The position numbers and the translations under genes are program-made. From Lachnospiraceae bacterium (GTDB lineage: Bacteria > Bacillota > Clostridia > Lachnospirales > Lachnospiraceae): 64,000 nt of DNA. Location of the stretch: positions 34,523 through 98,522 of the forward strand of contig JAFXFO010000011.1 of assembly GCA_017520425.1 (NCBI GenBank), written 5' to 3'. Shown piece after piece: positions 1 through 64,000 of the stretch; position 1 is the first letter of the stretch; each line of letters starts with the position of its first letter. The notes beneath the pieces were generated by a model, which ran no database searches, had not been told where the DNA came from, and saw nothing but the letters and a program-made list of their open reading frames with translations.

Positions 1-1
1 T

Positions 2-964
2 CGACTCTTTCTTGTTATTACCCTACTTGTTTTATTAACCGGTTGCGGTAGGCAAACCGTGCAGTCCGACTCACCTATTATTCCTGATAGTACGCCAACT
101 GCGGAAGCCACGACCGCGCCTACAGAACCTGCTTCAGAGGAAGTACCGCTTCCTACGGATGCACCTATTCCTACTCCGGAAGAGACTCCGTCCACCGTAC
201 CGGATCAGACCGAAGTTCCCGCATCTACGGCAGTGCCTGATATTACGGAAGCTCCTTCCACGACTTCATATCCCGATATTACAGAGACTCCTGACACAAC
301 TGCAGTGCCCGAATTCACACCAACTCCCGTTGCTACCGATGAGCCGGAAGTGTCTGAAGTTCCTACTTCAGCACCTACTGCTACACCTGATCAGGACAGT
401 ACTTCCACACCGAAACCGGAAGCAACTCCTATTGTTACTACTGTACCTACAGAAGCACCGACACCTGTACCTACTCCGGAACCCACTCCCGCACCCACAG
501 CGGCACCGACTCCGGCGCCCACACCGGTGCCTACACCAGCACCCACTCCCGTACCAACTCCTGCACCGACGCCTGTTCCTACACAGGCACCCTCAACAGG
601 ACATGATTTGGTGAAGGCTCAAGAAGTATTTAATCTGGTAAATTCCATTCGTGCCGAAAACGGGTTGCCTGCTTTAGTCTGGGATGACAGATTATACGAG
701 GCTGCTGTAATCCGTTCGCAAGAAATCAGTGTTTTCTGGTCTCATACCCGACCGGACGGAACCGATTGCTTCACCGTTTCGGATGTTCTTCATGGTGAAA
801 ACATAGCCTCCGGCTATCCCGACGCCGCCAGTGTGGTAAACGGATGGATGGGTTCTCAGGGACATAAAGAAAACATATTACGAAGCAGCTTTACACGTAC
901 CGCCATTGCATACTACCTGGCCGCAGACGGAACCCCTTACTGGTGCCACCATTTTGGTTATTAG
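2..964 (+). CDS. CAP/SCP-domain lipoprotein, 5' end missing
   Basis: The reading frame is open to the left window edge, so the true start lies outside. The first residues form a hydrophobic signal segment ending in a lipobox (LLTGC, Cys codon at 44-46), so the protein is predicted to be a lipid-anchored surface protein. A Thr/Pro/Glu-rich spacer follows, ending in [10 protein letters not shown]-type repeats (up to about 600). The C-terminal ~115 residues are a CAP (cysteine-rich secretory protein-like) domain: [27 protein letters not shown] and the closing HHFGY. This architecture is common in Clostridia; the molecular role of bacterial CAP domains is mostly unknown. The GTG at 59 is not the start, because the lipobox lies upstream of it. 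Confidence 0.9.
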
Positions 965-1011
965 TGATATATTTATTCACAAATTATTTACGAAACGTTT
1001 TCCCTTTTTCG

Positions 1012-1040
1012 TTGACAAATAAATCTTTACCTCATATAAT
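1012..1040 (+). promoter_or_regulatory. SigA-type promoter of the 132-aa gene
   Basis: TTGACA (1012-1017), a 17-nt spacer and TATAAT (1035-1040): both hexamers match the consensus. It implies a 5' UTR of about 105 nt before the gene at 1152. Confidence 0.8.
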
Positions 1041-1151
1041 GTAAATAGACAGAATATTTAGAATTGTTCAGCCCAATTGAGTGGCACAAATACTCTATCA
1101 CTTTATTGTGTCAAAAAAAACTATACATTATAAAGAAAAGGAGAAAACACT

Positions 1152-1550
1152 ATGGCAAAAGTAAATGGTGCACAATCAGTAGAAACAATTCCCGGCAGAA
1201 AAATCGTTCTCTCCGCAGGAGTAGGCAAAACTAATATTGATGAATTAAAATGGCTCAGTGAAACCGTTTTGAAAGAAGCAGCCGCGTGGAAATCCACCGG
1301 ATGGGCTTACATCGCAGACTGCTCCAAGATGAATCCGGTCACTCCGGCAGAAGGCGGTGAACTGGTTATCATGACCAAGAAGTTCGTAGAAGCCGGATGT
1401 AAGGCTTTCGGCTTTGCAGAAGGAAGTTCCGTAATGCTGAAACTTCAGGCACAGAAAAATACACAACGTTCCGAAACCGGCGTATTGGAAGGACATTTCG
1501 CAACCGTAGAAGAAGTATTAACCTGGCTGAAGGATACGGTAGGCATCTAA
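1152..1550 (+). CDS. Small soluble protein of unknown function
   Basis: 132 aa behind a good ribosome site (AAAGGAG at about 1137). There is no signal peptide or membrane segment. Alternating strands and helices (GRKIVLSAGVG, WAYIADCSKMN, KAFGFAEGSS) with a C-terminal helix EEVLTWLKD weakly suggest a STAS/SpoIIAA-like fold, but I do not recognise the family with confidence. It has its own consensus promoter and a strong terminator, so it is monocistronic. The PilZ gene follows directly on the same strand. Confidence 0.8.
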   Translation: MAKVNGAQSVETIPGRKIVLSAGVGKTNIDELKWLSETVLKEAAAWKSTGWAYIADCSKMNPVTPAEGGELVIMTKKFVEAGCKAFGFAEGSSVMLKLQAQKNTQRSETGVLEGHFATVEEVLTWLKDTVGI

Positions 1551-1566
1551 ACTCAGCAAACGCAAG

Positions 1567-1594
1567 GAGGGGATTTAAACATCCCCTCTTTTTT
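1567..1594 (+). terminator. Intrinsic terminator
   Basis: Inverted repeat GAGGGGA / TCCCCTC (1567-1573 and 1582-1588) followed by six T, just after the 132-aa gene. Confidence 0.85.
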
Positions 1595-1618
1595 AGAAAC
1601 TGTTAATGGGGGTATTTT

Positions 1619-2230
1619 GTGGGACATATTTTATCGGAAGTGGCAGAAGGGAATCGCTTTGTATTACATATATCCGCCGACAACAATTCACTTGACCTGT
1701 ATGGCATAGTAAAAAGACATTTAAAAGAGAATATTGCCTTAATCACCATCCTGTACAACCAACGTTTGAGTTTCGAAAATGTGCATGTGGATATGGAAGC
1801 CATGGGGGAAGACAGTATCCCCATTATGTGGCGTAATGTGAAGGTAGTGGCCTATAAGGAGGACTATATTGTCCAGGCTCCTACGGATGGTGTGAAGCAC
1901 AATCGTCGCGGTTGCTTCCGTGTAGCTATCGGTATAGTCGCGCAGATGCGGTCAAGCGGCAACGGTGCCAAGCACGTGCTGGTGAAAGACATCAGTCTGA
2001 CCGGCTTTGCCATTGCGGATCGCAAGAAGGAATTGGAGCTTAGCAAGGGTACTCTTCTCTCCATCTATTTTGAAGATGCGGGCTGTGTCATTGATTTGAC
2101 CGGCAAGCTGGTTCGTATCGAAGAACGGGAAGAAATGACCGTATACGGTTTTGAAACCATTAACCTTTGCAGGGATTTATCCTCTTACTTAAGTCTGAAG
2201 CAACGACGAAACCGTACCAGATTAGATTAG
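1619..2230 (+). CDS. PilZ-domain protein (predicted c-di-GMP receptor)
   Basis: 203 aa from a GTG start, with a GGGGG ribosome site about 7 nt upstream. The N-terminal ~90 residues resemble a YcgR-N-like beta-rich flagellar-brake module. The C-terminal PilZ domain shows the c-di-GMP binding signatures NRRGCFRV (RxxxR type, about residue 95) and DISLTG (D/NxSxxG, about residue 124). PilZ proteins with these motifs bind cyclic-di-GMP and alter motility or export. The HD-GYP protein at 37456 is a candidate enzyme of the same signalling network. A terminator follows. Confidence 0.85.
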   Translation: MGHILSEVAEGNRFVLHISADNNSLDLYGIVKRHLKENIALITILYNQRLSFENVHVDMEAMGEDSIPIMWRNVKVVAYKEDYIVQAPTDGVKHNRRGCFRVAIGIVAQMRSSGNGAKHVLVKDISLTGFAIADRKKELELSKGTLLSIYFEDAGCVIDLTGKLVRIEEREEMTVYGFETINLCRDLSSYLSLKQRRNRTRLD

Positions 2231-2242
2231 TTACAAACGCAA

Positions 2243-2279
2243 AACGCGGAAGCATTTGACTGCTCCCGCGTTATTTTTT
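2243..2279 (+). terminator. Intrinsic terminator after PilZ gene
   Basis: 12-bp stem with one mismatch (AACGCGGAAGCA / TGCTCCCGCGTT, 2243-2254 and 2261-2272), then a T-rich run. It lies between converging genes. Confidence 0.85.
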
Positions 2280-2281
2280 CT

Positions 2282-3652
2282 TTACGCTTCTTCTTTTTTC
2301 TTTTTCTTAAATCGGCTTAAGAAGCCTGCACCCTTATAGAAGAGCTGGTTCTTGTAAACCTTACCGGTTACAAGGATTAAGACAATGGTTGTCACCAACA
2401 AAATGCCCACATACAATATGCTTTCCACTACGGTAATATTACCCACTACAATATCACTGGGTAATAAATAAGCACTGGTAATAGGGAAAATACGCGCCAA
2501 GGTCATTAACAGGCCACCGGGTCCACCGCCTGTAAGGCTTGACAATGGTAAAAAGATACCGGCAAAGTAACCTATGATTACCGCCATTGTATAGTAACCC
2601 ATTGTCTGTGCCAGACTTTCTGCCTTATCTGCAAAGCTGGCAACCATACCTGCCAATACACAGTAGAACAGGAATGCCAGGCAAGCTGTTAAAAGTCCCA
2701 GTATCAAAGCACCTGTACTAAAGGCCGTGCTTCCATCCTTACTCTTTAACAGATTAAACACCTCTATCAGGTAATTAGTATACTCCGGATAAATCATTTC
2801 TTTGGCAACCCAGTGGCCTGCAAAGAAGCCGCCTACCAAAGAACCGACCCAAACAACCATCTGCAGGATACCGCTGCATGCAGTAGCCAAAATCTTACCC
2901 CAAATCAAACCATAGGGTCTGGTCATGGTCAACATCATTTCCATCAGCTTGGTCACCTTTTCCGAGCTGACCACATTACCGATACTCTGTCCGTACAAAA
3001 TAGTCATCATATATAGGAATATTACGAAAATGAAGGGCAATGCGAAAGCTACCAATTCCTCACCTATACTCTTTTCATCCTCACCGGCATCCAGCAGGGT
3101 GGTATTCACAGCACTCATTACCACACCCAGCTTCTCCATGGGGATGTCAGAAGAAAACAGCTTACTCTGCTCCATTACAACAGTTAATGCAGAAAGGAAA
3201 TCTTCTCCGTCATCCTTGGATATTGCAGAATTCTCCGGCAGATACATACTCATAAGATATCCTTTGTCGGATTCTGTAATATGGAGTACCGCATCCTTGC
3301 TTCCGGTATCCGGATCCGCTTCCTTGGCAAGCTTCTGCACAAGCTCTTCTGCCTTTCCTTCTTCCGTCTTAAAGCTTACATTGGGATACTTTTCACCATA
3401 AGCCTCCTTAAAACCATCCAGATACAATACCTGAAGATTACTTTCATCAATAACGTGTACTACCTTAAGATCTGATATCTCCTCTTCATCATCCTGCTGG
3501 ACAAAAGCCATAATAATACTGATAGCCATACCTGCCAATAACAATGCGATAGCCACACCAAGGGTAACACTCTTATACTTTTTCGTACTTACACCCTGCT
3601 TAAAGGTGAAAGAAAAGACATCTCTCCAACCATGAAATAAGGATCTATTCAT
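2282..3652 (-). CDS. ABC-2 type exporter permease (NatB-like), second copy
   Basis: 456 aa starting at the ATG at 3652, which overlaps the end of the previous gene by 8 nt and has a good GGGGG ribosome site. The longer frame to 3697 runs inside the upstream gene and is rejected. One N-terminal membrane anchor (ALLLAGMAISIIMAF) is followed by a large extracytoplasmic domain and then about five or six C-terminal membrane helices, the NatB/ABC-2 layout. It is a paralogue of the adjacent permease: both begin GW(R/K)(D/E)VF-FT-QG. With the ATPase at 5065 it probably forms a heterodimeric exporter. The substrate (Na+, peptide or drug) cannot be read from sequence. Confidence 0.85.
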   Translation of the reverse strand: MNRSLFHGWRDVFSFTFKQGVSTKKYKSVTLGVAIALLLAGMAISIIMAFVQQDDEEEISDLKVVHVIDESNLQVLYLDGFKEAYGEKYPNVSFKTEEGKAEELVQKLAKEADPDTGSKDAVLHITESDKGYLMSMYLPENSAISKDDGEDFLSALTVVMEQSKLFSSDIPMEKLGVVMSAVNTTLLDAGEDEKSIGEELVAFALPFIFVIFLYMMTILYGQSIGNVVSSEKVTKLMEMMLTMTRPYGLIWGKILATACSGILQMVVWVGSLVGGFFAGHWVAKEMIYPEYTNYLIEVFNLLKSKDGSTAFSTGALILGLLTACLAFLFYCVLAGMVASFADKAESLAQTMGYYTMAVIIGYFAGIFLPLSSLTGGGPGGLLMTLARIFPITSAYLLPSDIVVGNITVVESILYVGILLVTTIVLILVTGKVYKNQLFYKGAGFLSRFKKKKKEEA

Positions 3653-5078
3653 GACTCTTTTCCCCCTTTCTTTCCACCTGTCTGCGATTCTTTGCAATCT
3701 GTAAGATATCCTTAAAGCTCATAACCTTACCATTGTAGAAAATCAATGACTCATATACCATTGCGGCAAGAGTGAATAATGCCCACACAAAAACCACCAA
3801 AATCAACAGACCGATAATACTGATTCCCAAAGGTACCTTGCCTAACAAAAGACATGCAGGCAATATAAAAGGAGATGAAATAGGAACCAGACAGCAAATA
3901 TTAGTAAAGGTAGGATTGCCTGCACCGCTATACATCATCATTACTACGCCAAAGCTTAAGAAGAAACCAACCAAAAGCAGCATCGTGTAAAGCTTGATAC
4001 TTTCTGCCATTTCCTCCAGCTTACTTGCTGTGGCACCGCATAAGCCTGCCAGCATACAGAAAAATAGCATACCACATATTACAGCCACCAATGCAATCAA
4101 AGCTTCGCCCACATTTACACCGGAAAGTAATTCCAGCATATCTGACGAGTCCATGACGGATACCTCCATTCCGGTACCGGCACTTGCAGCTACTTTCTCA
4201 GTCTCACCAAACATAGCCTTGTTAATGAAACCGGAAGCCACAAAGCAGGCAACCATAGCTACCGCCTGAATGATTACCATCACTAAATTTGCTAATATCT
4301 TACCGGTAAGCAAAGCCATGGGACGCACATTAATCATGAGATACTCTACCACCTTGGTGGACTTTTCGGTGATGATGGATGTGGCAATACTGCTACCACA
4401 AAGGTTAACAATCATGAATACCACCATTTGCAGTATATACATCACATTGTATTCATCCTCATTGATTGCCTGTGCCTCATCCTCTTCCGGTACGGTATCT
4501 CCGGCTTCTGTCACAAACTCCAGCTTGGTATCCACGGGACGATTTAAGAAATCCAGCTGCTCCTGGGATACCTGGATAGCATTGATTCTTTCTTCATCAA
4601 AATAATTCTTAAAGGTATCTGCCAGCTTCTGGGCATCGTCATTCTTCAAGTCTGCATTGGAGGCCTTAACGAAGGTCAGGTTAAAATAGCCTGCCTCTTC
4701 ATAGGTCATGTGCACGATAACCTCTTTGCTCTTTTCGCCTTCTTTATCCTTGCTCTTTTCCTCCAAAGCCTTCACATGATCGTCAAAGCTCATAGTGGGG
4801 GCAAGATTTATTTTTACATCCTTAAAACCTTCATCCGCAAGGGACTGGGTGTAATCGATGGGCAAGCCCACCTCGTCATAAACGGTAAATTCCGTTACTT
4901 CGCAATGATATGCTTCTTCCTCACTATCCATGTTATTGAACAAACTCACCACGGGCTTGGCCAGAAGCAGTATCAAGCAACCTGCAATTAAAAAGCCTTT
5001 ATAAGCCTTTCCCTTCATTCCCTGTTCCAGAGTGAAGCGGAAGACCTCTTTCCAGCCTATGTACTCACTCTTCCTCAT
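3645..5078 (-). CDS. ABC-2 type exporter permease (NatB-like), first copy
   Basis: 477 aa. It has an N-terminal anchor, a ~200-residue acidic extracytoplasmic domain and a C-terminal membrane domain of about six helices (MIVNLCGSSIATSII, ANLVMVIIQAVAMVACF and others), the ABC2_membrane_3/NatB plan. It is the middle gene of a three-gene operon: its start overlaps the end of the ATPase gene by 14 nt and its end overlaps the next permease by 8 nt, so translation is probably coupled. Two dissimilar permeases with one ATPase suggest a heterodimeric membrane part. Confidence 0.85.
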   Translation of the reverse strand: MRKSEYIGWKEVFRFTLEQGMKGKAYKGFLIAGCLILLLAKPVVSLFNNMDSEEEAYHCEVTEFTVYDEVGLPIDYTQSLADEGFKDVKINLAPTMSFDDHVKALEEKSKDKEGEKSKEVIVHMTYEEAGYFNLTFVKASNADLKNDDAQKLADTFKNYFDEERINAIQVSQEQLDFLNRPVDTKLEFVTEAGDTVPEEDEAQAINEDEYNVMYILQMVVFMIVNLCGSSIATSIITEKSTKVVEYLMINVRPMALLTGKILANLVMVIIQAVAMVACFVASGFINKAMFGETEKVAASAGTGMEVSVMDSSDMLELLSGVNVGEALIALVAVICGMLFFCMLAGLCGATASKLEEMAESIKLYTMLLLVGFFLSFGVVMMMYSGAGNPTFTNICCLVPISSPFILPACLLLGKVPLGISIIGLLILVVFVWALFTLAAMVYESLIFYNGKVMSFKDILQIAKNRRQVERKGEKSHE

Positions 5079-6009
5079 TTGCTGCCCCTGCTTTCTCTAC
5101 GAATATTTCGTGCAAAGAAGGCTCACGCAATTCGAAGCGGACTACCTTTTTGTTTTCCTTCAACAAATCAGCCAAAAATGCATTGGCCTGTTCTTCACCG
5201 GTTACCTTCAGCTGTGTGCCGTCGGGAGTATCGTTTACAACAGGAAGTGCATGCTTTTCAATCAGGTCTGCAAAGGACTCGTCACATTTTACCATCAGGT
5301 TTACACGGCCGTAGCCTTTCTTAATCTCGTTCAAGTCACCCTGAAGCACTGCCTTACCACGATTCAAAATGGTGATATCCTTACAGAATTCTTCGATGGT
5401 GAACATCTGGTGGGATGACATAATCAAATACTTGCCCTTGCTGATTTCTTCACGGATAATACCCTTGAATAAATCGGTGTTTACAGGATCCAAACCACTT
5501 AAGGGCTCGTCTAATATTAATAATTCCGGCTCGGAAAGAAGTGCAGCCATAAGCTGAATCTTCTGCTGGTTACCCTTAGAAAGTTGTTCTGCTGTCTTAG
5601 GTTTCTCCGGCTTCTTACCCTTTACCTTCTTAGGGGGATAAAGGTATTCTTCCACTTCCAGACGCTCTGCCCAGTATTTAATACGCTGCTTGGCAGTCGC
5701 TTTATCCACGCCCTTCAGCTTTGCAAAGTAAAGCAGCTGGTCCATCAGGGTATACTTTGGATACAGACCTCTTTCTTCTGCCAGATAGCCCACGTTCATA
5801 TTCATGGGGTCGATGGGCTTTCCATTCCAGAGAACTTCTCCGCTGTCCTTGGCAAGCATGCCTAAGATCATACGGATGGATGTGGTTTTGCCGGCACCGT
5901 TGGTACCCAAAAGTGCGTACACGCCGGGCTCTTTGAGTTCAAATGACAGGTTGTCAACAACCGTCTTTGAGCCGTAGGTTTTTGTTAGATTCTTGACTTC
6001 TAAAGACAT
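5065..6009 (-). CDS. ABC exporter ATPase (NatA-like)
   Basis: 314 aa. Walker A GTNGAGKT (about residues 35-42), signature LSKGNQQ (about 143-149) and Walker B LLILDEP (163-169) are present. A Lys/Pro-rich insertion (about residues 125-141) precedes the signature. The C-terminal ~90 residues resemble the DUF4162 extension of NatA-type ATPases. It is the first gene of the operon with the two permeases and energises export. AGGAGGAG lies just upstream of the ATG. Its leader holds one of two homologous structured elements in this window (6033-6188). Confidence 0.9.
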   Translation of the reverse strand: MSLEVKNLTKTYGSKTVVDNLSFELKEPGVYALLGTNGAGKTTSIRMILGMLAKDSGEVLWNGKPIDPMNMNVGYLAEERGLYPKYTLMDQLLYFAKLKGVDKATAKQRIKYWAERLEVEEYLYPPKKVKGKKPEKPKTAEQLSKGNQQKIQLMAALLSEPELLILDEPLSGLDPVNTDLFKGIIREEISKGKYLIMSSHQMFTIEEFCKDITILNRGKAVLQGDLNEIKKGYGRVNLMVKCDESFADLIEKHALPVVNDTPDGTQLKVTGEEQANAFLADLLKENKKVVRFELREPSLHEIFVEKAGAANEEE

Positions 6010-6032
6010 TTTCTCCTCCTTGTTTTCCGTCC

Positions 6033-6188
6033 GTGTCGGAAGGTATACCAGTCACTCACACACCGGATAAAAAACATGTCCCTTGTCCTGTGTGCCCTGT
6101 TCGGACGTAACGTCCGCACCGGTCACACATTCCTTCGGTACCTGTTCTTTTATACGGTGCATTACGTGACAAGTATACCCTCCGACAC
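6033..6188 (-). ncRNA. Structured 5' leader element, copy A
   Basis: On the minus strand, an outer helix (GTGTCGGA, GGTATAC and GTCAC arms with their complements) encloses a conserved core: GTAATGCACCG-TATAAAAGAACA on the 5' side and TGTTTTTTAT-CCGGTGTGTGA on the 3' side. These pair as CACCG/CGGTG and ATAAAA(G)AACA/TGTTTTTTAT. The core encloses an inner hairpin TGTGTG/CACACA. A TATAAT lies at 6207-6212, just upstream, and the ribosome site of the NatA-like gene lies just downstream. A second copy at 8110-8266 shares the core but not the outer-arm sequence. Its function is unknown; I do not recognise an established riboswitch class. Confidence 0.6.
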
Positions 6189-6256
6189 TAGTCGGTTCCT
6201 CATAGAAATTATATTAATAAATACTCAAGTTCGGTTTGTTAGATCGCTTTGAGTAG

Positions 6257-7027
6257 TTATTTCAGTTTGGGGTATAGGTTGTATGCATTCCTCGTGGTGG
6301 TTTTTTGTACTTCTTCAAGAGATATGCCCTTTATTTGGGCGATTTGTTCCACCACGTGGGTTAGTTTGCGGGAATCGTTGCGTTTGCCCCGGAAAGGTAC
6401 CGGTGCCAGATAAGGGCTGTCGGTTTCCAATACCATGCGGTCAAGGGGTAAGTATTCCACTACTTCTTTTAGTTTGCGGCCGTTGCCAAAGGTGACCACA
6501 CCGCCGATGCCGAAGTAAAAGCCCATATCCAGGAAGGTTTTAGCCAGCTCTTTGCTGTAAGAATAGCAGTGCACCACACCGCCCAAATCCCGGGCATTCT
6601 CAGCTTTCATGATATCCACTGTATCCTGGGCTGCATCCCTGGAATGGATCACCACGGGAAGCTTCACTTCCCTGGCCAGTGCCAGCTGACGGACAAACCA
6701 TTTTCTCTGAATGGCACGGTCCGGCTCATCCCAATAATAATCCAGGCCGATTTCACCTACTGCCACGCATTTTTCCAATGCGCAATTTTCCCGAATCCAT
6801 TCTATATCGCTTTCGGTCAATTCGCCGCTGTCCGTGGGGTGAATCCCCAAGGCGCCGTAAACAAAGTCATACTGCTCCATTAACTGTATGGTCCGCTTGC
6901 AGGCACCCAGGCTGGAACCGATATTCACAATGCGTTCTACTCCTGCACCTTGCATGCTTTGCAATAATTCTGCACGGTCTTCATCGAAGGCCTTGTCATC
7001 ATAATGGGCATGTGTATCGATGATCAT
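6257..7027 (-). CDS. TatD-family metal-dependent hydrolase
   Basis: 256 aa with the full TatD plan: DTHAHYDD metal site at residues 4-11, GEIGLDYYWD near the middle, PVVIHSRDA, GVVHCYSYS and the C-terminal ETDSPYLAP. TatD proteins are cytoplasmic 3'-5' exonucleases/deoxyribonucleases of the amidohydrolase superfamily. Its ATG overlaps the stop of the upstream dehydrogenase gene by 4 nt (ATGA), so the two are co-transcribed and probably translationally coupled. No metabolic link between them is obvious. Confidence 0.9.
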   Translation of the reverse strand: MIIDTHAHYDDKAFDEDRAELLQSMQGAGVERIVNIGSSLGACKRTIQLMEQYDFVYGALGIHPTDSGELTESDIEWIRENCALEKCVAVGEIGLDYYWDEPDRAIQRKWFVRQLALAREVKLPVVIHSRDAAQDTVDIMKAENARDLGGVVHCYSYSKELAKTFLDMGFYFGIGGVVTFGNGRKLKEVVEYLPLDRMVLETDSPYLAPVPFRGKRNDSRKLTHVVEQIAQIKGISLEEVQKTTTRNAYNLYPKLK

Positions 7028-8085
7028 CCAAACACTTCCTCCATCTCTTTATAAAGACCGGCCAATCTTTCATAGGACAAATCCGTCTCATTTAAGATGG
7101 TATAACGGTCCGGTCTGCTGGCTGAAGCCTGCTGCCAGGCTGCCACGAATATTTCTTCGGTGATGCCCCAGCTTGAGGGCTTCACAGGTAATTTATATTG
7201 TTTCAACAATCTGGTAATCTTGGCAATATTGCGGTTCTGGAAAATACATGCTCCGTAGCTTCCCATAGCCACTGCAATACCGTGTGTCACATTCACCTGC
7301 TCACTGAAATTCTCCTCCAACGCATGGCAGAATAAATGCTCGGAACCGCTTGCAGGTCTGGAATCTCCGGCGATTTCCATAGCCAATCCGCCCATTACCA
7401 GTGCCTGGGTCAGCAGCTTGATAAAGTCCTTGCTTTTTAAGGGTAACTCCTCGCTATAGCAAATGGTATTAAATGCCATCTTGGAAATCATGTAGGCGAA
7501 GTCATCCACCTTGCTGTTGCCCACGGTATGAGCCAGCTTCCAGTCATTCAGTGCGGTATATTTACTGACAGTGTCGCCGATTCCTGCCAAAAGCTGGCGG
7601 TCCGGCGCACCGGTTATCACATTCACATCTACGATGATGGCATCGGGAATGGTACATTTGAAGGTCTTACGGGCTTTGCCCTCGGTACCCAGTACTGCCA
7701 CGGGAGATGCCAGGCTATCATTACTCAAGGTAGTGGGCAGGCAAAGGTACATTGCCTTGCTGACAAAAGCAGCATATTTAGCCAAATCCAGCACGGTACC
7801 GCCACCAAAGCCGATGATTACATTCACATTATTCATGCAGGCATACTTGGCCAAAGCCACAGCATCCTCGAAATAATTATTCTGTACCAGATACACTTCC
7901 GACTTGTCAAAATCGTTCTGAAGCGCCCCGATAATATCTCCAAAAAGAGTCTGTAAATTAGAGTCTGTCACAATAATCACTTTCTTCTTTTTCATATCCG
8001 GCACACAATCGGCCATCACTTCATCCACCCGCTCAAAAATACCTTCCTGAACAATTAAATGATAGGGCAATCTGAAATTATTCAT
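7024..8085 (-). CDS. Iron-containing ADH-family dehydrogenase (glycerol-1-phosphate dehydrogenase-like)
   Basis: 353 aa from the ATG at 8085, which has GGAGG about 8 nt upstream. The longer frame to 8205 would read into the structured leader and is not used. Family features are GFGGGTVLDLAKYAAF (dinucleotide binding), LPTTLSNDSLASP, SGSEHLFCHALE and NVTHGIAVAMG (metal ligands). The order matches sn-glycerol-1-phosphate dehydrogenase (AraM/EgsA), which reduces dihydroxyacetone phosphate; a general glycerol-dehydrogenase-like role is possible. It is co-transcribed with tatD and preceded by structured element B. Confidence 0.8.
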   Translation of the reverse strand: MNNFRLPYHLIVQEGIFERVDEVMADCVPDMKKKKVIIVTDSNLQTLFGDIIGALQNDFDKSEVYLVQNNYFEDAVALAKYACMNNVNVIIGFGGGTVLDLAKYAAFVSKAMYLCLPTTLSNDSLASPVAVLGTEGKARKTFKCTIPDAIIVDVNVITGAPDRQLLAGIGDTVSKYTALNDWKLAHTVGNSKVDDFAYMISKMAFNTICYSEELPLKSKDFIKLLTQALVMGGLAMEIAGDSRPASGSEHLFCHALEENFSEQVNVTHGIAVAMGSYGACIFQNRNIAKITRLLKQYKLPVKPSSWGITEEIFVAAWQQASASRPDRYTILNETDLSYERLAGLYKEMEEVFG

Positions 8086-8109
8086 GTGGGGCCTCCTTCG
8101 CATATTTCC

Positions 8110-8266
8110 GTGCTTGGGCATATAGGTAGTATTCACACACCGGATAAAAAACATTCTCCTTAATCTGTGTGCCATATGCCGGACAGGTTTGTCAGTCAGT
8201 GACACACAGATTTCGTCGACTGTTCTTTTATACGGTGCATTACATACTACCTATATACCCAAACAC
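8110..8266 (-). ncRNA. Structured 5' leader element, copy B
   Basis: 157 bp, one base longer than copy A, with the same order of parts on the minus strand. The outer helix (arms GTGTTTGGG and AGGTAGTAT with complements) differs in sequence from copy A but pairs equally well. The core GTAATGCACCG-TATAAAAGAACAG / TGTTTTTTAT-CCGGTGTGTGA is nearly identical. The inner helix is AATCTGTGTG/CACACAGATT. A TATAAT lies about 15-20 nt upstream and the ribosome site about 20 nt downstream, as in copy A. Confidence 0.6.
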
Positions 8267-8303
8267 TGGGTTATGGAACAAAACATTATAATAATATATC
8301 AAT

Positions 8304-8966
8304 TTAAGGGTTCTGAATATTTCTCAGATACCCTTTTACTTCTAAAAGGGTTTCGAGGATTGCTTCCGAAAGGCTTCGCATTTCGTCGGTGGGGGGCATG
8401 AGGTCAGGCACCATCAGGGGGCGTAAATGTCCGGATGCCGCGGCACGGATACCATTGTAGGAATCTTCGATGGCGAAGGATTCTTCCGGTGCAACGCCTA
8501 ACTCTTCGCATGCCTTTAGAAAAATATCCGGCTGGGGCTTGCTGCGGGTCACCATATCTCCTCCCACAATCACTTGGAAGTATTCCAGGATGCCTGCGTC
8601 ACGCAACTGCTGTACCACCACTTCTGTACGTGTGGAGGAGGCCAGAGCCACCTTTATGCCTGTTTCCTTCAAATATTTTAGCAATTCTACCACACCGATT
8701 TTCATGGGTAGTCTGCCACCATCGTAATTATCATGGTAAATCTTGGACATTTCAGCTTTGTATGCATCATAGGGGAAATCACAACCGTAGCGGTCTAAGA
8801 ATTTCTCCTTGGTTTCCACACCGTTCACGCCCAAGCATTCGTTACAAGCCTCTTCGATATCCGGGATGGCGTATTTTTCTGCTACCACTTTCCAGCAATC
8901 GATTACCAAGCGCTCGGAATCAAATATAATACCGTCCATATCAAAAACCACTGCTTTGAAATCCAT
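8304..8966 (-). CDS. HAD-superfamily phosphatase/phosphomutase
   Basis: 220 aa. The start at 8966 is preferred over 8972 because GGGAG then lies 8 nt upstream. It carries HAD motif I FDMDGIIFD (nucleophile Asp in residues 8-12), motif II ALASSTR, and motif III/IV KPQPDIFLKACEELGV with AIEDSYNGI. The alpha-helical cap between motifs I and II places it with beta-phosphoglucomutase-like subfamily I enzymes that act on small phosphorylated sugars. It lies upstream of the dehydrogenase gene on the same strand, separated by about 220 bp that contain structured element B. Confidence 0.85.
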   Translation of the reverse strand: MDFKAVVFDMDGIIFDSERLVIDCWKVVAEKYAIPDIEEACNECLGVNGVETKEKFLDRYGCDFPYDAYKAEMSKIYHDNYDGGRLPMKIGVVELLKYLKETGIKVALASSTRTEVVVQQLRDAGILEYFQVIVGGDMVTRSKPQPDIFLKACEELGVAPEESFAIEDSYNGIRAAASGHLRPLMVPDLMPPTDEMRSLSEAILETLLEVKGYLRNIQNP

Positions 8967-9130
8967 AAGCATACTCCCATCCTTTCCACCTTATTGCTTT
9001 ACCATGATAAAGCCATACGAAATTATTATATGGTAACCAACATAAATTGACAATATATTTTGATAATCTTAATAAATTGTTCATAATTCACAATTGTTTA
9101 CTTTGTGGACGTTTCACTTCTTAAACCGAC

Positions 9131-9685
9131 TTATTCTTTATATATCTTCGCCTTAAAGTTCCAATACTGTTTCATGTACCAGATGAAAACCACCAAATAT
9201 CCCACCAGGATTCCCGTAAACATTCCCAGGAAAAATGATGATAAAGAATGATTTCCCAACAAGCCGTTGGTAATCAGTTGGGGAATCACAATTGTAAACA
9301 ACAGAACCAACAAAGGTGTCATCCTTCCTATCAGAATTCGCTTCATAAACTCCAGCCGGGAAGCATCATCACAGAAAATCCCTTCCTCCTCGTTCATGAT
9401 TCCTATGGGCTTACGGAAATAGCTGAATCCAAAAAAATCCTGTATATATTCCCAGCCGCAATCTTCAAACAGCTGTACATATTCTTCCTTATTGGCCAGT
9501 CCCTTCTTGTTATAGTCCAACTGGTATATCACATCCGCCGGCTCACATTCCTCAAAGTGATACATACCCAGGCCGTTTACCTTCTGAAAGCACCAGCCGT
9601 GATTGTGCATTTCCCTTAAATAATCCTGCTCTTTTTCATAATCCGCAATAGTGAACCACTTAAATTCCTTCTTTTGCTTTTTCAT
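9131..9685 (-). CDS. DUF2812 membrane protein
   Basis: 184 aa. The N-terminal ~100 residues have the DUF2812 pattern (WFTIADYEKEQDYLREMHNHGW, YQLDYN, FEDCGWEYIQDF, YFRKP). Two C-terminal membrane helices follow (LLVLLFTIVIPQLI and FTGILVGYLVVFIWYM). DUF2812 genes usually sit next to a PadR regulator, as here. The biochemical role is unknown; the regulator may sense envelope stress or an antimicrobial (inference from family context). Confidence 0.85.
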   Translation of the reverse strand: MKKQKKEFKWFTIADYEKEQDYLREMHNHGWCFQKVNGLGMYHFEECEPADVIYQLDYNKKGLANKEEYVQLFEDCGWEYIQDFFGFSYFRKPIGIMNEEEGIFCDDASRLEFMKRILIGRMTPLLVLLFTIVIPQLITNGLLGNHSLSSFFLGMFTGILVGYLVVFIWYMKQYWNFKAKIYKE

Positions 9686-9730
9686 TCTTTTGTCTCCTAC
9701 CCTACTACGAAAGCTGACTTTTCGGATCGC

Positions 9731-10045
9731 CTATATCCCTTCACGGGAGTTGCGGTACAACCTCTCGATCCGCTTTAACTCCAACTCCAGCACCTGTCTT
9801 CCCAACTCTGTCATCTGATAAATCTTACGCTTCTCTTCCTCCCGGACAAAGCTTATCAAACCATCCTTCTCCATCTTGGACAGGCTTCCGTACATGGTGC
9901 CCGGCGTCAGACGAATCTCCCCCTTCGTCATCTGCTCCACCCTTTGTACGATGCCATAGCCATGATTAGGGTATTGCAGGCACAATAGGATATAAAAGCC
10001 GGTCTCTGTCATAGGAACATAAACTTTCTTAATGTGTGCGTTCAT
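9731..10045 (-). CDS. PadR-family transcriptional regulator
   Basis: 104 aa, typical for short PadR proteins. A winged helix-turn-helix (FYILLCLQYPNHGYGIVQ, then LTPGTMYGSLSKMEKDGLI) is followed by a short C-terminal dimerisation helix. It lies 45 nt upstream of the DUF2812 gene on the same strand, so the two form a regulator-effector operon. Repeated ATATCGCAGTGC motifs overlap its promoter and are its probable operators (autoregulation). Confidence 0.9.
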   Translation of the reverse strand: MNAHIKKVYVPMTETGFYILLCLQYPNHGYGIVQRVEQMTKGEIRLTPGTMYGSLSKMEKDGLISFVREEEKRKIYQMTELGRQVLELELKRIERLYRNSREGI

Positions 10046-10117
10046 CCTACACCTCCCCTGTGTAATCCACGCATTTACCGGTTATTTTTGTTTCACTTTT
10101 CTGCATCGCACCAAGAT

Positions 10118-10178
10118 ATATCGCAGTGCGACTATCCTGGTGTGATACAACTATATCGCAGTGCAATATAGTTGTCAA
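10118..10178 (-). promoter_or_regulatory. Promoter and repeated operators of the padR operon
   Basis: Minus-strand TTGACA (10173-10178), 17 nt and TATAGT (10150-10155). On the plus strand the 12-mer ATATCGCAGTGC occurs at 10118-10129 and again at 10153-10164, 35 bp apart. The second copy lies inside the promoter within an ACTATAT/ATATAGT inverted repeat. This fits repression by PadR binding between and beyond the promoter boxes. Confidence 0.65.
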
Positions 10179-10192
10179 GGATTATTCTCCAA

Positions 10193-10219
10193 AAATAACA
10201 GGGCGCTTATAACGCCCTG
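10193..10219 (-). terminator. Intrinsic terminator of the methyltransferase gene
   Basis: Inverted repeat CAGGGCG / CGCCCTG (10199-10219). Read on the minus strand it is followed by TTATTTTT. Confidence 0.75.
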
Positions 10220-10229
10220 CTAATCTAAA

Positions 10230-10823
10230 CTATATCACTTCAAATATCAGTATTCTTTCTCGCTGATTCTCCCCATCAAACAAATCGCTGCAATCAATTT
10301 CGTCCACAAACATAAGCTCATCCTGTGTCATAAGAAAAGCTACATATTCATCCGACGGATAATAGAAAAACAACTGCATCTCTCGGGGATTTTCATAATA
10401 GGACTCCAGGATTCTCCCCAACACAGATTGTAAAATCTCCAAAGAAAACGGATTAAAAAGATAAAAGCGGTCCACATCCTTTACCGACAAATCCTTGGCA
10501 TCCCGGCACACGAACTCTACCTCATCGGAAGTACCTCGCACATAGTTTCTCAAGTTGTCTCGGGCCTGCTCATAAATTTTCTCCTCATACTCTACCCCCA
10601 CTACCGAACAACCCAGCTTATAATGCAGAAAAAAGTCCACACGGCCTTTGCCGCAACCGTAGTCCATCACCTTGTGTTCTTTGCCAATATATCCACTCTC
10701 TGCCAAGCGCACCAATACCGGGTAAGGTGTGGGCTCATAGGGGTAATGGTACTCGTCTTCATGGTCAGCCATGCGCCCGCAGGTAGCGATTTTCAGTTTT
10801 TTGTCCCAATCTTTTTCGGTCAT
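10230..10823 (-). CDS. Class I SAM-dependent methyltransferase
   Basis: 197 aa. The SAM-binding motif I is VMDYGCGKGRVDFFL (about residues 52-66), followed by the acidic loop VVGVEYEEK and post-motif VCRDAKDL. The N-terminal segment (HYPYEPTPYPVLVRLAESGYI) is typical of small clostridial methyltransferases that are not assigned to a substrate. It is monocistronic, ending at the terminator 10193-10219. The target molecule cannot be deduced. Confidence 0.8.
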   Translation of the reverse strand: MTEKDWDKKLKIATCGRMADHEDEYHYPYEPTPYPVLVRLAESGYIGKEHKVMDYGCGKGRVDFFLHYKLGCSVVGVEYEEKIYEQARDNLRNYVRGTSDEVEFVCRDAKDLSVKDVDRFYLFNPFSLEILQSVLGRILESYYENPREMQLFFYYPSDEYVAFLMTQDELMFVDEIDCSDLFDGENQRERILIFEVI

Positions 10824-10994
10824 AATGCTTACCTTTTCATTTACAAAATAGCACTCTGTTGAATGCGTTGTTCCAATTCATTTTAGCCAATTATCCCCTA
10901 TTTTGTCCATACATTTTGTTTCCCCATGTTTAGCATCCATCTTCTAAGGTGACATCTGACATCTGTTGCTTAACATAATTTATATGTAAATATC

Positions 10995-11023
10995 TCGACA
11001 TTCAAAGAATTTATGTTTATAAT
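10995..11023 (+). promoter_or_regulatory. Promoter of the orphan binding-protein gene
   Basis: TCGACA (10995-11000), 17-nt spacer, TATAAT (11018-11023), about 28 nt ahead of the ATG at 11051. Confidence 0.7.
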
Positions 11024-11050
11024 ATCAATACAAAAGAGGGGTATACATTA

Positions 11051-12418
11051 ATGAAAAAAACACATTTATCTAATAACTTTTACAAAGTATTTATCCTAAC
11101 AATTATATTGGGAAGTATTTTATGTTTGGCCGGCTGTTCGGACAACAAGACGGATACCACACCAAATCCTACACCTGATTTAGAGGAGATTACCATTCAT
11201 TATCAGGCGGATGACGGTGCGTTTCGAAAAGACACTTATTCTACGGAACCTAAGGAAGAGAAAGAACAAGCTATAGAAAAGGGAAAAAACATCATCTCCT
11301 TTTATTGTGGTGGCTATGAAACCCGCTTTTTAAACTATTTAGTTGCGGATTTTAATCGCGAAAATCCTCTCTTTCATATAGAAATGACCCAATTTCCCTA
11401 TGACACAGAATTTAAGAATGTTCAAGAACGTTTACGGATTGACGTTTCCACAGGAAAAGGTCCGGATGTTATGTCCTTAGATATTTTTCCGGTTTCCGAG
11501 AAAATCATTGCAGATGGGTATTTGTTGGATATGGCACCTCTCATGGCAAAAAGTAACATTACGGATGACAAATACTTTCCTGCATACAAAGCCTTAACGA
11601 AGGATAACCAAGTTTATGGCCTTTGCCCATCCATGGAAGTAGTTCGTATGTCAATCGACAAAAATGTACTTCCAAACAAAGAAATTCCGGATTTGGAATC
11701 ATTGGTGGATATTCTGTTAAAATACTCCTCATCCACTATTTTCTTAAATGATTATCAAGAAGGCATCTATATTATGGACTATTTTCTTTGCGGTTCCCAA
11801 GACCTTTGGGGCATGATTGACTGGGAAAACAAAACTTGTGATTTCTCAACAGAACTTTTTTCCAAGATTCTGGACGTGTCCAAGAAATTTGCAGATAACA
11901 GAAATAAAGGATATGCGCCGATTATGCGCATGGAACACTGTTACATAGGGCTCTATCCCGGTGAAAAAGTCTTGGAAAAAGAAGGACGGGTGATGTTGGA
12001 TTTTTATTTTGACGATGGCAATTACCCCAAATATAATCCCAGTGTAGAAACTCTTGTAATCAATTCCGGCACCTCCAATTTAGAAGGAGCTTGGGCATTT
12101 GTATCCTATGTCATGTCCAAAACAGGGCAAAGCTACTGCGCAGTTCCCACACATAAGGAGTTGTTTATCGAACAAAACAAAGAATTATTAAAAGACCTTG
12201 ATGCCGGTATAGCCAATACCATGGTTGAATATACCGAAGAAGTCATGCAAGATTCCATACAGGTTTATGAAGCCGGAAAATACTGTCCTACAAATACAGA
12301 AGAAATCCTTAATATCATTTATGAAGAATCCGGCGCGTATTTTTCAGGAGATAAAGGGAAAGACGAAGTAATTCATATTATTCAAAACAGAGTACAGCTT
12401 CTTTTGGACGAATATTAG
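11051..12418 (+). CDS. Extracellular solute-binding lipoprotein (ABC family 1 type)
   Basis: 455 aa. A lipoprotein signal peptide ends in CLAGC (about residue 28). The mature part has the family 1 sugar-binding pattern: IISFYCGGYETRFLNYLVADFNREN, ERLRIDVSTGKGPDVMSLD, and the C-terminal GAWAFVSYVM. No permease, ATPase or glycosidase gene is adjacent, so its transporter partners lie elsewhere or it acts as a sensor. The ligand is unknown. No terminator is visible before the Trp T-box promoter that follows. Confidence 0.85.
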   Translation: MKKTHLSNNFYKVFILTIILGSILCLAGCSDNKTDTTPNPTPDLEEITIHYQADDGAFRKDTYSTEPKEEKEQAIEKGKNIISFYCGGYETRFLNYLVADFNRENPLFHIEMTQFPYDTEFKNVQERLRIDVSTGKGPDVMSLDIFPVSEKIIADGYLLDMAPLMAKSNITDDKYFPAYKALTKDNQVYGLCPSMEVVRMSIDKNVLPNKEIPDLESLVDILLKYSSSTIFLNDYQEGIYIMDYFLCGSQDLWGMIDWENKTCDFSTELFSKILDVSKKFADNRNKGYAPIMRMEHCYIGLYPGEKVLEKEGRVMLDFYFDDGNYPKYNPSVETLVINSGTSNLEGAWAFVSYVMSKTGQSYCAVPTHKELFIEQNKELLKDLDAGIANTMVEYTEEVMQDSIQVYEAGKYCPTNTEEILNIIYEESGAYFSGDKGKDEVIHIIQNRVQLLLDEY

Positions 12419-12446
12419 TTATATGCCAAAAATCTAATTTACTCAC

Positions 12447-12475
12447 TTGACATTTCTAAATCTCTTGCATATAAT
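12447..12475 (+). promoter_or_regulatory. trpB leader: Promoter of the trp T-box leader
   Basis: TTGACA (12447-12452), 17 nt, TATAAT (12470-12475). Both hexamers match consensus perfectly and lie directly upstream of the T-box leader. Confidence 0.85.
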
Positions 12476-12484
12476 ATGTGAAAA

Positions 12485-12784
12485 GAGTTTTTGACAATTG
12501 CATATTTTTGAAACCGTTGAAGTGGAGATAAAAATAAACGGGCACTTACAGAGAGTCGGGGGGCTGAGAGCCGGCAGAATGCTATTTATTAAATGGACCA
12601 CGGAGGGCATAGTCAACGGAAAGCCTGCTTTCTCAGTATTCTATGACGTGTACGCATACGTAAGTTGCGAGGAATATGTTAGTATTCTGTAGAGTGTGTG
12701 GATTCCACAAATCAAGGTGGCACCGCGGTAACGATTTTACCGTCCTTGACAATAGACAGAACTATTGTCAAGGACGTTTTTTTT
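12485..12784 (+). promoter_or_regulatory. T-box leader, tryptophan-specific
   Basis: A ~300-nt leader ending in the T-box core AAGGTGGCACCGCGG (12714-12728). The intrinsic terminator CGTCCTTGACAATAG / CTATTGTCAAGGACG with a T run follows (12741-12784). Stem I shows AGAGAG (GA motif) and a specifier region around 12590 reading AAATGGACC, giving specifier TGG (Trp). Uncharged tRNA-Trp should stabilise the antiterminator and allow trpBA transcription. The downstream genes support the assignment. Confidence 0.9.
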
Positions 12785-12808
12785 ACTCAAAATCAGGAGG
12801 ATTTCAAC

Positions 12809-13993
12809 ATGGCAAAAGGAAGATATGGTGTTCATGGCGGTCAGTACATTCCCGAGACCCTTATGGACGAAGTTTTGAAGCTGGAAAAGGCTTATGAATT
12901 CTACAAAAATGACCCTGCATTCAACGAAGAACTGAATACCTTATTAAAGGAATATGCAGGCAGACCCTCTCTTCTCTACTACGCGGAGAAGATGACCAAG
13001 GATTTGGGCGGTGCGAAGATTTATTTCAAGCGTGAAGATTTGAATCACACCGGCTCCCACAAGATTAACAATGTACTTGGTCAGGCACTCTTGGCAAAGA
13101 AAATGGGCAAGACCCGTATTATCGCAGAAACCGGTGCCGGCCAGCATGGCGTGGCAACCGCTACTGCTGCGGCTCTTTTAGGATTGGAATGCGAAATCTT
13201 CATGGGTGAGGAAGATACCATCCGTCAGGCCCTGAATGTATATCGTATGGAGCTTCTTGGTGCAAAGGTTAACCCGGTTATGACCGGTACCCGTACCTTA
13301 AAAGATGCCGTTAACGAATGTATGAGAGAATGGACCACCCGTATGGACGATACCCTGTATGTACTGGGTTCCGTAATGGGGCCCCATCCCTTCCCCATGA
13401 TTGTACGTGATTTCCAGAGCGTTATCAGCCGCGAAGCACGTGAGCAGATTCTGGAGAAGGAAGGTAAGCTTCCTGACGTGGTTATGGCTTGTGTAGGCGG
13501 CGGAAGCAATGCTATGGGTATGTTCTATGAATTTATCAAGGATGAATCCGTGAAGCTGATTGGCTGTGAAGCAGCCGGACTTGGTGTGGACACGGACAAA
13601 ACTGCTGCTACCGTTTCAACCGGCAGCTTAGGTATTTTTCATGGTATGAAGTCCTACTTCTGCCAGGATGAATACGGTCAGATTGCACCGGTATACTCTA
13701 TTTCCGCAGGTTTGGACTATCCGGGTGTAGGTCCCGAGCATGCTTATCTGCATGATATCGGCAGAGCACAGTATGTGCCTGTTACCGATGAAGAGGCAGT
13801 AGAAGCATTTGAATATATTGCAAGAACCGAAGGTATCATCGCTGCTATCGAAAGCTCCCATGCTGTAGCACATGTGATGAAGCTGGCACCTACCATGAGT
13901 AAGGACCAGATTATTATCTGCTGTCTGTCCGGTCGTGGAGACAAGGACGTTGCCGCAATCGCGAGATATAGGGGGGTAGATTTACATGAGTAA
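12809..13993 (+). CDS. trpB: Tryptophan synthase beta subunit
   Basis: 394 aa from the ATG at 12809, which has AGGAGG 9 nt upstream. The longer frame from 12698 runs through the T-box and is not coding. The PLP lysine is in HTGSHKINN (Lys85). Other signatures are [14 protein letters not shown], the phosphate-binding [10 protein letters not shown] and the C-terminal LSGRGDKDV. It condenses indole with serine to Trp. The stop overlaps the trpA start by 8 nt. No trpEGDCF genes are in the window, so this pair may serve mainly for indole use, or the rest lies elsewhere. Confidence 0.95.
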
Positions 13994-14753
13994 GATTCGT
14001 GACGCATTTACAAATAAAAAAGCTTTTGTGGGCTTCCTTACCGCAGGAGACCCTTCTTTAGAAAAAACCGAAGAATTTATCATCACCATGGAAAAGGCCG
14101 GTGCATCTGTAATCGAAATCGGCGTACCTTTTTCCGATCCTATCGCAGAAAGCCCTGTAGTAAAGGAAGCTAACGTACGTGCCCTCTCTGCGGAGGGTGG
14201 CTGTACCACCGATATGATTTTCGACATGCTGACCCGTGTAAAGGATAAGATATCCGTGCCCATCGTGCTTATGTCCTATTTAAATCCTGTATACAAATAC
14301 GGTTACGAAGCTTTTATGGCAAAATGTGCCGAGACCGGTGTAAGCGGACTGATTATTCCTGATATGCCTTACGACGAAAGAAGCGAACTTCTTCCTTACG
14401 CAGAAAAGTATAATGTGGATATCATCTCTTTGGTAGCACCTGCAAGCAAGAGCCGCATCCGCATGATCGCAGAGGAAGCTAAGGGATATATTTATGTATT
14501 ACCTTCCATGAATGCCTCCGATGCCCGTAATGATATCATCACCGATATCTCCGGTATCGTAGCGGAGGTCCGCAGCGTAACCGATACACCTGTTATCCTG
14601 GAAATCGGCGTACACTATCCGGAAGCTGAATACGAAACCATCGCCGATGGATTTGTGGTAGAAAATGCTATCGTAAATATTATCGCAAAACATGGCAACG
14701 AAGCTGCCGGACCGATTTTTGATTATGTAAAGAAAACCGTAGAAAGTTTGTAA
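13986..14753 (+). CDS. trpA: Tryptophan synthase alpha subunit
   Basis: 255 aa TIM-barrel protein. It cleaves indole-3-glycerol phosphate to indole, which passes through a tunnel to TrpB. The catalytic Glu is present in [11 protein letters not shown] (Glu44). The position of the second acidic catalytic residue carries Glu within DPIAESPV instead of the Asp of DPLADGP in the E. coli enzyme. Asp-to-Glu at this place is seen in Firmicutes, but the SPVVKEA continuation is also atypical, so activity deserves checking. It is translationally coupled to trpB and followed by a terminator. Confidence 0.92.
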
Positions 14754-14762
14754 GAATGTATG

Positions 14763-14804
14763 AACCGCTACAGTGTTATGAATATGATACTGTGGCGGTT
14801 TTTT
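14763..14804. terminator. Bidirectional terminator after trpA
   Basis: 12-bp stem AACCGCTACAGT / ACTGTGGCGGTT (one G-T pair), followed by TTTTTTATT on the plus strand. It lies between converging genes. Confidence 0.85.
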
Positions 14805-14813
14805 ATTGCCCTC

Positions 14814-15608
14814 CTACACCAGATACTGCTCTATCATTAATTGTACTATCTTTTGATTAAGCGGCGCTTTTGCTGTTTCATAGGTTAGTATGAAATTTAT
14901 GCCCGGTAATATATTATTCTGGGCATATATGTTGATTTTCTCCAATGCTTTTTCTACATACTCCAAATCATCCATCATTCCCAGATGTTCCCAATAAACT
15001 TCCTTTCTTTCCTTAACATTCAGCATGGTAAAATCCGGATACACCGTCCCCCATCCTTCCACGTAAATGGGACATTCATAACGATAGGGCACACCTTCTC
15101 TGTTCAAAGAATCCGCTATAATCACTTCTGACTTGGAGCGTACTCTTTCCCCCTTCGCAGTATATAGCTTCGGTGCAAATACATCAAAATCTTTTCCCGT
15201 GTACTCCACATTCTCCCAATTTGCAACAAATTCCTCTTGCGACTCTATAATGGGACAAATTAGCTTACGACGCTCTGCTTGTAACCTACTATAAATTTCT
15301 TCTGCGGGAATTGAGGGGCTAACCGTCAGATATTTATCCAGTGCATATAATTCCTTATCCACACTGACCAACACCTTTTCATCATAATCCTTTTGCGCTA
15401 ACTTATGCGCCATACCAATACTTTTTTGAGGAATATATACCCCATTAAAATCTTTTGGGTCGGTCCTGTGATAGTATTGCACTTTCTCTCCCCTCTGACA
15501 AATTCGCAAATGGCCCGCGGGCACATTTTTTAGTGCCTTTTCTTTCTCCTTTTTGATTTTGAGCAACTGCTCTTTACGCTCTTCCAGCGCAGTTCTGATT
15601 GATTTCAT
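14814..15608 (-). CDS. PD-(D/E)XK nuclease-like protein of unknown function
   Basis: 264 aa with AAGGAGG before the ATG. Residues 1-27 are a Lys/Glu-rich coiled coil. Residues 155-223 carry a restriction-endonuclease-like core: RSKSE (Glu161) on a helix, YPDF (Asp192) and the strand VYWEHLG (Glu207). The order E...PDF...E-x-(H/L) matches the PD-(D/E)XK fold, although the expected Lys after the last Glu is not where usual. I do not recognise a named family. It stands alone, converging with trpA, and a 550-bp array of nine regular hairpins begins about 50 bp from its start. Whether the two are functionally linked is unknown. Confidence 0.75.
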   Translation of the reverse strand: MKSIRTALEERKEQLLKIKKEKEKALKNVPAGHLRICQRGEKVQYYHRTDPKDFNGVYIPQKSIGMAHKLAQKDYDEKVLVSVDKELYALDKYLTVSPSIPAEEIYSRLQAERRKLICPIIESQEEFVANWENVEYTGKDFDVFAPKLYTAKGERVRSKSEVIIADSLNREGVPYRYECPIYVEGWGTVYPDFTMLNVKERKEVYWEHLGMMDDLEYVEKALEKINIYAQNNILPGINFILTYETAKAPLNQKIVQLMIEQYLV

Positions 15609-15656
15609 ATTTCATGACCTCCTTATTATATAACTAATTTATGAATCATCCGCCTA

Positions 15657-16202
15657 AGGCAGATAGATTTTTGTAATTCGCGTGGGATATATGGCGTAAT
15701 TCCACGCTCCAACTTATCACGACATATAGATATTGTTATTCAGTTATATCTATATGCCATTTCTTTCCCTCACCTTACTCTCTTGGCAGATAGAACTAAC
15801 CTTATATGAGTTTCTATCCGTCATTTTATTTCTTTCTTTTGTTACGACGACAGATAGTTGTCACTATATCTGCTTTCATATATGTCATTTTTGCATCTGT
15901 GGTTCGCCTTACAACAGATAGATTGTCTTGATTGAGCTAATATATCTGTTGCCCTCTCCACTTCTTCATATTTTTCGGCAGATAGATTGCGCTAAATACT
16001 CATTTCTATATGCCGCCACCCCATTTCTGATGTATCTTTCATCATATAGATGTCATAAAATAGGCACATCTATATGTCCTATGCCATTTCGACCACGCTC
16101 AGTCAGCCGATAGATTGCGCAAAAATGTAACTATATATGTTATTTATTTTTTTAGGATTTCTTTACAGATAGTTTTGAAATACTGATATTTTATAGATGC
16201 CC
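15657..16202. repeat. Array of nine degenerate hairpins with a 64-nt period
   Basis: The left arm CAGATAG (or CATATAG) starts at 15660, 15723, 15787, 15851, 15915, 15979, 16043, 16107 and 16166, so the steps are 63, 64, 64, 64, 64, 64, 64 and 59. In eight of nine units the partner arm (consensus CTATATG) occupies exactly +27 to +33, leaving a 20-nt loop, and about 30 nt of pyrimidine-rich sequence separates units. Units 2 and 7 pair perfectly; most others keep one internal mismatch. Loops and spacers differ between units. No open reading frame explains the period. This fills the 667 bp between the nuclease-like gene and the SGNH gene. Confidence 0.8.
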
Positions 16203-16240
16203 CTACAGGGATACTCACACTCTGTAGGGGCTTGATTTTA
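16199..16240 (+). terminator. Terminator-like hairpin at the right end of the hairpin array
   Basis: Perfect stem GCCCCTACAG / CTGTAGGGGC followed on the plus strand by TTGATTTTA. The T-rich side indicates termination of plus-strand transcription, that is, of a transcript crossing the array; on the minus strand no T run follows. Confidence 0.6.
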
Positions 16241-16275
16241 TGAAATTTGTCTGCTCTCACACTGCAAACAGTATA

Positions 16276-17232
16276 TTACTCCTGATTCTCTTCGCTAATG
16301 CTCAAGTATCCCTTCTCCACCATGTAGCGGGTGACTTTTGCCTGTCCATAGCAGTTGAAATGCTGGGAATCTTTGTAGTCTGTCATACCATCCAGATTCA
16401 TTTCCGGTATTTCATAAAACAGATTATAATATCGAAGACCCTTTTCTTCGGTATAGTCCTCCAGCCAGTTAAATATCCTCTGTCTGCGGAATAAATCTTC
16501 TCTGGTGTTTTCTTCATCATACAGGGAGTTAAAGGGCGCTACATACATAATCAGCTCCACTTTGTTTTCCTTGCAAAGCTCCACCAGCATGTCCAGATAT
16601 TTCAGCATCTCTTCCGGCATAGGTTCCTTCTCATCCTTGGAAATCACCGGAATCTGCCAGTTATACTTAGTTTCCTCCGAATAAAATCCTCCCCGGGGCG
16701 AATCAAGATTGCTCATAAAGTCCTTCTCTGTCAAGTCTTTCCAACGGGTATGATAACGTCCCAGATTCAAATAATAATAAATCTGCTCCTCCGGCTCTAT
16801 CAAATCCTCAATGGCCAGCTTCCCGGCTTCACATCGGGGCATGCCGTCAAAGAAGGTATGAGACATCTCCGGCGTCACGGTCCGGAAATCATTGGTGCAG
16901 TAAAGTGCCTCCAATACGATGGCCTTGGGATGCTGTAGCTCTATGGCTTCCATAGCCGCATAATATGACATAGGTATGGTCTGCGCTGAAGTGGCCAGCA
17001 TAAAACTGTTAATCCCATACTCCTCATACAGCAAATCCGGATTGATGGTACAGAACTGATGACTGCTGCCGATAAAGACCACATCCACACTGTCCCGCTC
17101 TAATTGCTTAAAATTGTCCTGAATATTGGTTCCTTCCTTCTCCCGCAGTACATAGGAAATCCTGAGTACCGCCGGAATCAAAACCGCCCAAAACAGAAGG
17201 AACAAAATAATGATGTAACATTTCTTTCTCAT
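16276..17232 (-). CDS. Membrane-anchored SGNH-hydrolase-like protein (O-acylation partner)
   Basis: 318 aa. One N-terminal membrane anchor (IIILFLLFWAVLIPAVL) places the rest outside the cell. SGNH features are VVFIGSSHQF (block I Ser, about residue 57) and the C-terminal DSQHFNCYG (Asp/His block). It lies 15 nt downstream of the MBOAT gene, the AlgI/AlgJ or DltB/DltD-like arrangement in which the MBOAT exports an acyl group and the SGNH protein transfers it to a surface polysaccharide. The acceptor is unknown. Confidence 0.8.
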   Translation of the reverse strand: MRKKCYIIILFLLFWAVLIPAVLRISYVLREKEGTNIQDNFKQLERDSVDVVFIGSSHQFCTINPDLLYEEYGINSFMLATSAQTIPMSYYAAMEAIELQHPKAIVLEALYCTNDFRTVTPEMSHTFFDGMPRCEAGKLAIEDLIEPEEQIYYYLNLGRYHTRWKDLTEKDFMSNLDSPRGGFYSEETKYNWQIPVISKDEKEPMPEEMLKYLDMLVELCKENKVELIMYVAPFNSLYDEENTREDLFRRQRIFNWLEDYTEEKGLRYYNLFYEIPEMNLDGMTDYKDSQHFNCYGQAKVTRYMVEKGYLSISEENQE

Positions 17233-17247
17233 ATTACGTACCCTCCG

Positions 17248-18738
17248 TTAGAACTGAAAATAAATAAACTGCGCCGCGCTGTAAGCCGGTCCGTAGATAC
17301 CAAATACCATGATAAACAGGATGCCCACCAGAAAAAATCCCCACTGAAATATTAGGTTCTGCTCTGCAAACTTCCCGGACAAGGATACCTTTTTGTATTG
17401 GAAGCATTCCGTTACAAACATTACCAACAACGCGAACAAAAGCACATTCCAATCCTTACCGTCCAAACCCAAACACAAAAGGGAATCATCAAACAATACC
17501 CAGGGGTTCCAAACCGTCAGCATATTTTTAATCAAATCCAGCGCCTGACCAATACTTTCCGCCCGAAAAAATACCCAGGCAATAGTCACCAGGAAAAAGG
17601 TCACACACACACGGAATGCTTTGTATGACAACACCGCTGTATTAATCTGCAAAAGGTTTGTAACCTTGGTTCGAAGCTTCTCTGTGATTTCCTCCGCCAC
17701 TCGCAAACCCCCATGAAGCATGCCCCATACCACATAATGCCAGGCCGCACCATGCCACAAGCCGCTTACGGAAAATACAATCATGATATTCACATATTTA
17801 CGTAGCTTTCCCTTTCTGCTGCCGCCCAATGGGAAATACAAATAATCCCGGAACCAGGAGGTCAGGGAAATATGCCATCTGTCCCAAAAGTCCTTAACGG
17901 ATGTAGCCAGATACGGTGTGTTAAAGTTGTTCATCAGCTCCACACCCAGGATTTTCGAGGCACCGATAGCAATATAGGTATAGCCTGCAAAGTCACAATA
18001 AATCTGAACGGAGAACAAAATCGCTCCCACCAGTGCCGTGAAACCCACATACTGGGAATAGTAATTGGCATGGAACACGGTATCTACCAAAAGGGCTGCC
18101 CGGTCTGCAATCACCATCTTTAAGAAATATCCGTACAGCATCACCAGGGCTCCACTGCGAATCCGTTCCAAATTCCAAACCTTGATTTTATCCAGATTCT
18201 TTAACTGAGGCAAGAGGCGTGTACTTCTTTCAATAGGGCCCGCCACCAATTGGGGAAAGTAGGATACAAACAAAGCATATTTTAAGAAGTTCTTTTCCGG
18301 TGCCAGTTTTTCTCTGTAAATGTCCACCATATAGCCCACTGCCTGGAAAATATAGAATGAAATTCCTACCGGCAGAAGCAGATTAAAGGAAGGCTCTGCG
18401 ATGGTGATTCCCACCTTAGCTACCAGGCTTTGTATGGTATCTATTACAAAATCCAAATATTTGAACAAAAACAGGATACCGAAATTTACGACTAATCCCA
18501 CCGCTACTACGGTCTTTTTCCGTCCGGGCTTTTCCCGCCATTTATATAAGAGAAGTCCTGCCCCATAGGTTACTACTGTGGAAAACAGCAGAAGCAGGGC
18601 ATACTTGGCATTCCAGCCCATATAAAAGAAGTAGCTGGCAAGCAATAACCATATATATCTGACCTTAGGTGGTATCACAAAATACAGTAAAACCACTATG
18701 GGAAAAAAGATTAAAAAGCTCAAGGAATTGAACAGCAT
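17248..18738 (-). CDS. MBOAT-family O-acyltransferase (AlgI-like)
   Basis: 496 aa with about ten or eleven membrane helices. MBOAT signatures are PVGISFYIFQAVGYMVDIYR, QLVAGPIERSTRLLPQL, FWDRWHISLTSWFRDYLYFPLGGSRKG and the catalytic-His motif SGLWHGAAWHYVVWG. AlgI-type proteins move acetyl groups across the membrane for O-acetylation of exopolysaccharide, peptidoglycan or teichoic acid. It is followed by the SGNH gene in one operon. No polysaccharide synthase is nearby, so the substrate is open. Confidence 0.92.
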   Translation of the reverse strand: MLFNSLSFLIFFPIVVLLYFVIPPKVRYIWLLLASYFFYMGWNAKYALLLLFSTVVTYGAGLLLYKWREKPGRKKTVVAVGLVVNFGILFLFKYLDFVIDTIQSLVAKVGITIAEPSFNLLLPVGISFYIFQAVGYMVDIYREKLAPEKNFLKYALFVSYFPQLVAGPIERSTRLLPQLKNLDKIKVWNLERIRSGALVMLYGYFLKMVIADRAALLVDTVFHANYYSQYVGFTALVGAILFSVQIYCDFAGYTYIAIGASKILGVELMNNFNTPYLATSVKDFWDRWHISLTSWFRDYLYFPLGGSRKGKLRKYVNIMIVFSVSGLWHGAAWHYVVWGMLHGGLRVAEEITEKLRTKVTNLLQINTAVLSYKAFRVCVTFFLVTIAWVFFRAESIGQALDLIKNMLTVWNPWVLFDDSLLCLGLDGKDWNVLLFALLVMFVTECFQYKKVSLSGKFAEQNLIFQWGFFLVGILFIMVFGIYGPAYSAAQFIYFQF

Positions 18739-18793
18739 ATGTATCTCCTCACAGTTTCTTATGTACTGTTACTTTCTCTTTCGGTAATTCTCT

Positions 18794-19864
18794 CTAGGCC
18801 TTTACAGCCCAGCGCATCTTGGTGGAACGGGCTCTGGGATTACGATTGCACTCCTCCGCGGAGGGACGTACCACATCCTCTGCCACCTCACTGTATACCC
18901 CTTCCTTTTTCCACTGTTTGAAGGACTTCTTCACCAGTCTGTCCTCACCGGAATGGAAGGTAAGAATCGCCACTCTGCCGCCGGGATTTAAGATATCCGG
19001 AAGCTTCTCTAACAGGCTGTGCAACACCTCATACTCATTGTTTACATCGATACGCAAAGCCTGGAACACTCTCTGGCAAGTCTTTTTTACGATTTCCTTA
19101 CGGTCTTTTTCGGAAGCCTTAGCCACCTCCCGAATGCCCATCAAAGCCTCTTCGATGGCTTCCTTTAACTGGGTAGTAGTCTCGATTTTCTTACCACGCT
19201 TTATACCGGTTACGATTTTGTCTGCAATCTCATAGGCATAGGGTTCGTCCGAGTTTTCTATCAACATGTATTGCAGCTCTTCTTTGCTGATACCCTCCAA
19301 CCGCTTCGCCGCACTAATACCCTTGGTGGGGTCCAAACGCAAATCCAAAGGTCCCTCCACCTTGTAGGTAAAGCCTCGCTCCGGGTTGTCAATCTGCATG
19401 GAGGAAACACCCAAGTCCGCCAGCACGAAATCAAACTTTCTTCCGGCTTCCTCTGCCACCTTATCAATTTCTGCAAAGTTAATCAGCTTCACCGTAAGCA
19501 GTTCCTCACCGAAGCCTTGGTCTGCCAGTCGCTCTTTCGTCTTTGCCGATTCGATTGGGTCCACATCCAAACCGTAAATATGCCCTTCTCCCTGCAGGCA
19601 CTTTAACATCTCCCTGGTATGTCCGCCATATCCCAGAGTACAATCCAGCCCCCACTGTCCGGGCTTAATCTGCAGGAAATCCAGTATCTCCTGCACCATG
19701 ATGGATATATGCATACCCGCAGGAGTACTGCCCTTACTGATAACCTTGGATATGGTATCGCCGTACTTCTCCGGATTATGCTCTTTATATTTCTCACTGT
19801 ATTTCTTCGGATGGGTACCGGAGTACCGCACTCTCCGCTTATGCTCGCCAGTCTGGTTTTCCAT
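18794..19864 (-). CDS. rsmH: 16S rRNA (cytosine-1402-N4) methyltransferase
   Basis: 356 aa. The SAM site is LDCTLGYGGHTREML, and further family blocks are LADLGVSSMQIDNPERGFTY, RVFQALRIDVNNE, ILTFHSGEDRLVK and the terminal ARSTKMRWAVKA. RsmH is usually about 310 aa; this one has a ~45-residue charged N-terminal extension rich in His, Lys and Tyr. It is not in a division/cell wall (mra) cluster, its usual place, so it could be a second paralogue. GGAAAGGAATG precedes the start. Confidence 0.9.
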   Translation of the reverse strand: MENQTGEHKRRVRYSGTHPKKYSEKYKEHNPEKYGDTISKVISKGSTPAGMHISIMVQEILDFLQIKPGQWGLDCTLGYGGHTREMLKCLQGEGHIYGLDVDPIESAKTKERLADQGFGEELLTVKLINFAEIDKVAEEAGRKFDFVLADLGVSSMQIDNPERGFTYKVEGPLDLRLDPTKGISAAKRLEGISKEELQYMLIENSDEPYAYEIADKIVTGIKRGKKIETTTQLKEAIEEALMGIREVAKASEKDRKEIVKKTCQRVFQALRIDVNNEYEVLHSLLEKLPDILNPGGRVAILTFHSGEDRLVKKSFKQWKKEGVYSEVAEDVVRPSAEECNRNPRARSTKMRWAVKA

Positions 19865-19920
19865 TGTTCCATTCCTTTCTTATGTGCCGGATGCGTCCGT
19901 TTCTTGTACCGGTTTTTTAG

Positions 19921-20487
19921 TTACTGTCCTAAAATTCCCAAGCCCTTCAGCAAAATCTTCAAGCCGATAATAATCAACACCATACCGCCGAAAAACTCTG
20001 CCTTGGATTTATACTTCATGCCAAAAAGGCTTCCTACCTTCACACCCACTGCTGACAGAGTAAAGGTCACCACGCCGATAAATAACACCGCCCATACAAT
20101 CTGCACTTTCATGCAGGCAAAAGTCACACCCACCGCCAGTGCATCAATACTGGTGGCAATGGCCAGAATAAACATGGACTTAATGGTCATGGAAGCATCC
20201 ACTTCCTCTTCTTCCTTGCTGAGGGCTTCCTTTATCATATTACCACCGATAATCAGTAACAGTGTGAATGCTACCCAGTGAGAACATTTATTGATAAACA
20301 CTGTAAAGAAGCTACCTAAAAAGTAACCTATGGCTGGCATCAGAGCCTGAAATCCACCGAACCACAATCCGGCAATACACATATGCTTCCACATGATTTT
20401 GCCTAAGGACAAGCCCTTACAAACAGATACTGCAAAAGCGTCCATGGACAGGCCCACTGCCAACCAAAACAGTTCAAATAAGCTCAT
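19921..20487 (-). CDS. mntP: Manganese efflux pump MntP
   Basis: 188 aa and six predicted helices in two repeated halves, each with the family motif (GLSMDAFAVSVCKGL near the N-terminus and ATSIDALAVGVTFA in the second half). The intramembrane Asp residues are the metal site. MntP exports Mn2+ across the cytoplasmic membrane. Its leader carries a yybP-ykoY riboswitch with a terminator, which fits induction by excess manganese. Confidence 0.95.
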   Translation of the reverse strand: MSLFELFWLAVGLSMDAFAVSVCKGLSLGKIMWKHMCIAGLWFGGFQALMPAIGYFLGSFFTVFINKCSHWVAFTLLLIIGGNMIKEALSKEEEEVDASMTIKSMFILAIATSIDALAVGVTFACMKVQIVWAVLFIGVVTFTLSAVGVKVGSLFGMKYKSKAEFFGGMVLIIIGLKILLKGLGILGQ

Positions 20488-20498
20488 ACATTTGCCTC

Positions 20499-20627
20499 CA
20501 AAAAAAGACCCAAAATCAGCTACCTCAACTGATCTTGAGTCTCATCATTTCAAGTAAAACCGGGTACGTAACCGCACCAGTATGTCGATTATACTATACA
20601 CCCAAGTGTACTGATTACTCCCTCTTG
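20499..20627 (-). promoter_or_regulatory. yybP-ykoY (Mn2+) riboswitch and attenuator
   Basis: On the minus strand the aptamer (20627 to about 20537) has AGAGGGAGTA at its 5' end, the GACATAC loop, GGTTACG and the closing TGATGAGACTC, as in yybP-ykoY RNAs. The expression platform GACTCAAGATCAG / CTGATTTTGGGTC (20507-20541) is followed by seven T. The known ligand of this class is Mn2+ and the downstream gene is mntP. Confidence 0.85.
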
Positions 20628-20637
20628 ACGTGGTTTC

Positions 20638-20665
20638 ATTATAGCATAGTGGCACGAAAAGTCAA
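20638..20665 (-). promoter_or_regulatory. Promoter of the mntP riboswitch transcript
   Basis: Minus-strand TTGACT (20660-20665), a 16-nt spacer and TATAAT (20638-20643), about 10 nt before the aptamer. Confidence 0.75.
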
Positions 20666-20717
20666 GCACCGGCTTACGAGTCTGTTCACTTTCGAAACTT
20701 TAAAAATTATTGAATTT

Positions 20718-20750
20718 TGAAAAAGCCAGACTTCATCAGTCTGACTTTTT
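20718..20750 (-). terminator. Terminator at the end of the polyamine operon
   Basis: AAAAAGTCAGACT / AGTCTGGCTTTTT hairpin on the minus strand, overlapping the last codons of the PHP gene. Confidence 0.8.
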
Positions 20751-21542
20751 ACAACACTTCAACATCCCTTCCAGATCCCGGATATTCGCCCCTACATCCC
20801 TTTGCTTGTGTGCATCCGAAGCCGTCTCAATTTGCACATTATTTTTTCTTAAAATAGATAACAATTGAGGATTTAAGCCCAGTTCCAGATTCGGACTATA
20901 ATTCAATCGTAATCCGCCGCTATTCTCAGCATACATACCATGCTTATTTAGCAGCTCCGCCAATTTCTGATAACAATCCGTCAAGTCAATGTTCGGTTTA
21001 TAGCCGAAACACTTGATGGAGTCAGGATGGGCAAGGCCGCCAAACAGACCACTCTCACACAACTGAAACATGATATCATAATATCTTTTATATACTTCAT
21101 CCACGTTCTTGCTTTCCCAAAGCTCTTTTTGCCCCATGTGGTCAAATCCCCAACCATCAATCCAATGCACAGAGCCTGTCAGGAAATCAAAATCGTAATT
21201 CTTAAGAATATCTACCAGAAGGTCAGCCGTTTCAGGGATATAACAGACCTCAAGACCAAATTTCACCTTAACAGGGTACTTCGTATCCTTTACTTTATTA
21301 ATAAAATCAATGTACTCGTTTATGGATCCGTTCATTCTTTTTGTGATCCAGTTATACTGAAAATCGTTATATGCCTTTATAGGTTCATATACTCTCTCAA
21401 ACTCCATAAATTGATGGGTATGCTCAAGCAAGTATATTTCATCCAGGCCTGCCTCTTGTGCCACCTTAAGAAAGCCCTCAAAGTAATCCATCTGATAGCC
21501 TATGGGATTTCCATGCAAAAAGTGCACATGTACATCTCTCAT
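20736..21542 (-). CDS. PHP-domain phosphatase (histidinol-phosphatase-like)
   Basis: 268 aa. The PHP metal sites are visible: RDVHVHFLHGN near the N-terminus, LEHTHQF, the FGLEVCYI strand, TGSVHWIDGW, GLAHPDSIK and the final ASDAHKQRDVG. The order fits the monofunctional HisK-type histidinol-phosphatases of Firmicutes, but no his genes are nearby and PHP enzymes have varied phosphoester substrates. It lies 11 nt after the HD gene as the last gene of the polyamine operon. Confidence 0.8.
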   Translation of the reverse strand: MRDVHVHFLHGNPIGYQMDYFEGFLKVAQEAGLDEIYLLEHTHQFMEFERVYEPIKAYNDFQYNWITKRMNGSINEYIDFINKVKDTKYPVKVKFGLEVCYIPETADLLVDILKNYDFDFLTGSVHWIDGWGFDHMGQKELWESKNVDEVYKRYYDIMFQLCESGLFGGLAHPDSIKCFGYKPNIDLTDCYQKLAELLNKHGMYAENSGGLRLNYSPNLELGLNPQLLSILRKNNVQIETASDAHKQRDVGANIRDLEGMLKCCKKSD

Positions 21543-21553
21543 GATTCACACCT

Positions 21554-22258
21554 CTACTCACCCTGCAAAAGCTCTTCTATATCCAACGTCCCCTGCATTT
21601 CCGCCTGCAAAGCTTCGTAAAACCGGCTTCGCATCTGCAGTTTTTCTTCCCAAAAGGCTTTGGCGGTATCCGTACCGCAGATTCTGTCCTGCCAGTCTGT
21701 CAAGGTTTGCTGACGCTTTTCGCACACTTCAATCAACTCTCTGGCGCTACGCTCCCCAATATCACTCCGTCCAATCATACACACACGCATAATATCAAAA
21801 CGGTCCAAATCGTCCGCATCTCTGACGCTCAGCTCAAAAGGCGTAGCATCCTCCGGCACATCATTCCATCTATCGTGAATGCGGATAGCCTGACAAATAT
21901 TCTCCGTCAGCTCCTCATAATAACCAATTTTCTGCAAAAACAGTTTTGCCACCTCTGCACCATAAGTAGGGTGCATGTTCCACTCCTCCATGGTTTCACA
22001 GAACGGGTAGCCCGTATCATGCAAAAGACAGGCCATTACCAGGGGCTCACTGTCCCAGCCTTCCGCTTCTGCAATCCTCTTTCCCCAAAGGGCGGCACGT
22101 AAGGAATGCTCATACCGGTAGGTCTTATCATAACGGTCCGGCTGAGGATCAAGGAGTTCCTTTACAAAGGAGCGGGTAGCTGCTACCGGGTCTAAGCCGG
22201 GGCCGTAACCCTTCAATATTTTCTCTAAACGTTTCTTTTCTTTTTTACACTTTAGCAT
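21554..22258 (-). CDS. HD-domain phosphohydrolase-like protein
   Basis: 235 aa from the ATG at 22258, with GGGAAGG 7 nt upstream; the longer frame to 22300 overlaps nspC further. HD motifs are present: RYEHSLRAALWG, ACLLHDTGYPF (His-Asp) and a later IRIHDRW and VRDADDLDRFD. This is the pattern of small HD hydrolases acting on nucleotides or phosphorylated metabolites. It overlaps the end of nspC by 14 nt, so its translation is coupled. The substrate is unknown. Confidence 0.82.
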   Translation of the reverse strand: MLKCKKEKKRLEKILKGYGPGLDPVAATRSFVKELLDPQPDRYDKTYRYEHSLRAALWGKRIAEAEGWDSEPLVMACLLHDTGYPFCETMEEWNMHPTYGAEVAKLFLQKIGYYEELTENICQAIRIHDRWNDVPEDATPFELSVRDADDLDRFDIMRVCMIGRSDIGERSARELIEVCEKRQQTLTDWQDRICGTDTAKAFWEEKLQMRSRFYEALQAEMQGTLDIEELLQGE

Positions 22259-23471
22259 CACTGCACCTTCCCAACCGACTTTTAAATTCATTATAGCCAA
22301 AATCCGTCAGTCTGACAAGGTTGCCTGCCACAGTTCTCTTCCAGATATTGGGCAAGGGCATGCCGTTGAAGGTGTTGTTTTTGCAGGTGGTATAAATGGC
22401 CATGTCCCCAAAGAGAAGTAAATCTCCCTCCTGTAATTCCTCTGAAAATCCATAATCTCCTATTACATCCCCTGCCAGACAGGTGGGTCCCGTCAGGCGA
22501 TAGGTGTGTGGTGTAGTAGCGTTAGCCTCGGCTCCGTACAAAGGCGGTGTGTAAGGCATCTCAATCACATCCGGCATATGGCAGGCTGCACTGGCATCCA
22601 GGATGACAATCCGGGTGTCCTCATTCTGCACCACATCCAGCACTCGTGTAGCCAGATAGCCTGCATTTAGGGCTACCGCTTCTCCCGGCTCCAGATATAC
22701 TTCTACGCCCCATTTGTCCTTGGCGTAGCGGATGCATTTCTCCAGACGTTCCACATCATAGCCGGGGCGGGTAATATGATGTCCCCCACCCATATTCAAC
22801 CATTTCATGGCAGGCAGTACATCCCCAAACTTCTCCTCAACAGCCTGTAGGGTAGTCTCCAAATCCTCCGCATCCTGCTCGCAAAGAGTGTGAAAATGCA
22901 ACCCCTCCAACAGTGCCACCAGTTCCTCTGTCATCAGCTGTTTCCACATGGCCCGGGTGGTTCCCAACCGGCTTCCCGGTGCACAGGGGTCATAGATGGC
23001 ATGTCCCTCTTGGGTGGAACACTCCGGATTGATGCGAAGTCCTATGCTCTTCCCAGCCTGCTTTGCCTGTAGTCCAAACTTTTCCAACTGCCTCGGCGAA
23101 TTAAACACAATATGGTCCGCATACCGTAACAGCTCCTGAAACTCCTCCTCCCGATAGGCCCCGCAAAAGACATGAACTTCCTTTCCGGGCATTTCCTCCG
23201 CCCCCAGTCTGGCTTCATAGAGCCCGCTGGCCTCCGTACCGGCCAGAAAAGGAGCCAGCAAGGGATAACAATCATAATTGGAAAAAGCCTTCTGAGCCAG
23301 CAGTATTTTACAGCCGGTACGCTTACTTACTGCTTCCAGGATGCGACCGTTTTCCTGCAGTTTCTTTTCCTCAATGATATAGCAGGGTGTAGGAATATCC
23401 CCGAACACCTCCGTGGGTTTTCGCCCGCCCAATGCCGCAAACATAGGACGGTTTTCTGCTCCCCTCTTCAT
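22245..23471 (-). CDS. nspC: Carboxynorspermidine/carboxyspermidine decarboxylase
   Basis: 408 aa, alanine-racemase-fold PLP enzyme. The PLP lysine is in KILLAQKAFS (Lys61). Other family blocks are GTEASGLYEARLG, LRINPECSTQEGHAIYDPCAPGSRLG, GLHFHTLCEQDAEDL, WLNMGGGHHITRPGYD and GPTCLAGDVIGDY. It decarboxylates carboxyspermidine to spermidine. It is directly coupled to the dehydrogenase gene (stop and start share base 23471), the usual CASDH-CANSDC pair. Confidence 0.95.
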   Translation of the reverse strand: MKRGAENRPMFAALGGRKPTEVFGDIPTPCYIIEEKKLQENGRILEAVSKRTGCKILLAQKAFSNYDCYPLLAPFLAGTEASGLYEARLGAEEMPGKEVHVFCGAYREEEFQELLRYADHIVFNSPRQLEKFGLQAKQAGKSIGLRINPECSTQEGHAIYDPCAPGSRLGTTRAMWKQLMTEELVALLEGLHFHTLCEQDAEDLETTLQAVEEKFGDVLPAMKWLNMGGGHHITRPGYDVERLEKCIRYAKDKWGVEVYLEPGEAVALNAGYLATRVLDVVQNEDTRIVILDASAACHMPDVIEMPYTPPLYGAEANATTPHTYRLTGPTCLAGDVIGDYGFSEELQEGDLLLFGDMAIYTTCKNNTFNGMPLPNIWKRTVAGNLVRLTDFGYNEFKSRLGRCSDAKV

Positions 23472-24730
23472 TAGTCCACCAGCACAGGGTTGTGATTTTC
23501 CCTGCGGGGCAGACCATATTTATCCAACGCATCCAGGAAAGGATCCGGGTCAAATTCCTCCACTGTATATACGCCGGCCTTGTTCCACTGTCCGGTAAGC
23601 AGCATCAAAGCGCCGCACATGGCCGGCACACCGGTGGTGTAGCTGATGGCCTGGCTCTCCACTTCACGGTAGCATTCCTGATGGTCACACACATTGTAAA
23701 TATAATAAGTCTTTTCCTTGCCATCCTTCTTGCCGGTGAAGATACAGCCGATATTGGTCTTGCCGTGAGTGCGGGGACCTAAGCTGGCCGGATCCGGAAG
23801 CAGTGCCTTTAAAAACTGAATGGGCACAATTTCCTTACCTTCAAAAAGAATGGGCGTGGTGGAAAGCATCCCCACATTTTCCAAACATTTCATATGGGTC
23901 AGGTAGCTTTGACCAAAGGTCATAAAGAAGCGGATTCTCTTCACCTCCGGAATGTTCAGTGCCAGGGACTCGATTTCCTCATGATGGAGCAGGTACATAT
24001 CCTTCTCCCCCACGCAGTCAAAATCATACTCTCTCTTAATGCTCATGGCAGGGATTTCCACCCAGTGACCATCTTCCCAGTAGCTGCCCGGTGCGGATAC
24101 CTCACGAAGGTTAATCTCCGGATTGAAGTTGGTGGCAAAGGGATAGCCGTGGTCGCCACCATTGCAGTCTAAAATGTCAATAGTATCGATGGTGTCAAAC
24201 TCATGCTGTTTTGCATAAGCACAGTAAGCCTGGGTGACACCCGGGTCAAATCCACAGCCCAGAAGGGCGGTAAGTCCGGCCTTTTCAAACTTCTCTCTAT
24301 AAGCCCATTGCCAGCTGTAATCAAAATACGCCGAAAAACCCTGCTCCTCACAACGCTTCTCATAAATAGCTCTCCACTCAGAATCATCCGTATCCTCCGG
24401 CTCATAATTGGCCGTATCCATATAATTTACCCCACAAGCCAGGCAGGCATCCATAATGGTTAAATCCTGATAGGGAAGGGCAATATTCATCACCAAATCC
24501 GGCTGATAGGAATTAATCAAATCAATCACCTGCCCTACATCATCTGCATCCACCTGTGCGGTGGTTATCTTTGTGGCAGTCTTGCCTGCCAAGTCCTGCG
24601 CCAGCTTATCACACTTTTCCTTAGTTCTGCTGGCAATACACAGCTCTGTAAAAACTTCACTTACCTGACAACACTTTCTGATTGCTACGGAAGCTACACC
24701 GCCGCAGCCGATTACTAAAACTCTGCTCAT
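23471..24730 (-). CDS. Carboxyspermidine dehydrogenase (saccharopine dehydrogenase family)
   Basis: 419 aa. The N-terminal Rossmann fold is VLVIGCGGVASVAIRKC. The family blocks NYMDTANYEPED, GCGFDPGVTQAYCAY and TGVPAMCGALMLLTGQWNKAGV follow. With NspC next to it the reaction is assigned as condensation of putrescine (or diaminopropane) with aspartate semialdehyde, using NADPH, to carboxyspermidine. GAGGAAAAGGAG precedes the ATG. A 73-bp tandem hairpin repeat occupies its upstream region within the operon. Confidence 0.92.
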   Translation of the reverse strand: MSRVLVIGCGGVASVAIRKCCQVSEVFTELCIASRTKEKCDKLAQDLAGKTATKITTAQVDADDVGQVIDLINSYQPDLVMNIALPYQDLTIMDACLACGVNYMDTANYEPEDTDDSEWRAIYEKRCEEQGFSAYFDYSWQWAYREKFEKAGLTALLGCGFDPGVTQAYCAYAKQHEFDTIDTIDILDCNGGDHGYPFATNFNPEINLREVSAPGSYWEDGHWVEIPAMSIKREYDFDCVGEKDMYLLHHEEIESLALNIPEVKRIRFFMTFGQSYLTHMKCLENVGMLSTTPILFEGKEIVPIQFLKALLPDPASLGPRTHGKTNIGCIFTGKKDGKEKTYYIYNVCDHQECYREVESQAISYTTGVPAMCGALMLLTGQWNKAGVYTVEEFDPDPFLDALDKYGLPRRENHNPVLVD

Positions 24731-24763
24731 TTTTTTCTCCTTTTCCTCTTTTTGATTCCAAAT

Positions 24764-25085
24764 TAAGCTATTTTTTCTGTTTTCTGATTTTTGGCTTACT
24801 TTTTTCTCTCTTCCGCCTCTGGTTTTCTCCGAAAACTAAGCCACTTTTTCTATTTCTCAATTTTTGGCTTACTTTTTTCCCTACTTCCCCCTCTGATTTT
24901 CTCCAAATACTAAGCCACTTTTTCTATTTCTCAATTTTTGGCTTACTTTTTTCTCTCTTCCACCTCTGGTTCACTCCAAATACTAAGCCACTTTTTCTAT
25001 TTCTCAATTTTTGGCTTACTTTTTTCCCTACTTCCCCTTTGGTTTTCTGTAAAACTAAGCCACTTTTCAGATTTCTCGATTTTGG
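24764..25085. repeat. Tandem 73-bp hairpin repeat inside the polyamine operon
   Basis: TAAGCC/TAAGCT starts at 24764, 24837, 24911, 24984 and 25056 (steps 73, 74, 73, 72). In the first four copies TGGCTTA begins exactly +28, giving a 7-bp stem and a 21-nt loop, TAAGCCA-N21-TGGCTTA. The fifth copy has lost the right arm. The pyrimidine-rich spacers alternate between two versions (TCTCTCTTCC... and CCCTACTTCC...), suggesting duplication of a two-unit block. It fills the gap between speB and the carboxyspermidine dehydrogenase gene. Confidence 0.85.
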
Positions 25086-25115
25086 GATGAGTTCTCCTCA
25101 ACAAGCCATGCCTTA

Positions 25116-25973
25116 CTACCCTGCAAGTGCTAACAGTAGCTCCCGTAGCACCTTACATGCAGTGGCGGTGGATACGCCGCTACTGTCCAGCATAGGGGCC
25201 AACTCGTTGATATCGGCTCCCACAATCTGCAACTTACTAACCTGCAGGATAGCTTCCAAAAGCTGCAAAAAGCTTACGCCTCCTGCCTCAGGTGTGCCGG
25301 TACCGGGAAAAGCTGACGGGTCCAGGCAATCTAAATCGATGGTAAGATACACCGGTACGCCGGCTTTCTTCAAATCAAACACCACCTCCGACAGTCCTTC
25401 AAAAGTAAACTTATGCATATCCGTATGTTCCTTGGCAAAAGCAAATTCTTCCCTATCTCCGCTACGGATGCAGAACTGGTGGATTCGTCCGTTCCCTACC
25501 AGCTCATGGCATCGTCGCATAACGCAGGCATGACTAAGCTTTGCCCCCAGATAATCCTCCCTCAAATCTGCATGGGCATCAAAATGGATGATGTGTATAT
25601 CCGGGTACTTTTCATAAACCGCCCGGACTGCTCCCAAGGTCACCAGATGCTCGCCTCCTAAAAGGATGGGCAGCTTACCATCCTCCAAAATCGACCTTGT
25701 CCGCGTCTCAATATCTTCCAAAGCTCTTTCCGCACTGCCAAAGCAAAGCTCCAAATCCCCGCAGTCAAAAACCTTTACATCCAACAAATCCTTATCCTGA
25801 TAAGGGCTGTAGGTTTCCAGCCCGAAGCTTTCATGGCGGATGGCTGAGGAGCCGAATCTTGCTCCGGGCCGGAAGCTGGTGGTGGAGTCAAAAGGTGCTC
25901 CAAACAACACCAAATCCGCTTCCTCATATTCGTGGTCGCAACCGATAAAGGTCTCTATATTTTTTCTGATCAT
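25116..25973 (-). CDS. speB: Agmatinase
   Basis: 285 aa from the ATG at 25973, with GAGGAGG upstream; the longer frame lies inside speE. Ureohydrolase signatures with Mn2+ ligands are GGEHLVTLG, HFDAHADLR and TIDLDCLDPSAFPGTGTPEAGG. It hydrolyses agmatine to putrescine and urea. The start overlaps the speE stop by 4 nt (ATGA). Together with SpeA it forms the arginine-to-putrescine route. Confidence 0.93.
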   Translation of the reverse strand: MIRKNIETFIGCDHEYEEADLVLFGAPFDSTTSFRPGARFGSSAIRHESFGLETYSPYQDKDLLDVKVFDCGDLELCFGSAERALEDIETRTRSILEDGKLPILLGGEHLVTLGAVRAVYEKYPDIHIIHFDAHADLREDYLGAKLSHACVMRRCHELVGNGRIHQFCIRSGDREEFAFAKEHTDMHKFTFEGLSEVVFDLKKAGVPVYLTIDLDCLDPSAFPGTGTPEAGGVSFLQLLEAILQVSKLQIVGADINELAPMLDSSGVSTATACKVLRELLLALAG

Positions 25974-26824
25974 CCCTCTACCTCCTCTAACATTTTTTCC
26001 AGATAGGCGGGCAGATAAAATGCCCCCACATGCAGCTTGGTGGTATAATACCTGGTCCCCAGATTCAGCTTCTTCCACTTCTCTCCGTCGAAATCATCAA
26101 TGGGGTGGTACTTCTTGCTGGCAAAGCCAAAGAGCCAATACCCTGCCGCATAGGTAGGAATGTGGGCCTGATACACTCGGCTGATGGGGAATGTATTCAC
26201 GATACGCTTGTGACTTCTCTGCATGGCCTCCGCATCGTGCTTGTAAAAGGGGCTCCCCTGCTGATTCACCATGATGCCTTCCTCCCTCAGTGCATTGTAA
26301 CAGATGCCGTAAAACTCTCTGGTAAAGTACCCTTCCGAAGGACCGAAAGGATCATTGGAATCCACAATAATCAAATCATACTCCTCTTTGCAACGTCGGA
26401 TAAACCGCAGCGCATTGTCATAATAAATATGGACTCTGCTGTCATCCAATCGGCTGGCATTCTCCGGCAGATAAGCCCTGCAGGCCTCCACCACCTGTGG
26501 GTCCATTTCCACCAAATCGATACGCTTAACGCTTTCATAACGGGTCAGTTCCTTCACCACTCCGCCGTCTCCTGCACCGATAACCAGCACATCCTGAATA
26601 TTCGGATGTACCGACATGGGCACATGGGTAATCATTTCATCATAAATAAATTCATCCCGCTCCGTCAGCATCACATTGCCGTCCAAAGCCAGCACCTTTC
26701 CAAACTCCGGCGTTTCAAAAATATCAATTTGCTGATAATCGCTCTTGCGGGAATACAAATGCTTGTTCATACGGATGCTGTGTTTCACATCCGGTGCATG
26801 ATATTCACTAAACCATAGCTCCAC
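25970..26824 (-). CDS. speE: Spermidine synthase (polyamine aminopropyltransferase)
   Basis: 284 aa from a GTG start with GAGGAGG upstream. Blocks are MLTERDEFIYDEMITHVPM, VIGAGDGGVVKELTRY, LVEMDPQVVEACR, IVDSNDPFGPSEGYF and GFASKKYHPIDD. SpeE transfers an aminopropyl group from decarboxylated SAM to putrescine. SpeD, which makes decarboxylated SAM, is not in the window. The operon therefore holds two alternative ways of making spermidine. Confidence 0.93.
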   Translation of the reverse strand: MELWFSEYHAPDVKHSIRMNKHLYSRKSDYQQIDIFETPEFGKVLALDGNVMLTERDEFIYDEMITHVPMSVHPNIQDVLVIGAGDGGVVKELTRYESVKRIDLVEMDPQVVEACRAYLPENASRLDDSRVHIYYDNALRFIRRCKEEYDLIIVDSNDPFGPSEGYFTREFYGICYNALREEGIMVNQQGSPFYKHDAEAMQRSHKRIVNTFPISRVYQAHIPTYAAGYWLFGFASKKYHPIDDFDGEKWKKLNLGTRYYTTKLHVGAFYLPAYLEKMLEEVEG

Positions 26825-26837
26825 TTATTTCTCCTCC

Positions 26838-28280
26838 TCACAAAAGCACGTTTAAATGCTGTATTTCCGGGTCCTCCGGTCCGGTCATGGAACAGCCCTT
26901 CACACGTGCATATTCTATATAATCCAAAATCTCCCTGGTAATCCGTTCTCCGGGTGCCAGAATCGGGATCCCCGGAGGATAACACATGACAAACTCATTA
27001 CAAACCAATCCCGCACTCTCCTGAATGGGTACACTCTTCTTCTGCGCATAAAAGGCCTCCTGGGGACTACATACCACCTCCGGGTCGATGTACTCCTGAC
27101 TGAGTAATCCGCTGCTGTCCTTCTGGAATCTGCGCCGGATTTCCGTCAGGGCACTTACCAGACGCTCCAGCTCCTGAGGTCTGTCGCCGATGGATAGATA
27201 AGCCAATATATTGCCGATGTCACCAAACTCAATCTGGATGTCATACTCATCTCTTAAAAGGTCATAAACCTCAATGCCCGCCAGACCGATGTCCCTGGTA
27301 TGTATACTGAGCTTGGTGGGGTCGAAATCATAGATGGAATTGCCGTTTACCAACTCCCTGCCAAAGGCATAATATCCACCGATTTCATTGATTTCCTCCC
27401 TGGCATACTCTGCCATCCGGATCACCTTATCAAAAACTTCCCGGCCCCGAAGTGCCAGATTCCGCCTGCTGATATCCAGACTGGACATGAGCAAATAGCT
27501 TCCGGAAGTGGTCTGGGTCAGATTAATAATCTGGCGCACATGTCCCACATTCATATTGGGGCCTATGAGAAGCAAACTGGACTGGGTCAGGCTGCCACCG
27601 CTCTTATGCATGGACACGGCTGCCATATCCGCTCCTGCCGCCATGGCCGACACCGGCATATTCTCCCCGAAATAAAAATGAGTCCCGTGAGCTTCATCCG
27701 CCAGACAATACATGCCTGCATCATGGGCCATTTTAACGATAGCTTTGATATCACTGCAAATGCCATAATAGGTAGGATTGTTCACAAACACTGCCACTGC
27801 GTCCGGATGCTTTTCAATAGCCTTGGCAACCTGCTCCCGCTGCATGCCCAGAGAGATGCCAAGCCTATGGTCCACCTCCGGATTTACATACACAGGTACC
27901 GCACCGCAAAGCACCAGTGCATTGATGACACTGCGGTGAACGTTTCGGGGTAGTATGATTTTGTCCCCTCTTTTACAAGTGGAAAGAATCATACTCTGGA
28001 CAGAACTGGTGGTGCCGCCCACCATTAAAAAAGCATGGGCCGCTCCAAAGGCCTCTGCAGCCAATTGCTCCGCCTCCTGTATGACGGACACCGGATGGCA
28101 CAGGTTGTCCAAGGGTTTCATACTGTTTACATCGATACTGACACATTTCTCTCCTAAAAACTCCGCCAGTTCGGGATTGCCCCGGCCGTGCTTATGTCCC
28201 GGCACATCAAAGGGTACTACCCTCATCTGACGGAAAGTCTGTAAGGCTTCATAAATAGGTGCTTCATTTTGATTTAACAT
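26838..28280 (-). CDS. speA: Arginine decarboxylase (Orn/Lys/Arg decarboxylase family, fold III-like)
   Basis: 480 aa from the ATG at 28280, with GGAGG 7 nt upstream; the longer frame enters the leader's terminator and is rejected. Markers are FDVPGHKHGRGNPEL, GTTSSVQSMIL, ADEAHGTHF (195-203) and the PLP lysine in SMHKSGGSLTQSS (Lys226). Arginine is the likely substrate because agmatinase lies two genes downstream; lysine or ornithine cannot be excluded from sequence. It is the first gene of the operon and is preceded by a ~380-nt structured leader. Confidence 0.88.
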   Translation of the reverse strand: MLNQNEAPIYEALQTFRQMRVVPFDVPGHKHGRGNPELAEFLGEKCVSIDVNSMKPLDNLCHPVSVIQEAEQLAAEAFGAAHAFLMVGGTTSSVQSMILSTCKRGDKIILPRNVHRSVINALVLCGAVPVYVNPEVDHRLGISLGMQREQVAKAIEKHPDAVAVFVNNPTYYGICSDIKAIVKMAHDAGMYCLADEAHGTHFYFGENMPVSAMAAGADMAAVSMHKSGGSLTQSSLLLIGPNMNVGHVRQIINLTQTTSGSYLLMSSLDISRRNLALRGREVFDKVIRMAEYAREEINEIGGYYAFGRELVNGNSIYDFDPTKLSIHTRDIGLAGIEVYDLLRDEYDIQIEFGDIGNILAYLSIGDRPQELERLVSALTEIRRRFQKDSSGLLSQEYIDPEVVCSPQEAFYAQKKSVPIQESAGLVCNEFVMCYPPGIPILAPGERITREILDYIEYARVKGCSMTGPEDPEIQHLNVLL

Positions 28281-28287
28281 AGGGTTC

Positions 28288-28664
28288 CTCCAAAAAAATA
28301 AAGAGCACAAGTCATTTACACAACTTGCGCTCCATTCATCTGTTTTTATCCGATTTAAGGCAATGAGACCGGCACTCAGTCCGGCTAACACTTTACCTCG
28401 CTAAAGTCTTTGGATGAATATATAGGATTTCAGAGTCTATATAGCAACAATACTTTTACTACTCTTATTGACCGTTTCACAAGTTTGTGCGGATGCACAT
28501 TTCGGTTATAAAGTAACCAACTCAGAAATTTGAGCTTCTAACTCAATCAATAAGGCGGCAAGCCGCCAATCGGCAGTGGACCCGGCTGTCCGTATGGCCT
28601 CGACTCCCGTAGGAGTGGTCCGTAAAAATTGCTTGGAAAGACTCTGTCAAAGATTCATTCCACA
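28288..28664 (-). promoter_or_regulatory. Long structured leader with terminator upstream of speA
   Basis: The minus-strand promoter at 28669-28697 predicts a ~380-nt untranslated leader. It holds several clear hairpins: ACTCC-TACG-GGAGT (about 28602-28615), GGCGGC-TT-GCCGCC, GGTTA-CTTTA-TAACC, TGTGCATCCGCACA, and CCGGAC-TGAGT-GCCGGT. The last is followed by a perfect-looking intrinsic terminator GAGCGCAAGT / ACTTGTGCTC with a T run (about 28292-28332). A terminator between promoter and gene indicates attenuation. I compared it by eye with lysine, SAM, cobalamin, T-box and guanidine leaders and found no match. Confidence 0.65.
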
Positions 28665-28668
28665 GACA

Positions 28669-28697
28669 TTTATAAAGCATGTAAACAGAAAAGTCAA
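28669..28697 (-). promoter_or_regulatory. Promoter of the polyamine operon
   Basis: Minus-strand TTGACT (28692-28697), 17 nt and TATAAA (28669-28674). Confidence 0.75.
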
Positions 28698-28741
28698 TGC
28701 TTTTTTATCGACAAATTTACGGAAAACGTTATCAATTTTAT

Positions 28742-28770
28742 TTGACGTCACATCTAAATTGTCGTACAAT
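28742..28770 (+). promoter_or_regulatory. Promoter of the thuA-like operon
   Basis: TTGACG (28742-28747), 17 nt, TACAAT (28765-28770). It is divergent from the polyamine promoter, with only about 45 bp between the two -35 boxes. Confidence 0.8.
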
Positions 28771-28821
28771 ATAGCACAAGAATATAAAATTATCAAAATC
28801 CAAAAAGAGAGGGTTACAACT

Positions 28822-29469
28822 ATGAAAAAAGCATTCTTTTTAACCGGTGACTATTGGCATCACGCTGATACCATCGAACCTTTGGTGGATGTACTATTTG
28901 ATAAGGCTACCTGGCAGGTAACCTTTTCTGAAAATCCCGCAGATATGCTGTCTACGGAGGCCTGGGACCTAATTCTTACCTTCAAAGATCCTATCGAAAA
29001 CGACCAGATTCCCACCCCTGTATGGTGTGATGAAGAGTGGACAAAGGCTTTATTTACCAATGTGCAAGAGAATGGCACCGGACTGATGATTCTTCACGCT
29101 GCCCTGACAGATATGGAAGCTGACCATCCTATAGTCACCGATATGATTCAGTCCATGTTTATTACTCACCCCATGCAGTGTCCCGTGACCATGAAGCCCA
29201 TCAAGGAGCATCCTGTTACAAAAGGCATCAATGAGTTCACCTTCCCGGAAAATGATGAACATTATGTGATGGAAATGAATGCTGACGCAGATGTCATTAT
29301 GCTGGCTGAAACCATTTCTCACAATGGCACACGCCCCGGTATGTGGGTAAAGGAATCCGGCAAGGGCAGAATCTGTTGCATCACTCCCGGACACACTACC
29401 AAGAATCTTCTGTGTGAGGAATATGTTAAGCTTATGAAAAATGCAATCAACTGGTGCACCAAGCAATAG
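28822..29469 (+). CDS. ThuA-like domain protein
   Basis: 215 aa from the ATG at 28822 (AGAGAGGG upstream); the longer frame from 28576 crosses the promoter. It shows the ThuA/class I glutamine-amidotransferase-like fold pattern: [46 protein letters not shown] and [17 protein letters not shown]. ThuA proteins are linked to trehalose/disaccharide use, but their reaction is poorly defined. It leads an operon with a sugar acetyltransferase and a GH5 enzyme, supporting a carbohydrate role. Confidence 0.85.
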
Positions 29470-29480
29470 GAGACCATACT

Positions 29481-30074
29481 ATGACCGAAAAAGAAAAAGC
29501 TGCAGCGGGCTATTTGTACAACCCGAATTATGATATGGAGCTCCTTGTGGACCTCCACAAGTGTAATGATTTATGCCACGAGTTTAATCAACTGCGCCCC
29601 TCCCAACGTGCTGAACAAACAGATTTGTTGAAACAAATTTTTGCCAAAATGGGACAGCAGGTTTTTGTAAATACTCCTTTCTGGTGCGATTATGGCTACA
29701 ATACTACGGTAGGTAATAATTTCTTCGCCAACCACAACTGTCAGATTCTGGATGGCGGTAAGGTGACCTTCGGAGACAATGTATTTATCGCTCCCAACTG
29801 TACCTTCACCACTGCGGAACATGCATTGGATGCGGAACAGCGTAACGAAGGACTTGAGGTGGCTCTGCCCATTACTATAGGTAACAATGTATGGATCGGC
29901 GCAGGCACCATTGTACTGGGTGGTGTGACCATCGGCGACAATACGGTTATCGGTGCCGGAAGCGTAGTCACCAAGGATATTCCCTCCGGCGTAATTGCTG
30001 TAGGCGTGCCTTGCAAGGTGTTACGCGAGATTACGGAAGAAGACAAAAACAAATATCCTACATTCCAAGGATAA
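29481..30074 (+). CDS. Sugar O-acetyltransferase (maltose/galactoside acetyltransferase family)
   Basis: 197 aa from the ATG at 29481 with AGGAG upstream. It has a left-handed beta-helix of hexapeptide repeats ([53 protein letters not shown]). The catalytic His is in [13 protein letters not shown]. The N-terminal maltose-transacetylase helical region ([19 protein letters not shown]) is present. It transfers acetyl from acetyl-CoA to a sugar hydroxyl. It lies 11 nt after the thuA-like gene and 31 nt before the GH5 gene. Confidence 0.92.
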
Positions 30075-30105
30075 TCATGCATTACTTATATAAGGAGGTA
30101 CTTTT

Positions 30106-31176
30106 ATGACACAGAAGAAAGCCATCCCCGCCCCCTTTACCAAGGGCATCAACTTCACCAACTGGCTGGAGTACAAAAGAGCGGATTTGATTGACCCTGA
30201 TTACTATACTAAGCAGGATTTTCTGAATGCTAAGAAGCTGGGATGTGATTGCATACGCCTTCCCATCCATTTTGAAGAGATTTGTGAAGGCATCGCAGAT
30301 TATAGGATTCCCGAGAAGATTTTCGCCATTCTGGACAAGGTGGCTGCCTGGGCAGAAGAGTTAGAGCTTTATGTGATTTTCGACTTCCATAACGCTACCC
30401 ACATCGGTTCCCAGACCTCTACTGAGGTGGAAAATCTGCTGACTCCCCTTTGGACACAGATTGCTTCCCGCTACAAGGATGCAACAAAATACCTGATTTA
30501 CGAGTTGATGAACGAGCCCCACGGTATTGAAGTTCCCCTTTGGAACGACATCATCGGACGTGTATTTAAAGTGGTTCGCAGCATCGACCCCAACCACTAC
30601 ATTGTTGCCGGTGGCGCGGATTGGAACAGCTTTGCTGCCATGAAGACCTTACCTGATTTTCAGGATGACAAGGTGATTTACACCTTCCATTTTTACGACC
30701 CCCATACCTTCACCCATCAGGGCGCTTCCTGGTGCCATATGCAACGTGTGATTCATATTCCCTTCCCTTATGATGCAGACCGTATGCCTGCACTTCCCGA
30801 GGATGCTACCGAGGAGGAGAAGGAAAAATTTGCCGCTTACCCTGAGCAGGGCACCGTAGAAAAGGTTGCAGAATTCTTCGACCAGTATGTGGCCTTCAGT
30901 CAGGAACGTCAGGCTCCTGTATTCTGTGGCGAATTCGGTTGCTTCGCTCCTTTCGCTGACCACACTGACCGTGTAAACTGGTACACCATCGTCACCAACT
31001 TACTGGAAGAACGCGGCATCGCCCGTACCAGCTGGGATTACTACGGTGGTTTTGGACCTTTCAGTATGGACCGCTTTAAGATAAGAGCCGCCGGTAAAGA
31101 GCTCAAGCTCCTTTTCCCTGACGACTTGGATATGGATATTGTAAAGGCGTTGGGACTTAATTGCGATTTGAAATAA
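30106..31176 (+). CDS. Glycoside hydrolase family 5 (cytoplasmic endoglucanase-like)
   Basis: 356 aa with AAGGAGG upstream. The GH5 barrel has FTKGINFTNWLEY, CIRLPIHFEE, YVIFDFHNATH, the acid/base Glu in LMNEPHG (Glu137) and the nucleophile in FCGEFGCF (Glu276). There is no signal peptide, so it acts in the cytoplasm on imported oligosaccharides, consistent with the sugar acetyltransferase beside it. The substrate (beta-glucan, mannan or a glucoside) cannot be fixed by eye. Confidence 0.9.
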   Translation: MTQKKAIPAPFTKGINFTNWLEYKRADLIDPDYYTKQDFLNAKKLGCDCIRLPIHFEEICEGIADYRIPEKIFAILDKVAAWAEELELYVIFDFHNATHIGSQTSTEVENLLTPLWTQIASRYKDATKYLIYELMNEPHGIEVPLWNDIIGRVFKVVRSIDPNHYIVAGGADWNSFAAMKTLPDFQDDKVIYTFHFYDPHTFTHQGASWCHMQRVIHIPFPYDADRMPALPEDATEEEKEKFAAYPEQGTVEKVAEFFDQYVAFSQERQAPVFCGEFGCFAPFADHTDRVNWYTIVTNLLEERGIARTSWDYYGGFGPFSMDRFKIRAAGKELKLLFPDDLDMDIVKALGLNCDLK

Positions 31177-31181
31177 ATCAG

Positions 31182-31210
31182 TTGACAAATCCTCCCACAG
31201 GTGCTATCTT
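31182..31210 (+). promoter_or_regulatory. Promoter upstream of the small ORF and GNAT cluster
   Basis: TTGACA (31182-31187), 17 nt, TATCTT (31205-31210), beginning 6 nt after the GH5 stop. Confidence 0.65.
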
Positions 31211-31248
31211 AAGAAAAATTATTACCACTCTACGAAAGGAGAACTGTA

Positions 31249-31386
31249 ATGTTTGCAGCGTTAACAGAAATGATTTTAACTGCATATGTGATTAGAGGCT
31301 TTGTGTTCATTCATAGATACGTGAAACACTTAAGTCTTATTTGTCATACGCAAACATTATATCCACGGTATTCTTGTATTTCGTAA
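31249..31386 (+). CDS. Possible 45-aa leader peptide or small membrane protein
   Basis: A short frame with a strong ribosome site (GAAAGGAG, 7 nt spacing) begins MFAALTEMILTAYVIRG. It has one hydrophobic stretch and ends RYSCIS. It lies 39 nt downstream of a promoter and about 30 nt before a terminator-like hairpin. ATGTTTGCAG at its start is repeated within that hairpin. It may be a regulatory leader peptide, a small protein or chance. Confidence 0.4.
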   Translation: MFAALTEMILTAYVIRGFVFIHRYVKHLSLICHTQTLYPRYSCIS

Positions 31387-31414
31387 TATCCTTTTGATAA
31401 ATTAGAAACCATTC

Positions 31415-31459
31415 GGGAGCTGATGTTTGCAGGGTGCAGATATCAGCTCCCTTCGCATT
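31415..31459 (+). promoter_or_regulatory. Hairpin in the leader of the GNAT cluster
   Basis: Perfect 10-bp stem GGGAGCTGAT / ATCAGCTCCC (31415-31424 and 31442-31451) followed by TTCGCATTT and then the AAGGAGGAG ribosome site of the first GNAT gene. The T run is weak, so it may be an attenuator or a stability hairpin. Confidence 0.5.
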
Positions 31460-31474
31460 TAAGGAGGAGTACTT

Positions 31475-32269
31475 ATGAAAATCGAAAGAGACAACAAAAT
31501 CTTTGAATCCCCTGCCTACAAGAAGGATGAAAACCGCTTTTACAACATAAAGGTAAATTTTCCAAGTGAGGAATTAATCCTTTATAGTGATGAGGAAAGC
31601 TATGTCATTGCCAGAGGCTCTGAAAAATATCCCACATGGATATGGACAGCGGATGAGATTACCCAAAAGCAGATGGCCGAAGCAGCAGAAGCTCTTGCCT
31701 CAAACTTTTTAACTCTTGATAGTAACAAGCTGACTGCCAAGAAAGCCTTTTACGATTATTTGGTTGAAAAGAAGTTCCCCTATCTGAATAAAGACCGCTA
31801 TTTTGAAATGGGCACCCTGGAGTGCCATAAGCTGAAAACTCCCCGTAAATGTGACGGACAAATGGAGAAAGCTACCATGGCCGATTTAGAACTCCTGGCC
31901 GGGTATCTCTATGATGCCTGTGTAGAAATGGATGGAGTAGACTCTATTACCACGGAGCGTGCTCTTGAAAAGACAAAAGAACGAATTGAGTCTGACACTT
32001 TCTTTGTCTGGCGCAGTGCTGAGGGAAAGGTGGTCTGCCAAGCTACTTACCGCATTACCGGCAAGCTGGTTAAAATCACTTCCGTCTATACGCCCAAGGA
32101 GGAACGCAGAAAAGCCTATGCCACCAATTTGATTCACGATATGAGTAAGCTTTTACTGGACATGGGACTGACACCTCTTTTGTACACAGACTACAACTAC
32201 CCGGCCTCTAACACCGCTTACATCAACGCAGGCTATGAAGCTACCGGCATATTAATCAGCTTTAACTGA
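31475..32269 (+). CDS. GNAT acetyltransferase with N-terminal extension
   Basis: 264 aa. The C-terminal half is a GNAT domain: TFFVWRSAEGKVVCQATYRI, then LVKITSVYTPKEERRKAYATNLIHDMS (acetyl-CoA pyrophosphate loop in degenerate form) and TDYNYPASNTAYINAGYE. The N-terminal ~120 residues are unassigned. The substrate is unknown. It is the first gene of a five-gene cluster that holds three GNAT proteins. Confidence 0.85.
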   Translation: MKIERDNKIFESPAYKKDENRFYNIKVNFPSEELILYSDEESYVIARGSEKYPTWIWTADEITQKQMAEAAEALASNFLTLDSNKLTAKKAFYDYLVEKKFPYLNKDRYFEMGTLECHKLKTPRKCDGQMEKATMADLELLAGYLYDACVEMDGVDSITTERALEKTKERIESDTFFVWRSAEGKVVCQATYRITGKLVKITSVYTPKEERRKAYATNLIHDMSKLLLDMGLTPLLYTDYNYPASNTAYINAGYEATGILISFN

Positions 32270-32295
32270 AGAATGAAAAAGGAGGATGAAACTCT

Positions 32296-32838
32296 ATGAA
32301 ACTCGTATTTCCCACACTAGCCTACAAAGAAAAAGCCATGGAATTCATCAATGAATTCTACGAATACGACTCTGAAATCAACGGAGTTGGTGCCTTACAT
32401 TGGTTTTTGAAGGAATCCACCTATGAAGCATGGTTGGAGAAGGTCTTAGCCGACATAGACATAGCCAATGTGGAGGCCGATAGAGTCCCCGCACTGACTT
32501 ACTTTTTTGTAAGAGAGGAAGACGACCGCATCCTGGGCATGATTAATCTGCGACTGGCTTTGAATGATTTCCTGCGTACGGAGGGCGGACATATCGGCTA
32601 CAGTATCCGCCCCACTGAAAGACGCAAAGGCTACGGCAGCCGCATGCTTCAGGAAGCCCTGAAGGTTTATGACTGGTTAAGTATCGGTCAGGTACTGCTC
32701 TCCTGCAGCTGTGAAAACCCGGCTTCCGCAGGTGTCATTCAAAACTGCGGCGGTGTGCTGTTAGATGAATTCTACAGCGAGACCTTCCAGGAAAATATAC
32801 AGAAATACGCTATCTATCGAAAGGAGCAACCGGTATGA
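32296..32838 (+). CDS. GNAT acetyltransferase
   Basis: 180 aa. The GNAT pattern is clear: YFFVREEDDRILGMINLRLAL, the acetyl-CoA loop YSIRPTERRKGYGSRML, and SCSCENPASAGVIQNCGGVL. It belongs to the group related to ribosomal-protein/aminoglycoside N-acetyltransferase-like proteins of Firmicutes. The stop overlaps the next gene's start (ATGA), so they are coupled. Confidence 0.88.
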   Translation: MKLVFPTLAYKEKAMEFINEFYEYDSEINGVGALHWFLKESTYEAWLEKVLADIDIANVEADRVPALTYFFVREEDDRILGMINLRLALNDFLRTEGGHIGYSIRPTERRKGYGSRMLQEALKVYDWLSIGQVLLSCSCENPASAGVIQNCGGVLLDEFYSETFQENIQKYAIYRKEQPV

Positions 32839-33959
32839 CAAAAAAGAATTTAGTATGGCCGGATTACGAAAACTGCCTGGCCAATCTGCCCAATTCCATC
32901 TTAAACCACTTCGGTCAGCCTACCGTGGGAAGTACCCTTCCTCTGGCAGACAAATATTTGCAAAAGGAATACAAGAATGTGGTTCTGCTTTTGCTGGATG
33001 GTATGGGGCAGCGTATTTTAGACAGTTGTCTGGAGGAACAGGGCCTCTTTCGTAAGAATCTGGCGGGAACCTATAGGTCCGTATTTTTATCCACAACAGT
33101 AGCCGCTACCACCTCCGCAATGTCCGGACTACAGCCCTGTGAACACAGCTGGCTGGGCTGGGAATGCTATTATCCCCAGGTGAATGAGAATGTCACCGTG
33201 TTTTTCAATACCATCCAGGGCACCAAGGAACCGGTGGCAGACTATAATGTTCCTTGGACCGTAACACCCTATGAAAATGTAATGCATAAAATCAATAAAG
33301 CCGGTGGTCATGCTTATACCTGTGCCCCTTTTTTAGAACCCTTTCCCCAAAGCTTTGAAGGCATCTGTGCCCAAATCAAGGCTCTTTGCAAACAGCCGGA
33401 ACGCAAATACATATATGCCTACTGGAACCAGCCGGATGGCTTACTACACCGCAATGGTTGTACCTCGGCCGTGGTAAAAGAGGAACTTATGCTACTGGAA
33501 GAAGCCGTGAAACAGCTGACTGCTGAGCTTGAGGACACCATTATCTTTGTCACGGCGGACCATGGTCATATTGATACGGATTATGTGGTGTGGCAGGACT
33601 ATCCCAAACTTGCAGACTGTTTGGTGCGACTTCCTTCCCTGGAACCTCGGGTACTTAATTTCTTCGTAAAGGAAGGAAAACATGCCTTCTTCGAAGCAGA
33701 GTTTAACAAGGAATTCGGCGACAAATTTCTGCTGATGCCCATGGAGGAAGCCATCGAAAAGAAACTCTTCGGTACCGGTACCCCTCACGAACATTTCCGC
33801 TCCATGCTGGGGGACTATCTGGCTATTGCAATCAGCGACCTTTCGATTTATTATAATGAGGAGAGATGGGTATCCATGCATGGCAGTGTAACGGAAGATG
33901 AAATGCTGATACCGCTAATCGTACTAAATAAAGGCAGTCAAAAGGAGGACCCGTCATGA
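32835..33959 (+). CDS. Alkaline phosphatase/nucleotide pyrophosphatase-superfamily hydrolase
   Basis: 374 aa. Superfamily sites are VVLLLLDGMGQRIL (metal Asp), the nucleophile region FLSTTVAATTSAMSG and FVTADHGHIDTDYV (metal Asp-His). It resembles type I phosphodiesterases without a signal peptide, so it is cytoplasmic. It overlaps both neighbouring GNAT genes by 4 nt, a tight operon. The substrate is not known. Confidence 0.85.
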   Translation: MTKKNLVWPDYENCLANLPNSILNHFGQPTVGSTLPLADKYLQKEYKNVVLLLLDGMGQRILDSCLEEQGLFRKNLAGTYRSVFLSTTVAATTSAMSGLQPCEHSWLGWECYYPQVNENVTVFFNTIQGTKEPVADYNVPWTVTPYENVMHKINKAGGHAYTCAPFLEPFPQSFEGICAQIKALCKQPERKYIYAYWNQPDGLLHRNGCTSAVVKEELMLLEEAVKQLTAELEDTIIFVTADHGHIDTDYVVWQDYPKLADCLVRLPSLEPRVLNFFVKEGKHAFFEAEFNKEFGDKFLLMPMEEAIEKKLFGTGTPHEHFRSMLGDYLAIAISDLSIYYNEERWVSMHGSVTEDEMLIPLIVLNKGSQKEDPS

Positions 33960-34504
33960 AATTCGAACCCAGAACAATCACCCTAAAGGATGGCAGAAGC
34001 TGTATCTTACGTCCCACTCATCCTGATGATGCAGCAGAAATGATAACCTACTTAAAAATGATTTCTGAAGAAACCCGTTTTGTCCTACGCAACCCGGACG
34101 AAGTAACATATACTTTGGAACAGGAGAGAGAAATCCTGGGGAATCTGCTGGAGGACCAAGGCTCCGTCATGATGCTGGCTGTTGTAGACGGCCAGGTAGC
34201 CGGAAACTGCAGCATCAATGGGATGGGCAATAAAAGAAGAATTCTTCACCGCTGCAGCATGGCAATTGCCCTAAAGAAGGAATTCTGGAATCTGGGCATC
34301 GGCACCGCCATGATTACATACCTAACCGAACTGGCGAAACAAATCGGCTTTGAACAAATGGAGCTGGATGTGGTGGCCGATAATGAGCGCGGCCGAAAGC
34401 TCTATGAGAAATGTGGCTTCGTAGAAACCGGCAGAAGAATGCGTGCCATGAAATATGATGATGGTACCTATGCGGATGAAATTGTAATGATAAAACTACT
34501 GTAG
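33956..34504 (+). CDS. GNAT acetyltransferase
   Basis: 182 aa. It carries CILRPTHPDDAAEMITYLKM at the N-terminus, AVVDGQVAGNCSIN, the acetyl-CoA loop IALKKEFWNLGIGTAMITY, and ELDVVADNERGRKLYEKCGFVETGRR. This matches the small GNAT enzymes annotated broadly as L-amino acid or ribosomal N-acetyltransferases. It is coupled to the upstream phosphodiesterase gene and followed after 23 nt by the YbaK-like gene. Confidence 0.88.
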   Translation: MKFEPRTITLKDGRSCILRPTHPDDAAEMITYLKMISEETRFVLRNPDEVTYTLEQEREILGNLLEDQGSVMMLAVVDGQVAGNCSINGMGNKRRILHRCSMAIALKKEFWNLGIGTAMITYLTELAKQIGFEQMELDVVADNERGRKLYEKCGFVETGRRMRAMKYDDGTYADEIVMIKLL

Positions 34505-34527
34505 AAACAGCCAAAGGAGACTTAACC

Positions 34528-34995
34528 ATGTCTATAGAGCGGGTACGTGAATATTTTGAAACTCAGGGGATTGCAGACCGCATCCTGGAATTTGACACCT
34601 CCAGCGCCACCGTGGCATTAGCCGCACAGGCACTGGGCACGGAGGAATGCCGTATCGCCAAAACCCTTTCCTTCCATGTGGAGGACCATGTGATACTGAT
34701 AGTCGCTGCAGGCGATACCAAAATCGATAACTCCAAATACAAAGCTACCTTCCACACCAAAGCCAAAATGCTTTCCTTCGAGGAAGCGGAGCCCCTTATC
34801 GGTCATGGAGTAGGGGGTGTCTGCCCATTCGCTGTAAATGACGGCGTAAAGGTTTATTTGGACGAATCCTTAAAACGGTTTGAAACCGTATTCCCGGCCT
34901 GCGGAAGCTCCAACAGTGCCATTGAAATGACCATGGATGACCTGGAAAAATACTCCGGCTTTGAAGCCTGGGTGGATGTTTGTAAGCTCTCGTAA
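34528..34995 (+). CDS. YbaK/EbsC-family aminoacyl-tRNA deacylase-like protein
   Basis: 155 aa covering the whole YbaK domain: RILEFDTSSATVALAAQALGTEECRIAKTLSF, VAAGDTKIDNSKYKATF, the GHGVGGVCPFAV loop and VFPACGSSNSAIEM. Members hydrolyse mischarged Cys- or Ala-tRNA(Pro) or related species. It has AAAGGAG upstream and is the last gene before a strong terminator. Confidence 0.9.
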   Translation: MSIERVREYFETQGIADRILEFDTSSATVALAAQALGTEECRIAKTLSFHVEDHVILIVAAGDTKIDNSKYKATFHTKAKMLSFEEAEPLIGHGVGGVCPFAVNDGVKVYLDESLKRFETVFPACGSSNSAIEMTMDDLEKYSGFEAWVDVCKLS

Positions 34996-35018
34996 AAGCA
35001 TTAATATATTACTTCAAG

Positions 35019-35056
35019 CGAACATCGCCGAACATTCCGGTGATGTTCGTATTTTA
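35019..35056 (+). terminator. Intrinsic terminator of the GNAT/YbaK cluster
   Basis: 12-bp stem CGAACATCGCCG / CGGTGATGTTCG (one G-T pair) followed by TATTTTATTT. Confidence 0.8.
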
Positions 35057-35057
35057 T

Positions 35058-35086
35058 TTGACGAAACGCTTTCCTAATAGTATAAT
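35058..35086 (+). promoter_or_regulatory. Promoter of the histidine kinase operon
   Basis: TTGACG (35058-35063), 17 nt, TATAAT (35081-35086). The -35 box overlaps the T run of the preceding terminator. Confidence 0.8.
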
Positions 35087-35140
35087 ATAGGGTGATGCAA
35101 AATACGTTTTCAGCCCTTTAATACGGCAGATTGGATACCT

Positions 35141-37417
35141 ATGAAAATCAGGAAATATAACCTTAACGAATTATCTTTACAGGAGCAGGAAGAACTTACC
35201 GCCAACAAATATGTCCTGCGTTGTTTTTCCGTATTGGCGGTTCTTCTTACGATTTCTTTTGTTTTTAATATACTTGACATATTTATTATTGACAAAAAGC
35301 TGATGCTTACTGCCTATATACTCACCTCAATCATCTATCTGGTTGTGATTATTACCTCTATGTATCTTCCGCTGAACAGCAGAAGATCCAAATATTTTAT
35401 TTTGACAGGCATTATACTTAACTTCACTATTATTGGTATATTCCTTACCTATCATTCCGTCCTTTTATTCCTGTTCCCCCTGATATTTGCTACATTATAC
35501 TCCTCCAAAAAAATCATGTGGTATTTGTCTGTTCTGACCGTTTGCGGTACATTTATCAGTGTATACGGGGGCTACTATTTCGGACTTTGCGATGCCAATA
35601 TGGCATTGTTAACATACAGTAATTTAAAGACTCACACTGTTGGGGACCAATTCACCTTAACTACGGTGGCCACCACCCCCGTTCAATTATTGCTTTATTA
35701 TATAGTCCCCCGCTGTTTAATATATATGGCTTGTGCCGTTTTATGCAGCAGTCTCTACAATATACTCAGCAACAGTTTAGAAAAGGCACATCTTGCGGAT
35801 GAATTGAAAAAAGCCATGAAAGAAGCGGAAAAGGCAAAGGAAGAGGCTATCGCCGCCAATCATGCCAAGACCTTGTTCCTGGCTAAGATTTCCCATGAAA
35901 TCCGCACCCCCGTGAATGCCATCCTGGGTATGAACGAAATGATATTCAGAGAGAGTGATGACCCCCAAATCAGACACTATGCTCATGACGCCAAGGATTC
36001 ATCCCTGTCCATGCTGAATATCATTAACGATATTCTGGATACCACCAAATTGGAAGCCGGTATGATGGAGCTGGTACCTGTCAAATATCATATGGGTAGT
36101 CTTTTAAATGATATTTACAATACCATTCATGCGAAAGCAAAGGAAAAGGGATTGGAGCTGTTTTTTGAAATATCCCCTTCCATTCCTTCCAAATATTTCG
36201 GGGATGACTTACGGCTTCGCCAGGTCCTGATAAACCTGCTGACCAATGCTGTAAAATATACGGATGCAGGAACCGTGACCCTTCAACTAACCGCCACTGT
36301 AGACCGTGGTCATGCACGCTTGTACTTTAGCGTTAAGGATACCGGAGTCGGTATCCACGCCGATGACATTGCCAGACTGACTAACGCCTACCTTCGCCTT
36401 GATATGGCTCATAACCGCAATATAGAAGGCACAGGATTAGGTCTCAACATTGTCCAACAAATCTTAAAACTTATGGACAGCACCTTAGAAATTGAAAGTG
36501 TTCCCGGAAGAGGAAGTACCTTTGCCTTTTCTATCCTGCAGCCTATTGTGGATGCCAATCCTTTATCAGACTTTAGTACCATACGAACGAATACGGATTG
36601 GGACCGCCCCTATGAGTCAAGCTTTACGGCTCCCGGTGCCAAAGTATTAGCGGTAGATGACAACCAAATGAATCTGAATGTTTTTTGTCACCTATTGAAG
36701 CTGAGTAAGGTACAGGTTACCACAGCTACCAGCGGTCAGGAATGTATATCCCTCTTAGAACAAAATACATATGATATTATTTTTCTTGACCATATGATGC
36801 CGCAAATGGATGGTATCGAAACCTTCCGTACCATTAAAGAACAACGTTTGGCGCCTCATACCCCCATCATCATGCTAACTGCCAATGCTATTTTAGGTAG
36901 CAAGGAGCAATATTTGCAGGAAGGCTTTCATGACTTCCTGTCAAAACCCATTTTACCGGAAAGGCTGGATCAGATGCTTATGAAACATTTACCTGATAAA
37001 TATATTAACAGCGATACCGATGAAACTACACCCGTACAACAGGCAATCCTTGAAACCGACAATCTTCTGGAACGCCTGAATAAATTATTACCGGAAATCG
37101 ATACCCACATGGGTCTTGCGACCTGTAGCGACGATGTGGATTTTTATGGCGAAATTTTGCAGGACTTCATTACTTTGCCTATTAAATCAGAGCTGACTAC
37201 ATTCCTGGCAGCTCAAGACGCACCCAATTACTGTACCCGTATTCACGGCTTTAAAAGCAATGCCTACTCCGTAGGGGCCAAAGCTCTTGGTGACTTGGCA
37301 TTCAAGATGGAACAGCTTAGCCGTAATAATGACTTGACTGAAATTCCTGGTTTACAGGAACAGTTATTTGCACAATATGACCATATTTGCACTACCATTA
37401 AGATGCTGATTCCTTAA
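35141..37417 (+). CDS. Hybrid sensor histidine kinase with receiver and HPt domains
   Basis: 758 aa. The first ~210 residues hold about six membrane helices. A coiled coil (residues 213-245) leads to the H box FLAKISHEIRTPVNAILGM (His252). HATPase blocks follow (LINLLTNAVKYT, DTGVGI, GTGLGLNIVQQIL). A receiver (VLAVDDNQMNLN, phospho-Asp in FLDHMMPQMDG, Asp550) and a C-terminal HPt domain (RIHGFKSNAYSVGA, His702) complete a phosphorelay in one chain. The next gene encodes a receiver/HD-GYP protein, a plausible output. Confidence 0.93.
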   Translation: MKIRKYNLNELSLQEQEELTANKYVLRCFSVLAVLLTISFVFNILDIFIIDKKLMLTAYILTSIIYLVVIITSMYLPLNSRRSKYFILTGIILNFTIIGIFLTYHSVLLFLFPLIFATLYSSKKIMWYLSVLTVCGTFISVYGGYYFGLCDANMALLTYSNLKTHTVGDQFTLTTVATTPVQLLLYYIVPRCLIYMACAVLCSSLYNILSNSLEKAHLADELKKAMKEAEKAKEEAIAANHAKTLFLAKISHEIRTPVNAILGMNEMIFRESDDPQIRHYAHDAKDSSLSMLNIINDILDTTKLEAGMMELVPVKYHMGSLLNDIYNTIHAKAKEKGLELFFEISPSIPSKYFGDDLRLRQVLINLLTNAVKYTDAGTVTLQLTATVDRGHARLYFSVKDTGVGIHADDIARLTNAYLRLDMAHNRNIEGTGLGLNIVQQILKLMDSTLEIESVPGRGSTFAFSILQPIVDANPLSDFSTIRTNTDWDRPYESSFTAPGAKVLAVDDNQMNLNVFCHLLKLSKVQVTTATSGQECISLLEQNTYDIIFLDHMMPQMDGIETFRTIKEQRLAPHTPIIMLTANAILGSKEQYLQEGFHDFLSKPILPERLDQMLMKHLPDKYINSDTDETTPVQQAILETDNLLERLNKLLPEIDTHMGLATCSDDVDFYGEILQDFITLPIKSELTTFLAAQDAPNYCTRIHGFKSNAYSVGAKALGDLAFKMEQLSRNNDLTEIPGLQEQLFAQYDHICTTIKMLIP

Positions 37418-37455
37418 TCAGACTTTGGGTATATCCTTATACCCGGGAGGTTACC

Positions 37456-39504
37456 ATGATAAGTTGGTTTTATTTTATTGCTTTTTTACTGGCGCTTTAT
37501 ATGTTTGTGTCCTTTCTTATCCACAATAGGAAAGTAGATTCCCTACTAATAACGTTTGCATTATTAGTACTGGCAAATTGCTCCGGCTATTACTTTATGA
37601 GTCTTTCCCAAACTTTGGAAGCGGCTGTTTTTTTCAACAAATTACTATATGTGGGAGGATGCTTTTTACCTCTCTTTACGGTGCTCTTAATATATCGACT
37701 TAGCAATATTCGGATTCCCAAATTGCTGGTCACTTTCCTGACACTGTTCTCCTCCATTGTTTTTGGTCTTGTCTTAACAATAGGCAAATGGCAAATTTAT
37801 TACACAAACATAGAATTATGTCAGGGTAATGGTTACACCTATTTGGCAAAAGAGTATGGTCCCGTCCATATCTTATATCCTATAATGCTTGCAATATACT
37901 TCCTTATAATTTTGTACTGCATGATTTATGCCAACAAAAAAAGAAAAGAAGTATCCATTAAGGTTATTCTGATTATCGGTGCCACCGGCGTTATGGTTAT
38001 CTCCTTGTACATTGCCGAAAAGCTCCTAAATGTTAACATGGCTTTGGCTCCTTTGGGCTATATTTTCGGTCTGGGACTGATTTCCAAATATTATGCCCGT
38101 ATCAACATGTATGACTTGTCCTCTAACATTTCTGTTTCCATGGAAAAAATGAAGGACTACGCCTACTTAATCTTTGACCATAAATACCGCTTCTTTCACG
38201 CCAATGAATTGGCAAAGGAGTTATTTCCTGAAATCAAGACATGGATTATAGATCAGGTGGTACCTGCTTCAGACAGTTATTTATATCAAGCGGTAATAAA
38301 ATACTTAATGGATTGGGAGGATAAAGACAGCGGCGACCGGACCATCAATGTGGGAAAGTCTTTCCTCAAGTTGCATATTCGAACCATCTCCTATGGCCGC
38401 AAGGAAAATGTAGGATATTTATTAGAATTGACTGACTGTACCTCCGAACAGACTTACTTCAGTATGATGGAGGAATACAATATCAGCATGGAGCAGGAGA
38501 TTGCCGCAAAAACCAGTGAGCTTCTCAAGCAACAGCAGCAAACCAATAAGCTCTTCTTACAAACGGTAATCGCACTCAGTGAAGCAGTGGATGCCAAAGA
38601 CCGCTATACCAGCGGTCATTCCCGTCGAGTAGCGGAATACTCTCGCAAAATTGCTGCCCGTATGGGCAAAAGCGAGGAGCTGCTAGACGATATCTACTAT
38701 ACCGGTCTCCTCCACGATGTGGGTAAGATTCGTGTTCCCGTTGACATTATCAACAAGCCCGGCAAACTGACTGATGAAGAGTATAATATTATTAAAATCC
38801 ACCCCGTCACCGGTTATCATATTTTAAGAAGTATTTCCGAAAACAGCTCCATTGCCATTGCTGCCAAGTATCATCATGAGCGCTATGACGGCAAAGGATA
38901 TCCTAACGGCTTAAGCGGCACCAATATACCGGAAATCGCCCGAATTCTTTGCGTTGCCGATTCCTATGATGCCATGACCAGTAACCGTAGCTATCGAAAA
39001 GCACTTTCCCAGGATGTGGTCCGTGGTGAACTGGAAAAAGGAAAGGGCACGCAATTCGATCCTGATATAGCGGATATTATGATACAGTTGATTGATGAGG
39101 ATACCCATTATCTTATGCGTCAGACCGACTCCTTAAACCATCATGTACTGATTGTGGATGACGATGCCATGAATCACAAGATTATCTCGCATATTATGCA
39201 GGAAGAGCCCGAATACAAATTATTCTTTACCAGCAGCGGAATAGATGCCCTGGAGAGAATGAAGGTTCATTCCTATGACCTTATTCTTCTGGACGTACAG
39301 ATGGCTGATATGGATGGATTGGAAACCTTAAAACATATCCGTGAATTTAGCAATGTACCGGTGGTTCTTATGACCGGCAACAAAACCTTGAATACCTCCT
39401 CAGACTTCGCCAAGCTGGGATGTGATGACTATATCACCAAACCCTTTGTGCCGATTCTTCTGAGGGAAGTTATTCATAATATGACAAAAAAATCCAATTC
39501 CTAA
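37456..39504 (+). CDS. 7TM sensor with HD-GYP phosphodiesterase and receiver domain
   Basis: 682 aa. About seven N-terminal membrane helices resemble the 7TM module of histidine-kinase-type sensors. A degenerate PAS-like region (AYLIFDHKYRFFHANELAKELF) and a coiled coil follow. The HD-GYP domain has SGHSRRVAEYS, HDVGKIRVP (His420-Asp421), HHERYDGKGYPNGL and ADSYDAM. A receiver domain (VLIVDDDAMNHK, LLDVQMADMDG) is at the C-terminus, an unusual end position. HD-GYP domains hydrolyse cyclic-di-GMP. It probably receives phosphate from the hybrid kinase just upstream. Confidence 0.92.
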   Translation: MISWFYFIAFLLALYMFVSFLIHNRKVDSLLITFALLVLANCSGYYFMSLSQTLEAAVFFNKLLYVGGCFLPLFTVLLIYRLSNIRIPKLLVTFLTLFSSIVFGLVLTIGKWQIYYTNIELCQGNGYTYLAKEYGPVHILYPIMLAIYFLIILYCMIYANKKRKEVSIKVILIIGATGVMVISLYIAEKLLNVNMALAPLGYIFGLGLISKYYARINMYDLSSNISVSMEKMKDYAYLIFDHKYRFFHANELAKELFPEIKTWIIDQVVPASDSYLYQAVIKYLMDWEDKDSGDRTINVGKSFLKLHIRTISYGRKENVGYLLELTDCTSEQTYFSMMEEYNISMEQEIAAKTSELLKQQQQTNKLFLQTVIALSEAVDAKDRYTSGHSRRVAEYSRKIAARMGKSEELLDDIYYTGLLHDVGKIRVPVDIINKPGKLTDEEYNIIKIHPVTGYHILRSISENSSIAIAAKYHHERYDGKGYPNGLSGTNIPEIARILCVADSYDAMTSNRSYRKALSQDVVRGELEKGKGTQFDPDIADIMIQLIDEDTHYLMRQTDSLNHHVLIVDDDAMNHKIISHIMQEEPEYKLFFTSSGIDALERMKVHSYDLILLDVQMADMDGLETLKHIREFSNVPVVLMTGNKTLNTSSDFAKLGCDDYITKPFVPILLREVIHNMTKKSNS

Positions 39505-39511
39505 AAAATCA

Positions 39512-39537
39512 GGGAGCCTACACAAGGCTCCCTTTTA
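39512..39537 (+). terminator. Terminator after the HD-GYP gene
   Basis: Stem GGGAGCC / GGCTCCC (39512-39518 and 39526-39532) followed by TTTTA. Confidence 0.85.
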
Positions 39538-39546
39538 CATTCCTCA

Positions 39547-40449
39547 TTATTCTTCCTCCGGATTTACATGCACCATAATATGTTTTACCTTCGGAAAGCT
39601 TAGCTCAATCTGTTCGTGGACATCCTCTGCAATCGCATGGGCTTCTCTTAGGGTATAATCACCATTCACCAATATCTCCACATCCACATATATTTTGTTG
39701 CCAAAGATACGGGTCTGTAACATATCAATACCCAGCACCTTTGAATGTTCCATGACACAAGCCTTCATCTGTGCTTCTGTCTCATCATCGCAGGCATGGT
39801 CCACCATCTTATCCATGGCGTCCTTAAAGATATCAAAGGCTGCCTTAAGGATAAAGAAGAATATCACCAGGCTGGCCACGGAATCCATCACCGGATAGCC
39901 CATGCGGGCACCACCGATACCAACCAATGCTCCAATAGAAGACATAGCATCCGAACGATGATGCCAAGCGTCCGCCAGCAAAGCACCGGAGTCAATCTTC
40001 TTGGCATAATGCCTGGTATACCAATACATGCCTTCCTTGACCAAGATAGAAACTATTGCAGCCACCAATGCCAGCATTCCCGGCACCTGTAAATCCGCAT
40101 AATCACCGCTGATTATGTTGCCGAATGCCTTGATACCAATCCCCAAACCGGTCATAAAAAGAATCATAGCCAGCACAATGGCTGCCACACATTCCAATCT
40201 CTCATGACCATAGGGATGCTCTTTGTCGGAATCCTTGGCTGCCATATGAATGCCTATCATCACCACAAAGGTACTGAATACATCCGATGCGGAATGTACC
40301 GCATCACTAATCATAGCTCCGGAGTGGGCTACGATACCTGCAAGCAACTTAAATACCGAGAGGAAGACATTTGCAACAATGGTTATCACCGACACCCGGT
40401 TCGCCAATCTCTGAAATTCGTTTGCAGTTACAGTTTCTGTTCTTTCCAT
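39547..40449 (-). CDS. Cation diffusion facilitator (Co2+/Ni2+-type exporter)
   Basis: 300 aa from the ATG at 40449, with GGAGG about 10 nt upstream (the first ATG at 40464 would overlap that site). Six membrane helices are followed by a C-terminal cytoplasmic domain. Metal sites are HSGAMISDAVHSASDVFST in helix 2 and LLADAWHHRSDAMSS in helix 5, and the C-terminal domain ends VKHIMVHVNPEE. A NiCo riboswitch in its leader indicates that Co2+ or Ni2+ is the substrate. Confidence 0.93.
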   Translation of the reverse strand: MERTETVTANEFQRLANRVSVITIVANVFLSVFKLLAGIVAHSGAMISDAVHSASDVFSTFVVMIGIHMAAKDSDKEHPYGHERLECVAAIVLAMILFMTGLGIGIKAFGNIISGDYADLQVPGMLALVAAIVSILVKEGMYWYTRHYAKKIDSGALLADAWHHRSDAMSSIGALVGIGGARMGYPVMDSVASLVIFFFILKAAFDIFKDAMDKMVDHACDDETEAQMKACVMEHSKVLGIDMLQTRIFGNKIYVDVEILVNGDYTLREAHAIAEDVHEQIELSFPKVKHIMVHVNPEEE

Positions 40450-40503
40450 AATAGTTACCTCCAAAAAATGTAAAAGATAGCTCTATGGCACTTATTTGTG
40501 GGT

Positions 40504-40612
40504 AAAAAAAGACACCCACGTAGCAACTACTGTCCCGTGGATGTCTGACATCAATTCCACTGTCGCTTCAGCGACCCGACTCCATGACCTACGGTCACGG
40601 TCTGCTCAGTTT
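40504..40612 (-). promoter_or_regulatory. NiCo riboswitch and attenuator
   Basis: Read on the minus strand (40610 to 40529) it has ACTGAGCAG, a P2 hairpin GTGACCGTAGGTCATG, GTCGGG, a hairpin GTCGCTGAAGCGAC, a third hairpin GATGTCAGACATC region and the closing GGGACAGT. These are the conserved junction segments of the NiCo (czcD) class. An intrinsic terminator GACATCCACG / CGTGGGTGTC with seven T (40504-40545) overlaps the aptamer's last helix, giving metal-dependent antitermination. The downstream gene is a CDF exporter, the classic target. Confidence 0.93.
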
Positions 40613-40701
40613 GTACTGTAGATTATATGCAGTGCAAAGAGTTCTTGTAGAATATCATATGTTTATGAACTTGTCAAGGTGTATAAACAACCTTACTTAA
40701 C

Positions 40702-42267
40702 TTACGACTCTGCAAACAGTAGTCGTGTATACTCTTCTTTGGGATTGGTAAACAATACTTCCTTGTCACCGATTTCCACGATTTTACCGTCCTTCATAAC
40801 CATGATACGGTCGCTCATCTTGTAGATAACGTTGATATCATGGGAAATAAATAAATAGGACAGCTGCAATTCCTCCTGAAGCTTCTGCATCAGCTCCATA
40901 ATCTGTGCCTGAATGGTCACATCCAATGCAGAAACAGGCTCATCTGCAATCACCAGTCCCGGACGGGTAATCAATGCCTGACCGATACTGATACGCTGAC
41001 GCTGACCACCGGACAGCTGGGAAGGCCAACGGTTAAAATATTTCTCCGGCATACCGATTTTCTGCAACATATCATAGGCGGCAGCCTTCATATCCGCATC
41101 CGTCATCTTGCATGCAGGGTCCAGCTTGCCTGCTGCACGCAAAGGCTCCTGCAAAAGCCAACCGATGGTTTTGGCCGGGTTTAAACTGCTGTATGGATCC
41201 TGGAATACCATCTGGGGGCGAGTGGAAAAATGCTTTACTTCCCCCTCCACCAGCTTATTCATACCTAATATAGCCTTGCAAAGAGAGGTCTTACCGCAAC
41301 CGCTCTCACCTACCAATCCCAATGTTTCACCTTTTTCTAAGGTAAATGTAGCGTTCTCCACCACGCATCGTTTCTTCTTCTGTCCGAATAAACTGTTACT
41401 GCCTTCATGATAGTATATATTCAGGTCCCGGACTTCTAATATATTTACACTTACTTCTTCCGTACACTCCGGAGCATCCTCCTTCTCCTTTACACGGGAA
41501 GGAACTGCCTCGATCAGCTTACGGGTATAAGGCTCCTTCGGGTTGCCGAATACTTCCTCTGTTGGGCCGATTTCCACCAACTTACCGTCCTTCATAACCG
41601 CAATCCGGTTACAAATTCTTCTGGCCAGATTTAAGTCATGAGTAATAAAAAGCATGGAGGTCTTCTGCTCTTTGTTAATGTTACGAAGCACCTGGATAAT
41701 CTGATTCTGCACACGCACATCTAAGGCTGTGGTGGGCTCATCCGCAATCAGAAGCTCCGGCTTTAAGATGATGGCCATGGCAATCATCACTCGCTGGCGC
41801 ATACCGCCGGACAACTGATGGGGATAGCTGTCATAGACCTTTTCCACATTCTTTAACCCTACGCTCTTAAATGCCTCCAGCACCTTGTCATAGCGCTCCT
41901 GCGCCTCCATCTTGGTATGAAGTAACAATACCTCATCCACCTGTCCTCCCACCTTTTGGGTAGGGTTCAAAGAGGTCATGGGCTCCTGGAATACCATGGA
42001 CATACGGTTGCCCTGTGCCTTGCGGAGGCGTTCCTTATCCTGAGCTTTACCATCCTTAATCAGCCAATCCTCACCCATGCGGATACTACCGCCCTTGATG
42101 GTGGCCTCTGAGGACAAAAGTCCCATAACGGACAGTGCAGTCACGGACTTGCCGGAACCGGACTCTCCTACGATACCCAGTATCTCACCGTCAAATATTT
42201 CCAAATTCAGTTGATTTACAGCCAATGTTTCCTCAAAGGCCACGGAAAGGTTTTCAATCTTAATCAT
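40702..42267 (-). CDS. Peptide/nickel-type ABC importer, fused double ATPase (DppD-DppF-like)
   Basis: 521 aa with two complete ATPase domains. The first has Walker A GESGSGKS, signature LSGGMRQR and Walker B LLIADEP. The second has [16 protein letters not shown] and LVIADEP. This is a fusion of the two ATPases that are separate proteins in most oligopeptide/dipeptide systems. Both halves show the Opp/Dpp-type SLNP motif. The start overlaps the upstream permease by 4 nt. It powers import with the two permeases and binding protein upstream. Confidence 0.93.
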
Positions 42268-43091
42268 TCCTGTAACCTCCTGATTCCTTCACTCAGCAGT
42301 GAAAATCCAAGTACAATCCACACGATGGCAAGTCCCGGGGACAATGCATACCAGGGTGCTGTCATCAGATACCCCTGAGCATCGGAAAGCATCTTACCCA
42401 GACTGGCATCCGGTGGTTGTACGCCGATACCAAGATAGCTCATACCGGACTCAGCCAGTATGGCATTGTTAAATCCAATCATCATAGATGCCCAGAATAC
42501 AGAGAAAATATTGGGCAATATATGCACAAACAAAATACGAATATGTCCCACACCCATGAGGCGGGCGCGCTTAATATAATCCGCATCTCGCAGCTTAATA
42601 AACTCACTTCGTACGATACGTACATAGCTGGGGGTAAATACGATGGCCAGGGATACAATCAGATTATGACTACCGCTACCCATCAGAGTAATCATCACCA
42701 GACCTAATAAAATACTGGGGAAACCATTGATGGCGTCCGTAATACGCATCACTATTTCATCCACAATGCCGCCGAAATATCCGGTCAAAGCACCGATTAC
42801 GATACCTGCCGCGCCGGACAAAATCACCACCAAAGAGCTGATAAACACAGTGGTGCCTATGCCCTTCATTACACGGGAGAAAATATCTCTTCCAAAATTA
42901 TCCGTACCGAATAAATGGCGGAAAGAAGGTGCCTGAAACCGCTCTGTGGCTGACATTTCAGTAGTGCTGTAAGGCGTCCAGAAATATCCTACCACTGCAA
43001 TAAGCAGTATCATAAGAGTCATCACCAGACCTGCCCAGAAATATCGGTTCCCTTTGAAGTTTTTCAAATAATCCTTGATTAATGCTTTCAT
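42264..43091 (-). CDS. Peptide/nickel-type ABC permease (DppC-like)
   Basis: 275 aa with six membrane helices. The N-terminal OppC-type segment (FGTDNFGRDIFSRVMKG) and the EAA loop (YIKRARLMGVGHIRILFVHILPN) are present. The C-terminus shows GIGVQPPDASLGKML, typical of DppC/OppC. Order in the operon (binding protein, DppB, DppC, double ATPase) and short gaps support one transporter. Confidence 0.93.
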   Translation of the reverse strand: MKALIKDYLKNFKGNRYFWAGLVMTLMILLIAVVGYFWTPYSTTEMSATERFQAPSFRHLFGTDNFGRDIFSRVMKGIGTTVFISSLVVILSGAAGIVIGALTGYFGGIVDEIVMRITDAINGFPSILLGLVMITLMGSGSHNLIVSLAIVFTPSYVRIVRSEFIKLRDADYIKRARLMGVGHIRILFVHILPNIFSVFWASMMIGFNNAILAESGMSYLGIGVQPPDASLGKMLSDAQGYLMTAPWYALSPGLAIVWIVLGFSLLSEGIRRLQE

Positions 43092-43124
43092 ACGCTTCCC
43101 CGACAGCTGTTTGTTTCCGTGCTA

Positions 43125-44084
43125 CTATTTACTACTGATTCTGGGGTCAATCACTCGGTAGAGGATATCCACCAGAAAATAAACAAAAATAACCACAAAG
43201 GTAATATATAAAATCAGGATTTGTACCACCGGAAAATCTCTGGTGGATACAGAGCTGATGAGCAGTCTGCCTACGCCCGGCAAGCCGAATACCTGCTCTA
43301 CGACAATACTTCCTGCAATAATCTCTGCTATAATCATGCCTAAAAAGGTAACTACCGGCATCATGGCATTACGAAGTACGTGACGGTACATCACACGACG
43401 CTTGGAGCACCCCTTACTGTATGCAGTGCGGACATAATCCGCATCCATCTCTGTCATCATGGAATTTCTTAAAAATCTGGCTGTCATGGCTATCTTAGGA
43501 ATAGCTATGGAAATGGCCGGAAACAGTAAATAACCCAAGAATCTCCAGAAATCCGTATGATAACTTACATATCCCCCCGGTGTAAACCACCTTAGGAATA
43601 TACCGAAAAAGTATGTTACTAAAATACCCAGAAAGAAAGAGGGTACAGCCATGGCTGTCTGGGTACCGATACCCATCAGCACATCCAACAATTTGCTCTT
43701 ACTTCTGGCCCATAAAACACCCAAAGGAATGGATAATACGATGATTAAAACCAGTGAAATAGCTGCCAGCCAAAGGGTTACAGGCAACTTATCGCCTATG
43801 AGCTCCGCTACCGGCATCATTTCATTCATATTCTTGGAGTAGCGGTAGCTGACGCCCAAGTCGCCCTGCAGCACTCCGCCCATCCAACTGAAATAGCGCT
43901 GTACGGGCGGCTGGTCAAGACCCAGCTCAGCCCGCAGTTGCGCTTCTCTCTCCGGTGTGGACTCCGTACCTAAAATGGATGTCACCACATCACCGGGTAT
44001 AATCTGAAAGGCAATAAACGCAGCCACTGAAACAATAAACAATGTCATAATGAGAGTAATAAATTTTTTTCCGAAATATTTCAT
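43125..44084 (-). CDS. Peptide/nickel-type ABC permease (DppB-like)
   Basis: 319 aa with six membrane helices. It shows FIAFQIIPGDVV and LRAELGLDQPPVQRYFSWM at the N-terminus, the EAA loop (YVRTAYSKGCSKRRVMYRHVLRN) and QVFGLPGVGRLLISSV, all typical of DppB/OppB. It is the partner of the downstream DppC-like permease. Confidence 0.93.
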   Translation of the reverse strand: MKYFGKKFITLIMTLFIVSVAAFIAFQIIPGDVVTSILGTESTPEREAQLRAELGLDQPPVQRYFSWMGGVLQGDLGVSYRYSKNMNEMMPVAELIGDKLPVTLWLAAISLVLIIVLSIPLGVLWARSKSKLLDVLMGIGTQTAMAVPSFFLGILVTYFFGIFLRWFTPGGYVSYHTDFWRFLGYLLFPAISIAIPKIAMTARFLRNSMMTEMDADYVRTAYSKGCSKRRVMYRHVLRNAMMPVVTFLGMIIAEIIAGSIVVEQVFGLPGVGRLLISSVSTRDFPVVQILILYITFVVIFVYFLVDILYRVIDPRISSK

Positions 44085-44111
44085 GACTGCTTTTCCTTTC
44101 TTATCTTTGTC

Positions 44112-45656
44112 TTATTTTGTGTAATAAACCGTACTCATATCCTGAACATAAACAGGGTAGAATTTATATCCGCCCAGTGTATTCTTCATAGCTATGGTAA
44201 TAGGGGGAATCTGAATAAATGCAGTTCCCGCATCCTTTGTTAACAGCTCCTGAAGCTGTTTGTAATACTTTGACTTCTCCTGTAAATCCAGACTGGACTG
44301 TGCCTTCTTGAATACTTCATCATATTCGGCATTCTTGTAATTGATGAAGTTCTTGGAAGATTCACTCTGGAAACGGTTCAGCAAATAGCCGGGAGTCATG
44401 TCGCAGGTAATACCACAGATAGTAGACTGATAATTGCGTCCCTGATAGCACTCGGTCAACCAGGTGTTCCATTCCACAGCATTAATCTTGGCATTGATAC
44501 CCGCTGCCTTCAGCTGCTCCACCACCACCTCTGCGGTCTGCATGTGGTATGCATAGTTGGAAGGAACGGTAATCTCCAAATCAAAGCCGTTAGGATAGCC
44601 TGCCTCTTTCATCAGCTGCTTTGCCTTCTCCACATTGGCTGTGGTGCCGTACACATCATTCAACTCCACATAATAATCCTTCAAAGCGGGAAGCATGGCA
44701 GAACCCGCCAGCATAGCACCGCCGCCTGCTACAAAAGCATTGATGGAATCCTTATCCAAAGCATAGCAGATGGCCTGACGTACTCTTACATCATCCAAGG
44801 GCTTCACTGCATTGTTTAAGAATAATGCCTGCACCACATCAGAAGGTGCTGACAGAATCTGGAAGGAACCCTTGCCCTTCAGTTCATTTGCCTGAGAGTC
44901 GGTCAGATAAGGGTAAATATCAATGGAACCGCCCTGCAGATTTAGGAGTGCGGTGTCCGGACTGTTAACGATTTTGAACTCTACTTTGTCCAGATAAGGA
45001 AGTCCTTCCTGCCAGTAATTTGCATTCTTGGCAAGAACAATACCTTCCTGGGGTGCGTAGGAAACAAAAGAAAACGGTCCCGTACCAACGGGGTCTGCAT
45101 TTGCGTCTTCTCCACTACCCTTAGGGATGATAGCCGCTACAAAGCTGTAAATCAGCTCTGTATTTGCACTGCCCACTGTTACCTGAACCGTCTTAGGATC
45201 AACTATATCTACACTTGTAATCACGCTTAAGGCTGAAATCAGCGGTGTTCCGTCCAAAAGTCCGGAAGCTCTCTTCAGCGAATACTCCACATCCTCAGCG
45301 GTCACTACATTTCCATTGTGGAACTTTACGTTCTCTCTCAAGGTAAATGTATACACCAGACCATCCTCAGAAATCTTGTAATCACTTGCCACTGCCTTCA
45401 TCAAATTACCATTCTCATCCGGCTTTACCAAGCCTTCAAAAATGTTAAACAGAATCTCCTTAGTTCCTGCCGCGGTTGCTTTGTGTGGGTCAAGACTATC
45501 TACATCCTGTTGTATGCCTACAACAACGGAGCCTCCATAAGTCGGCTCCTTAGAGGAATTATCCCCCGAAGACTCTCCTGTACCACCTGCACATCCGCTC
45601 AGTGTGGTCATTAATAGAAATGCCATAAGTAAGTAGCTCGTTAGCTTTTTTCTCAT
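44112..45656 (-). CDS. ABC importer substrate-binding lipoprotein (family 5)
   Basis: 514 aa from the ATG at 45656 (AGAGGAG upstream). A lipoprotein signal ends in LSGCAGG. The family 5 pattern is visible: GGSVVVGIQQDVDSLDPHKA, TFTLRENVKFHNGNVVTAEDVEYSLKR, DPVGTGPFSFVSY and VRQAICYALDKDSIN. This family binds oligopeptides, dipeptides, nickel chelates or haem; the ligand is not clear. The NiCo riboswitch belongs to the separate CDF gene downstream and does not control this operon. Confidence 0.92.
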   Translation of the reverse strand: MRKKLTSYLLMAFLLMTTLSGCAGGTGESSGDNSSKEPTYGGSVVVGIQQDVDSLDPHKATAAGTKEILFNIFEGLVKPDENGNLMKAVASDYKISEDGLVYTFTLRENVKFHNGNVVTAEDVEYSLKRASGLLDGTPLISALSVITSVDIVDPKTVQVTVGSANTELIYSFVAAIIPKGSGEDANADPVGTGPFSFVSYAPQEGIVLAKNANYWQEGLPYLDKVEFKIVNSPDTALLNLQGGSIDIYPYLTDSQANELKGKGSFQILSAPSDVVQALFLNNAVKPLDDVRVRQAICYALDKDSINAFVAGGGAMLAGSAMLPALKDYYVELNDVYGTTANVEKAKQLMKEAGYPNGFDLEITVPSNYAYHMQTAEVVVEQLKAAGINAKINAVEWNTWLTECYQGRNYQSTICGITCDMTPGYLLNRFQSESSKNFINYKNAEYDEVFKKAQSSLDLQEKSKYYKQLQELLTKDAGTAFIQIPPITIAMKNTLGGYKFYPVYVQDMSTVYYTK

Positions 45657-45781
45657 GTTACTATTCTCCTCTTCGATTAATAAACCTCTCACTATTCAAT
45701 TGTTGTTATTATTTTAACACACTTTTTTCAGATTGCAATGTTTTTTATTAGGTACAATGACTTTTATATCGAAAATTCGCA

Positions 45782-47350
45782 CTATTTCAGCACATTTTTC
45801 CGATATAATAGTCCTGTTGCAGTAAGTATCACCAATCCAATTGCCACATACCCGATTCCTGTATAAGCCTTAGGGACTAACATGATGATAACCGCACTGA
45901 TACCACCAATCAAAGTGGGCACCAACCCACCAATCATAGCTGAAGCACTTTGCTTTACTACCGATACCTCCGTATCCCACTGCATTTTGGGTAACCACAG
46001 GTTCACGGAGATACCAAATACCGCAGCAAATAATATCATAATAGCCGGTAGGACTACCATGGCAATAAACTCTAACACCGGAAGTTTCAAAGCAATACAG
46101 CTTATCATCACAGCTACCACATAAAAGGGTGCTGACAGGCATAACTGAAACAGAATCTTGCCGTCTAAAATTTCTTTCCTGCTAAGGGGCAGACTTTTTA
46201 AAATCCATACCTCCTTACCCTCCATGGAAATGGACACGGATGTAACACTAAGAATGGTAAATACAGCTCCCAGCACAAAAGGAAATGCAGATTTCATATT
46301 CATCTGTGCAGGCACATCCCCCACCATCTCTTCCATATCAATAAAGAAAAAGCTGATACTTAAGATAACTGCCATGACAGGTCCCACAATGGTATTCATC
46401 ACATAAGTACCCGAAGCAAAGTACCGTCTGGTCTCCCGTACCACCAAAGCTTTGTAAAGGGAGTTTTTCTGCAGCTTCTCCTTTTGATAATCATGCTTTG
46501 CCTGAATATGAAAAAGACGTATACAAATACCATGGTACCCTACCGTAATCAGTCCTATTACCACACCCAGTAAAAGCAGGGACCCCACTAATACCAAAGC
46601 CAGCTTGCCTATACTTCCTTCCGTGATGGCATCACCCAATAATACTGCGGGAGGATACAAATTCCCCAGTATAACCAGTACCCCATCTCCATAATTCTTC
46701 ATCATTTCCGGAGTGATTTCAGTCTCTCCCAAGGATGTCATGGGAAGCATGAACACCACAACTACCAAAAGAACTGTCAATCCTGCTTCCACCCACGCCT
46801 TATGCTTCATACGCTGGGAAATCCCTGTAACTATCATCCCTATCCCCGCTGAAACAGCCACCGGTATCAGGGGTACTGTAAGAATGACCACAAGCCCTAT
46901 GAGCAGCGCACTTACTTTAGGCATGGTAAAATAGCCATACATCACCAATCCCGGAATCATGATCAGGGCCGTAAATGTCAGACTTTCAAAATAGAGACGG
47001 AAAAACCGGCCACAAACCAACGCCAAATTTCTAACAGGCATGGAAGCCACCAGCTCATACCCCTGTTTCCGATACAGAATTCCTCCTGCCTTAAATATAC
47101 TCAAAAGCAATACAAACACTGTGGTTATGGTAATCAAATATGCAGGAATAGCCCCGGCTGCATCTAATGTATGGAGGCCGTAGCAAAGACCACATATGTA
47201 GCCCATTACGACAAGTCCTACCAGCCCATACACCACTGCCATGAGGATGGCTTTCCGCTTTGCCTTTTTATCTGCCGTGTGTCGTAAAACATTGATGCCC
47301 CAGAAATTATACATTTCCAGCTTGGTCAAAAGCCTAATCTGTTTAAGCAT
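45782..47350 (-). CDS. ABC-2 type exporter permease (large, two-domain membrane protein)
   Basis: 522 aa with about 12 to 14 membrane helices and little extracytoplasmic domain, the layout of YdbJ/EcsB-like or bacitracin-type exporter permeases. It ends with GLVILTATGLLYRKNVLK and overlaps the end of the ATPase gene by 8 nt, so it is translationally coupled to it. Because that ATPase carries an internal stop codon, the function of this exporter is in doubt. Confidence 0.8.
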   Translation of the reverse strand: MLKQIRLLTKLEMYNFWGINVLRHTADKKAKRKAILMAVVYGLVGLVVMGYICGLCYGLHTLDAAGAIPAYLITITTVFVLLLSIFKAGGILYRKQGYELVASMPVRNLALVCGRFFRLYFESLTFTALIMIPGLVMYGYFTMPKVSALLIGLVVILTVPLIPVAVSAGIGMIVTGISQRMKHKAWVEAGLTVLLVVVVFMLPMTSLGETEITPEMMKNYGDGVLVILGNLYPPAVLLGDAITEGSIGKLALVLVGSLLLLGVVIGLITVGYHGICIRLFHIQAKHDYQKEKLQKNSLYKALVVRETRRYFASGTYVMNTIVGPVMAVILSISFFFIDMEEMVGDVPAQMNMKSAFPFVLGAVFTILSVTSVSISMEGKEVWILKSLPLSRKEILDGKILFQLCLSAPFYVVAVMISCIALKLPVLEFIAMVVLPAIMILFAAVFGISVNLWLPKMQWDTEVSVVKQSASAMIGGLVPTLIGGISAVIIMLVPKAYTGIGYVAIGLVILTATGLLYRKNVLK

Positions 47351-48059
47351 TCTCCAGCACCTCCATAAACATGGACTCCAGCGTTTCTCCTTCCTTAATC
47401 ACCAGGCTCATATCACCACTTGCTTCTATGCTACCATCCTTGATGATAGCCACCTTATTGCAAAGCTTCTCTGCCACATCCAGTACATGGGTGGAAAAGA
47501 AAATCGCACCTCCCGCTTCACACATCTGAGCCATCACCTTCTTTAGTATGAGGGACGCCTTGGGATCCAACCCTACAAAGGGCTCATCCAGAATAAGCAG
47601 CTTGGGACTATGTACCAATGCCGAAATCAATGCCAGCTTCTACTTCATACCGTGGGAATAGCCGGATATCAAATCCCCCAGGGACTGTGTGATTTCAAAA
47701 GCATCTGCATATTTATGGATTCTTTCTTCCCTTTCCTTTGCAGGGACCTCAAATACATCCGCCACAAAATTCAAGTACTGGATACCCGTCAGATACTCGT
47801 ACAAATCCGGGTTGTCCGGAATATAAGCCATCTTTCTTTTACAGCCCAGCATGTCTTCCTTCAGATTCACCCCATCAATATAAATATCTCCGGCTTCATA
47901 ATCATGAATCCCGGTGATACACTTTAATGCCGTAGTCTTACCGGCACCGTTATGTCCGATAAAGGCATAAATATCTCCCTTTTCTACATGAAGAGAAATA
48001 TCCGTCACTCCTTTATTACTTCCTTTGTAATGCTTTGTTAAATGTTCTATTCTAAGCAT
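47343..48059 (-). pseudogene. ABC exporter ATPase interrupted by an in-frame amber codon
   Basis: From the ATG at 48059 (GGTGGAG upstream) the frame runs through Walker A GHNGAGKT to GYSHGMK and then TAG (47640-47642). The same frame continues KLALISALVHSPKLLILDEPFVGLDP (Walker B) to 47343. Replacing TAG by CAG restores the signature motif YSHGMKQKLAL, so this is a single-base nonsense change with no frameshift. Options are a recent pseudogene, strain polymorphism, suppression or a sequence error. Without readthrough the product lacks Walker B and the H loop. Confidence 0.9.
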
Positions 48060-48141
48060 AACTCCACCGCCTTTCTCATGTATCCTACCACATAACCCTG
48101 CGTCACAAGCAACCCTTTTAGCAATTTTTTCAAAAAAACTA

Positions 48142-48170
48142 TTGACTATGTCACAGTGAAGTGGTATAGT
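48142..48170 (+). promoter_or_regulatory. Promoter of the Phe T-box operon
   Basis: TTGACT (48142-48147), 17 nt, TATAGT (48165-48170). Confidence 0.8.
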
Positions 48171-48189
48171 GCATCTTGTAAACATCATA

Positions 48190-48476
48190 TTGAACCAAAT
48201 GCGATGAGCAGAAACCAGTAGGTTGGAAAGAACCTGGAGAGAGTTGCCGGTTGGTGCGAGGCAATGGGGGCGTCCTTCACGAATTCATTCTGTTAGCAGT
48301 GCGCTGAATGAGAGAAATCTTTAGTAGGATGCAACGGGCGTTCCCGTCACAGAACTAGAGTATGTTAGTACTCGACGAGGTCGTTATCGTGAGATAATGA
48401 CGAACTGAGGTGGTACCACGAGAAACATAGATATCTCGTCCTCTGTATTCTTAATCGGAATGCAGAGGACTTTTTT
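48190..48476 (+). promoter_or_regulatory. T-box leader, probably phenylalanine-specific
   Basis: A ~290-nt leader with Stem I (GCGATGAGCAG, AGAGAG, distal loop GGTTGGTGCGAGG), a specifier region CGAATTCATTC whose trinucleotide is TTC (Phe), the T-box core GAGGTGGTACCACGAG (about 48407-48422) and a terminator GTCCTCTGTATTC / GAATGCAGAGGAC with six T (48439-48476). Uncharged tRNA-Phe would switch on the phenylacetate-CoA ligase operon. The specifier was read by eye, so the amino acid is slightly less certain than the class. Confidence 0.88.
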
Positions 48477-48534
48477 GTTTTCGACAATCCGATGTAACTC
48501 GTTATATAGTATCGAAAAAGAAAGGATGAAAAAA

Positions 48535-49842
48535 ATGGCACAAAACTATTACCAGAAAGAAATCGAAACCATGCCTGTGGAAGACTTAAAGAAGCTTCAG
48601 TCTGAGAAAATTGTAAAGCAGGTAAAACATGTTTATGAAAACGTAGCATACTATCGTAACCTTATGGACGAAAAGGGCGTAAAACCGGAAGATATTCAGA
48701 GTATCGACGATTTACATAAGCTTCCCTTCATTTCTAAAGCGGACTTGAGAGATGCATATCCTTACGGACTTTTGGCAAAGCCCCTTAACGAGTGCGTACG
48801 TATCCATTCCACATCAGGAACCACAGGACGTCGCGTGGTTGCTTTCTATACCCAGAACGACGTAGACCTTTGGGAAGACTGCTGTGCACGTGCTATTGTT
48901 GCTGCAGGCTGTGATGAGAAGGATGTATGCCAGGTAGCATACGGATACGGCTTATTTACAGGTGGTGCCGGCCTTCACGGTGGTTCTCACAAGGTGGGCT
49001 CTTTAACCCTCCCCATGTCATCCGGCAATACCGACCGTCAGATTCAGTTCATGATGGACCTGAACGCAACCTTAATCTGTTGTACTCCTTCCTACGCTGC
49101 ATACATTGGCGAAACCTTAAAGGAACAGGGCTACAAGCCGGAAGATATTCCTTTGAAGGCAGGTATCTTCGGTGCAGAGCCTTGGACAGAAGAAATGAGA
49201 AGAGGTATCGAAGAAACCCTTGGAATTAAGGCATACGACATTTATGGTCTGACCGAAACCTCCGGTCCCGGCGTGGCATTCGAATGTTGCGAACAGACCG
49301 GTATGCATGTAAATGAAGACCACTTCTATCCGGAAATCATTGATCCCGATACCGGAGAAGTTCTTCCGGAAGGCGAAAAGGGTGAGCTGGTATTTACTGC
49401 ACTGGACAAGGAAGCATTCCCTCTTCTTCGTTATCGTACCCGTGACATTTGTGTACTTTCCCGAAAAAAATGCTCTTGCGGACGTACTTTGATTAAAATG
49501 GCTAAACCTATGGGAAGAACTGACGATATGCTTATTATCAGAGGTGTAAACGTATTCCCCAGCCAGATTGAAACCGTTCTCTTAAATGAAGGCTACCAGC
49601 CCAACTATCAGATTGTGGTAGGCAGAGTAAATAATACCGACACCTTTGATGTCAATGTAGAAATGAATCCGGAACAGTTCACCGATATCGTAAGTGATGT
49701 TCTGGCTATGGAAAAATCATTGGCAAATGCCATGAAGACCATGCTGGGTATCAATCCTACCGTACATCTTGTAGCACCTAAGAGCATCGCAAGAAGTGAA
49801 GGTAAGGCAGTTCGTGTCATTGATACACGTAAGTTAGTGTAA
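48535..49842 (+). CDS. paaK: Phenylacetate-CoA ligase
   Basis: 435 aa from the ATG at 48535, which has AAAGG 9 nt upstream. ANL-superfamily motifs are STSGTTGRRVV (AMP-binding P-loop), YGYGLFTGGAGLHGG, IYGLTETSGPG, LLRYRTRDIC and MGRTDDMLIIRGVNVFPSQIE. It activates phenylacetate or another arylacetate to the CoA thioester. Placement under a Phe T-box and beside DAHP synthase suggests a biosynthetic role: arylacetyl-CoA can be reductively carboxylated to the arylpyruvate precursor of Phe. Confidence 0.92.
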   Translation: MAQNYYQKEIETMPVEDLKKLQSEKIVKQVKHVYENVAYYRNLMDEKGVKPEDIQSIDDLHKLPFISKADLRDAYPYGLLAKPLNECVRIHSTSGTTGRRVVAFYTQNDVDLWEDCCARAIVAAGCDEKDVCQVAYGYGLFTGGAGLHGGSHKVGSLTLPMSSGNTDRQIQFMMDLNATLICCTPSYAAYIGETLKEQGYKPEDIPLKAGIFGAEPWTEEMRRGIEETLGIKAYDIYGLTETSGPGVAFECCEQTGMHVNEDHFYPEIIDPDTGEVLPEGEKGELVFTALDKEAFPLLRYRTRDICVLSRKKCSCGRTLIKMAKPMGRTDDMLIIRGVNVFPSQIETVLLNEGYQPNYQIVVGRVNNTDTFDVNVEMNPEQFTDIVSDVLAMEKSLANAMKTMLGINPTVHLVAPKSIARSEGKAVRVIDTRKLV

Positions 49843-49862
49843 GAACGAAAGGAGATAAGAAA

Positions 49863-50294
49863 ATGGCAATTAAGCAGTTAACAGTTTTTGTAGAAAACAA
49901 AAAGGGAACTATGGTTTCCGTAACCGATATTTTATCCCAAAATAATGTAAATATCAGAGCACTTTCCATCGCTGAAACAAAGGACTTTGGTATCTTGAGA
50001 TTGATTGTAAACGATGATAAAACTGCTATTAAAGCATTGACAGACAAGGATTACCTTGTAAAATCCATCGACGTGGTAGGTGTAAAAATCGGTGATGCAC
50101 CCGGCAAGCTTACTACCGCTTTGGACGTACTTGATAAGGCCAACATCAATGTAGAATATCTGTATGCCTTTATGGCACGTACAGAAAAGCATGCATACGT
50201 AGTACTCCGTGTAGGTAATAACGCAGAGGCTGAAGCTGCACTTGAAAATGCCGGATATCATCTGATTACGGAAGCTGATATCTGCAAACTGTAA
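49863..50294 (+). CDS. Tandem ACT-domain protein
   Basis: 143 aa made of two ACT domains (TVFVENKKGTMVSVTDILSQNNVNIRAL and GKLTTALDVLDKANINVEYLYAF). ACT domains bind amino acids. It lies 20 nt after paaK, a common pairing in anaerobes, and probably senses an aromatic amino acid. AAAGGAG precedes the ATG. A terminator-like hairpin follows it. Confidence 0.9.
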   Translation: MAIKQLTVFVENKKGTMVSVTDILSQNNVNIRALSIAETKDFGILRLIVNDDKTAIKALTDKDYLVKSIDVVGVKIGDAPGKLTTALDVLDKANINVEYLYAFMARTEKHAYVVLRVGNNAEAEAALENAGYHLITEADICKL

Positions 50295-50312
50295 AAGACA
50301 AATGAATTCCAA

Positions 50313-50350
50313 CAGCCTCCATCCTGCATACCGGGTTGGAGGCTGATTTT
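50313..50350 (+). terminator. Terminator-like hairpin between the ACT and DAHP synthase genes
   Basis: Stem CAGCCTCCATCC / GGTTGGAGGCTG (11 of 12 pairs) followed by ATTTT. The short T run may allow partial readthrough into the DAHP synthase gene. Confidence 0.65.
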
Positions 50351-50370
50351 CGGATAAAGAGGTAAGAACT

Positions 50371-51399
50371 ATGTCAATGAATTTTCACAAAAAATTGCCT
50401 TCCGGAGGAGATATCAAGGAAGACTATCCTTTAACAGCAAAAATGATACAAGTAAAGAAAGAGCGCGACGAAAAGATTAAAGCAGTCTTTGACGGAACCT
50501 TGGATAAGTTTGTCCTGATCATCGGTCCCTGTTCTGCAGACCATAGCGAGCCGGTGCTTGAATATATTTCAAGACTTCGCAGACTGGAGGAGCAGGTTTC
50601 AGACAAGATTATCATTATCCCCAGAATCTATACCAACAAGCCCAGAACCACAGGACACGGCTATAAAGGAATGCTTCATCAGCCGGACCCGGATGCCAAG
50701 CCGGATATGTACAAGGGTATTGTAGCCATCCGTGAGCTTCATCTGGCTGCACTTCGTGATTATGATTTCTCCTGTGCGGATGAAATGCTTTATCCGGAGA
50801 ACTACCGTTATCTTTCAGACCTGCTATCCTACGTTGCAGTAGGCGCGCGCTCAGTTGAAAACCAACAGCACAGACTGACAGCAAGCGGTATCGACGCCCC
50901 CGTGGGTATGAAGAATCCTACCGGCGGAGACCTGGGTGTTATGATGAATTCCATCGTGGCAGCCCAGTCCAGCCATACCTTTATTTACAGAGGATGGGAA
51001 GTCACAAGTGACGGCAATCCTTATGCTCATGCTATTTTGCGCGGCTACATCGACTATGCCGGCAGAAACATTTCCAACTACCACTATGAGGATTTGTTAA
51101 GGGTGCAGGAGTTGTACGAAGAATTAAACCTGAAAAATCCATCCGTCATCGTAGACACCAATCATAATAATTCCGGCAAGAAGTACTTAGAGCAAATCCG
51201 TATTTCCAAGGATATCGTACACAGCCGTAACCAGAACAGTGATATCAAAAGACTGGTTAAGGGTCTGATGATTGAAAGCTATCTGGAGGACGGCGCCCAG
51301 AGCGTAGGCGAGCATGTTTTCGGCAAGTCCATTACCGATCCCTGTCTCGGCTGGGAAAAGACCGAACGCCTGGTACTTGATATTGCAGAAAAGCTTTAA
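50371..51399 (+). CDS. 3-deoxy-7-phosphoheptulonate synthase (AroF/G/H type)
   Basis: 342 aa, class I-alpha DAHP synthase. Blocks are LIIGPCSADHSEPVLEYI, RIYTNKPRTTGHGYKGML, ARSVENQQHRLTASGIDAPVGMKNPTGGD, SVIVDTNHNNSGKKYLEQ and GKSITDPCLGW. It catalyses the first step of the shikimate pathway from phosphoenolpyruvate and erythrose 4-phosphate. AroFGH-type enzymes are usually feedback-inhibited by one aromatic amino acid. Its place behind the Phe T-box suggests a Phe-related copy. Confidence 0.95.
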   Translation: MSMNFHKKLPSGGDIKEDYPLTAKMIQVKKERDEKIKAVFDGTLDKFVLIIGPCSADHSEPVLEYISRLRRLEEQVSDKIIIIPRIYTNKPRTTGHGYKGMLHQPDPDAKPDMYKGIVAIRELHLAALRDYDFSCADEMLYPENYRYLSDLLSYVAVGARSVENQQHRLTASGIDAPVGMKNPTGGDLGVMMNSIVAAQSSHTFIYRGWEVTSDGNPYAHAILRGYIDYAGRNISNYHYEDLLRVQELYEELNLKNPSVIVDTNHNNSGKKYLEQIRISKDIVHSRNQNSDIKRLVKGLMIESYLEDGAQSVGEHVFGKSITDPCLGWEKTERLVLDIAEKL

Positions 51400-51512
51400 T
51401 GAAGTGTAAAAATAGAGTTTACTCATTCTTTCCCTTTTATCATGTATCTGCATCCTGTATAGTATGGTTATCGGGAGCGCACCTGAAGAATATATGATGA
51501 AAGGGAAAAATT

Positions 51513-52214
51513 ATGAATAGAGATCATTTATTAAGACAGTGGTTACCGGAGAGCATATCACTCAACCCTATTGGAAGGGATGCGGGGAATATTTGGATCG
51601 AGGAATTTGGTGAGAACTATCTGAAGTTTTTTGACAGCATCATGGAAATTCAGAAAGCAGATATATCTTCCCTGAAAGGCTTTGGGGAGCTGGATGAGAA
51701 TAATCAGCCCCAGTATGCTACTTTCCATGAATTTATCACGGATACTTTTGCTGATGACCGGGATGATTATTGGAAAAACTGGAGAGAGCTTTTCGACACA
51801 TCCATAATGACCAAAGAATTCTTTGAAACCTACTATGAAAAGATGCTTCATTACAGCAAGCATTGCGAGAAGCAACGCTATTTTACCAATAATGCCCTAT
51901 TTTTCGGAAATATGGTTATTATGGAGAATTCGGTGGGATTTTTAGACTGGAGCAGAGTTGCGGTTACCGATTGGCTGCTTGATTTTGCCTGCATAGATTT
52001 GCATCGCCCCTACTTCCTGATTCCCGAAAAGTTAGTAACTTATTTTCAGGAAAAGGGAATCGAGGTAGAAAACTTCAAGGAGCGGTTCCTGTGTATGGCT
52101 TATTACAAAGGATTGGATGCATTACGTTGGCATGCCTCCATACAGGATGACGTATCCTGCAAGACCATTATGGAATCCATCCGTGCTTTGGAGCAGCGTA
52201 TATTGAATTTATAG
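51513..52214 (+). CDS. Divergent aminoglycoside-phosphotransferase-like protein
   Basis: 233 aa. The N-terminal half loosely matches a kinase-like C-lobe, and the metal-binding stretch GFLDWSRVAVTDWLLDFACIDL matches the APH pattern (I/L)DW...G-P--DLA. The catalytic Brenner motif HxDxxxxN is degenerate (YFTNNALFFGNMVI), lacking the expected His and Asp. It is shorter than typical APH enzymes (about 270-300 aa) and lacks most of the ATP-binding N-lobe. It is possibly a non-catalytic relative; resistance should not be inferred. Confidence 0.6.
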   Translation: MNRDHLLRQWLPESISLNPIGRDAGNIWIEEFGENYLKFFDSIMEIQKADISSLKGFGELDENNQPQYATFHEFITDTFADDRDDYWKNWRELFDTSIMTKEFFETYYEKMLHYSKHCEKQRYFTNNALFFGNMVIMENSVGFLDWSRVAVTDWLLDFACIDLHRPYFLIPEKLVTYFQEKGIEVENFKERFLCMAYYKGLDALRWHASIQDDVSCKTIMESIRALEQRILNL

Positions 52215-52222
52215 GTGAAAAT

Positions 52223-52876
52223 ATGAAGTATGAGAATGCAAATAACATTTTGCCACCGGAGCTAATCCGTGAAATACAAAAATATGCAGCCGGGAAATTG
52301 ATTTATATTCCGCAAAAAGAGGAGCCGGTCGCCTGGGGAAGTCTGTCCGGTTCCAGACAGAAACTGCGAAAACGGAACCAGCGTATTTACGACGAATACA
52401 AGAACGGCAAAGGCGTGGGGGAGCTTTCGGAAGAATATTTCCTCTCTGTAGACTCCATCCGTAAAATCGTATATGGTGCGAATCAGAATCGAATCTCTTT
52501 CTTACCCACTTTGGAAAATGCAATCCGGTACAATGAAGCGGGACTTGCGGAAGAATGGCTGCGTACCTATTACATAAAAACCTATGGAGAGAAGTCTTAC
52601 CCGGAAGAATGGGTCTGCGACGGATTAATTCATATCCCCCTGCGTCTCATCGCTGACACGGATAATATAGACTTGCTGCAAGCAGATGTTCCGCTCATCA
52701 TTCGTTTTCAGAATGGCCGTTTTTACTACCAAGGCACCAAGGAATATTTAGTCTCCTTGAAAGAACAGCATATCACTGCTTACCCGGCTTATGTCTTTGT
52801 CACCGACAAGTCGGAGTATGATTCATATGAGACCAATTACGGAAGGCATTTTCATCGGATCCGGTTTAGGGGTTAG
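52223..52876 (+). CDS. CD3324-family helix-turn-helix protein with C-terminal extension
   Basis: 217 aa. The first ~85 residues match the CD3324/Mor-like small regulators: ANNILPPELIREIQKYAAGKLIYIP, then WGSLSGSRQKLRKRN and a helix-turn-helix GVGELSEEYFLSVDSIRKIVY. Such proteins are usually about 90 aa; here ~130 extra residues (ENAIRYNEAGLAEEWLRTYY... IPLRLI) follow, with no recognised domain. The gene begins 9 nt after the APH-like gene, so the two are co-transcribed. Confidence 0.75.
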   Translation: MKYENANNILPPELIREIQKYAAGKLIYIPQKEEPVAWGSLSGSRQKLRKRNQRIYDEYKNGKGVGELSEEYFLSVDSIRKIVYGANQNRISFLPTLENAIRYNEAGLAEEWLRTYYIKTYGEKSYPEEWVCDGLIHIPLRLIADTDNIDLLQADVPLIIRFQNGRFYYQGTKEYLVSLKEQHITAYPAYVFVTDKSEYDSYETNYGRHFHRIRFRG

Positions 52877-53045
52877 CCGTATCCTTCCGCAACCCCTAGT
52901 TGCGTAATCCGGAAAAATAGCACCGAAAAAATGGTGGCAAATAATAATCGGTGTCTGCTACAATAATACTTGCAACGCGTAGCACATAAAGAGAAGCAGT
53001 ACTGTACTCGAACAACTTCTTATCAGATAAAAAGGAGAACATAAA

Positions 53046-53714
53046 ATGAGTTTAGGAAAGAATCTTCAGTATTTACGTCGTCTTAGCAAGGATATGACAC
53101 AGGAAACATTGGCTGAGAAGCTGAATGTGAGCCGCCAGACCATCTCCAAGTGGGAAATGGATACCGCACAACCGGAAATAGAGAACGCAATTGAGCTGTG
53201 TAAGATATTTAACTGTTCACTGGATAATCTGTTTCGTGAAGAAATGGATAAGCGAAGTGACAACTACTCCAATCTTCGTGTGGAGGAAGTGGCAGGCTTC
53301 CGCTATATAGCCCATACGGTTGTCAGTTCTGACCCGGAAGGCGATGCTTTAGACCGTGTATTCAAGTTCGCAGCAGAACATGGTATAAAGGATCCAAGAG
53401 TAATCGGCTGGGACTTCCCACATGTTTCCGTGGAACAAACCAATGTTTACAATATGCATGGCTATACAGCAGCCTGGGTTCTTCCGGATGGTCTTACCCC
53501 TGAGGGATACGAAATCAAGGAACAGCCCAAACACAAATATGCGGCAATCCATATTGACAGACCCTTTGATAATCCCTTTGTAACCATCCCGGGTGCATAC
53601 CAAACCTTAAATGACTATATGAAAGTCAATGGAATCACCCATGATTATGATGGTGTCATCCCCTGTTTTGAAACAGATGGCGATACCATGGACATCTACA
53701 TTGCTTGTAACTAG
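53046..53714 (+). CDS. XRE-type regulator with GyrI-like effector domain
   Basis: 222 aa. The N-terminal Cro/C1 helix-turn-helix is LQYLRRLSKDMTQETLAEKLNVSRQTISKWE. The remaining ~150 residues are a GyrI-like/AraC-effector-binding domain (VAGFRYIAHTVVSSDPEGDAL, YAAIHIDRPFDNPF, IPCFETDGDTMDIYIAC). The combination suggests a small-molecule-responsive regulator. AAAAGGAG precedes the ATG. It is monocistronic with a terminator; its targets are unknown. Confidence 0.88.
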   Translation: MSLGKNLQYLRRLSKDMTQETLAEKLNVSRQTISKWEMDTAQPEIENAIELCKIFNCSLDNLFREEMDKRSDNYSNLRVEEVAGFRYIAHTVVSSDPEGDALDRVFKFAAEHGIKDPRVIGWDFPHVSVEQTNVYNMHGYTAAWVLPDGLTPEGYEIKEQPKHKYAAIHIDRPFDNPFVTIPGAYQTLNDYMKVNGITHDYDGVIPCFETDGDTMDIYIACN

Positions 53715-53727
53715 CTATTCTGACTCT

Positions 53728-53766
53728 CATCCCACTCCCCCACAAGGTAGTGGGATGTTTTATTTT
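53728..53766 (+). terminator. Terminator after the XRE/GyrI-like gene
   Basis: Stem CATCCCACT / AGTGGGATG followed by TTTTATTTT. Confidence 0.85.
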
Positions 53767-53784
53767 AACATCAGGCGCAAAGAT

Positions 53785-53906
53785 TTGACATATAGATGGA
53801 ATTTGGGTAGTATGAAAAGAGAATTAAGATTTTGATAATATACTCGGATAAGCAGTAAGTATATAGCACGAATTGCACATTAAAGTGCCCATTCGTGCTT
53901 TTTTTA
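53785..53906 (+). ncRNA. Promoter-terminator cassette without an ORF (possible small RNA)
   Basis: A promoter TTGACA (53785-53790), 17 nt, TAGTAT (53808-53813) is followed about 50 nt later by a terminator AGCACGAAT...ATTCGTGCT with seven T (53865-53906). Only a seven-codon frame lies between. This would make an ~85-nt RNA, or it is the remnant of a deleted gene. The promoter belongs to the family with a conserved spacer. Confidence 0.45.
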
Positions 53907-53909
53907 TCA

Positions 53910-53938
53910 TTGATGATTGAGTTTTTCTGCCTTATAAT
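53910..53938 (+). promoter_or_regulatory. Promoter of the DUF6440-like gene
   Basis: TTGATG (53910-53915), 17 nt, TATAAT (53933-53938). Confidence 0.7.
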
Positions 53939-53976
53939 CATAGCATAACAAATTGTTATTTTTTTATGAGGAGAAA

Positions 53977-54219
53977 ATGAAAATGGTAAACAAGACAGAA
54001 AGATTTATTAAAGTATATTCACAACCTAATGCAGAAGGGAACACTAAGGGAACCGAGATTTGGTTAGATCGAGTAACAGGTGTAAATTATCTGTTCTGTT
54101 ATTCGGGTTATGCAGAAAGCTTTACACCGCTTTTAGACAAAAACGGTAAGCCCATTATTACACCTCTAACAGAAGAAACGAGAGCCGGTTTTCATTGGAA
54201 CAATGAAAAAGTCGGATAA
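53977..54219 (+). CDS. DUF6440-like small protein
   Basis: 80 aa from the ATG at 53977 behind GAGGAG; the ATG at 53983 is an alternative. The pattern RFIKVYSQPN, EIWLDRVTGVNYLFCYSGYAESFTPLLDKNGKPII matches the DUF6440 family of small clostridial proteins of unknown function. It has its own promoter and terminator. Confidence 0.8.
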   Translation: MKMVNKTERFIKVYSQPNAEGNTKGTEIWLDRVTGVNYLFCYSGYAESFTPLLDKNGKPIITPLTEETRAGFHWNNEKVG

Positions 54220-54250
54220 AAGGGGGGACACTGTACTCCCCCTTTTTATT
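54218..54250 (+). terminator. Terminator after the DUF6440-like gene
   Basis: AAAGGGGG / CCCCCTTT stem ending in TTTTTATT. Confidence 0.8.
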
Positions 54251-54296
54251 GTCTAAAATAAAGCTTTCCCGGTCAAAAATGCCACTTCTGCCCTAT

Positions 54297-54325
54297 TTGA
54301 CGTGTAGTTGGAATTAGGGTAAAAT
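54297..54325 (+). promoter_or_regulatory. Conserved-spacer promoter, copy 2
   Basis: TTGACG (54297-54302), spacer TGTAGTTGGAATTAGGG, TAAAAT (54320-54325). The 20 bases from 54285 to 54304 (ending in TTGACGTG) recur exactly at 63682-63701. Confidence 0.75.
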
Positions 54326-54366
54326 GTAATAGTAATACTCTAACTTTTAGCTTAAAGGAGGACTGT

Positions 54367-54654
54367 ATGCAAAACACAGATGATAGGTACCTATATGTAA
54401 TATCCAATTGTGTTAGGTTTGGCTGTGGATATCGAATGGTATCCGGCAAAAAACAATATTTTGCTTTTCACGGAATCCCAGTTCGTAATTTCGACCTTTT
54501 TACAACAGCAGAAATTAGCGAAGAAGAATACAAACAAATCATCAAGGAATATCCGAACGAAATTAAAGCTGACAAAGAAACGGCATTGATTTTCAGGAAC
54601 AAATATGTGGAAAATCATACCGTGCTTCTTGAAGGCTGGAATAAATTATTGTAG
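54367..54654 (+). CDS. Small protein of unknown function
   Basis: 95 aa with AAAGGAGG upstream. It is soluble and rich in aromatic and charged residues (YLYVISNCVRFGCGYRMVSGKKQYFAF), with a C-terminal helical part (ISEEEYKQIIKEYPNEIKADKE). I do not recognise the family. It heads a small operon with the DUF1292-like gene 11 nt downstream. It is driven by the conserved-spacer promoter copy 2. Confidence 0.75.
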   Translation: MQNTDDRYLYVISNCVRFGCGYRMVSGKKQYFAFHGIPVRNFDLFTTAEISEEEYKQIIKEYPNEIKADKETALIFRNKYVENHTVLLEGWNKLL

Positions 54655-54665
54655 GAGAATATATT

Positions 54666-54956
54666 ATGGATTTCATGGGTAAAAAATTAGAGGATATTAT
54701 CGTGACACTTCCCTTTCAGGACGGGACAAGTATGGAGTGCGGCGTTTATTCTTATTTCGAGGTTAACCACAAAAGATATTTTGCATTACTTCCGCTGAAG
54801 GGGAAAAAGGAACTGGATTTTTCTCAAAACTTCATGCTCTATGAGGTGGAAGAAGATGAAGATCATAATCCTATTGTTATGTATATCGAGGATGATATAG
54901 AGTACGCTATTGCAGCAAGGTATTTCTCGGATCAGTTGGAAATGAGGAAGAATTGA
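54666..54956 (+). CDS. DUF1292-like protein
   Basis: 96 aa. It has the DUF1292 layout: a beta-rich core CGVYSYFEVNHKRYFALLPL, then an acidic stretch YEVEEDEDHNPIVMYIEDDIEYAIAARYF. Small DUF1292 proteins are widespread in Firmicutes and of unknown function. It lies between two unknown small genes, in one operon. Confidence 0.82.
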   Translation: MDFMGKKLEDIIVTLPFQDGTSMECGVYSYFEVNHKRYFALLPLKGKKELDFSQNFMLYEVEEDEDHNPIVMYIEDDIEYAIAARYFSDQLEMRKN

Positions 54957-54971
54957 GGAGAAAGTAGGTAA

Positions 54972-55289
54972 ATGTATCTATACCACTATTACGAAAAAGC
55001 ACTGGGCCCGTTTAAGAATCTTTCGGAGTTACCCCGGGAGGAGGCCAACAATGTCATAAAGCGCATAAAGGAAACCAAACCGAATGTGCAGTGCGCTTCA
55101 AGAGATGATGACTGGAAGGAATACCGCCGTAAGCTATACACCTACAAAGAAATCCTGGAAATCATCAAGAAATATGATCTGCCCCAGAAGTGGAACGATG
55201 ACGGCAAGTTCGGCCCGGAGCGGTATGTGGAAGCACATATTTGGAGCGATAAGACCATAGGGAAGTATCGACAGATGGAAAACAAATAA
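54972..55289 (+). CDS. Small charged protein of unknown function
   Basis: 105 aa, starting 15 nt after the previous stop (GAGGAGAAAG upstream). Mostly helical and Lys/Glu/Tyr-rich (ALGPFKNLSELPREEANNVIKRIKE; YKEILEIIKKYDLPQKWNDDGKFGPERYV). No signal peptide or membrane segment. Family not recognised. It is the last gene of the three-gene operon and is followed by a strong terminator. Confidence 0.75.
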   Translation: MYLYHYYEKALGPFKNLSELPREEANNVIKRIKETKPNVQCASRDDDWKEYRRKLYTYKEILEIIKKYDLPQKWNDDGKFGPERYVEAHIWSDKTIGKYRQMENK

Positions 55290-55306
55290 TTTTACCTGAA
55301 ACTAGC

Positions 55307-55346
55307 AACTCTCCCACTATTCTATATGATAGTGGGAGAGTTTTTT
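55307..55346. terminator. Terminator between converging genes
   Basis: 14-bp perfect stem AACTCTCCCACTAT / ATAGTGGGAGAGTT followed by TTTT on the plus strand. Confidence 0.9.
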
Positions 55347-55363
55347 GCTACATTCTACTACCC

Positions 55364-56092
55364 CTACTCAGCCAATTCTACCTTATCCAGATCTTTCTTT
55401 ATCTCTTCGTATAAGCTGTCAACTGTCCAACGAGTATCCGCAGTTGTAGAAAATTCAAAATGCGCTATATCCACACATATTTCAGGTATATCCTTTTTTT
55501 CAAGTATTTTATTAAACCCAAGACTCATACCTGCAAACTTGTATGAATCATATGGATATTTGGTTTTTTTGCGATAATCTCTATCATAGGTCATGCTTAA
55601 CAAGGTATCTATCTCTACTGCAGCTGCCACAAAATTATTCACTATTTTCTGATTTTCCTCCGGTGTTCCTATATATGTCTCCAAGGAGAAGGAATAGCTC
55701 GTCGAAATTTTACCTTTTAGATAATCATCTAACTCATATTTTTCAAGAATTTCCATAATCGCATCCTCATTACAAGCCAAAACAGCATGGCTGTAATCAT
55801 CAGTTACGTTATTCTCCAGCGGAAGTATTTCAACCGTCGCCCCATCTATATTAGGTTTTGTCAAAGTGCTTATGATACTAAAGGTATTTCCCTTGGAATC
55901 TGTAAATACGTAATGGATGTTTGTAGCACTAATCTTTTTCGTTTCAACAAAGGTAACCCCTCCACCCATCAAATCATTAGCAATTTTTTCTGCCTGTTTT
56001 TGAGTAATATGCCTGTCATCACTACAAGACCTAAGTATTGTAATTAATAAAAAGCAAATAACAATAATCCAAATTATTCTTCCTTTTTTCAT
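55364..56092 (-). CDS. Putative lipoprotein of unknown function
   Basis: 242 aa from the ATG at 56092, which has GGGGGAG 9 nt upstream. An N-terminal hydrophobic segment (IWIIVICFLLITIL) runs to a Cys in LRSCSDD, a possible lipobox though Arg-Ser before Cys is not ideal. The body alternates strands and helices (VTFVETKKISATNIHYVFTDSKGNTFSI). No recognised domain. It is probably exported and membrane-anchored. Confidence 0.72.
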   Translation of the reverse strand: MKKGRIIWIIVICFLLITILRSCSDDRHITQKQAEKIANDLMGGGVTFVETKKISATNIHYVFTDSKGNTFSIISTLTKPNIDGATVEILPLENNVTDDYSHAVLACNEDAIMEILEKYELDDYLKGKISTSYSFSLETYIGTPEENQKIVNNFVAAAVEIDTLLSMTYDRDYRKKTKYPYDSYKFAGMSLGFNKILEKKDIPEICVDIAHFEFSTTADTRWTVDSLYEEIKKDLDKVELAE

Positions 56093-56200
56093 AATCATTT
56101 CTCCCCCTTATCTTTCCTATTCTACTATCAACAACTATATGTGCTTTGCACTGATTATGCAAGACTTTTTGTATATCCTAATGTATAGCTTCCCAAAATG

Positions 56201-56236
56201 CCAAGTACACTTGGCCAAAAATGTAAAGTATACTTT
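56201..56236. promoter_or_regulatory. Pair of palindromic operator-like sites
   Basis: CCAAGTACACTTGG (56201-56214) and AAAGTATACTTT (56225-56236) share the core AAGTAYACTT. Their centres are 23 bp apart, about two helical turns. They lie just upstream of the DUF6442/XRE gene pair and are the likely binding sites of that regulator. Confidence 0.55.
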
Positions 56237-56271
56237 GAAAAAATACAAAAATATATCAGGAGAACAACAAA

Positions 56272-56607
56272 ATGAACAAAGAAGAAATTTTAGCAATGAG
56301 CAGACAGGAAAACAAAAATATAGATTTGGTTGATAAGGAAATTGAAATTAAGAGTATTGCAACTGCTGGACGGGTTATGACAGCTGTGTGCATCGTATTA
56401 CATATTGCTGTGTTTTTGATTACAGGTACGAAGAATTCCGGATTCTTTGACATCGCGGCTATCTACAACGCAGTCCTTTTTACCATGAAAGGCATCAAGC
56501 TGAACGACCGCAACAAGTTAATCACCGGAATCATTTGGTCCATATTGGCAGTCGGCCTTACCGTTGAATATTTCTATCGTTTAATTACTACAGCAGGTAT
56601 TTTATAA
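56272..56607 (+). CDS. DUF6442-like membrane protein
   Basis: 111 aa. The N-terminal soluble part is MNKEEILAMSRQENKNIDLVDKEIEIKS. Three membrane segments follow (VMTAVCIVLHIAVFLI, FDIAAIYNAVLFTM and GIIWSILAVGLTVEYFY). This matches the DUF6442 family that is usually paired with a short XRE regulator, as here (13 nt gap). Role unknown. Confidence 0.82.
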   Translation: MNKEEILAMSRQENKNIDLVDKEIEIKSIATAGRVMTAVCIVLHIAVFLITGTKNSGFFDIAAIYNAVLFTMKGIKLNDRNKLITGIIWSILAVGLTVEYFYRLITTAGIL

Positions 56608-56620
56608 GTGAGGTAGCTAT

Positions 56621-56830
56621 ATGAAAGAGGATTTGGTATTAAAAAATCGTTTGAAGGAGCTTCGCAAGCAACAGAAGCTATCTCAGGATGAACTGGCAAA
56701 TATGGTCGGTGTATCCAGGAATACCATCAGTTCTATCGAAACAGGACAGTTTAGTCCCACTGCTAAGCTGGCATTGATTATATGTATTGCCTTAGATAAG
56801 CAGTTTGAAGAAGTGTTCTATTTTGATTAA
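56621..56830 (+). CDS. Short XRE-family regulator
   Basis: 69 aa consisting only of a Cro/C1 helix-turn-helix: RLKELRKQQKLSQDELANMVGVSRNTISSIETGQFSPT and the ending KQFEEVFYFD. Such short regulators sit after DUF6442-type membrane proteins. It probably represses its own operon through the two palindromes at 56201-56236. Confidence 0.92.
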   Translation: MKEDLVLKNRLKELRKQQKLSQDELANMVGVSRNTISSIETGQFSPTAKLALIICIALDKQFEEVFYFD

Positions 56831-56855
56831 ACAATATGTATAATGGAAATTGGGG

Positions 56856-56932
56856 TAGAATATCAGCATTCTGAGAAATACCGACAAGAAAGTTCCGGCC
56901 CTTATATACCCTATTCGGACCGAAACTTTCTT
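56856..56932. other. Degenerate conserved-spacer promoter and inverted repeat
   Basis: TATAATGGAAATTGGGG followed by TAGAAT (56856-56861) matches the spacer and -10 of the conserved promoter family, but the -35 (AATATG) is lost. An inverted repeat AAGAAAGTTCCGG / CCGAAACTTTCTT (56886-56932) follows, without a T run on either strand. No gene lies between, so it looks like a relic. Confidence 0.4.
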
Positions 56933-56953
56933 ACCGAAAATCCTCCCTCCACT

Positions 56954-57796
56954 TTATCCCTTCACTGCGCCTGCCACCACACCTTCGATGATGTATTTCT
57001 GACAGAATAGATAAAATACAATTATGGGGATGATAGATAAAACCAACAGTGCCATCAGTGCACCATAGTCTTTGGCTCCGTAGGAGCCCATCAGGTATTG
57101 GACTGCTACCGGTATGGTTTTGTAGGGAGTACCTACGCCGATTACCAGATAGGGCAATAAATAGTCATTCCAAATCCACATTGCATTCAGAATTGCTACG
57201 GTTATAGCTGTGGGTTTCAGAATAGGTAGTACAATTCGAAAATAGGTCTTCACAGGATTGCAGCCATCCATCATGGCTGCTTCTTCTATTTCCAGCGGAA
57301 TCCCCTTCACAAATCCTGAAAACATAAATACGGACAAGCCGGCACCAAATCCGAGATATAATACCACCATCCCCAAGGGGTTGTTTAGCTTCAACATATC
57401 TGCCAGCTTGGACATGGTAAACATAATCATCTGGAAGGGCACCACCATAGAGAATACAAAGACATAATACAATGCTTCTGAGCTTTTTGTTTTTACTCTT
57501 GTAATGTACCAGGCTGTCATGGAGGTAAACAGTACGATTACTCCCACCGAAATAACCGTAATAAACATGGACCATCCAAAAGCCGAAAAAAATCCGGCCC
57601 TATCTATTCCTCTAGCATAGTTCTCCAATCCCGCAAACAATTCTCCTCTGGGAAGTGCGAACGGTTGATCGCTGATAAAAAACCTTCCCTTAAAGGAATT
57701 CATGAGTACGAAGAAAATGGGAGTCACAAACACCAATACCAAAACACACAACAGCATGAATATGAATGTCTTTTGCAAAGTTTTTCTTCTTTTCAT
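56954..57796 (-). CDS. Sugar ABC importer permease (MalG-like)
   Basis: 280 aa with six membrane helices and the MalG-type EAA loop (EIEEAAMMDGCNPVKTYFRIVLPILKP) and C-terminal QKYIIEGVVAGAVKG. Its start shares one base with the stop of the upstream permease gene (TGATG). It is the last gene of the glucosidase/ABC operon. Confidence 0.93.
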   Translation of the reverse strand: MKRRKTLQKTFIFMLLCVLVLVFVTPIFFVLMNSFKGRFFISDQPFALPRGELFAGLENYARGIDRAGFFSAFGWSMFITVISVGVIVLFTSMTAWYITRVKTKSSEALYYVFVFSMVVPFQMIMFTMSKLADMLKLNNPLGMVVLYLGFGAGLSVFMFSGFVKGIPLEIEEAAMMDGCNPVKTYFRIVLPILKPTAITVAILNAMWIWNDYLLPYLVIGVGTPYKTIPVAVQYLMGSYGAKDYGALMALLVLSIIPIIVFYLFCQKYIIEGVVAGAVKG

Positions 57797-58638
57797 CAGC
57801 TTTCCACCTCCTTATGTCTGGTTAAAACCAGCTGTACCATGGCTATTCCCGCCACAATCAGGAAAAACAACACTGCCTTGGCCTGTCCTACACCCTCAAA
57901 TCCCACCTTATCATAAAAAGTTTTATAAATATCCAATGCCAGCATAGTGGTTTTACCCGATGGTCCTCCACCGGTCAGTGCCAGATTCTGGTCAAACATC
58001 TTGAAGGAATTAGATATGGTCAAAAACAGACATATTGTGATGGAGGGCATCATCATGGGTATCGTCACCCGAAATAAAGTCCGCAGCTTATTTGCTCCGT
58101 CAATCTTTGCAGCTTCCAATACATCTGTAGAGACATTCTGCAATCCTGCTATATAGATTACCATAATATATCCTATCATCTGCCAGTTCATGAGAATAAT
58201 CAATCCCCAGTAACCATACTTTGCATCCATCAACATGGTCATTCCAAAGCCGGACAACACACCGTTAATCATGGATTGCCAAATGTAACCTAATACTATT
58301 CCTCCTATAAGATTGGGCATAAAAAACACTGTTCTGAACAAATTTCTGCCCGGCAGTTTCTGTGTCAGCATTAGTGCCAGTAAAAAACCAAATACATTGA
58401 TTGTCACAATGGCCACCCCCGCAAACAACACCGTAAAAATCAGTGCTCTCAAAAAATCCTGATTAGAAAATGCTTTTATATAATTGGCAGTTCCCACAAA
58501 TCTTGCATTGGTAACGGTAGTAAATTCACAAAAGGATAAATACACACCCATTACAAAAGGTACCACAAATGCAATCAGAAAAGCTACAAGGGTAGGCAAC
58601 ACAAAGAGTGGGAAATATTTTTTCATCGTTTTTTCCAT
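57796..58638 (-). CDS. Sugar ABC importer permease (MalF-like)
   Basis: 280 aa with six membrane helices. The EAA loop is DVLEAAKIDGANKLRTLFRVTIPMMMP, and LTGGGPSGKTTMLALDIYKTFY is typical of MalF-type sugar permeases. With the MalG-like partner and the binding protein it forms a CUT1-type importer. No ATPase gene is present, so a shared MsmK-type ATPase elsewhere is expected. Confidence 0.93.
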   Translation of the reverse strand: MEKTMKKYFPLFVLPTLVAFLIAFVVPFVMGVYLSFCEFTTVTNARFVGTANYIKAFSNQDFLRALIFTVLFAGVAIVTINVFGFLLALMLTQKLPGRNLFRTVFFMPNLIGGIVLGYIWQSMINGVLSGFGMTMLMDAKYGYWGLIILMNWQMIGYIMVIYIAGLQNVSTDVLEAAKIDGANKLRTLFRVTIPMMMPSITICLFLTISNSFKMFDQNLALTGGGPSGKTTMLALDIYKTFYDKVGFEGVGQAKAVLFFLIVAGIAMVQLVLTRHKEVES

Positions 58639-58735
58639 AAATACCTCTCCTCCATCTTAAGCAGTAACACAAGTAATACTTGTACTTGTGCCACTACCAA
58701 AGACATTCATCCATAACAATACTTTACTTTGTAAA

Positions 58736-60070
58736 TTACTGATTCAGTAAGGCTTTCTCAGCCTTCCACTGTTCCTGCACTACGCTTACCACCCCATTCC
58801 AATCCATGGTTCCCTGTGCATACTCCAGCAAAGCACCGCCAAACGCATCCTTAAAGGTCTGGCTGGGGAAGGTGGTAAATATCCAGGGAATGGACACCTT
58901 ACCGCTTTCCATTATCTTTAACATAGACTTAGCCAGTGGATCCGCCGGCTTCTCTTCCTCTGTAAAAGTGGTAAAGGGAGCTACATTACCCAATTTATTT
59001 ACCATATAATCCTTACCGGTAGGCGAACTAATCAACCAATACACAAAATCCGCTGAAGCCTTCCTATCTGCCTCAGAAGCCTGACTATTGATACAGAAAT
59101 AATTTTCCGTACCCACACTTAAACCTTGGTTTTCTTCACCCTCCAGTCCCATGTAGATGGGTAAGAATCCGATATTTTCTGCCTTTACCACATTGCCGGA
59201 CACCTCTGCAATCTGTCCCCATGCCCAGTTACCGTTCTGCACCATAGCACACTGTCCCAACGCGAATTCTGCCATGGAATCATTAACGCCCTTGCTTCCC
59301 AACATCTTAGGCTCTGTAGTAGAGTTCTGAAGGTACAAATCAAAAATATTCTTAAAATTCTTCTGGAATGCAAAGTTAATCTCCTGCATATCAGTCACAC
59401 CATTTGCCTGATACTCTGCATAAACAGGCAAATTAGCCAAATGCGTATGCCATCTCCATTCTTCACTGGGAAGCAGGGATGTAGCTGCAAATACACCTCG
59501 AATACCTAATTCTTCCTTCTTAGACTGCATATCCTCTACAACTGCTTTCAAAGTGGCAAAATTATTGATTTCCTCAATAGAACCCACTACAGCACCTGTA
59601 GTTGCAAAATAACGATTCATAATCTCCAGATTATAAATAATTCCATACCCTTCCATGGTATAAGGTACTCCGTACACACCACCATCTTCTCCCTTTATGG
59701 CCAATTCCTTGTCACTAAGAGCCTGGTAAAACTGTGTATCAGAAAGATCTGCACAATAATCTTTCCACGCCTGATACCCTATGGGACCATTAATCTGAAA
59801 TAAGGTGGGCGCATCCGACTTTACAATTTCGGATTTCAAAGTTGACTCATAATTTCCACCGGCAGCAGTTACCACCTTTACCTTTACACCGGTCTCCTGT
59901 TCATAAACTTCTGCAATTTCTTCCCAAACCTCAGCCACTTCCGGCTTAAAGTTCATATAATATACACTACCGGTGTCACTATCTTCTTGATTTTCTGCAC
60001 TACCACATCCGGCTAAGGCAGATATTGCCAACACCATACTTAACAAAGTTCCCAATAATCTCTTCTTCAT
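58736..60070 (-). CDS. Sugar ABC importer binding lipoprotein
   Basis: 444 aa from the ATG at 60070 (GGAGG 6 nt upstream). The signal ends with ISALAGCGS. Family 1 signatures are WEEIAEVYEQETGVKVKVVTAAGGNYESTL, APTLFQINGP, ALGQCAMVQNGNWAWGQIAEV and ADFVYWLISSPTGKDYMV. It is placed between the alpha-glucosidase gene and the permeases, so alpha-1,6- or alpha-1,4-linked gluco-oligosaccharides are the probable ligands (inference). Confidence 0.93.
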   Translation of the reverse strand: MKKRLLGTLLSMVLAISALAGCGSAENQEDSDTGSVYYMNFKPEVAEVWEEIAEVYEQETGVKVKVVTAAGGNYESTLKSEIVKSDAPTLFQINGPIGYQAWKDYCADLSDTQFYQALSDKELAIKGEDGGVYGVPYTMEGYGIIYNLEIMNRYFATTGAVVGSIEEINNFATLKAVVEDMQSKKEELGIRGVFAATSLLPSEEWRWHTHLANLPVYAEYQANGVTDMQEINFAFQKNFKNIFDLYLQNSTTEPKMLGSKGVNDSMAEFALGQCAMVQNGNWAWGQIAEVSGNVVKAENIGFLPIYMGLEGEENQGLSVGTENYFCINSQASEADRKASADFVYWLISSPTGKDYMVNKLGNVAPFTTFTEEEKPADPLAKSMLKIMESGKVSIPWIFTTFPSQTFKDAFGGALLEYAQGTMDWNGVVSVVQEQWKAEKALLNQ

Positions 60071-60112
60071 TACTTCCTCCATTCTAAACCAGCACTATCC
60101 GTTACATTATTT

Positions 60113-61783
60113 CTATCCCACACTTAAAACCACTACCTGAAAGGGCTTCAAAATCAGACTTTCTCCTGCCCAATCCACATCTGCGTTGGATAACAATACC
60201 TGCTTCTCTCTTGAATCCTGTAAAGGGACTATTTTCTCTTCTTCCAGAAAATTACCCGCCACAAAAATGTCCTGTCTGCCACCCTTTCTGAAATAAGCCA
60301 TCAAACCATGCTCTTCTTCCAAATAAGGAATGGTTTCGCCATATACAAGGATATCTTCATACTTCTCACTTCTTCTAAGAGATGACAGTCTACGATAAAA
60401 ATTCAACATACTCTCCGAGTTCTGTTCCTGCTCCTTAGCATTAATTCTTACATAATTAGGATTTACCTGTAGCCAGGGAGTGCCAGTAGTAAAACCGGCA
60501 TTCTCTGTGTCATCCCACTGAAAAGGCGTTCTTCCGTTATCACGGGAATACTGACTGATAACCTTCATGGCATCTTCTTTACTCATTCCCACTCTCATAC
60601 ATTCTTCATACTCTGCTATACTACTAATATCATTCACCTGGTCTATAGAAGTATAAGCCATATTCTCCATGCCCAGTTCCTGCCCCTGATAAATAAAGGG
60701 TAATCCCTTTAGTAAGAAATACTCTGCTGCCAAAAGCTTCTTACCCATATCATGACGTGCTACTTCAGGCAAATAGTAGCTAACCCCTCTGGGCTCATCA
60801 TGATTTTCAATAATATTGGAATACATACCGCTTCCTTCTGCCTTTCTCTGACTATTAAAGCAACACTGCTTATATTCATCTACGGTAGGAATACGATTAT
60901 CGTACCAGCCCTTGGGCGATTTGCCTGCATTGGTCTGACTGAAGTCAAAAATAGTAGAAAAATAGCCATTCTCTCCCATGAAATCCTTCAGTTCCTCTTC
61001 CTTTTCATTAAAAACCTCACCTACTGCAAAAGCATCATACTTGTAAAAAGTTTCATCCCGCATTTCTCCCAAAAAGTCACCTATACCGGAAGCATGTTTT
61101 AGCACCTCACTCATATCACATAAGCCATCGGTTCTGTCTGCCGGATAGTCTTGAAAAGGTAAAGGTTTTTTAATATTAATGATAGCATCCACACGATAAC
61201 CACCCAGGCCTTTCTCCAGCCACCAGTTCATCATCTTATATACCTCTTCACGCACCTTGGGATTCTCCCAGTTCAAATCCGGCTGTTTTTTATGGAAGGA
61301 ATGGAAATAATACCAATCGGTACCCGCTAATGGCTCCCACACCGAGCCTCCGAAATAGGAGCGCCAATTGCAAGGTAGCTTACCATTTTCCTTCTTTGCA
61401 AAGTAAAAATATTTGCCATACTCTCCTTCCGGATCCTCACATGCTTTGCGAAACCACTCATGTTCATCAGAGCAATGATTTACTACCAAATCCATTACAA
61501 TTTTAATATTCCGCTTATCCGCTTCCTTCAATAGTTCCTCCATATCTGCCATAGTTCCAAACATAGGGTCAATAGCATAATAATCCGCTATATCATAGCC
61601 CTGATCTGCACAAGGAGAAACATATACCGGAGATATCCACAAAATACCGATTCCTAATTCCTGCAGATAATCCAGCCTCTTAATAATACCCGGAATATCA
61701 CCAATCCCATCCCCATTAGTATCCTGAAAACTCTTAGGATAAATCTGATATGCAATCTTGTTTTGCCACCACTTTCTTTTCAT
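60113..61783 (-). CDS. Alpha-glucosidase (GH13, oligo-1,6-glucosidase-like)
   Basis: 556 aa from the ATG at 61783 (AAAGGAAG upstream); the longer frame to 61855 crosses the operator. GH13 regions are KIVMDLVVNHCSDEH, GGYRVDAIINI (nucleophile Asp), AVGEVFNE (acid/base Glu) and NIIENHDEPRG. There is no signal peptide, so it cleaves imported oligosaccharides in the cytoplasm. It is the first gene of the operon, directly downstream of a LacI-type palindrome. Trehalose-6-phosphate or sucrose hydrolysis is an alternative within the family. Confidence 0.92.
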   Translation of the reverse strand: MKRKWWQNKIAYQIYPKSFQDTNGDGIGDIPGIIKRLDYLQELGIGILWISPVYVSPCADQGYDIADYYAIDPMFGTMADMEELLKEADKRNIKIVMDLVVNHCSDEHEWFRKACEDPEGEYGKYFYFAKKENGKLPCNWRSYFGGSVWEPLAGTDWYYFHSFHKKQPDLNWENPKVREEVYKMMNWWLEKGLGGYRVDAIINIKKPLPFQDYPADRTDGLCDMSEVLKHASGIGDFLGEMRDETFYKYDAFAVGEVFNEKEEELKDFMGENGYFSTIFDFSQTNAGKSPKGWYDNRIPTVDEYKQCCFNSQRKAEGSGMYSNIIENHDEPRGVSYYLPEVARHDMGKKLLAAEYFLLKGLPFIYQGQELGMENMAYTSIDQVNDISSIAEYEECMRVGMSKEDAMKVISQYSRDNGRTPFQWDDTENAGFTTGTPWLQVNPNYVRINAKEQEQNSESMLNFYRRLSSLRRSEKYEDILVYGETIPYLEEEHGLMAYFRKGGRQDIFVAGNFLEEEKIVPLQDSREKQVLLSNADVDWAGESLILKPFQVVVLSVG

Positions 61784-61805
61784 ATCTGCACTTCCTTTCT
61801 GCAAC

Positions 61806-61827
61806 TTAATGCAACCGCTTGCATTAA
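61806..61827. promoter_or_regulatory. LacI-type operator palindrome
   Basis: Perfect palindrome with 9-bp arms TTAATGCAA / TTGCATTAA around CCGC. It lies just ahead of the GH13 start and 247 bp from the divergent lacI-type gene. Further TTGCA/TGCAA half sites occur at about 61950-61995 near the regulator's own promoter. Confidence 0.75.
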
Positions 61828-61998
61828 CTATACATCTATCAACCATTTTTTTCAATACTTTTATTTACCTTTTTGCGTTTTCCACGTTTTAAACAATTTC
61901 CTTTACTACTCACTTATCACTTTATACAAAAGAGAGTACACTTTGCATTCTTGTTGCACAACTTTTGCACAAACTTTGCAAACTACTATGCAACTCTA

Positions 61999-62027
61999 TT
62001 GACTTTCCCAATTGCTTCCTCTACAAT
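61999..62027 (+). promoter_or_regulatory. Promoter of the lacI-type regulator gene
   Basis: TTGACT (61999-62004), 17 nt, TACAAT (62022-62027), with TGCAA half sites just upstream that suggest autoregulation. Confidence 0.75.
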
Positions 62028-62073
62028 TACAGTAATAGCAAGGTACTAATTATGCAATCAAGGAGGCTCCATT

Positions 62074-63093
62074 ATGGCTGTAACTATACGCGATGTTGCT
62101 ACACTGGCGGGTGTATCACCTTCCACTGTTTCCAGAACATGCAAAAATAATCCTTCCATCAGTGAAGAAACAAAAGAAAAAGTCAGAGCCGCTATGGCCA
62201 AATTAGGTTATGAACCCAATTTTCAGGCCAGTAATCTGGCTTCACAAAATTCAAGAACCATAGGTATAGTCCTTCCTGCCTCTGAGCGTAGCATGTACGT
62301 AAACTCTTTCTTTTTAGAAATGATTAGAGGAATTACCATGTATTGTAATTCTCACCAGTATATTACTACTATTATTGCCGATGAAACCGAAGAAGATGCA
62401 TTGCAGACTGTCCGTTCCATGATTCGTAATGGTTTAGTTAACAGCTTCATACTTCTATATTCCAAGCAAAAGGATTCTATTATTGATTTTTTACATAGCG
62501 AGGGAGTTCTCTATGCCCTGATTGGCAAAGCCTATCAGTTTGCAAATCAAACTATTTATGTGGATACCGATAATATTCAAGCAGGAAAGGATGCTACCGA
62601 ACACCTGATTCAACGTGGTCATACCAAAATAGGTTTTATTGGGTACGAAAAGACTCTGCTCTTTTCCTCAGATCGTCGATATGGTTATGAGTTGGCACAT
62701 TTGGAGCATGGTCTGCCGATTCATCCTGACTACCATATTACAGTAGAACATACACCCAATCAGTTACCCGAAACTCTTTCCAAACTACTAAATTATCCAA
62801 ACCGCCCTACAGCTTTCGTGGTCGCAGATGATTTTTTAGGGGTTGCTCTGGAACATTATTGTCAACAGATTGGTTTAGTTGTGCCGGAAGATATTTCTAT
62901 CATCTCCTTTAACAACTCCTTGTTTGCCCAACTGGCATTACCACCAATCACATCGGTAGATATTAATTCCATCCAATTGGGTATGGAAGCCGCCACCCAG
63001 ATTATAAACCATGCCGAGAATCCCAAACTGGCTGCCACCAAAATCATTATTCCCCACCAGATTGTAGAATGGGGCAGTTGTAAAAAGCTTTGA
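62074..63093 (+). CDS. LacI-family transcriptional regulator
   Basis: 339 aa with AAGGAGG upstream. The DNA-binding head is VTIRDVATLAGVSPSTVSRTCKNNPSISEETKEKVRAAMAKLGYEPN. A periplasmic-binding-protein-like sensor domain follows (TIGIVLPASERSMYVNSFFLEMIRGI, FVVADDFLGVALEHYCQQIGLVVPEDISIISFNNS). It is divergent from the GH13/ABC operon and is the expected repressor binding 61806-61827, released by an oligosaccharide. Confidence 0.94.
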   Translation: MAVTIRDVATLAGVSPSTVSRTCKNNPSISEETKEKVRAAMAKLGYEPNFQASNLASQNSRTIGIVLPASERSMYVNSFFLEMIRGITMYCNSHQYITTIIADETEEDALQTVRSMIRNGLVNSFILLYSKQKDSIIDFLHSEGVLYALIGKAYQFANQTIYVDTDNIQAGKDATEHLIQRGHTKIGFIGYEKTLLFSSDRRYGYELAHLEHGLPIHPDYHITVEHTPNQLPETLSKLLNYPNRPTAFVVADDFLGVALEHYCQQIGLVVPEDISIISFNNSLFAQLALPPITSVDINSIQLGMEAATQIINHAENPKLAATKIIIPHQIVEWGSCKKL

Positions 63094-63130
63094 TGCAAAA
63101 AGGGGCTGTAAAAAACTCCCCTAAAGAAAA

Positions 63131-63163
63131 ATCGCTTAGACCGTGAGGTTTAAGCGATTTTTT
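63131..63163 (+). terminator. Terminator after the lacI-type gene
   Basis: AAATCGCTTA / TAAGCGATTT stem followed by a T run (63130-63163). A weaker GGGGCTG.../CTCCCC pair lies just before it. Confidence 0.75.
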
Positions 63164-63237
63164 GTGATGGAGTAACAATGCGTTCCTTCATCATTACAAT
63201 CCATAGTTGTCTTCATCATAAATTCTCGATGCGTCAT
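63136..63237 (-). CDS. Possible 33-aa small protein
   Basis: Minus-strand frame with AAAGGAG 5 nt before the ATG, starting MTHREFMMKTTMDCND. It overlaps the terminator of the lacI-type gene, so it may be chance. A minus-strand terminator hairpin lies immediately upstream (63262-63299), which could be an attenuator of this frame. Confidence 0.25.
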   Translation of the reverse strand: MTHREFMMKTTMDCNDEGTHCYSITKNRLNLTV

Positions 63238-63261
63238 AATCGCTCCTTTCTGTAACCACGC

Positions 63262-63299
63262 AAAAAGGAGTACTCGGTTAACTTCACCCAGTACTCCTT
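63262..63299 (-). terminator. Minus-strand terminator hairpin
   Basis: Perfect 10-bp stem AAGGAGTACT / AGTACTCCTT followed, on the minus strand, by TTTTTG. No gene ends ahead of it on that strand, so it may be a leader attenuator or a relic. Confidence 0.6.
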
Positions 63300-63680
63300 A
63301 AATAGATTATCTGTATCAAATTAAGAATATATATCTATAAATACATACGCTACATATGTTGCCGCCAAACCTCAAACTCTCAAAAAAACAATCATTGCTA
63401 TAACCCTTGCCTACACTGTGGCGGCGAAACAAAACTCATTTTTGCCGCCAAATCTGGTGTTTTGGCAGTCGATAGTCGCCAAGTGCAATGTTTGCAAAAA
63501 CTTCTCTTCTCTCGTGGCGGCAGATTTGACGGCGAGGTAAGAGAAATAATGATTCTGGTTGAGTTTTGGGCGGCTGGGCAGGATATGGAAGGAGTATGAG
63601 GGATGAGGAGTTCCGGAGGCGGTTTGGATGGAAGATTATGTCCTCCATGGTGGCAGTCGGGTGTTGAATGTGTATTACAC
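63300..63680. other. Non-coding stretch with repeated GCCGCC/GGCGGC motifs
   Basis: No convincing gene on either strand. GCCGCCAAA-type motifs occur at 63361 and 63444, with GGCGGC at 63420, 63517 and beyond. The 13-mer at 63444-63456 (GCCGCCAAATCTG) is complementary to 63521-63533 with one mismatch, a 90-bp inverted repeat that may be the remnant of a small mobile element. Confidence 0.4.
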
Positions 63681-63693
63681 TCTTCTGCCCTAT

Positions 63694-63722
63694 TTGACGT
63701 GAGGTTTGAATTAAGGTAGAAT
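63694..63722 (+). promoter_or_regulatory. Conserved-spacer promoter, copy 3
   Basis: TTGACG (63694-63699), spacer TGAGGTTTGAATTAAGG, TAGAAT (63717-63722), 41 nt ahead of the kinase-like gene. Confidence 0.75.
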
Positions 63723-63762
63723 GTAAAAGGATGTACGAATTTGAAGTTGTAGGTGAGTGGAT

Positions 63763-64000
63763 ATGAAAAAATTATATATAATCGGCGGAACAATGGGAGT
63801 CGGCAAAACTGCTGTTAGCCAGCAACTAAAATCTGATTTACCCAATAGCGTATTTCTTAATGGGGATTGGTGTTGGGATGCAAATCCTTTCCACGTAACC
63901 AATGAAACCAAAGCAATGGTAACAGATAATATTTGTTACTTACTAAATAACTTTTTACATTGCTCTGCTTATGAAAATGTGATTTTCTGCTGGGTAATGC
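63763..64000 (+). CDS. P-loop kinase-like protein, 3' end beyond the window
   Basis: 79 codons are visible, starting MKKLYIIGGTMGVGKTAVSQQL with Walker A GGTMGVGKT (residues 8-16). The continuation (FLNGDWCWDANPFHVTNETKAMV... FLHCSAYENVIFCWVM) resembles AAA-type nucleotide kinases/shikimate-kinase-like proteins that phosphorylate small molecules or antibiotics. The frame runs off the right edge. It is driven by the conserved-spacer promoter copy 3. Confidence 0.8.
   Translation, partial: MKKLYIIGGTMGVGKTAVSQQLKSDLPNSVFLNGDWCWDANPFHVTNETKAMVTDNICYLLNNFLHCSAYENVIFCWVM

Follow-up and report, generated by a model that had tools for sequence, protein, structure and literature searches.

A family of nuclease-like proteins was found in gut and rumen bacteria whose genes lie beside arrays of inverted half-sites, the half-site motif and the period of the arrays changing together with the protein. 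At the level of sequence, we directly saw the protein family and the residues conserved in its nuclease domain, the arrays with their phase, the way in which motif and period follow the protein, and the further copies of the arrays in trans. Each of these genes being apparently paired with its own phased motif, they point to an undescribed protein-DNA system, and no published description of such arrays was found in the open-access literature searched. On balance, we lean towards a family of DNA-binding nucleases that resides on the chromosome together with its dispersed, helically phased cognate arrays, and for which we infer binding, cutting and function.

The window array and its adjoining gene

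The window, that is, the whole stretch of 64,000 nucleotides analysed, harboured an array of nine inverted-repeat units with no strand assigned (15660..16199), in which a left arm CAKATAG was followed by a right arm CTATMTG. The left arms given by the first-pass annotation (15660, 15723, 15787, 15851, 15915, 15979, 16043, 16107 and 16166) were verified by direct reading, eight of them being recovered by motif, with successive spacings of 63, 64, 64, 64, 64, 64, 64 and 59 nt. As that annotation had it, eight of the nine right arms were located at +27; the remaining one, in the 16107 unit, appeared one base closer, at +26. Three exact units were present, namely CATATAG-N20-CTATATG at 15723..15756 and at 16043..16076, and CAGATAG-N20-CTATATG at 15979..16012 (all without strand). 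The proposed 64-nt clock also exceeded chance: the motif CAKATAG-N20-CTATMTG (up to 2 mismatches, 15600-16260) was observed 8 times versus a mean of 0.031 and a maximum of 1 in 1000 dinucleotide-preserving shuffles of 15600-16260. Moreover, a motif-free detector found 5 units in this array and 3 or fewer in any of 500 shuffles. Comparison of the units agreed with the earlier description of loops and spacers as nearly unrelated while the phase is kept. It is thereby supported that the window array is not due to chance and that its phase is maintained. Furthermore, the terminator-like hairpin noted at the end of the array was present on the plus strand (16199..16239), with a 10-bp stem (16199-16208/16222-16231), a 13-nt loop and, directly after the stem, the T-rich tail TTGATTTT. 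This hairpin, with a loop beyond the limit of the terminator scan, did not appear in the output of that scan, and no plus-strand gene running into it was seen in the reading of the window. Elsewhere in the window, the stretch 230-592 was found to contain short repeats in tandem, with lengths of 36, 12 and 48 nt.

The first-pass annotation had suggested that both pairing and phase may be selected. Covariation was analysed across five arrays carrying the window motif (the window array and L194-L197), with 34 units picked at up to 3 mismatches with a fixed 20-nt gap, a choice that inflates arm conservation and leaves the spacing and loop figures unaffected. The information per column was 1.57 bits in the arms (inflated by this choice of units), 0.48 in the loops and 0.26 in the flanks, and loop identity was 0.384 between arrays and 0.407 within them, versus 0.322 expected from composition. 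The claim on phase stood, with 26 of the 29 spacings being 63-65 nt (the others were 116, 123 and 127), and the claim on pairing failed, as the arms did not covary over the 34 units. In particular, standard arm pairs accounted for 83.2% within units versus 81.5% (sd 1.7) with right arms swapped between units, the real within-unit pairing being matched or beaten in 201 of the 1000 arm-swap shuffles, and the third and seventh arm pairs were standard in just 53% of units. The conserved feature of the arms is base identity rather than pairing. Because of these weak third and seventh pairs, and of a pairing no better than swapped, a single half-site (about GRCAKATAGAW) present in two inverted copies describes the arms better than pairing does. 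Predicted folding beat shuffles on both strands alike (z of -3.5 and -3.6), a gain to be expected of any inverted repeat; selection as a hairpin was thus rejected for lack of arm covariation despite these values. No known RNA family was assigned either, Rfam returning 8 weak rows, none at the gathering score.

Next to the array, on the minus strand, an open reading frame (14814..15608) encodes a protein of 264 aa, in which an N-terminal helix, a beta hairpin and a long helix are followed by a PD-(D/E)XK-type domain (residues about 150-264). Its AlphaFold2 model (pLDDT of 95.0) aligned with I-Bth0305I, TnsA, Bax1 and Vsr; Foldseek alone gave no match at E <= 0.001. The residues E161, E178, D192, E207 and H208 were invariant across 108 aligned homologues, E207 also being conserved to at least 90% in a further set of 75 homologues, and dN/dS was low. 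The PD-(D/E)XK-like identity suggested earlier was borne out by the alignment of the structure model together with the conserved acidic active-site residues and, with the common core of the superfamily and its acidic residues found in the model, the protein is considered a putative nuclease. In addition, residues 150-262 matched the C-terminal end of PDC-S68 (E of 8.9e-27; positions 1102-1218 of 1221) and PDC-S69 (2.8e-6); unlike PDC-S68, whose models exceed 1200 aa (about 1220), the window protein stands alone at 264 aa and is accompanied by arrays. Searches for a known protein family gave no solid assignment: Pfam yielded one sub-threshold DUF3253 row for the 264-aa protein and scattered weak rows over 75 family members, NCBIfam no match, PHROGs one weak family of unknown function, and the PDB no match by sequence and 3 weak unrelated rows by profile. 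Two nuclease homologues (L043 and L048) each contained one in-frame stop and are probably pseudogenes.

Regular arrays beside the homologues, their phase and their motifs

A total of four homologues were found in the window's genome, each lying beside an inverted-repeat array of its own, with differing arms, as read by eye in their flanks. Thus, GCTTAGTTTT arms with a 73-nt period appeared 5' of L002, TTGGACATAT arms in an array 3' of L003 and TTGGGCATAG arms in an array 5' of L004. A wider, non-random set of 113 loci (better-scoring ones among the same-family matches listed) and 80 named loci (the best 80 of 350) was analysed with the motif-free detector, which scans 1200-nt flanks for inverted 7-mers that recur. 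The most that it found in shuffled flanks was 4 units, in 2 of 896 and 1 of 632 trials, as against up to 15 and 12 units in real flanks. Under a strict rule, regular arrays were present at 87 of the 158 loci where each flank was 1000 nt or longer, a tally slightly inflated, like those of pair similarity below, by at least six identical-protein pairs in L001-L193 (L005/L114, L006/L130, L011/L165, L016/L180, L017/L182 and L134/L135), which leave the protein-cluster phase test unaffected. By comparison, none was found in 245 distant control segments drawn from the L114-L193 loci only (0 of 127 at 1.5-2.7 kb and 0 of 118 at 2.6-3.8 kb), so that the proposed association of array and nuclease extends beyond the window. 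The near flanks of these same loci were regular in 27 of 67 cases upstream and 3 of 72 downstream, and one of the 127 control segments had four units with irregular spacing. Over the whole set, strict-rule arrays were found in 85 of 169 upstream versus 12 of 182 downstream flanks. The rule was failed by 71 of the 158 loci, and the detector found no array at the nearest relatives of the window protein (e.g. L005/L114, L116 and L117), suggesting that degenerate arrays were missed or that some loci have none. At L029, L062, L104, L139 and L162, arrays of the same motif occurred on both sides of the nuclease gene, a layout like that of transposon ends.

The median periods of 81 arrays fell at 52-54 nt (25 arrays), 61-64 (23), 71-75 (20), 83-85 (6), 94 (2), 105 (1) and 115 (1), with 36, 40 and 80 outside this helical series, and gave a Rayleigh R of 0.84 at 10.25-10.5 bp. 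When proteins were clustered at 50% identity and each cluster contributed a single array (n=56), R was 0.855 with a best period of 10.4 bp, and with 40%-identity clusters, of which 12 remained, R was 0.835 (P about 2e-4), these tests ignoring deeper relatedness; periods under 45 nt were dropped in the cluster test and kept in the 81-array test. Tandem repeats of 36 and 40 nt, off the helical series, were seen downstream of L053 and L101. Moreover, one-turn steps occurred inside arrays, as in L123 (94, 94, 84, 84, 84, 84 and 84), several Fibrobacter arrays mixed 95 or 96 with 84 or 85, and the window half-site was spaced in two further genomes, G048 and G124, at 53-54 nt (L244), 64 nt (L242 and L245) and 74, 74 and 64 nt (L239). 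The simplest reading of this series would be whole turns of B-DNA. Since the periods lie near multiples of 10.5 bp and one half-site occurs at 54, 64 and 74 nt, the ligand is likely duplex DNA, bound on one face.

Regarding the link between array and nuclease, for which the first-pass annotation could offer proximity alone, motif and period were found to track protein similarity, with arrays flanking the homologues. The 109 loci bearing regular arrays provided 286 protein pairs with an identity of 50% or more; these had a common period in 72% of cases versus a background of 22%, and their half-site similarity was 5.9 versus 3.2, neither value being reached in any of 2000 label permutations. 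Half-site similarity also rose with protein identity, from 4.7 (50-60%) to 8.2 (60-70%) and 11.9 (over 70%), a graded trend that duplicate loci alone do not explain.

Arrays in trans and distribution of the family

A second array in the window (24760..25083, no strand assigned), with a 73-nt period and TAAGCC/GGCTTA arms, was located between two minus-strand genes, without an adjoining nuclease gene. This is the motif of paralogue L002 (contig C21), which makes it an array in trans, and arrays of the L002 motif were found in this genome on contigs C4 (the window array just described), C8, C10 (two), C11 (two) and C15. The motif of the window protein formed five arrays in its own genome, with 8 exact sites versus 0 for the reversed control. 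At up to 2 mismatches, the matches were 73 versus 38 in the reversed control, so arrays are told by their clustering and single weak sites mean little.

The genome G282, assembled as one contig of 2.86 Mb, had 44, 40 and 34 sites for the motifs of three paralogues versus 2, 0 and 1 for the reversed controls, distributed over 13, 15 and 6 array places (leaving out 1125573, 1551186 and 1680153 as probable chance). The spacings in trans were 71-72 nt in 42 of 46 cases, 93-95 in 31 of 34 and 72 in 22 of 22, the other spacings of the 93-95-nt motif being 167, 167 and 168, about 16 turns. Arrays at different loci of G282 were 65-82% alike, most alignments stopping near the array ends and some extending up to about 130 nt beyond the last detected unit. 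In the matches of five motif families, the half-sites were 27-31 bp apart, start to start. Two Fibrobacter genomes had 4 and 3 motif sites, with controls of 0, and a third (L131) had 0 sites when searched with the motif of another Fibrobacter locus, from which that of its own locus differs. The genes bordering 40 trans arrays, a set that leaves out arrays next to the cognate genes, were tandem in 21 cases, convergent in 18 and divergent in 1, according to plain ORF calling (at least 70 aa) and with stray sites inside some cluster bounds. Along the G282 chromosome (L205-L229), the GTACCCC type appeared mostly from 2.77 to 1.06 Mb through zero and the TACGTGT type from 1.08 to 2.82 Mb.

The first-pass annotation had also considered that arrays might occur widely away from any nuclease homologue. 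This was true within genomes, given the trans arrays, and did not hold genome-wise, where the two motifs searched were mostly confined to the window's genome, G048 and G124 excepted. The pattern TAAGCC-N21..25-GGCTTA was found 22 times in the window's genome (control of 0) and at most 5 times in each of 298 others, with 1 match in G022, a genome of the same genus without a detected homologue. The exact window motif appeared 8 times in its own genome, 7 in G048, 5 in G124, 12 in G169 and 0-2 times in the other 295. The 12 matches of G169, and those of G232 and G243, were set aside as probable insertion-sequence ends, representing, where listed, one repeated 34-mer with little or no variation. 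This 34-mer (CATATAG...CTATATG), identical or almost so from place to place, recurred at several sites, often contig ends, in G169, G232, G243 and G047. On the other hand, the window-type CAGATAG arrays of G124 and G048 (L239-L245; 54, 64 and 74 nt), which represent two genera, are genuine and have no identified cognate nuclease. The homologue of G124 (L238) is 48-49% identical to L003 and L004 and had no adjoining array according to the detector, the nuclease-array comparison in these two genomes covering L238 alone and G048 having three homologues. These arrays are the main result against a strict one-to-one pairing of nuclease and array.

Homologues were detected in 98 of 299 sampled genomes of the window's family, nearly all of different genera (E <= 1e-10), with up to seven per genome, and relatives were found in Fibrobacter and Treponema too. 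The 80 named loci comprised 63 from Bacillota, 7 from Fibrobacterota, 7 from Spirochaetota and 3 unassigned, and their tree requires two changes of phylum label, which does not indicate frequent recent transfer between phyla. In a phylum-wide sample, 12 of 398 genomes matched, seven by the nuclease domain alone and five with full-length relatives; these five, the window's own genome among them, all belong to the window's family. The phage collection gave 3 short faecal contigs, one matching over 90% of the protein; the plasmid collection gave 9 records, whose partial matches mainly lay in proteins annotated as ATPases or helicases; and the viral contigs gave 28 pattern matches and 0 relatives, in a search that sees two peptide patterns alone. 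This near absence argues against a phage or plasmid element. No partner gene, defence neighbour, ATPase or NTPase recurred among 163 loci, where the largest neighbour families were two at 11 loci each; from their sequence, we take these to be GMP synthase and ComEC, a hint that some copies occupy conserved places on the chromosome.

Proposed explanation, its rivals and related systems

In the reading that we favour, each protein would bind duplex DNA, probably as a dimer, at two inverted half-sites of ~7-10 bp lying 27-31 bp apart. The whole-turn spacing of the units would put the bound dimers on one face of the DNA, allowing side-by-side assembly and cooperation between neighbours, and this binding would maintain the arrays, both the one that usually lies directly 5' of the gene and those at several further intergenic sites. 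The arrays would form a resident population of the genome that the cognate nuclease serves, in the way that RAYTs serve REPINs. More speculatively, breaks or nicks made by the nuclease may drive array copying and local amplification in a REPIN/RAYT-like manner. It is odd for this reading that a pure array binder should have invariant active-site residues, and a nuclease cutting freely would destroy the sites that it recognises. A bolder form of it is put forward tentatively, an undescribed class of chromosomal nucleoprotein in which nucleases, each having a half-site code and a whole-turn spacing to itself, would form phased filaments at many intergenic stations, several systems coexisting on one chromosome without cross-talk and possibly dividing it into regions. 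If the favoured reading is true, roughly one in three of the genera sampled from the window's family carries an undescribed system that visibly maintains whole-turn spacing, dozens of natural protein/half-site pairs would be available for reading the DNA code of a compact nuclease, and a second, independent solution to combining a nuclease with dispersed cognate repeats would exist beside REPIN/RAYT.

The strongest rival, to which we give a low probability, is that of a restrained nuclease (self-limiting, addiction or defence) for which the array would be operator and sink, cooperative binding repressing the gene and sequestering the protein, and loss or damage of arrays freeing it to cut. The invariant nuclease residues would suit such a protein, as would the resemblance of its domain to that of PDC-S68, a PADLOC candidate defence protein, and the mostly upstream arrays, whose median distance to the start codon was 107.5 nt (n=98). 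However, some arrays lie 3' of the gene or, in trans, next to unrelated genes, no partner or defence neighbour recurs, and the model does not require a different motif for each paralogue. Next comes a chromosome-organising role, which appears rather unlikely, the arrays acting as stations for phased filaments (parS-, matS- or centromere-like) and the nuclease fold serving mainly for binding. It would account for an exact phase held while loops diverge and for 6 to 15 array places per motif across the 2.86-Mb chromosome of G282, where two of the three motifs occupied partly different arcs (permutation P of 0.010; label-run test P of 0.14), chromosome territories being suggestive only. Nevertheless, this arc effect is weak, the active-site residues are invariant, the family is present in just a third of the sampled genera, and no ATPase or other partner recurs.

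We regard as very improbable that another protein binds the arrays, with the nuclease as a passenger: the window-type arrays of G048 and G124 would fit this, but motif and period shift with the nuclease sequence, paralogues of one genome carry different motifs, and any other gene is found at 11 of the 163 loci at most. Least probable of all is the hairpin RNA or single-stranded DNA suggested by the first-pass annotation as the working form (TIGR-Tas-like or another guide array), given the arms without covariation, the helically quantised periods, the strand-symmetric folding z, near-identical units and the same arms at many loci, unlike guides, and no Nop-domain family having come up when 75 members were scanned with Pfam.

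Among related systems, RAYTs are relatives of HUH transposases that act on single-strand REP hairpins and possess a His-x-His domain with a catalytic Tyr. The arrays resemble REPIN/RAYT in that a nuclease-type gene is flanked by palindromic repeats, with related, gene-specific ones dispersed intergenically and away from divergent promoters, and dispersed repeats matched to a linked gene were indeed found, G048 and G124 excepted. In contrast, a PD-(D/E)XK-type fold, whole-turn tandem arrays and non-covarying arms were found here, and the homologue alignment had no conserved His-x-His, with a single invariant His (H208). As the defining RAYT fold is absent, the family was not filed under RAYT, and it may still work likewise. 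Compared with I-Bth0305I, Vsr, TnsA and Bax1, for which we know of no arrays, the 264-aa family has a different N-terminal part, and no intron, intein, transposon or helicase partner was seen for it. Plasmid centromere and iteron arrays (ParR-parC, omega-parS and Rep-iterons) offer a protein phased sites for assembling a helical nucleoprotein. They are likewise phased arrays of binding sites, putative ones in our case, but those described here are chromosomal, with many copies per genome, a nuclease-fold protein and no neighbouring NTPase. Finally, in TIGR-Tas systems, the gene of a Tas protein with a Nop domain adjoins a tandem array, some stem-loop arrays having palindromic stretches, and variable spacers are processed to 36-nt guides (PMC12045711). 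A protein gene beside a tandem array is shared with these systems, and in place of variable paired spacers the present arrays have constant arms, helical phasing and, in many cases (e.g. L009, L049 and L010), near-identical units.
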